Assembly (NCBI GenBank): GCA_031763025.1 | Contig: JASSKH010000005.1 | Coordinates: forward strand, 18,690,128 to 18,754,127 | Direction: 5' to 3' | Source of the DNA: Macrocystis pyrifera | Taxonomy: Eukaryota > Sar > Phaeophyceae > Laminariales > Laminariaceae | DNA: 64,000 bases | Shown here: piece by piece, positions 1-64,000 of the stretch | Layout of the letters: the number at the start of each line of letters is the position of its first letter | Numbering within the stretch: position 1 is the first letter of the stretch | Position numbers and translations under genes: made by a program | Notes under the pieces: generated by a model | The model's database searches: none | What the model was told of the DNA's origin: nothing | The model's input: only the letters and a program-made list of their open reading frames with translations

Positions 1-9
1 CGATAAAAA

Positions 10-130
10 TGCAAGGCACGAACCGTAGTGCTGTAGTGGAGGGGGGAGGCTATGTGACAGCGGATCTGAGTTAGAACCATTAATAGGAGGGAGACAGAAA
101 AAACGGCGAAAAGGTAATACATGGGATGAA
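10..130 (+). repeat. Interspersed repeat R1, copy 1
   Basis: This copy shares an ordered set of blocks with 25830-25985 and 63205-63395: a 'GGCACGAA(C/T)CGTAGTG' start (copies 1 and 2 only), a G-run, 'GGATCTGAGTTA', a purine-rich GGAGAGA block and 'ATGGGATGA'. The G-run is short here and about 20 bases long in copy 2. No coding potential or clear terminal inverted repeat is visible, so the class is unknown. Confidence 0.6.
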
Positions 131-649
131 AACAAAGCATACACAACTAAACAAACGTACGAGCATAAACTAGAATCTCCGCGTTAGCTTGCAGCAGCAC
201 GCGTATCGTCAGGCTGCGCGCGTGTCGTATCAAAACGTACACCCCCCTACGTCACAGCACTTCGGAGACATCATCCCCTACCCCCTGTCCCGGCAGCAAT
301 TGATTCACTGTATTCTCGGTGTTTAGTGTATTGACTGTATTGACTGCTTGGTGTGGCCGATGCTGTACCATAATCAAGCCGTTGTTTTTGATACTTTCCC
401 CCTGTACTATACTCAAGCCAACCGAGTCCCAAAGGTTGAGGTATTATTCCACTGGGCTACTGCTAAAAGTTTACATCCAATTAGCCAGCTAAGTTCGGGT
501 GAGTACGGGTGAGTACGGGTAGTCGATTAACCTTGTTCCATTACAATATATACCCCAGTGACGTACAGTCTAGAGTAATACTTGACACAATTACCTGGTA
601 CATTGTGAGATTATTAGGACTACAAAGGTAAAGCGTTTTTTGTTTCGCT

Positions 650-950
650 TTCGGCCTTCCACTTTTGTAAATGGTCCATCCCTCGGACAGGTCATCTCAC
701 AGATCATCTCAAAGATCATTCACCCTCGTGATCTAGATCTTCCAGAGGGTAGATTGATCTGCATGATGCTGCCTCATGTAGCGGGGTGGGAGCCGTACAA
801 CCCTGGATTATATAGGACATGTTCTCTGGGTCGGATCTGTACTGCACAGATCCTGCACAACGAATCATTACGGCAGGTTGATATCTGTAGACGATTTAGA
901 TGATCTAATTGATCTACCTGTAGATCTATCTGATCTGTCCGACGTCTAAA
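650..950. repeat. GATC-rich interspersed repeat R2, copy 1
   Basis: A block dense in GATC (forms such as AGATCATC, TGATCTAGATC and GATCTGTC) surrounds a core reading 'GGGAGCCGTACAACC'. The same core, with variable GATC-rich arms, recurs at 2050-2345, 10615-11030, 19990-20150 and 24295-24720, so this is an interspersed family and not a local microsatellite. The open frame at 640-903 lies inside it and is not taken as a gene. Confidence 0.6.
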
Positions 951-979
951 GTGTCCACTTGCTCCTGATCGGGCCGCAG

Positions 980-29575
<28,596 letters not shown>

Positions 29576-32201
29576 GCAACGGAATCAAGTCTTGAAAAGT
29601 TGTGGTGTGGCACAGTATTATGGGGAGCACTTGGCTTTGGTGGGGTGTTTAATCGGTGCAGGCATGAAGTATGAGTTTTCCTTCACCTCGCCGTGGTTGG
29701 TGTGAGATCGGAGATGGTGATGCTGGACCTACTTTCGAAGTGCTTGGTATTGGGATGGGATTAGTACAGTAGGCCGCGTGGGAGGTTGGCCCTAGTGTTT
29801 TGGCTGCTGACAAGCGTGTGGCGAGTAGCCGCCGTACGTGTTGACAGAGTTGGCTTGGTCCGCTCCTTGAAGAAAGAGGGTTTTGCGTTTTGCATAGTTG
29901 GTATTGCGCGGCGTCATTTTGTAGTGCTAAAAGGCGGTTTCGTATAGCTGAGTAGACTCGATATTTTAAGGACCATAGTATGTTCACGTCCAAAACAAGA
30001 TACTGCGGGCAGTAATCAATAGTCACAGCACTCAACGTACTGCCGGGTATGCAGTAAGTGAGATGGGATGCGTGTGGTGTGCAATTGTGCAATGCAGACG
30101 GGGTGATTGCAACCCTAGGTTTTGCTGCTGCAGCGTAGGCCGTAGATATATCGGTCGACCTCTAGCCGGCAAGGGCCATCAACACCACATATAGGCAGTA
30201 CCGTAACCAATACTTTTGACCTCCGTACATGGTATTGACGGCGTGTTGGTTACTCAGAGCACCCGTGGTTTTGTCCATTTTGCGTAACGTTGTCAGATTC
30301 GACTACTGTAGGTGCAAGTATGTGCAGTATGTGCTGACGGCAAGGGTTCTTGGCGTATCGTATTGCCAGTATATAGCGATAATATGCACCCATCCTGCCA
30401 GTAGTTCCAGTAGGGTCTTTGCGCGTGGGGCTTTCATCCGCTGCGTGACACGGGGGGAAAGCAGACGCCGAGCTTTTGTCCCGTGATTCGAAGCTGTAGA
30501 CGTCCGTTTCTAGCTTTACGTCGTTTTATCGTACTATACGTTGGTTTTTACAGGTGGTACGAAGTATTGAAGCAAGCGATCTCCTGTTGTAGCTGAAATA
30601 ATTTCAAGGGTTACGTGTTACTCTCTGCTTTGAAGGACACACGAGCGAAGCTGCTGGCATCATTTCCTTGCCTTCCTCGCTTGAGGAGGCGTACCAAAGC
30701 GCTCGCAAACGACTCTAAAGTGCTCGAGCCAACCCCCGACAAACGCGCCGGGGGGGAGTCGTTACTTAGACAAGAGTAGTTATGCGCGACCATGCAGCAG
30801 AACTAAAGGGACAAATTGCCCGCAATTATTCCTGACATGATTTTGCGCTCAATAAAGATGTTAATGTTTTTTCTAATAGAATGAAACGATTCGACACATG
30901 CTACAGTAAAGGTGCACACTTTTTTCTGAGGTTCTTGCTTGAGCTCCATACCTCACCCGAAAATTGGCTTCAACAGCAAAAATCAAAGTGCATCCCGATG
31001 AATCATCCCATCGGCCAAGAATACAAAACAGTATTTTTTCAAAACAAGGCAGGCATTCCGACGATTTTGGGTTAAGGAGCCCAGTCATTCAGAATTCAGA
31101 AAATATTTTAGCGGAAATGTGCTACCTCTATCGTAGCGCGCGTCATTCATGCATGTTCATCATCCGAGGTAATCTTCACTCTCTCCGTCTGTCCATGGAC
31201 CCATTGCGGTACATGGCATGACTTATTCATATTAATAGTGTGAACCATTGACCAGAGTGTAGTTGGGTAGGTGGGCGTTTGAAGTTGTAAGTTGGCGTGC
31301 CTCGTCTGAGTGTAACGCCACATGCATGAAGCTGCATCATGCTCAGCGGGTTCCCCTGGGATGATTATCATGACAATTCTAGTGGGGCTGAGCTCGTTCT
31401 CCGACTTGAATCGGGTTGTACGCATTGTTGCCGTTGTGTGCCAAGACTTGCCAAGACATTGTGTCATTGTGACACTCTTACGTATCATAGCTGCAGATCT
31501 TGTGCGATGCCATCACGCAGTGTTGCCGGGGTCGAAGCCTCAAAGCCCTGGCCAGCCAATTATGGGCACATACACATTATACACCGTGTCACTTCGTAAC
31601 GTCTTCGCTATGCGGGCCTCAAAGGAGCTTGACGCAAACGTTGCACTCCGATTCATAGTTGACAAAGTGTCAGGCGCAGAGATCACAGGGGCGATGCCGT
31701 TATCCTGCGTGTCTACGCGCACGGTAGCGCTACTGCTCTCGCTGCCTCAGATGCAATCCTTCTTTTTCCAAATAACTGATTCGAGGTGACATCCCGTTGT
31801 TTTCGCACACACCAGTATCATTTTCGAGGTACAGCAATATGTACTTGGTATGTATGATGCTCTTCATGTGGCCACCGCCGTGCCTATGGTGCTGTAGTTC
31901 TCATACGAAGTATTCAATCTATGTTTGCCGCGGCGCACGTCCGACAACAACACCGCGCTCAGTGTCACTCAGTGTCGTTCTACAGCAGTTTTAGTGACTC
32001 TACCTTGTGAGGCTAAGACTACCGCCATCTATCATACCAATGCTCGTAGGCTCCCACGAAGCTTTCAATTGCGCGAGGTACTATTGTCTATCAACAAGCC
32101 AAATCGAATTCTGACCCCCAACCCAAAGTATGATCCACGATAAAATCTTCACTCGAAACAACTCGCAGTACTACTGGGGGAAATGGCTACCGCGTTTTCA
32201 A
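29576..32201. other. Intergenic region downstream of the PI4-kinase
   Basis: The PI4-kinase stop is at 29573-29575, and the next supported coding sequence is the end of a minus-strand gene at 32202. The two genes converge, so both 3' UTRs should lie here. A 155-codon plus frame at 31322-31789 has no recognisable similarity and no convincing splice context. No transposon ends were found. Confidence 0.5.
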
Positions 32202-33765
32202 TCAACGTTGAGCTACACCCCTTTTGCTCCGTCCTCTCATGGACGTCGCCTGCCCCCTCGTTAGTATTGCCGCACTGCCTCTTGCTCCGCCCCTTGCTCC
32301 GTCCCTGGCCCCGCCCCGTGCTCCGCCACTTGAGGGAGTAACAAAAACCTTGCCGCCGCCGGCTTCAGTCCTCCAGCCCCTCGGCCGTTTGGCTTTCCGC
32401 CTAGTAGATGCTAAAGCGATATCGGTGGACGTGAGATTGCGCCTTTCCCGGTGCGTCCAGCTATCCTTGGCCCTGGTGATATCATCGACGCACGAATGTA
32501 TGTATGTATGCAGGCATGCACACCGGTCATCTGGGGGTGTCATTATTTGCACGAGAACACGTCGTCAAACATCAACCACGTTCGAGTAAACCGCGGGTAC
32601 AGCCCAAACATCTCACGGGAACATAAATAACTTTTGAAGAGTTGGCGAACCTGAGAGCTTCAACACTTAGAAAAAAAAAACGAATAGGTGAAGCTCTTAC
32701 CGTTTAATAATCACGATAACAACACACCGTCTCGGACGAAGTTACCTATTATATACCGTAGGTCATTTTCTCGACAGTGGGGAGAGTATAAACGCTGAGC
32801 GATCTGTTTACGGAAAGGTCTCTACCAGATTTTCCCAAAGCCACCATTTTGGTTGTGCATTGTGTGTGCCACCTTTGTTATGGAGAACGTCGTGTCGGAA
32901 TTTCATTCCAACAGGGTGTGTATTCTTCTTGCCGGTTTTACGGTGGGAATACATCTACTAATGTAGTTCTGCTTGTATCGTCGCTAGCAACAAACGTCGT
33001 ATGACATCATACGTACAGCTATTCGCCAAGCTAGCAAAAAAAAGTATCGGTATATCGCAAAAAACGTGAGGGGGTACGCACGCTTCTCCTGGATGAATAC
33101 TGCTGTAGTAACGCAAGTTGCATACCTGGCTTCCCCGCTGGGATCGAGACCCCCGAGGCGCTCAGACATCCACTTGGCGCTGTCGCCCTCTTCCCCATCC
33201 GACTGGCCGCTGGATCTCTGCACTACAGCCCCCGCCTTGCTCTTGCCGCCTGCTGGCTTGGCCCGCTTCTTGCCTACAGCGGGCTCCCCACTAGGCTCAA
33301 GCCACGAGGACAACCTTCCGCCACTACTGCCTTCACGCGCACCGCCGCCATTTTCTCCTGATGCCGCTGCCCACGGCCCCCACTGTCGCTGGGGAAACTC
33401 CCCCTCTGTCCTGGTGTCGGCTTGGAGGTGAAGCGAGCCGTTGTTCTTTTGCGGCTTCTTTCTGCGGTTTTCTTTCGTCTGTGGCGCGAGCCACGAAGCC
33501 AAAGAATGCCCGTCGCCACCCGCCTCGGATTGACTCGACACGCCTAGCTTTTGATCTACATCATCCGCAGTCGGCATTCTGACAGGAGAGAAGGAAGCGC
33601 TGTTGGAGCTGGATTTGTCGGCGGTAAGGTCTGCCGAGTCTTTACTGTAAATTGGTGAGGGTGGGGAAGGATAGGACCGCTCCGGGGTGGGTTCGGTTGA
33701 CCCTGATTGGTCGCTCAGGCTCAACGTGTCTTGGTCTTGGTTTTCGTCTCCGCTTCCGTCCGAGG
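32202..33765 (-). CDS. Unrecognised low-complexity basic protein, at least two exons (5' partial)
   Basis: I do not recognise this protein. Minus-strand exons 33765-33126 and 32472-32202 join through GCCAG|GTATGC and ATCACCAG|GGCC, with phases matching (two bases plus one). The visible part is about 303 residues. An acidic Ser/Pro/Asp-rich start (DGSGDENQDQDTLSLSDQSG) is followed by two copies of a short module, SLASWLAPQTKENRRKKP and RLSSWLEPSGEPAVGKKRAKP (written here as two separate pieces), then AKWMSERLGGLDPSG. The last exon has HRERRNLTSTDIALAS, a basic cluster and a GGARGGARDGARGGARG tail typical of RNA- or DNA-binding RG boxes, ending at a stop at 32202. Codon-like composition and strand-specific openness over 640 bases support a real exon. 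The upstream exon carrying the start was not found. A nuclear or nucleic-acid-binding role is inferred from composition only. Confidence 0.5.
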
Positions 33766-33954
33766 CTACCACATGCCATATCACCCATATCAGCCACATC
33801 AGCCACATCAGCCACATCAACGGAGATCGGGAGAGGTATTGGGTTCATTAGTACAAGTACGTATTGTATATCACGAGTATGATACCACACCACGCGAAAT
33901 GGTTGGAGGAGATTCAGCTGTATCGTGATTTGCGTAAAGTTTGGGGTTCCTCGC

Positions 33955-34165
33955 TATGGTTCGGTTCGGTTCCGTTCGGTTTGGTTCGGCTTGGTTCAGG
34001 TTGGTTCGGTTCGGTTCGGGTTCGGTGCGGTGCGGTTCCGTTCGGTTCGGTTCGGTTCGGTTTCGGTTCGGTTCGGTTCGGTTCGGTTCGGTTCGGTTCG
34101 GTTCGGTTCGGTTCGGGTTCGGTGCGGTGCGGCCCAGTTCGGTTCGGTCTGGTCCCGCGGAACCG
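33955..34165. repeat. (GGTTC)n pentanucleotide array
   Basis: More than 30 units of GGTTC with occasional GGTGC, GGGTTC and GGTTT variants stand here, all frames open in one direction. It lies about 190 bases upstream of the first visible exon of the minus-strand gene. Confidence 0.92.
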
Positions 34166-35126
34166 AACCGAACTGTAGGATTTCCGCTGTTAGATAAGAG
34201 AACCGAAGAAACCTTATGAAATCTGTATATTCAGTTCCAAAACAGAACCGATCTGTGCAAAAAAAAACATACCGATTCTTGCATTTTTTTTTCAGGGTCA
34301 CGCCTGGCGGGTGCTGGAGTGAGAAAAGTAGGCTTCGAAATTCGAGCGTCACACTCGAAACATTTTCGAACTACGTACTCCGAACTACTGAAAACGTTTT
34401 TTTTTTTTCTTTAGACGCGAGTCGAGAGGAGAACCAAAGAGTATGTACCGTACGTACCGTCCTCCATCCATCAACCATCAACGCAACAAGTTGACCGCAA
34501 AAGGTACAAATATCCTGATGGGTGTCAACCATTCAACCAGTCGAACGCACAGCTGACGTATTTGTAATATTTTTATAAAATATCCTGGTGCTATTACTAA
34601 TAATAGTGATGCGAAGCGCGAGCCTTTTTTTTTCTCTCGGTTTTCCAAGGAAAAAAAAACCTCTTCATAACGGCTCGCATATGAGGGTAGGGTGCCTTGC
34701 TTTGAGTTTCTCTGTTTGTGTGCGTGATTCAACATTGTTTTTGGGCTACGTTTGACCACCGCGCTCAACGCACACGGCATCAATTCCAGTCCCGGCGGGC
34801 TTTGAGCACGCACACACACAAAATAAACTTTCTCCTGCTGGTGCCGTGGTAACTTGTTCACAGTTGGTCGAGCTAGGTGTGGCAACGTGTGTAGGCACAT
34901 GGCTGGGCCATGGTTAAAAAAAAAACAGAACCAACAACGGGAAAAAAAACATACGCAACGATTTTTGCTTTTTTGAGTTCGACATAACGAACCCCAACTC
35001 TACGAGCACTCGTAGGCAGACTGTGCCTGTCTGTCCACAGCAACGTTCGCGCCATGTCCCCAAGACATGGTGCAGGTGGTACTGTCAGGCCCAGCCTCCT
35101 ACTGATGAGGGAACGGAGAAGCAGGA

Positions 35127-35680
35127 GAAGATCTGCTGTAGATGTCGTGCAGCAGTAGTAGTGGTGGCACCTGCTACGAGAAGCTCTGTTGGACACATGT
35201 CAGGTTGTGGATTTTACAACTTTTCAAATTATGAATGCGGAACACACAACAACGTCGAGTACATGAACAAAGGGTTCAAGGTTTAAACCGACACAAGCCG
35301 AGCGTACAGCGACGCTGACCCTGGCCTCGTGTGTCGTACTGCTACTGCTGCTGCTGTTGTGCTGCTGGAGAAGCTCTGCTGCAGATGTCGTACATCAGTA
35401 GTATAGTGGTGGCACCTGCTACGAGAAGCACTCTCTGTTGGACAACACAGTGCAGATTTTTCGTCTTCAAATTATCCCGAAGTTCGGGTTCGGAACCAGG
35501 AAACATATGGCAAAATCGAGTACGTGTACAAAGGGTTCAAGGGTTAAACCGACACAAGCCGAGCGTACACCGACGCTGACCCTGGCCTCGCGTGCCCTAC
35601 TGCTACTGCTGCTACGTTTTGCTGCTGGAGAAGCTCTGCTGTAGATGTCGCACATGAGTAGTAGTGGTGGCACATTCCAG
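35127..35680. repeat. Tandem repeat of ~245-260 bp, about 2.2 units
   Basis: Markers repeat in order: 'GAAGMTCTGCTGYAGATGTCGYRCA' at 35127, 35369 and 35629; 'GGTGGCACCTGCTACGAGAAGC' at 35162 and 35408; 'AAAGGGTTCAAGG' followed by 'CCGACACAAGCCGAGCGTAC' at about 35270 and 35530. No protein is recognised. The units are diverged enough to be old. Confidence 0.8.
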
Positions 35681-37087
35681 CCGTCGACTTTTCGATTTTG
35701 GCATTGGGTATTGGGTTGTAAATCGTTCATTTTGGAAGCTAAAAAACGAACGGGAACATGCTTGGGACAGGGACCAATCAGCGCCAAGATTTTTGTCATC
35801 ATTTCGATTTTCGATTTTCGATTCTGTTAGGACACGCCCTGAGAGCCCAAACGTCACGGATACATACGGCCGCGTATGTACGTACAGCAGTAGATGTTCA
35901 TTCGTGTTGGTTCAGCACAACACAGAATATTCCGTATTCGCCCAGCATGATGCATCGCAGATACGACTACTGCAGATATTATTGAGGTCACGCCTCATTA
36001 CCACTAATTACTATTAATAGTAGAGTTCCTAGGGGCAGCTTCTATCTTACCCAAAACGAAGTCTCGCCATATAACATCAACACTAATACCTGGTATTCCG
36101 TTTTGCTGGCAATATCTAAAACCGACGTATGGGGGTGTATATCAAGGTACTGCTGTATTCCAAACTACGATTATCATACGAGTAGCAGTACGTGGAAAGG
36201 TGAGGTGATTACTCTCACGAGAACCTGTGCTGTGTATGTCCAAGATCCGAAAAAAAACAGTCTTCACAATGTCGTAGAAACAACACCAACACGCCCCACT
36301 TACCACGATAGCGGGAACTGGACGTTGTTCTCTCCCGCTGGGGTGGACGCAGAGCCTGAGGCTGTTCTCTCTCTCTGCTCAACGCGACACTCATCCGACC
36401 TCGGACACGGCACACTGCGGACGCCTCATTGTTGCTGCTGTTGTAGCTGTAGGTTGTCATCGCGTTTGAATAGTAAGGCACACCCAGTTTGAGTTGCTTT
36501 CGCGACATCCCTAACACCTCTTGTGCTTGTCTGCAGTTATTACCAAACTAGATCCAGGCGTGCAGACACAAGTGCCATCTACCCAGCCAGTAGTGGCTCT
36601 AGCTCCGCTTTTGCCGCATCAAGTAAACACAATATGGCCTTGTACTTGCACGACGAGCTGAGAAATTCAAAAATCGGAAGTTGGGGTTTCCATTAGTTAT
36701 AAAGGCGTTTTTAAAATTCAAACTTGATGAGTTGCGCCACAAGGCCACAAGACACAAGCGGCGCCAAGCCCAAAACAAAGTCCTGAACCGACCTGTAAGC
36801 ACCGTATTTACTCAACTCCAGGGTCGACTGTCAGTCACCCTTACACGAGCTAAGATACTGTCCAGCTGTGGTGCTGTTTCAGAAGCCGCTTTGAGTCGTG
36901 ACGCGCCTGGGATCGTTCGCTCCTTGAAAGGGCCTTGCTTGATCTTGAGGGACTATCATAGCGCTGTTGTGACATCTGGTATACCTGACCCTCGTGCGAG
37001 AGTGTTGTCCGTCGAAGCGGAGAGTCCCCAGTCCTTGCACACCTCGACCATCTAATCAAGGCGTGGATAAGGGCGAACTGGTTGACC

Positions 37088-40000
37088 ATGTCAGCTGCTA
37101 TGGAAGTAGAAAAGGAGAATGTCGAAGTGGGCGCGCCTAGCGTCGACAGCAAGGCAGCATCGACGAGGAAAAAGGGTTCAAGTGCTGACGACAATCGCGA
37201 GGCCTTCAGCCCGGAGCTCCTTCGGATATACTACGCCAGGCTCTTCCCCTACGAGCAGGTGCGCGAATTGCTGTAGTTTGCTGGTTAGCTGATTGCTGGT
37301 TAGCCTGAGCGTATTGCGCCTGGTTATACCGTACCTGTGGCGGCTTCGTCGTGGGGGCACAAGCTGTGTATCACTTGGCCGATCTCCACCAAACGCCATT
37401 CGGTTTGTGACTCTGCTTGCTCTCTGATCAGCCCTCGCATGTTTCGCGCGGGAAGAGAGCGATAGATTTTGGCCAGTGTGTTGAACAAACCGCGCACAGG
37501 AAAGGTCGCACGCCGGTCCCAGCGACATTCCGGTAAAGACGGGCTTTCGCTGTACCCCACCCATCCCCTAGTCTATTGAAAAAACAAACTACGAGTATTG
37601 CGATGCTTGTTCGGGTGTTGTATGCTACCAGGTATACTACTGTTTCATAAAGTTAAAGTTGTGCGTTGCTTCATTTGGTACCTGCATGGTATTACTATTA
37701 CTCGTAATAGAACGTAAAAAGTTTCGTGGTCTTGGGATCGGAACTCGTAGAGACAGCTTGAACAGCCACGCACTCGCAGTACTGGCAGAACGTTTGCGGG
37801 ACTACTTGTACGTACGATGTTATACATGCTGCTGTTACATGTTTGTCAACGGGGGACAGCGTGCCGCGGCTGTGCAGGCTTGTGTGATTGCGGGTTTGTC
37901 GACAGAGGACAGTACGCTGGGGCTGTGCAGGCTGTGCATTCTTACCTGCACGCAACGGTGGGCAGCGCCGGGGTGCATGTTTGCTGATTGCTGTGTGCTG
38001 TACTATCTGTATGTAACCTGCTGTAGTGGGCCATTATCCTCAGAAACGGGCACTTGGGGTTTATGGTTTGTTTATGGCTTGTGGCCAATCAAGCGCGTGA
38101 TGGCTCGTTGGGCGTGTTTTGACTCGATCCCAGGTGGTACTCGTTTTCGACTCCATACGGAGCGGGTGTACACTCTGTACCCATTTTTGTTCGCTGCCCT
38201 TGATGCAAATATGTGCTCCCTCCCTGCCGATAGCCCTGTCGATCCATATTGACATTCGTATGCACAGCTACTACTGTTGTAGTGGGTACAGGTCGTATCA
38301 CGTACCAGGTAGCTGGTAACCAATGCTATTAATAGTACACCAGGTATAATCTACTTCCTCCGCTTTTATCGTTTTTGCTGTTTCTCTATTACAGGTATTA
38401 ATACTACTACTACTACTACTACTGTGTATCAGGTACTCTACAAAATTATTGTCGACTCATCGACTGATCTCGTGACCGATCGCGCGAACTGGTTTGGTTC
38501 GGTGCACTTGGGTTGTTTGGGTTGTCTTTTGCAGATGTACCGATGGCTTGGGTACGCCAATATGCCCGCATCGCTGCCTGACGCGGAAGGAAAAATCCAG
38601 TCGCCGGAGGAGCAGTCGGATTTCTTCCTCAAGCGAGAGTTCTCCTTCACCATCGAAGACGACGTGTACATCCGGTATGATAATGTGGTTGGTATGACTG
38701 TCCAATACGTTCACAGGGCCGCGAATGTAAATATAGGCGTGCGCATTGCGGCATTGAGTACCAGTACTGGTGCTGTTGCTCTTGCTGCTGCTGTTCGACA
38801 AGTCCACTCTGTGTGTGAGTTTGTGGGGCATCGGATACCAGTACTATACGCTGGTTTCTGCTGTTCGACATGGCCGTATTCTGCATGCGGGTAGTTGGTA
38901 CCGATAGCAGTCCTAGTAGTACTAATAGTAGTAGGCAGGGTAACTGCTGATTACACTAGTAATGCCAACAGTACAAGCTACCCTAGTAAAAAAATTGAGG
39001 TCGATTGTCTCAGTGATCCCCAATCCTCCATCACCGTCTCAGAGATCCCCAGAGTTCACTCATAGCTCCACGTCTCAGCGACGCTCAAATCCCCAACCAG
39101 ACCTAGTCTATGTCGTCTGGTTACGACTGCTTACCATCTCCAAAACCTGCTACATGTTGTTCAGGTACCAGTGCTTCGCGGATCTGAAGGAGTTTGAGCA
39201 ACAGGTGCAGCGAAAACAGCCGCACAAGATCGACATCGGGGCGGTCTTCACCCTTCCTCCGAAGGTGTGGTGTCGATCATGCCATCATCGATCACAATCA
39301 CACCAGATGCGTCACCCAGCTGATCTCCTATGTTTGTCTTGTATGATGGGTTTGCTCAAGGTGCCCCATGCGAGCCCATTATTTTGTTGTCATCTAGGTA
39401 GCGGTGGATGATATGCACGCTTTGATTTTTTTAATGCAGTTGTAATGGTATGATACCTTGTTCGTCTCTATCGTCGCATGTCCTACGTATCACTTTTTTG
39501 TTGTGCTAGAGGGCGAGGCGTTACGGGGATAGGTCTGTATCATGGCGTCTTGCTCGATGCTTTCGCAAATCTTTAAGACCGAATGTTCACGCTGTTAATA
39601 GCTTGTATCTATTGGTATACACGATACGCGGGTGTTGGCAGTGCCGTAGCACCTTCTGCAGCATCGACAGCCGACTAAGGGCTCCAGCCTCGCCGGCTTG
39701 CCCCCTCCCCTCCCCTCCCCTCCCCTCCCCGCTTTGGTTATGGCAGAACCACCTCGCGGTGAAGCCAGGGGCGTTTCAACCGGTAGAGCGCGAACTGGTG
39801 TTCGACATCGACTTGACGGATTACGATGACGTCCGTACGTGCTGCTCGGGCGCTAAAATCTGCGAGAGGTGCTGGTCCTACATGACAATGGCGGTGAGAA
39901 CGTGTATGGCATGTGGAATAATACATATTGAAGTATCTATTTATAGTAGTACTTTGAAGATTTGCATATGGACTGGCGAAGTAGTAAACGCAAACCTGCC

Positions 40001-43000
40001 CTGTGCACTCGGCACTCTCCTTTTCAATAGACTATATTGATACTGCCTGCAATAAACTCGGGCACCTGGAGGGAGGGGGACTTAAACATTTGGTGGTTGC
40101 CCTATCCGCTTGTGCTACACAGCATAGTTCACTGTCCCACCGATACGTCGAAATCGAGACATGAACGTGGATTATAATTTGGTTTAGTTGTGTGCACTCT
40201 GTTCGACAACATGGAAGACGTAGCCAGGTGTCGATTTTGAGGCACCATGTGATTTAACGATCACGATTGGTCCGTGTACCGGAGGTATTGTAAATGTTCG
40301 TGGTGATTTGCGAACACTAAACACACTTGACGATTTTTTCTTACACTGAACCGGACGCGTCCAACCCCTCTCCCTTGGTTTATTCCTCACACGAATACAT
40401 CAATACGATGGAGACAGGTGGAGGTCATGGACGCGGGGCTAAGGCAGGATTTCGGGTTCAAGCACATCCTCTGGGTCTACTCCGGAAGGCGAGGTGTCCA
40501 CTGCTGGGTGGCAGACGACGCCGCAAGAGCTCTCACGAACGAGGGCCGCAGTGCTGTAGCTGATTACTTCAGCGTGGTGGCCGGCAACGACAACCAGGCC
40601 AAGAAGGTGACGGCCGAGTTCGATAAACCGATTGAAAATTTCCCTATAATGTGTTTTTTAGTTTGGTTGCCTCCGCCTTGGGGTTAGACTCTGCTTTGAC
40701 TGCAGGTGCTACGACCTCTAGAGCGCTTCGGTACAAAGGCGCGGTAACCCAACTCGTCTTTCGATACCCTGACAGCTGTTTCAGAGCTTCAAAGGAACGT
40801 CGGGGACTGCACGGTCCGAGGCAATGAGTTTGCTCGGAGATCGACGGTGATGAAAACCTCTTCTCTACTCTTTTCCACCATGGGCAGTTGCTATGAAAAT
40901 AATACTAAGTGTACTACTGTACGCTTATTCACAGTGTGAGACAAGGAATACAGACTATTCCTATACATGCCTCAGAGGTTGGCTTCCCGGGCTCACTGCA
41001 GTATTCCTGTTTGTATCCTCAAGTATCGTACGCTGGATGCGTGTTAGAGGTCAGGTCCTACCGTATGCCTATGGGTTATTACTGCTGTTCCTCCAGATAT
41101 TCCTGCGTCTCTACTCTGTGGATCTCTGGCGTGCTTTTACTTTGGGGTGCGTTCGCTAAAACTACATGTATATAATGTATTTGCTATGTACAGGTTAACG
41201 TGTTCATGCCAATACACCCTTCCCTCCGCCGGGCGTACGAGACACTCGAACCTTTGTTCCTCAAGCACGTCATCACGGAGGAGGTGGGTTGCATTTTCGC
41301 ATACTTGGAATTGCGTTTATGAGACATTCACGTCACCCTTGCGGCCGGAGAACGGTGACAGGCCACTGTACGTCATTGCGAGGCTGAAACGTTTCCGGGT
41401 TCGATGGACGCTTGAACGCTTGTGACGTTTGCGTCGATTTAGAAGGGCGTGGTGGGTACACTTGTTTAGCGTGTCCCTTTTTTGTCATTTTTTTTTTTGG
41501 GTCTACACTAGCTCAAGTAATTAACTAATTATTGTTACCTACCTATCCCTACCCCTACGTGTTTATCATCCAGGTTATCATGCACGTTGGTATACGATCG
41601 AAATCATTTTTTTTTTCCTAGCCGCGGTTACAAGTCTAGACCACCGGTGTAGTTTTGTTGGATGAAGCTGTTGGAAGCTCCGAGAAAGGCACTTCTACAC
41701 CAGTGGCGCATATTCGCGTGGTCCCAAATGCCTCTTTTGCGCTTGGTGCTTGGGGCTATCGAGGCTTTGCCGTTATTAGGAACTGTTGAAGCTGTTGCTG
41801 ACAGCGCCACAACCTCTCTCGCGACCGATGTTGGATGTTGAGCTTAAGGTACCTGATGCCATTTTTTTTTATGAAGGGTGAGGTGTTGTGCTGAAGGGCA
41901 TGGCGTTCCTCGACCAATCTCTACAGTCTTGGACTGTCTTTTTACTAGCTTCGTATGGCAGGTGCATGTCCTCGAGTCACCACGATTATTTCCCGTATAT
42001 ATCTCTATGGTCATAAGACTACGGCCATGCATGAGATCGAGTACATCTCTCCTATCGAGTACACCCCCCCCCCCCTGCTACCTGGTCGGTTTCCTCTGTG
42101 TTGGGTCGAATCAGGGACAAGGGCTTCTGTCAGACCCATCTCAGTGGGGGAAACTGCTCTCGACAGTGTCGGAGGACATTAAGGACCTTCTCGATTCCCG
42201 GTGGAAGGTCAGTTTTTTCTTCCGGCAGTATTTCAGTTCCACTATGCTCCGAAAGCGTACGATCGTGTACTACTTTTCTCTGCGAATAAGATGAGCGCTC
42301 GGAGTGAACATTATCAATACGTTCTTTTACCATCGTGGACACAATGTTCATCATCTTCATCATGTGTATTACATCATACTGCTGTGTGTACTGTGTGTGC
42401 GGCCTAGTATTGTATTATTGTATTATTGTATATTGTTGTTATTAACCCTCTAGGGACTTGAGAAGGGAAAACATGCCAATTCACAAGGACGATTGCAACA
42501 TCGGCCTTAGTAAGATACGTAGCCCGACCTGCTCGGGGTAGGGGATGTGTCTAACTACTGTGAGTGCAACTATTAAACACGTAAGGAGATATGCGACACG
42601 CGCACGGCATGACAATATCATGCTACTGCATGATGATACTTGCACTGTTGCGCGCTCTTTCTAGAAGGCTCGTGTACTATACCGCATTTATCGCTTACAA
42701 GGTTAGGTTATTGCACGTGGTCCCAGAAGGGTCAAGACGACGGCGAAAACATTTGGCAGTGTTAACTCGGCCGATTTACTCGCGGTCGACCTTTGCGAGG
42801 CCCTTAACTGTCGGCTGCCGCAGTCGTATTCCGGAGGTGCGAGTGTCCTAGTCTCGCCCTCAACGGCAACCCTGTTGCTTGCAATATTTTACCTGTTGCT
42901 TGCAATAGTGACCTGTTGCGTGCAATATTGCACCTGTTGCTTGCAATACTCTTCATATTGCTTGCAATACTCTACCTGTTGCTTGCAATATTGTACCTGG

Positions 43001-46000
43001 CACTATTTTGGACGATGTCTAGGTGTGGTCCAGCTTGCGGTTGTTTAGTTGTGTTGTTGGGTTGGATTCTCCCTCGAACAACGTGCCTGGCGCTGTTTTT
43101 TGTCTTTTTGCTGGGGTGAACAGATGGGAAAATCTTCCGAGGAGGAGAAGTGGGAGGAGCTGGTGGAAGAGGTGGAGAAGAGGGGGCGAAAGCAGCAGGC
43201 AAGCGCCGTTTACTGGTACCATTTACAGTGAAGCCGCGTCGCAGTCACGCTTTGATTGGACCAACCTAGCTTGGGTGTGCCCGGCTAGACTGCCTTCGTT
43301 CGCGTTCGCTTTTAGCGCCTTGGCCCTAACGCCCTAACCCTCAGTGTATCGATCAGCCAGTAGTTGACGCACAATACCACCTTCACCCAAGCCTCGTTCT
43401 GCTCATGTGCTCCAGTGAATGTCGAGATCACCTGTGCACCTGTGCAGTACTCCGTTGCATGGGGCTACCTCGAACGTTATTCCGTTATCTCCTAAGTGGC
43501 CGTGTTTGTGAATTTATTTCGTACAGTGGTGCCGTATGTACTGCTTTTTGTACTCGATGCATGCGATTTGAGCGGAATTAAAGTGCGCTCGTCGCGACGG
43601 TTCCTCATAAGTATTGGTACGTCTTTCTTGAAGTGCTCAGGAACCCCCGAACGGCCAGATACCTTTGCGTTTATTCGAGCTGAGTAAAGGTTTGCCCTCT
43701 AATATGTGTATATTATTTGTCGCTGCGCTTTTCCTTAACCTGTTTGGTGCACTGCGACATTGGGGGTTTCAATTCCGAGCTAGCACTCTTTCCGGAAAAA
43801 TAGGGACAGTTCGAGTACAAACATGAAAATAAACGGTTCCGTGCATTTCTGGACAGAGTGGTACTACTGAAGATACTGCTGTGCAGGATTGGCCTCACTC
43901 ACCCTGGCCCGTGGTTATTCTCCGTTTTTGCATCCATGCGTTGGAAAAAACAACAGGCTAAGAAGATGAAGGTTGGAGAAAGGTCTACCCCGGAACAGTG
44001 GCGGTACGAGGTGGTCTTCGAGCACACGTACCCTCGCCTGGATGTCAACGTTTCCAAGGGCAGGAATCACCTCCTCAAAAGCCCCTTCGGTGAGCCCGTT
44101 TTCAAAATCCCAGCGCTGTTGGCTTCACGTGAATCTCTCGTTGGAATGTGACTGATTGCTGCTGTGTAACCGTATTCTAGTCCGGCGGAGCATACAAGTA
44201 GCTTCTGAAGCGTTTGTTAATAGTACTCTTTTGATAGTGTATACCGTTGTCAAGAGCCGACATAAATTCCGGGACTTGGTGTTGAAAGGATGAGTGAAGT
44301 TTCGCTGTTGAAAAGAAAAAGCAGTCACCAACGCCAGGGTTGACGAAACCAAGACAACTGCGACTTGCTTACCAAATAGTTGCCGAAACTTCAAGCAATA
44401 GTGTGGGTCCAGTGTTCTACGTATACACACGAATATCGATATGGGGTGCTGGTCGGCGTGAGGACGAACGTGAGCATCGGGGTCGCACAATATATTGTGA
44501 AGATGTGCCACACGGTGTGGTGCTGCGTGTGTCATCTGTGCTTGTACAAAAGTTGCTTCCCTGCACGGTCCACTGCTCTTTCTCGCTCGTTCGATGCGCC
44601 CCTGAAATTTCTCGTGGTCGAGCACGCGTTGTCTTGCAACCGACGTCGGCTCTTCCCGCCCTTTTACCACAACCCTGACCCCTCAAAACAGCGGTGCACC
44701 CGAAGACTGGTCGAGTGTGTGTACCTATCGACCCAGCCAACGTCCGGGAGTTCGACCCTTTCACAGTGCCGACCGTAGGCGAGCTCGCGCGCCAGATCGA
44801 CTCGTACGACAAGGAACATGGGGCAGAGGTGAGCAGCGTGTTAGTGCGTTGAGGCTGGAGGTTCTGAAAGAACGCCTTTCAGCGCCGCGGATCCCCGTTG
44901 AGACGTGCCGGTTTTTGTGTCTCGTCGTTTATGACCCATTCTCGGCCTCATTTCGCCATCATGGGCCTGCCTGACGCCATATACGGAACTTTTTGGCACC
45001 GAGTTTAGGTTTGCTATGGTGCGGAGGTGGTCAAATATAATTTCTGCTGACTGTTGATAGGTGTAGGGTTAAGGCCACCTACAGTAGATGTACGTTTTAC
45101 TGCAACCCTTTTTTTAACTGTATAATAGTGTCTACCTGGTACAACTCAACAGGTTGAGCTTCTTGTTGACTGCCTGCACCCAATGACGTTACTCTCTTTC
45201 TTTGGATCGTAACTATTGACCCTCCTGATCGTGTTTAAAGACTTTTAAAGCTTGCCTTGTTTTTTTAACGCCCCTTGTCGTGGGACAGAGATGTAAACAC
45301 ACCTGTGTTATTATTTCTTCTCTTGAGGCCTTGCATTGTGTCGCATCATACCCAAGTTTTTATCATCTTTGTGCTCCGTCGGCAGTCGCACGCTTTCTTG
45401 ACTACGATAGCCTATATTTGTTTAGGTCTCGAGCTAAGGGCGTAGCGCTCGTAGATATCATTGCTATAGTTTCTCTACTAACAGCACTCTACTAACTGCC
45501 CATTCGGTGGCGGATGGTTTGAAGCTTTGAAGGTTATATACCTGGTGTGTCATTTTACTCGAAGCCTTGACACTGATTTTAGAGTGTAGCAGTGTGGGCC
45601 CTTGCTTCGAATCTCACTTATTTACTGCCACTTTTTTTTTTTTTTGTGGACCATGCCCAACGGAGACTGCACGCTCACTTATCGGTGAAAATGAGAGTGG
45701 GCGCAATTCGAAACGGGCCCACGGGAGAGATAGAAACTCTTATCTCACCGCGCGCTGAAAATGCATGTACTTTATTGCACCTATTCATACGTATGTACCT
45801 GTCGCGGAGAGGTGGAACAGGGGGGGGGGGGGGGGGGTGTACTCGATAGGAGAGATGTACTCGATCTCATGCGTGGCCGTAGTCGTTTGACCATAGACCC
45901 TCGCATCCCTACAATGCCGGGGCGGAGCATGTCGGGTTTTCACCGACCAGGCAGACATTGCTTGCACCAAGCGCGAAGCGTCGTGAGGTGTTGGGCGAGT

Positions 46001-47041
46001 CGCATGAAGGGTGAGCTGCATCCTACTAAGAACCGCTTGTGAGGCCGACTTGTATATGGATGACAGCTTCAATGAGTTAGTTTAATTTCCGGTGTAGCCA
46101 CTTCCAGAGACAGCAATGGGAGTACTATGTAACTGCCTCTTGGGTGCCTTACCTTGAACACTACGTGATACGATCAATTTCCTTGCGCAGAGTAAAGGTT
46201 CTTTACCTCGCACAAATGATCTAACCCGACGACCAGCTGTGGGCGACCGCCAAAAAAAAACAAACAAAAAAAAACGGTACCCTGGTTGTCTAGCTCACGT
46301 AGTGTGCGGCATGTTTTACAGTGTCGTTGCCAACCGACGCCAACCCAACCTATACGTACGCGGTGGCTTGGTAGGTGATCAAGATCAATTTCGTGGGTTC
46401 AAGTCTCATCGAGTGCATGCTCGTAGGGCCTTTTTCTTGCATAAAATAGATTGATCAGCGGAAAGCGCGAAAGCGTGAGATAGCTACATTCATTCGATGA
46501 AAATTGACGAGCAGTGGGAATGCTGAACCCTATGCGCGATAAAAAATAAAGGCACGTACCGGGGGGGGAGAAGGGAAGACACCTGTGACCACGGCTTGTC
46601 CAGATGGTCGTCGAGGATAAAACCTCTTACGAATTAGGCTGGAAAGTGAAAGTGATGAGTGAAAAAATAAATAAAAATAAATATATATATATATAATATA
46701 GATAAGCGGGCGGTGGATCAGGGGGGGGGGGGGGGGGGGGGGGGGGGAAGCCCCGTATCTAAAGCCATGACAAAATAGTAGTAAGTTAATAAGAGCTAAG
46801 GGCTAAAAGGATGAGCTAAAACAAATACCTGGTTCCAGGTATTGTTATTCTTACTTGCTGGTTTATCCCGACCCCGTCTGACTTTGTGCAGGCGAAAAAC
46901 GTCTCGGCAACGAACAAGACCGAGATGAAGACTTACGTTGCGCGGTTCGAGGACACCTTCCTCAAGGGCCTGTACAAGGGAATACGGGTCAAGCGAAGGG
47001 ACAGGGCGGAACAGATTGCTGCCGTAACAATGTCTTTTTAG
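37088..47041 (+). CDS. PRIM1: DNA primase small (catalytic) subunit, PriS/PRIM1 family
   Basis: The protein synthesises RNA primers as part of the nuclear DNA polymerase alpha-primase complex. Exons: 37088-37258, 38535-38674, 39165-39264, 39747-39893, 40418-40606, 41194-41283, 42115-42207, 43124-43198, 43957-44089, 44692-44828, 46892-47041. All phases agree and give 474 residues and a stop at 47039. Family landmarks in order: [14 protein letters not shown] and [33 protein letters not shown]; the metal-binding [15 protein letters not shown]; a zinc knuckle [66 protein letters not shown] with the third metal aspartate; and [18 protein letters not shown]. It is slightly longer than the human protein (420), mainly through a charged N-terminal extension before EAFSPELL and extra charged residues in exon 8. 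The start is the first ATG in frame; the intron after exon 8 uses a GC donor (CAG|GCAAGC). The catalytic residues are intact. Confidence 0.97.
42001..42075 (+). mobile_element. Short interspersed element S1 with C-run tail, copy 1
   Basis: About 63 bp beginning 'TCTATGGTCATAAGACTACGGCC', then 'GAGATCGAGTACATCTCTCC', ends 'TATCGAGTACA' followed by a run of 12 C (42064-42075). The inverted copy at 45820-45898 keeps the same sequence and tail. The size and the C-run tail adjoining a sequence like the LINE 3' end suggest a SINE-type element. It sits in primase intron 6, with its C-run about 40 bases from the acceptor of exon 7. Confidence 0.6.
42870..43008. repeat. ~20-bp minisatellite (ACCTGTTGCTTGCAATATT)
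   Basis: About six units of (T)ACCTGTTGCTTGCAATAYT stand in tandem in primase intron 7. They were probably generated locally. Confidence 0.88.
43780..43863. mobile_element. MITE family M2, copy 4
   Basis: Left end TAGCACTCTTTCCGGAAAAATAGGGACAG; right end TTTCTGGACAGAGTGGTACTA. The ends are imperfect complements of the kind seen at 27165-27254. It lies in primase intron 8. Confidence 0.55.
45820..45898 (-). mobile_element. Short interspersed element S1 with C-run tail, copy 2
   Basis: On the minus strand this reads 'TCTATGGTCAAACGACTACGGCCACGCATGAG', then the same GAGTACA end and a run of 18 C (seen as G at 45820-45837). It differs from copy 1 at only a few positions. It lies in primase intron 10. 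Confidence 0.6.
46540..46750. repeat. AT/G-run low-complexity block
   Basis: A GTACCGGGGGGGGG run, a (TA)n stretch at 46680-46702 and a run of 27 G at 46721-46747 stand in primase intron 10. The long G-run could be the complement of another C-tail, but no element body could be aligned. Confidence 0.5.
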
Positions 47042-49220
47042 TATGCTGTAGACTGCTACTCGTACTGTTGTACTGTTGTATCATACTGTTGAAGATGCAC
47101 ATGTCCCCACATCACTGGTTTGTTTTTCGGATTCCCATCTTCGAAAGTCGGTGTGTCCGTTGGGCGGATGCGATGGGACGCTGATACGCGTCAGGCCGTA
47201 CAGTCAGTGTGGTGGCTGTCGGTATCACAGTATGTGAGACCCACCGCAACGTTGAGCGGTATGTGTGTGTAGTTGGCAGAAGATTTGTACACGTATCACA
47301 TACCAGTATACCTGGTGGTGTGCTTGATTACGTAAATAGCAGCATGAGAGCGAAGTACACTTAAGAAGTTCTTATTCAGCAGCTGTCCAAAAAGGTGATG
47401 CCACAGCCAGTGTTTTTTTTTTTCTTGAAGGACCTATTCCGAACACCAACGAACGATGGTGCGCGTCGAATGCTCTACCCTGTGCTGCGGATGGTACTTG
47501 GGTTCTGAGCGCCCTGAAGTGCACTCGTTATACACACTTAACACATGTTTGGCGCAAAGCCAATATCGCCTTACAATGGCCCTCGCGCACATGTGCGCGC
47601 TCAGCGAACTTCCTTAGATGTGCCCGAATAACAAATCAAGCCTGTCCAAGCACACGACCAGCTGGCACACCAACCAAATAGGCCTCTCTCTGGTTAGGGT
47701 TAGACTTTGGGTTAGATTTCCGAGTCGGGGTGGTGGCCGCCGTTAGCCGAAGCCGATAATACTCCCACTGTCCGGAAAAGACTGCTCACGTACAATTTCG
47801 TGCCCAAACCCTACCTCATTACAGTAGAACAGCATGCTTTTATACGGGCGCGTCTGAGGAAGTTCGCCTGAGCGGGCAGTTTTACGCCAGGTGCGCACGA
47901 CGACATTATTTAGCTGTTGCGCTGGCAACATTTGGGTCGGAATTGCGGTTTTGCGCAACACTCGCGGCGCGCAACATTTTTTGCCTGGTGGTGCTTTTTT
48001 CGCCTGGAAGCGAGTTTTATTTCAGGGACCGTTTTACGGTGGTATATAGGCGAAAAAGCTTTTTTTGGCATCTAAACGCACGCTGTCAAGTGGTTTTCCG
48101 GAATATATCAACGTATATTGGTACAGGTATACCGCTTTTTTTTTTTTTTACCTCCGGCGGTCCTGTGGTGGCCCTCAGGGGGCCCGTGCGCGTGTTGCGG
48201 GCAGCACACCTGCCGCACGCCGTCCGGTTCCTGCTGCGCTTCGCCCAACAGACCCCGAAGCCCTATTTAATAGTGCCCTGACACGCACAATATGAGTTCA
48301 GTCTTAATATTAATAGTATAATTTCTCTGTTTCATCTGGGCGACGTGAGGATATGAGCATACAAATCAACGTCTGAATTTCAGGAAGAATACGTACTGTA
48401 CGAGTGTCACGTATCATATACTTGGTACCTTCAACCATCCGTACAGCAGGCGCCCACTCGCGCGCACTAGACTACAGAACAGGACAGGCAGTACAGCATA
48501 ACAATCGCGCGCGTGTACATATGACAGCAGCTTAGCTGAGGTCCAGCCCTAGCCCCTACCACTGTAAGCCCTTCGCATCCAGATGACGCAGACAGACGCA
48601 GCCCAGTTCGCTAAAATGTACACACTGCTTACTATCATGACTCAGTGCGGAAATTGGGATCATCGCCTTACTCGATCGCTTTAGTGTAGGATTGTTGACT
48701 ATCCACTCCCAACTGCCGCAGTACCCGGCCGTTGAGCCTCTCGCCATGCGCTTGTTGCTCTTTCCTGGAGGATACGAGTTTGACCAAAAAAACCCATCAA
48801 CGAGGGCGCCGACCATTTTGTTTTGACGCAATTTTGCGATTTCTGGATCTTTCTTTTTACCTGTCAGGTAATATCAGAGCTACACCACACTGCCTATCTG
48901 CGCATCACAGCATCTCGTCAGCAGCCAGCTGGTAGTGGAAGTCCCCACTTTGCGTTGGGAAACCATTGAACGGCCACGCAACACGCAACCGAGACGGAAC
49001 AAAACGCACCAACGTCCTCGAAACGTCCTGTTCTCCCGCTGATCATGCACAGCAATCCCTATTCGAGAAGGCCATCCAAGGTGGTTGAAAAAGCGCCGTT
49101 GACAATAGAGATTTTTTCAAATTGTTGGGGAGGAGAGAGGAGCCGCCGGAGTCCCTTTTCTGGGCTTTTACACGCGGGACTGGTTTCGGCTGGGCGTGGC
49201 GTGGATGCCCAACATTCGTC
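47042..49220. other. Intergenic region, primase to TRAIP-like gene
   Basis: It should hold the primase 3' UTR and the promoter of the downstream gene. A GGTTAGGGTTAG patch is at 47692-47718. The GC-rich frame at 48150-48290 has no donor and no recognised similarity, so it is not called. No TATA box or other core promoter element could be assigned with confidence. Confidence 0.45.
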
Positions 49221-52200
49221 ATGGGGTCGATCCAGCAGTGTTCTATATGCTTTGATGAGCTGGCAGAGCGTTTGACCGCGGCGCCTTGTGGACACGTCTT
49301 CCACACAGAGTGGTAAGCCAAGGGTGCCCCTCTCTCCTTGCTCTCTCTTGCTCTCCCTTGCTTTCTCTTGCCTTCTATCTTGCTCTCTCTTCCTCCTTAT
49401 AGCCGTAGACCCCTATCCTGCACACCTACACACCTACACACCATCCCTTGTGCGTACTTAGTGTTCGTGCCGCAAGCCTCGCCTCAGTTGATTGCGAGTT
49501 CGGACTCAATTCAATGCAGCTCATCTGTGTGCATCCACACTGCTCTACGATACAACTGACAAGGCAGCTGGTACAAACAGCAGCAATACCGGACTACTCA
49601 GTTACATTGAGATCGCCGCGAAACGTCGAAGTGTTTATTCAGAGACCCACCCACCTACAGAGCGCGATGACACTGCTGATGTATGGAAGTGCTGTAATCA
49701 GATACCCAGGATATATATAATATACGTGGAGATACCCAGGATATATATAATATACCTGGTGCACGTCTGTACGTAGAGCAGTAGTACACACACTCCATGT
49801 GCACAGCAGTACATAGCGACAGCACACAAGACAGCATGCGAGCACCCTTGGGATGGAGTTCCGAGAGTTCCGATCCGGTTTGACCCAAAACAAGGGGGAA
49901 ACGTGGAACTGCTGCTGCTGTACGTGCAAGAACGATGGGAATGAGGGGCGTGACAAGACACCTGCTTTATGTCGTCAAACTCCCATAATAAGTGCATTAA
50001 GCTACGTACAAGTACTACGTTGGTGGTTCTTCTACTTTTACTGTGTTCCAACAACACAAGTCTTAGGCCGTTTCCTATGCGGTTCGATTTCGAGCTTCAG
50101 ATTTGTATTTTTTTCGATCTCAAAATCGAATAACCCTACTTATGCAGTCCGATTATGCAAAATCCGACCGGAATTTTTTCGATTTGAGAATCCGATGACC
50201 CAAGTCGTCGGATTTTGGGCTAAAATCCGACGACTTGGGTCGTCAGATTGTCAAATCGAAAAATGGCATGCTCTCTAAATTCAAGATGTTATCCACGACA
50301 GCAAACAGCAGCAGAACGATCGATGAGTTGGATGGTGATACAGCTGTATAGCGACGTTGCTTCGCGCCCGACGCGCGGACGGCGCGTCCCTCCGTGGCCA
50401 GACTAGAGTCGGCTGGCGCGGGCTCGGGCCTAGAGACCAAGAGAAGAGCACTCGGCATGCGCCTCTCCGTGGATACGTACTCGTAGACTACACCGCAGCT
50501 GTACAGCACCAGCAGCAGCAGTCAAGTCACCAAATCCAACACAAAATACCAAGACAGGTTGATTCTAGCGCACTCGCCACATCTCTTCGCCACCAGACTA
50601 GAGGCAGTCAGCGTGGGCTCGGACGCTTGGGTCCTACGCGCAGGGCAGCGCACCCAGCGCGTCTCTTCGCGGCGCCAAATCACAAAAACAGCAGTTGGTC
50701 TTGGGGTTTGCTCGAATCTCTACACGCACAATAAATCTGATTTTTCCGCATAGGAAGGCCCTTTCGATTTGTCAAGCTCGTATCTGAAAATGCCATCGGG
50801 TCAAAATCTGAAGCTCAAAAATCGAACCGCATAGGAAACGGCCTTAGCATCGTATTCGCTATTAAGCGATGCGCGTCAGCGCAGAAAACTTGTGTAGTGG
50901 CTGGGTCGGATTGGGTCGGTGGGTGTGCTGTGGGCTGATTGGTTCCACCATCACCAACACCACTAACCACCCACCCACTACCCACATTCCGATGTTACAG
51001 GGACACTGGCACCGTCAGGAATGCGTCAAGTACCCGCGCATATACATACGACTTGGAATCAGAGTAAGGGATTTGCAACCGAGATCCGTATTTTTTAGTT
51101 GTAGGATGGTTGATGCAAACTTACAAGAATCCTGAGGGTGTGTCTTAACCCCCCCCAGATAGCATGGGAACGAACCGGATGGAATATTATTTGCTGCATG
51201 AATTGATGCTGATTGGTTGTGGGAAACGAATAGATTCAGTGCAGCCCGAGAAAAACTGTATATCTAGGAAGAGGAAGAAGAAGTGTTGCACCCCTTTTTC
51301 TTGTTTGGGAGGACCGAACGGCCCGACCGAACGGGAATATGGAGGATCTTGTTTGATGTAGATGGACACCACCGAAGATGGATGTGGACACCAATGTTAG
51401 GGGTGGGACTGAAATATTTTTAGACGTAAAAAAGCCACAAAAAATGTCAGCGGTCGTTATCTGGGAAAAAGAATCTTTAAGCAATTAACCAATCAGCGCG
51501 TGGGGAAAGAACGGACACGCCACAAAAAAACTCTTCAGGTGGTATCATATACCACGTACCAGGTACCAGGGTATGTCATCTATGGTACGAGAGGAGCTGC
51601 AGCGTGTCGCTCCAAAAGGGCGGAGCAGCACACAAAAAAAAAAACACCACGACGAGTGCTTGCGCAGCAGCGCACAAACCGGCGCGTGAGCGTGAGGGGG
51701 AATTACTGGTGGACCCTTCGCCTCGATGGCTGACAACCCGCAAGTGCAGCCCCCTACCGGGCCTGGTTGAAGGTGGATCTGCTGATCCTGATGCGGCTGC
51801 TGGCGGTACTGACCCAGCTGCTGCTGCTGCTGCTGCTGCAGCGGTGCAAGATGTTCCCATCCACAGCCATCGAGCCCGGTCGCGGCTGTCCTCCGCCCCC
51901 GCGATGCCACGGCGGACAACAGCATTCGCTCGGCACACGATCGCCGACGCCTCGTGGACAGTACGACCCGTACGCTGCAGATATGCCTCCCGATTCGCTT
52001 GGACATTTTTTTTTCCTTTTGCCCTTGACCGAGGTTCGTTCTGGTGTTTTCGAATAATTCCCCATCAAGAAATTGATTGTCATGGTACAGGTCCCGAAAA
52101 AGTGACTGAAAAGAGTCGATTTTTCGCCAGATCGTTCTCTACGTAGACTACGTCGATTCGACCGGGGTTTGTTTTGCTGTTTGCCACACATCCCAATGCA

Positions 52201-55200
52201 GAGTATGACTATGTCTACACACTACTCAAAGCACGACAGAGAGCAAGAGGCAGAAAAAAAACGAAAAAAAAAAAAAAGCGTATTTCTCCGCACCTTTCAG
52301 TCTATAAAGACGTCAATTTGTACTCCTGTGCTAAAAAAAAGCATGCGATCCGAAGGGTATGTGCCCTGTGTGGAGTGTCCGGATGAGGTCAAGACCGGCT
52401 CCATCTCCACCTGAGAGAAATATCAGATACAAGTTCACTACGCATCCGCACTAAAACCAAGTAGTTAGGGGTATGGCTGTAGTTTTATTTTTTCAGATTT
52501 TTTTTTTTTTTTTTTTGCTGGTCGGCTCGAATAGCCTGCCGCTTTTTTGGGTCAAACCAGGCCTCCAGTCCCACCCCTAAATGTGCTCTGGCATGTTCAA
52601 AAGATACCGTTCGTACTGATTCGGCTGGCAAGGCCCAGGATTCTGCATGGACCCAAACACGTTTTTTTTACAGGCACGGAACGAATGACCACGAACAGCC
52701 TCGTTCCGTTCCGCTCGTTCCCATGCTCTCTGGGGGGGGTTAAGACACGCCCTGAGCTTTCTAGTTTTTAGCCCTTTTTTGCCCTTTTTCGGGCCCAAGA
52801 AATGCTACCCATCATGGTGACGAAGTTTTTCCTCCCGCCCCATCTTCGACGACGACTCTCTAAGGGCCACTCCTAACGAACAAAAAAAATCACGATTCGT
52901 GAGATTTTTGTCGTGAATCGTGATTTTTTTATCACGACAAAAAAAATCACGATTCATGTCGCTAATTTTTCTAGCTTTTCCCTAAAAAAACAAAATCACG
53001 ATTCGTGACATTTGTCGTGTCTCAAAATACGCCTGATCAAGGCACTACTCAACCCACGCGAACCAACGGTATCCGAAGGTCGGTATAGGGGCATGGCAGA
53101 CCCTGCTTCGTACGCCGCTTGTGGACTACGGGCGGCTTCCCAAAGACACCGCTGGGCGCGGGCTAACGAGGAGGTTGTGGCCTCGAAATTTCCAGGAGAA
53201 GGAGCCACTGCTGGAAGACAAACGCGAAAATGACCTGAGGATGTCACAGGCCAGGCCTGGCAGACGGCCTGCGAGATGGAATCTCGCGAAACGAGCTTGG
53301 CCGACGGCCGGTGAAGTTGGAATCTCGCAGGCTGGGTCAGGCTTCGGCCCGTGATTCGAATATGTCACGGGCTGGGCCAGGTGCGGACGGCCCAGCCCGA
53401 CCTGGCCGTGCCCCACTCTCGAGAGTTGGCTCCACCCCCAGAAAACGTTGGGGTTTGAAATATCAGAATTTTAACTATTTGAAAATATCACGAAACGCGA
53501 CGTTTTTTTCGGCTTTTTTCGTTAGAACTGAAATGTCACGGATCGTGATCTTTTGGCATGCCAAAAAGTCACGAATCGTGATTTTTTTTTTTTCGGTTCG
53601 TTAGGAGTGGCCCTAAGAGGTATACCATCCGCCTGGAGAACAGCAACATTATAGCGACTGACATTGCTTCATCGGTGATGTAGCCATGGTGCCATGCCAT
53701 GCTCCCTTGAGTAAAATGAAACATTTTAGCGTTTTTGCGAGCTTTTTTTGCTACTCGCTCGCAACTTCGAGTACACGAAAACATCTCGTGAGTCGCTTTT
53801 GGGTGCCTACGACTGCCGTCGGGCGCACCCGATACCCTCAAACATCCCACCAAGAGCATCCCTCATTTTCCCGGGCTGTATTACGGGGAACCATAGTAAA
53901 TAGGACCAAATTTTGGTAGAAAAATAGGTAAATTTATAGGTTTTTGTGTGTACCATAGGTCCTATTAACTATGGACCACCGTAATAGTATCCTTCGAGGA
54001 GCTGTAGCTGTCCGCAAGTGAGGTGCAGTGCAGACGTTCAGTTGGGGGTTGCTTTGGGCCTCATTTCGTGCACCCCAATTTTCGACCAATTTCGACCACT
54101 GCATCACCTCTACGTCGAGATGTAGGCCTCTGTTGAGAACGGGCGGGAGATCAATCTCGAGAGAAACACAACCTGCTGTGATGAAGCTCTTTCTTCAACT
54201 GTCGAGTCACCGTCGCTCTCTGGTGAGCACAAACCAGCCGAAGTTCTAAACGCAGCGTCTTGAACTACTAGCCATGTGTTTTTCTGTTCAGATAAAAAAT
54301 CTAGATATTAGAGTAGTCGGAAACCCGGGAACGAGGGGACGCTTAGGTGCCAGCGTCCCCTTAAACGACGCGCGTCAGCGCAAAGACCTTGCATGGTGAA
54401 GTGGGGGCGGGCGGCGGGGGCGGGGACGGGGTAATACCAAATGATAGAGTGTTTGCGGCAGTGTTTTTTTTTGGTACATCCTTTCCCTGAAGTAAACACC
54501 GAATGTAGGGTTTGAGGCTGAATTTTATGGCAACCCGAAACCGGAACACGAAACAAGATTTTCCCTTCATCGTGTAGAAACCCCAGGGTATTGCCGTCGG
54601 TAGACATGTCATTGGACTATCCCCGATCACTGCCCAAACGTAAAAACCTGTGCTTTCAACACCCAACACCTACCACCGCCGATGATTCCTCGCCTCACAG
54701 GGCACTAGATGGCGTCAAACCTTCGAGGCCGTATGCCCCACTGCTCTGAGAGTTGAGAGTGCTCGCCACCAAGTGTGAGGGTCGTTGATGCTGTGTGGCC
54801 GGAGTTCTCGCTCGAGACATCGGAGCCTGCCCCGTTTCTGGCCGTTTTGTTTTTCAAGAGTATCCACCGGCCTCTAAACCGGGTGCGGTCATTTTCGAGT
54901 TTGACGCTGTTTTCAGGCGTATCTCCGAAGGGGGTGAGGTATTCCACGTACCCCCGGTGATAAAGTAACGGTCGACAAACAAAACATTTTTTTTCCCGCG
55001 GGTGTGGTATTGTAGAGGGGTGTGCTATTGTAGGGGGAGTGTGCCATCCTGTGTGTTATACCGTATAGCGTGTCGGTCTACTGAAAATGCAGACGCAGCT
55101 CTTACCAGGTAGTGTACTATTGATACTGTGTTCTTGTAATATTTTTGCATGGCGTGAGTGAAATTTCCACACCCAGGGCGGCACCATCTTGGCCTTATCG

Positions 55201-58200
55201 ATAGACCTTACGTCTCATGCGCATCATGCTATACAGGAATAACTCCTACTGTTGGAGTTTAGCACTCTCTCCGGGAGTAAGGAATATTTAATTATCATTA
55301 TGAATAGTTATTCGACCCTTTTAATTCCGGACATAGTGGCACCTGGTATGTATTGAGCACACTTAGAATACGGACATGGATAGCACAAGCAAACGCGGGC
55401 AGCCCTGTCCGAGTTCTGACCTATCCTTAATAGCGTAGAAGTTCGCCAGGGTATTCGTTATTTACAGATTCGCCTGGTACCTGGGATATATGTAGGTCCG
55501 ATAGCTACGTTTTTATTTAATACTTTTGGGTTAGGGGCCGGGCAAGCTGTTGTGCGAATTCGCATTTGGTGGCATGCCATAACTGGATTAGGGTGGAGGG
55601 TGCGTCGACGTGTCCACGATCGACGCTGCCCTGGTTACGCCGATAGTTGCGTGCCCATGTGGTGGGTGATGCGGTATCTATGCGGTATATTTCTGTCCTT
55701 GATCGATTTAGTGCCTGTTAGACCTATGCCAATGGCAACGCGAAGTATCAATAAAAAGTTTGAATTCCAAAGATCCCCGCCAAAAGTTTTTAGAACACGC
55801 TTCCGATGGGCACGTTTAGAAAAAAAAAAAGTTCCCAACTTTTGGAAAAGCCCGAAAAAAGCAAATCTGGGGCCGATGCTGGACCAAGATCGGCCTGAGA
55901 AAAACTCAGGCCCATCTTTGGTTCGAAGCGGCGAGATTCCGAGTCCTCGACAGACATCGATCGACAAAACCAACGAATGCGTCATGAATTCTGAACGGAG
56001 TGCGCTCGTTAGGCGCTCCGACCCACCCTTGGGTTACCGTCTTCACACAATGACCAGTGACGGGTGGCGGGCGCTGGCCAGGCGTACGATAAAAAAACAA
56101 TTAGCCGCTGGTGTGTACCAAACAGAAGACAAAATTGCTCGATCCGCCTCGAATAGCAAAAAACAGTTTTTTTTTTTTCAGGTTTGGGAGGATACCGCAG
56201 GACGCCGCCGTCAAGCTCTCGCCCCGTCGAGCATGTATCCACTTTCTATCTTCGATGCCGTCATCTATACTCGTTGGCCTTGCCCGACACCAAGCGGGTT
56301 GGCCGTGGGCTGAGTCTATTTCGAGATCGAGCATCTATCGTCGCGCGAGCTGATTTTTATCAGCGTGTTGACAATTTGGGACGAGAGAATACAAGTTGCG
56401 CCGCCTGCAGCCGTTAGAAAAAAAGGAAAAATCAAATATTTTCCCCCTTTTTTCCCGCAGCGGCGGTACTACGAGCATATTTTCGGCTGTTTGTTTCAAG
56501 CAATATTTTTGAAAGAAAACTTTTGAACTTCGCGTTTCCATTGGCATAGGTCTTATTTGGTTGTGTCAGTTTGTTGAGAAGCGCGGAGACTCGAGCCGGA
56601 CTTACAACTACTCAACACTAGTACTGTCGGCTGTAGGGCCCCCCCATCCTTGCTTGCTTGCTTGCCTACTTTCCTGCTGGTACTGCTCTTGACAAACATG
56701 TTTCTCTCTGTGTTTCGCTGTGTATTTCCGTGTATCTATGTTTGTTTGTGCCGATGCCTGTGCCGATATTTGTGTGTGTGCAGCATCACCCCATGGCATG
56801 ACTCAGGAGGAAACTGTCCAATGTGTAAGACCCCCATGCCGCGGAAGCTGCTGCGGCTATTTTTCGAGCCTCGGCAAGCACCTACGGGAGCCATCGAAGG
56901 GGGCACCGAGAGCAACCCCAACCCTAACCCACCGCTGCTGCTGCCTGAGTCTGAGGCCGGTGCTGAAACAGGGACTGCGGAAAACCAACCAGTGTCTGCG
57001 GAAATTACCGGTCTCCGAAGAGAGCTCGCGAGCACTAGAAAGGTACGGTACCTTCTATGGAGTGTTTTTTCGCAATCGTGCTGCTCTCCTTGCTTGTTGC
57101 ATGCATTGCACGCATTGCATGCATTGACACTCGGTACAGCAATAGTGCATGGTGGTCGTTTAAAAAAAAAAAAAATAGTAGCTCCAAGATCTCCGCATGT
57201 CGGCTGGTGCGTTTGCAATGCACTCGACGAGAACCATCACGACAAGCGCGAGTCTTGCGCAGTTCAAGCTTGAGCCTCCGTCCCTCAAGGCTCAAGACCT
57301 TGCCGGGGTTATACTCATACTATACATGGTACAATTCAGTATCATAAGAGCCCGAGCTTGCGCGAGTATACTTCGTATGACAGAAGAGCGTTGCCAGTTC
57401 TCCCGCAGTCGAGTCATCGAGGCCGATGTTCCTTTTCCCGTAATTCTATGTGCAGGACCGTTGTTGAACAAATTTCCCCATGATTTTGCTTTTTTTCTTG
57501 CAAAAAATCAGGAAAAGCAGAAAAAAACTAGAGCAGGAAATCTAATAGATGGTATATTTCCAGGGACGCTTGGCATTCCTCTTTCAGGAACCCCCCCCCC
57601 CCCGGGAAACCAGGAAAAACGAAAAAAAGCACTACTGTAGAAAAACAGAAAAAAAAAGCCTAGAAAATCAAGAATTTTCCTACAAAAAGTGAAGTTGTTC
57701 GATGTTAACGGCCCTTACCCTCCCTATTAAAATAGTTTCAATCGCGATCGGTGCCTGGTTGTGGTCTTGGTTTGTGTCGCGTCCTCTGTGGCCAGGTGAT
57801 AGCAGCCACTAAGGAAAATGCAGCTAACCATGCCTGCGCCATGGAGGAGTTGCGCACAACTGTAGGCCGCGTTAGGGCCGCAGCGGCGTTGGCGGAGATC
57901 GAGCAGGACGAGGCCATGAAGGCGGTCGAAGCTAGGCTGCAGACTACCAGAATCGAACTCGTGAGTTTGGTATTCGTATCATGGTATGTACTGTTGATCT
58001 CTTGATCTCTTCATCTCTTCATGTATAGCGCGTATATGGCGGAGGTTTTCGGCTGGAATGAGCCGTCGTGATGTTTGTGAGTGTTGGGAATTTGCCTCAC
58101 ACACTGTTCTATTTACCAGCCCGACTTGGACTTAAATTAGCGTCTCAAAATAAGAGACAAATGAGGGGTAGATTGACATTGGCATGCTTATTATATGGTG

Positions 58201-61112
58201 CCGATTACCGTTACCGGCCTTGGAAATGTGTACACCCGTGTAATAGATTTATAGGTGAATGCTTTTGTTGCGTGCTCCTTTCGGTCATGATGCGAGAGAG
58301 AGATTACTCTTTAGTAGAAAAGCCTCATGATGAAAAGATGATATTATGATGTGAAGATTGTTATATGGCTATATGATGATCTGATGATCTGATGATCTGA
58401 TGGTTTGATGCATGCTTCGGGGGGCGGCGTGGTCTGCTGCTAGCTGCCAGGCTTCACTTTGCTGGAGTTTTTAGTTGACCGTTTCAGGTCAACCCCAACG
58501 GTCAATTGGTCAGGAGATCATCGCGTATATCCAGTCACTCCGTCGTTGATGCGCTTCTTTTCCCCACGCTGTGTTGATGCTTGAGTCCGACTACAGTAGA
58601 GTTACATGAGGGTAGGCGTTGATTTGTCCTAAGGCGAGTGTGCTGAAAGTCCACTCCTCGTCAAAATTAGTGGAGAGCCATAGGGGTTCGGGTAACTTGG
58701 GCGATGTTGGCGCTACGCGGGCGGGGACATTGTCCCGGTCAATCTGGTTAGCGAGGAAAGAAAATACCAGCGTTCATCGTCTTTTTTTTGTTTCCGGACG
58801 GTTTTTCGTGTGTGCCGCTGTGTGCCGCCCTCAGTGCAAGAGACACACGGAAGTCAACAGGCTTAAGCGAGAAATGAAGGGGATGAACGAGCAACTGCGA
58901 AAATCGCAGGGCGACAAGGTTGCTCACGCCTACCTCAGCCAGTTCTCGGGGCAAGTTGCTGGGGCACGGGCTCTCGGTGGGCTTGGTCAGGCAAGTCCAA
59001 AAGTATGCAGGGGTAATATGGTCTGGTGTGAGATATCTGCGGCGCAATTTGCTGCGCTGAACGTCCCGACGTATCTCGCGGTTGCCATTATTTCGTGGTT
59101 TGCACAAAACTTGGACGACGACGTTGCGTGGGGCACATCCAAGCTGCAGAGCAGCTAGGCCACTGTGGATCTTGATTTTGGTGGTAAAGGAAGAGTCGTC
59201 CATGGTTACGACACCAGCAACAAGACAAGGCCCTTGCTCAGCGAGCAAGGGGGGGTGCTGACCGGATCGGGCGGCGGGCATTACATCGAGAACGTCGCCG
59301 TCGTGGTCTGATGGCACGATTGTGGGGGAGTCGGGGTATCACTCCGCCACATATTTTTTGTTTGTCTTTTCTTCAATATGACACAACCGTAACATATTGG
59401 AGTGTGGTGCTCCGGCTGAGTCATGACTGCGGTATTTTGCTCCGGCGAACGGACCGTGCGCGAGCTCGATCGTTTTATGACCATCACTGCGCTCGTCGTC
59501 GATGCGTTAGATGGTTCTGATAGCACTGATAGTACTGATAGTACAGGAGTATGCCCCTAATACTGCAATACGTTTTATGGCGGGGTTTGATTGAGTTAGC
59601 TGGCCTTGTTTTCGTGTACCAGGGACATGTTTTTTGTACGACTAGCTGGTTGAAAGGTGTTCCGGTGTGTTCATCTTGCCAGCTGTCGGCGCCCAGCTCC
59701 AGTTCAGAACTGGACAGAATGAAGTGCATTGCTGTTTATAGGAGCCTACTGTAGATAAGTAGAACATGAGCATGTTGGCGGCCGGCATCGAATGACATTA
59801 CAGTATCTGCACCAACTCCAGTTTGATATGTTTTGTCATGACTCGCGTAGCTACCATTTTACCGCGTTTGGCCCGAGCTTGAGAACGTCGACCATACGAG
59901 TACTTACTTTTGGTTGTAAAATCCATGTTCATATTAACATAAGTATCCATGGCTCTATATTGTTACTGTATCCGCAGGTGAACGTGGAAGCAGTCCTTGA
60001 GCAGGTGTTGCAAGGAAGCGTGTCGGCTAGCTCGATCATCAGAAGCCAGCACGACTTCTTGTCTGGGGGGATGGACAGGGAGCAGAAAGCCAAGCGGAAA
60101 CTGGTAAGTAGTCTGCCATGGTTGATGATTGATCGATGATTGATTTCGGTATCGGTTGCTCGACAAGTACTTGGTAACCTTGCAATTCGGTTTGTACCGT
60201 ACAGCCCTTCTCTGTGGCATCAGGTATCATATTATCTGCTGCCTGCTGTCTACTGTCTACTGCTACTGCCTACTGCCTACTGTCTACTGTCTACTGTCTA
60301 CTGTTTTTGCTCCTCTGTGTGGGGGGCTTAGCAACCCCGAGCGATAGCTTTGAGAACGGCCTGCCCCCAGGGCGTACAGTATAGACGATTTGATTTTGTG
60401 CTGGTGTAGCTATGGTGGGTTGACATGAACACCTCTTCGGTGCGAGACTTGGTACTTATGTCGCTTTGCTTTCACTACCCACAGCAGCCCACAGCACTGC
60501 TGGAATATACGGTGCCATCGAAAGCCTCTTAGAGGTTTAGTTATCTCGCTGTGTCGCCCGTGGAGTGTTGTTACCGCGAACTCGCTCGAAAGCGCCCATG
60601 CCAATATTAATCGCACCACTACCTTCCACTTTTGATGCTGCCGCCCGCTCATTCCCATCTTTGGCCCTCACCGACGCAACATTGTCCATCCATCATAGCG
60701 CGAGTCGAAGGCAGAGGGCGAGACGACGGCGTTAAAGCTGGCATCGGTACAGGCTAAACTGTTGAAAGCGTCCAAGGAGGTTCACCGGCTGAGAAAGGCT
60801 CTCAGTGAACCCAAAACTGAGCACGGGGAAGGAGGAGGGGCTCTCAAGCCCTTGGGACGGTCTCCCTTGGGCAGGATGGAAGGACAGCAGTTGGGCAAGG
60901 AGGGCGGGATCAAAAGCCGGGAAAGCTCTCGCTCGCCGACTGTCGCGTCCTTTCACCGAGCAGGCGAGGGCAAGAAGAGGCCTGCTACGACCAGTGTCGG
61001 CGCGCGCGGCGTCAGCGGGCTGGGTCAGTTAAGAGTGGAGCCCCCAGGTGAGGAAGCGGTTATGCTGTCCTGTCTGTCCTGTCCCTGCTCAAGTCCCGAA
61101 GACTCCCTTTGA
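49221..61112 (+). CDS. RING-H2 / coiled-coil E3 ubiquitin ligase, TRAIP-like
   Basis: Probably a ubiquitin ligase of the TRAIP (TRAF-interacting protein) type, which in animals ubiquitylates the CMG helicase at replication forks. Exons: 49221-49312, 56784-57042, 57796-57960, 58835-58990, 59978-60103, 60699-61112; all phases agree and give about 403 residues. The RING begins at residue 7 with ligands C7, C10, C23, H25, H28, C31, C42, C45 (CSIC, PCGHVFH, NCPMC), followed by KLLRLFFEP, which matches the TRAIP KLFF segment. Exons 2-6 are charged and Ala/Leu/Glu-rich and predict coiled coil (EITGLRRELASTRK, MEELRTTVGRVRAAAALAE, VNRLKREMKGMNEQLRK). The tail is Ser/Arg/Gly-rich with GVSGLGQLRVEPPG. 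Intron 1 (7.5 kb) splits the C31 codon. The intron after exon 4 uses a GC donor (CAG|GCAAGT). The 3' end is least sure: a possible donor at 61047-61048 could lead to a further exon. The family call rests on the RING spacing, KLFF segment and layout. Confidence 0.8.
50066..50843. mobile_element. Harbinger-like MITE family H1, copy 2
   Basis: Terminal inverted repeats GGCCGTTTCCTATGCGGTTC and complement, flanked by a TTA duplication (50063-50065 and 50844-50846). The interior aligns with 3161-3991, including 'CGACGCGCGG', 'GGATACGTACTCGTAGACTACAC' and 'CGCGTCTCTTCGCGGCGCC'. No transposase is seen. It lies in intron 1 of the TRAIP-like gene. Confidence 0.9.
51136..52752. mobile_element. Harbinger-like element H2 (1.6 kb, TGA duplication)
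   Basis: The ends GGGTGTGTCTTAACCCCCC and GGGGGGTTAAGACACGCCC are inverted, followed inward by AGCATGGGAACGAAC and its complement. The flanking duplication is TGA. The interior has a GC-rich coding-like stretch (51600-52000) with a CTG run of about eight units (51820-51840) and frames of up to 180 codons, but none resembles a Harbinger transposase or MADF/Myb protein. It may have captured host sequence. It lies in intron 1 of the TRAIP-like gene. Confidence 0.8.
52864..53613. mobile_element. Harbinger-like MITE H3 (TAA duplication)
   Basis: Ends GGGCCACTCCTAACGAAC and GTTCGTTAGGAGTGGCCC are perfect or near-perfect complements flanked by TAA on both sides. Next to each end are arrays of AATCACGATTCGTGA, which are themselves palindromic. 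A central GC-rich region repeats TCACRGGC(C/T)RGGCC. It lies 111 bp downstream of H2. Confidence 0.9.
53882..53983. mobile_element. MITE family M1, copy 5
   Basis: TA-flanked; left end CGGGGAACCATAGTAAATAGG and right end CTATTAACTATGGACCACCG, with the shared AAAAATAGGTAAATTTATAGG centre. It lies in intron 1 of the TRAIP-like gene. Confidence 0.9.
55262..55336. mobile_element. Possible MITE family M2, copy 5 (degenerate)
   Basis: Left end GCACTCTCTCCGGGAGTAAGGA and right end TCCGGACATAGTGGCACC resemble M2 ends. The match is weaker than in the other copies. Confidence 0.4.
55721..56552 (+). mobile_element. Harbinger-like element family H4, copy 1
   Basis: Inverted ends GACCTATGCCAATGGNAACG and complement CGTTTCCATTGGCATAGGTC, flanked by a TTA duplication (55718-55720 and 56553-56555). 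The body contains an open frame (to 56313) reading SINKKFEF, KKVPNFWKSPKKANLGP, GEIPSPRQTSIDKTN, SALVRRSDPPLGYRLHTM and SMYPLSIFDAVIYTRWPCP, all repeated in copy 2. A T-run ending TTTCAG|GTTTGGG looks like a splice acceptor. It lies in the TRAIP-like intron 1, ending 231 bp before exon 2. Confidence 0.9.
56784..57042 (+). CDS. TRAIP-like gene exon 2 (second half of the RING and linker)
   Basis: The exon supplies the final base of the split C31 codon, then ITPWHDSGGNCPMCKTPMP (the last two zinc ligands) and KLLRLFFEP. A Pro/Glu-rich linker (NPNPNPPLLLPESEAG) follows, then the first coiled-coil segment. Listed separately because a gene finder reading only local frames would miss that it completes a RING begun 7.5 kb upstream. 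Confidence 0.85.
60236..60304. repeat. CTACTGTCTACTGCC microsatellite
   Basis: About nine units of CTACTG(T/C) stand in tandem in intron 5 of the TRAIP-like gene. Confidence 0.85.
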
Positions 61113-61518
61113 GCGCATGGAAGGCGGGGAGTCTGAATAGACGGGAAGCGGCGAAGGGTTGTCGGGGAGTGCTGTGGGTGGAAGCGTGTGCTGCCCTTGG
61201 CGGTTGTTTTGTTGAAGCGCACGCAGTATTTGTCCTCGGTCGTCGGTGCTCGAAGGAAGTCGCTCAAGCGTTGCTGTAGATTGATGCCCGAGGTACGAGT
61301 CAGCTCTCGCATGGTTGTCCGGTTTGAATGGGCACAATTATTTCTTGAAGGTGTCCGATTCGATTTTTCGTGTACTATAGACGGCCAGCGGTGCCTGTGT
61401 ACGTCGAGTAGTTCAGCTGTGCCTTTTTTGTTGGCGTCGTGTTAGTGGTTTGTTTTGCGTACTGTTTTCTTCTATTTTCGGTACGAACCACCGATCAGAG
61501 CCCGGACCTCCGACTGTC

Positions 61519-61620
61519 TTACGTCTTCAACCATGGGTTCTGTCTTTCGTCTTCAACCATGGGTTCTGTCTTTCGTCTTCAACCATGGGTTCTGTCTTAC
61601 GTCTTCAACCATGGGTTCGA
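61519..61620. repeat. ~26-bp minisatellite (CTTCAACCATGGGTTCTGTCTTTCGT)
   Basis: Four units stand head to tail; the last is cut at GGGTTCGAGAACC. All three forward frames stay open across it because of the repeat. Confidence 0.88.
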
Positions 61621-61856
61621 GAACCAAGTATATAGGTGACACCACGGCAGTAGAAATGTTTCGCAGATGAGAGCAGCCTACCGATAACGTACTTGTGCGG
61701 GTGTACCGTGAGAGCTGTATTCTTTTGGGCCATTGCGGGACGGTTGGTTGGGTTGATCGCCTGTTCTTTGGTCGACCTGAGTTGAAAAGTCTTGTATTGC
61801 CCAGACCCGCGCTATACTTCCAGTGTGACAGTACTCCGTGTGGCATGAACTACTAT

Positions 61857-61958
61857 TACGGGGGTTCAAAGTTAATAGGACCTATGGTATAATTAAAAAC
61901 CTATACATTTACCTATTTTTACTAACAAATTTGGTCCTATTTACTATGGTTCCCCGTA
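61857..61958. mobile_element. MITE family M1, copy 6
   Basis: TA-flanked; left end CGGGGGTTCAAAGTTAATAGG, right end CTATTTACTATGGTTCCCCG, with the CCTATTTTTACTAACAAAT centre seen also in copy 4. Confidence 0.9.
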
Positions 61959-62077
61959 ATATACATATATGCATTACGGTAGGGGCCATGGCAGTGCTAT
62001 TGTTCCATTGTTGTTTTACGTCGAAACGTTAGGGGTGTTTTCATTTTAGTGCTTTAAACGAACGTGTTCATAGCCAA

Positions 62078-62942
62078 GACCTATGCCAATGGAAACGCGA
62101 AGTCCGAAAGTTTTAAAAAAAATATTTCGCTTTAAAAAAAACAGCCAAAAATATCCTCGTACCGCCGCTGTGGGAAAAAAGGGAAAAAATGTTTGATTTT
62201 TTCTTCTTTTTTTTTTTCAACGGCTGCAGGCGGCGCAATTTGTTTTCTCTCGTTCCAAATTGTCAACACGCTGATAAAAATCAGCTCGTGCGACGATAGA
62301 TGCTCGATCTCGATATACACTCAGCCCAAGGCTAACCCGCTTGGTGTCGGGCAAGGCCAACGAGTATAGATGACGGCATCGAAGATAGAAAGTGAATACA
62401 TGCTCGACGGGGCGAGAGCTTGCCGGCGGCGTCCTGCGGTATCCTCCCAAACCTGAAAAAAAGCTGCGTATCCTCCCAAACCTGAAAAAAAGCCTGTTTT
62501 TTGCCATTCGACACGGATCGAGAATTTTTTGTCTTCTGTTTTGTACACACCAGCGGCTAATTGTTTTTTTATCGTACGCCTGGCCAGCGCCCGCCGCACG
62601 TCACTGGCCATTGTGTGAAGACGGTGACCCAAGGGTGGGTCGGAGCGCCTAACGAGCGCACTCCGTTCAGAATTCATGACGCAATCGTTGGTTTTGTCGA
62701 TCGATGTCTGTCGAGGACTCGGAATCTCGCCGCTTCGAACCAAAGATCGGCCTGAGTTTTTCTCAGGCCGATCTTGGCCCAACTTCGGCCCCAGATTTGC
62801 TTTTTTCGGGCTTTTCCAAAAGTTGGGAACTTTTTTTTTTTTTCTGAACGTGCCCATAGGAAGCGTGTTCTAAAAATGTTTGGCGGGTGTTTTTGGAATT
62901 CAAACTTTTTATTGATACTTCGCTTTCCCATTGGCATAGGTC
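62078..62942 (-). mobile_element. Harbinger-like element family H4, copy 2 (inverted)
   Basis: The same ends as copy 1 (GACCTATGCCAATGGAAACG and complement) in opposite orientation, flanked by CAA and TAA, a 3-bp duplication that has probably changed by one base. It carries an internal duplication (62445-62490, CAGGTTTGGGAGGATAC twice) not seen in copy 1. The minus-strand frame 62857-62321 keeps the same protein sequence as copy 1 along nearly its whole length. Confidence 0.88.
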
Positions 62943-63204
62943 TAATAGTGAAAAATTCATCTAAGCGTATGGAAACACTGTTGCTTGTTCGTGGTAAAGC
63001 TGTAACCCTTTAGATAACACACACACACCTGGGGACGAATATCCGGATTGGTGTGTTACTTATTTATCCTAAATAAGGGGAGCACCCACCACATCAATTG
63101 GTAGCTTTGGATATTTTTGGTCGATATTTTCCTAGAGGCGTAGAGGCATATGCAATTAGACGCGAGTCGACGAGGGAAGAAAGGGGGAAGGTCCTCTCGC
63201 GATT

Positions 63205-63395
63205 AAAAAATAGTAATGAGGAGGCGGGAGGAGAGCCTGCTGCATGCTATGTTACCCCGGATCTGAGTTACGGCTATTGATAGGAAGGAGAGAGAAAGGA
63301 AGGGTGAAGATGATAAATGGGATGAGCAAAAACGCAATTGATCGGCGTTTTCAATGTCCCCGTTGTTGACAAGATCAGTTTGGAAATTGGTCCGA
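63205..63395 (+). repeat. Interspersed repeat R1, copy 3
   Basis: 'CCCCGGATCTGAGTTACGGCTATTGATAGG', a GGAGAGAGAAAGG block, 'GATAAATGGGATGAGC' and 'CAGTTTGGAAA' follow in the order seen at 25890-25990. The preceding GACGCGAGTCGACGAGGGAAG (63160-63180) also resembles 13590-13615. Confidence 0.6.
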
Positions 63396-64000
63396 GGGGG
63401 TGCGTTATCTTATCGCCCGGGTGATAGTGTTATCACCCGGTGTGATAATCGTATGTGGTACCAAGTATACTCTAAGTGTGTAAGGGGATACCGGGTACCT
63501 GGTACGCTGTATCACGGGGAACGGTACGAGCGGGTGGAGGCAGGACCTCGTTTGTTGTGTTTTTTTTTTAATGCTCGATATACTACTCAACACGGAAGGT
63601 CTTCAGACTACCATGCGTTACTGCGAAAACTCTAAACCCCTTCCAGTCATTTGTCCTCTGACTGGAACTGGGTTCGGCTCTTGCTTCGTGCGTGCATGCA
63701 TACGGAATGATTGACGTTGTGGGCGTTTCGAGGTTGTTGGATACCGGTACTGTTTATTAACATACCTGTGGCCAGTTCAAGCATCGTCCTTAGCTTCCGC
63801 ATTGTTGGTCAGGCTTTCGAGGTAGAATTGTGTGTGTGCTGTGCGCCGCCTACGTGGGGAGAAATAGTGCATCACTCCTGTTCTGCACCACCAAGCTACG
63901 GGCACATACCAATATGTACAAGGCTTTTTATGGCGAGGCCACCCCTTCTCTGTGAGTTGTAGTAGTTGACAAGTGACAATGAATGACGTGGAAAGGTGTG

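Follow-up and report, generated by a model that had tools for sequence, protein, structure and literature searches.

The window analysed here, a stretch of 64,000 nucleotides from the giant kelp Macrocystis pyrifera (contig JASSKH010000005.1), contains a copy of a LINE and two copies of a short element that we call S1, following the original prediction. The LINE copy is 5'-truncated and lies on the plus strand at 16755-19370; by BLAST it corresponds to positions 1633-4252 of L070, a copy of 4,252 bp from elsewhere in the genome, with 95.5% identity over 16755-19366, followed by TACG. It ends in AAATGAGTACG and a C-tail of 28 C (19371-19398), and a run of 11 C (16743-16753) stands one base before its 5' end, where, judging from the genome-wide pattern described below, it may have served as the target. 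The first S1 copy (42004-42075, plus strand) ends in CGAGTACA followed by 12 C, and the second (45826-45897, minus strand) is 96% identical to it over 72 nt. The prediction had described the ends of both S1 copies and of the LINE as a common motif followed by a run of C, and the sequence is as described in all three.

Other repeats occur nearby. A dispersed short repeat of the GGGGGACCATAGTTAATAGGACCTATGG type, whose core is partly palindromic and which looks like a MITE, is present in both orientations at 1926-2002, 16075-16147, 20474-20546, 26206-26282, 53908-53980 and 61852-61928; at another locus in the genome (L056), sequence similar to it interrupts retroposon fragments. A dispersed repeat of about 0.8 kb has two copies (3158-3993 and 50063-50845; 84-95% alike in the listed pieces), and inverted repeats link 55715-56554 with 62076-62948 in pieces of 315, 253, 116 and 65 nt that are 82-97% complementary and 5.5-7 kb apart.

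Extent and copy number of the retroposon

Most of the loci found through S1 extend further upstream when aligned, and many have a common 5' start. A consensus built from 12 full-length copies runs from GGGTTGGGTTGGCG to GAGTACA over 514 bp; an AT-rich leader, whose length varies, usually stands before it. Both window copies are parts of this unit, which rules out a SINE of 63 bp. By BLAST against the consensus, the first is a 5'-truncated copy of 60 bp (42004-42063, plus strand; positions 455-514, 96.7% identity) with its 12-C tail at 42064-42075, while the second continues upstream into a nearly full-length match of 513 bp (45838-46350, minus strand; positions 2-514 of 514, 97.1%) with a tail of 18 C at 45820-45837 that reads as G on the plus strand. 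Among non-redundant, 3'-complete copies, 28 of 98 begin within the first 9 positions and are full length, and the starts of the rest are scattered. S1 is thus the 3' end of a non-coding, 5'-truncating, SINE-like retroposon of about 514 bp, and the size of about 63 bp, which had seemed unusually small for a SINE, is not that of the element. The longest stop-free frame in the consensus spans 81 codons. One subfamily has the S1-type end, which contains ATCGAGTACA two times; other copies finish in GATAATGAGTACA, GACATGAGTACA and similar sequences.

The genome searched comprises 537,376,219 bases in 223 contigs. Exact matches to GAGTACRCCCCC were found at 19,016 sites (74 for a reversed-pattern control), retroposon heads with at most 2 mismatches at 7,132 (control 11), and exact S1-type ends and LINE ends at 3,825 and 2,542, respectively (control 0 for each). 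A sampled list of 76 sites, for which an exact tail of 8 C and the given next letters were required, is distributed over 34 contigs. The concern that S1 might exist as just the two window copies is removed by these thousands of copies genome-wide. Within the window itself, GAGTACRCCC with at most one mismatch gives 9 hits, which is not above chance (shuffles average 5.87 hits, and 15 of 100 have at least 9). On contigs C45 and C65, the GAGTACRCCCCC sites recur at steps of about 19-24 kb, which suggests that these elements sit within large tandem units.

The partner LINE and the shared 3' end

The LINE reference, L070, is a genomic copy with a broken frame, in separate pieces of which Pfam recognises Exo_endo_phos (E = 1.2e-9) and RVT_1 (E = 2e-9 and 3e-14); it therefore combines, within one element, the endonuclease and the reverse transcriptase of an APE-type LINE. 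The nearest solved chains to one of its pieces are those of L1 ORF2p (best E = 3.3e-6), which is weak evidence on clade. In the window copy, which is broken as well, RVT_1 is found at 18010-18585 with E = 1.8e-5 and 25 bits, under the curated cut-off of 29.6, and none of the three longest LINE copies seen (window, L069 and L070) has an unbroken frame. C-tails are present, and 19 of 20 3'-complete LINE copies are 5'-truncated; 5' truncation with a 3' tail is also characteristic of APE-type LINEs. The last frame of the window LINE (ORF 18853-19365) reaches a TGA at 19363-19365 that overlaps GAGTAC, so that hardly any 3' untranslated region remains in the LINE and the end that it shares with the retroposon is coding on the LINE side.

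Between the 514-bp retroposon and the 4,252-bp LINE copy, significant similarity is confined to the 3' terminus. The terminal alignment covers about 73 bp and scores 30 for the S1-type end and 33 for the GATAAT-type end (the latter a typed composite), compared with maxima of 16 and 15 among 2,000 dinucleotide shuffles each, and of 14 and 12 among 406 other LINE windows. In the window LINE, the common end occupies 19305-19370 and includes the end of the LINE frame; the retroposon consensus matches 19305-19369. A common end of 6-8 bases, as had been read from the window, is accordingly too short, and the SINE/LINE partnership then judged plausible gains support from the longer one. Single folds of one LINE end and two retroposon ends predict a UGGUC/GACUA hairpin, with energies no better than those of shuffles (z of -1.2, 0.3 and 0.5). 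A conserved 3' hairpin was dropped as a candidate, the consensus having no pairs and shuffles equalling every covariation measure.

C-runs and nested insertions

Copies of both elements mostly sit beside C-runs. In a set of 118 elements (match reaching to within 25 nt of the 3' end, 40 bp of upstream sequence present, near-duplicates removed; several elements can derive from one locus), a run of at least 5 C lies at most 40 bp upstream of the 5' junction, in element orientation, in 97, and a run of at least 5 G in none (0/118); the background frequency of such C-runs is 2.9% of window 40-mers. Loci L009-L038 were chosen by S1 similarity and are not a random sample. The 30 anchors L039-L068 were defined by pattern, and 22 of them were counted, 18 with a run of at least 5 C; left out, as far as the element matches show, were L042, L047, L049, L051, L052 and L066 (no match at the anchor end) and L043 and L063 (duplicates). 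A held-out set was drawn from the 46 previously uncut sites of the 76-site list, 40 of which have an element by BLAST (L080, L087, L090, L104, L108 and L113 do not and were excluded); there, a C-run is present in 36 of 40 elements and a G-run in 0 of 40, with L109 and L110, both counted, looking like a single duplicated locus. Genome-wide, there are 2,060 exact retroposon heads; a C5 run ends at most 23 nt upstream in 1,498 matches (3 of the 100 listed are double counts), and a G5 run in 3. As in LINEs that target homopolymers or microsatellites, insertions lie at simple sequence and on one strand only (C, not G). This is a preference and not a strict specificity: the adjacent C-run is absent at both retroposon copies of the window, at the full-length LINE copy L070, and in 21 of 118 elements overall and 4 of 40 held-out ones.

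Many of these C-runs are the tails of other copies. In 32 of 118 elements and 14 of 40 held-out ones, the 70 bp upstream contain the 3' end of another element, as against 126 of 20,000 in the control, by a permissive flag that allows one mismatch and leaves a few cases doubtful: L020 (LINE 4190), where the printed flank holds only a C-run and ACTGCACTGC, and L082, L114 and L116, where no clear element end is seen in the 40 printed bases. The orders seen in the chains include a retroposon after a LINE tail and a LINE after a retroposon tail. On contigs C125-C129, 43 C-run heads were counted by eye, and in 3 of them fewer than 20 nt separate the C5 match from an exact LINE end upstream. What is newly noted here is that copies of the LINE and the retroposon adjoin C-runs, and that these are often the C-tails of earlier copies.

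Target duplications

If insertion proceeds by target-primed reverse transcription at a C-run, the few nucleotides that separate the C-run from the element should be found again behind the C-tail, and a duplication was defined in this way. Duplications of at least 3 nt were found in 8 of 48 elements (mean 1.9 and maximum 7 in 2,000 shuffles) and of at least 4 nt in 6 of 48 (mean 0.62, maximum 5 in 2,000 shuffles); at a length of at least 5 nt the count is 3 of 48 (mean 0.22, maximum 3), which shuffles also reach. Examples are AACACCGC at L060, TTCAT at L102, TACAC at L116 and TACA at L053. A general duplication test gave 10 of 152 (mean 1.79, maximum 5 in 100 shuffles), in which L046 and L065 match in the AT-rich leader alone. 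Short duplications thus weakly exceed those of shuffled sequences and are seen in a minority of copies; their scarcity would fit copies that are old and duplications made of C alone. At L086, the two copies of an 8-nt repeat enclose the 5' C-run as well, one standing outside it and the other immediately behind the C-tail, and the C-run there looks like part of the insert.

Class membership

Like a SINE, the retroposon is short (514 bp), non-coding, dispersed and of high copy number, and its 3' end is common to a partner LINE, with alignment scores of 30 and 33 against shuffle maxima of 16 and 15. Its A- and B-box-like matches are not above those of shuffles (single-letter, not pair, shuffles), so a Pol III promoter is not indicated. 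Pol III would also be expected to terminate at the 23 consecutive T of consensus positions 78-100. ARAGORN found no tRNA in 11 loci. Rfam returned 10 rows in 7 loci, 0 at the gathering score and 0 overlapping the retroposon; the two rows with E < 0.01 name isrG in L022, where they fall on a CAG repeat that is not part of the element. A Pol III head was dropped on these three negative searches, within which the earlier failure to recognise a tRNA, 5S or 7SL head is upheld. The retroposon appears to work like a SINE. We do not claim strict SINE membership, given the chance level of the Pol III box matches, the lack of a head known to ARAGORN or Rfam, and the internal stretch of 23 T. A DNA transposon or MITE was rejected, and with it the larger DNA transposon with inverted ends to which S1 might have belonged, as the retroposon has no terminal inverted repeats (score 5, equalled or bettered by 498 of 500 shuffles).

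Relation to known elements

New copies of the Zepp LINE of Coccomyxa reportedly land in the poly(A) tails of older ones. Zepp forms clusters of nested elements (PMC3446292), as the kelp elements do; the latter, however, lie in C-tails and are spread across many contigs. The nearest relative seen in print is RTEX-N1_Ec32 of Ectocarpus, a non-autonomous brown-algal element of about 600 bp with more than 6,000 copies, described as the most abundant single family there; its 3' end is conserved with autonomous RTE-X LINEs, and its authors could not find the origin of its 5' region (PMC12477816). According to these authors it may be a SINE, and they grouped it with LINEs since a Pol III promoter is part of the SINE definition in some classifications (PMC12477816). 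We liken it to the kelp retroposon by description only, and neither a C-tail nor landing at C-runs comes up in the passages devoted to it (PMC12477816).

Common 3' ends are also known from the SINEX-3_CR / L1-1_CR pair of Chlamydomonas (about 80 nt of the LINE 3' end) and from SINEs and L1 elements of maize and sorghum (about 50 nt) (PMC3747384). The kelp pair differs in that its tail is C and the common stretch is coding up to the LINE stop codon; in addition, no covarying hairpin was found in it, whereas one is reported for the maize and sorghum group (PMC3747384). A simple repeat as landing site is known from Togen, a microsatellite-specific LINE; the target named in its account is (TG)n, with no C homopolymer, and the LINEs described there have a restriction-like endonuclease, whereas the kelp LINE has an Exo_endo_phos domain (PMC4640811). 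In the literature searched (titles and abstract openings, with most subscription journals outside the scope), no C-tailed or C-run-targeting LINE or SINE is described. The word 'SINE' occurs 0 times in the main text of the giant kelp genome paper (PMC10498591), and 'SINE' and 'transposable' occur 0 times in the available text of PMC12116465.

Discussion

By comparing the two elements at their ends and at their insertion sites, we consider it probable that the retroposon, which shares the 3' end of its LINE, is LINE-dependent, that this APE-type LINE targets C-runs, and that the C-tails of old copies become landing sites. The dependence on the LINE is inferred from the common 3' end. The RNA of the retroposon would end in a relative, about 73 nt long, of the LINE 3' end (that is, of its last codons, its stop codon and GAGTAC), and then in C residues. 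The LINE protein, with its APE-type endonuclease and reverse transcriptase, would recognise this common end; the endonuclease would nick genomic DNA at a C-run, and the exposed end of the G-rich strand would prime on the C-tail of the RNA. The RNA would then be copied, often stopping early, which would account for the 5' truncation. Each insertion would leave a new C-tail and turn old copies into new landing sites, so that head-to-tail chains of LINE and retroposon would result; the pair may be active at present. More generally, and with only a slight leaning in its favour, we propose a self-seeding pair, consisting of an APE-type LINE and a non-Pol-III parasite: their C-ended RNAs would insert at C-runs by pairing of the C-tail with a nicked G-run, each copy thereby becoming a landing site for the next, and the recruitment signal would be the LINE's last codons and stop codon, carried by the parasite as non-coding sequence.

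The 5' C-runs might instead be made at insertion, by the reverse transcriptase jumping, once the element is finished, onto the C-tail of another RNA or by untemplated addition, with the chains as by-products at unselective sites. This would also give chains of different elements, and it agrees with the repeat at L086 and with the fact that the C-run abuts the element in 26 of 95 non-full-length cases with a C-run. On the other hand, 1-10 nt separate the C-run from the element in 61 of the 95, which is not expected of jumping, and repeats outside the C-run are rarer at equal thresholds than duplications between the C-run and the element: at least 4 nt in 2 of 123 (shuffled mean 0.9) as against 6 of 48 (0.62), and at least 5 nt in 1 of 123 (0.135) as against 3 of 48 (0.22). 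We therefore regard insertion with C-runs made on the spot as unlikely.

It is still less likely that S1 terminates a second, autonomous LINE family with an as yet unseen body, of which the 514-bp unit would be an internally deleted form. Such a LINE would explain why the retroposon end resembles the LINE end and why its copies are 5'-truncated as those of the LINE are, but one 5' start is common to 28 of 98 copies and 7,132 heads are found genome-wide, long frames are absent from the consensus (at most 81 codons of 176), and no significant LINE similarity exists outside the 3' end; moreover, no long element in which a reverse transcriptase is linked with the 514-bp body was noticed in the small sample of fetched loci. 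No evidence was found for a DNA transposon or satellite unit with a coincidental common end, which can practically be dismissed, given the lack of a terminal inverted repeat, the spread of the 76 sites over 34 contigs, the 5' truncation and variable C-tails, and a shared end far above shuffles.

If the reading of a LINE-dependent retroposon that lands at C-runs is true, each copy of the pair would be a possible target for the next. The brown algae, complex multicellular organisms whose transposons are little studied, would gain a concrete LINE with its non-autonomous partner, and the rule that the tail equals the target would become testable with C in place of A. The pair may also be a source of some of the long C-runs and chained repeats that complicate assembly and annotation.
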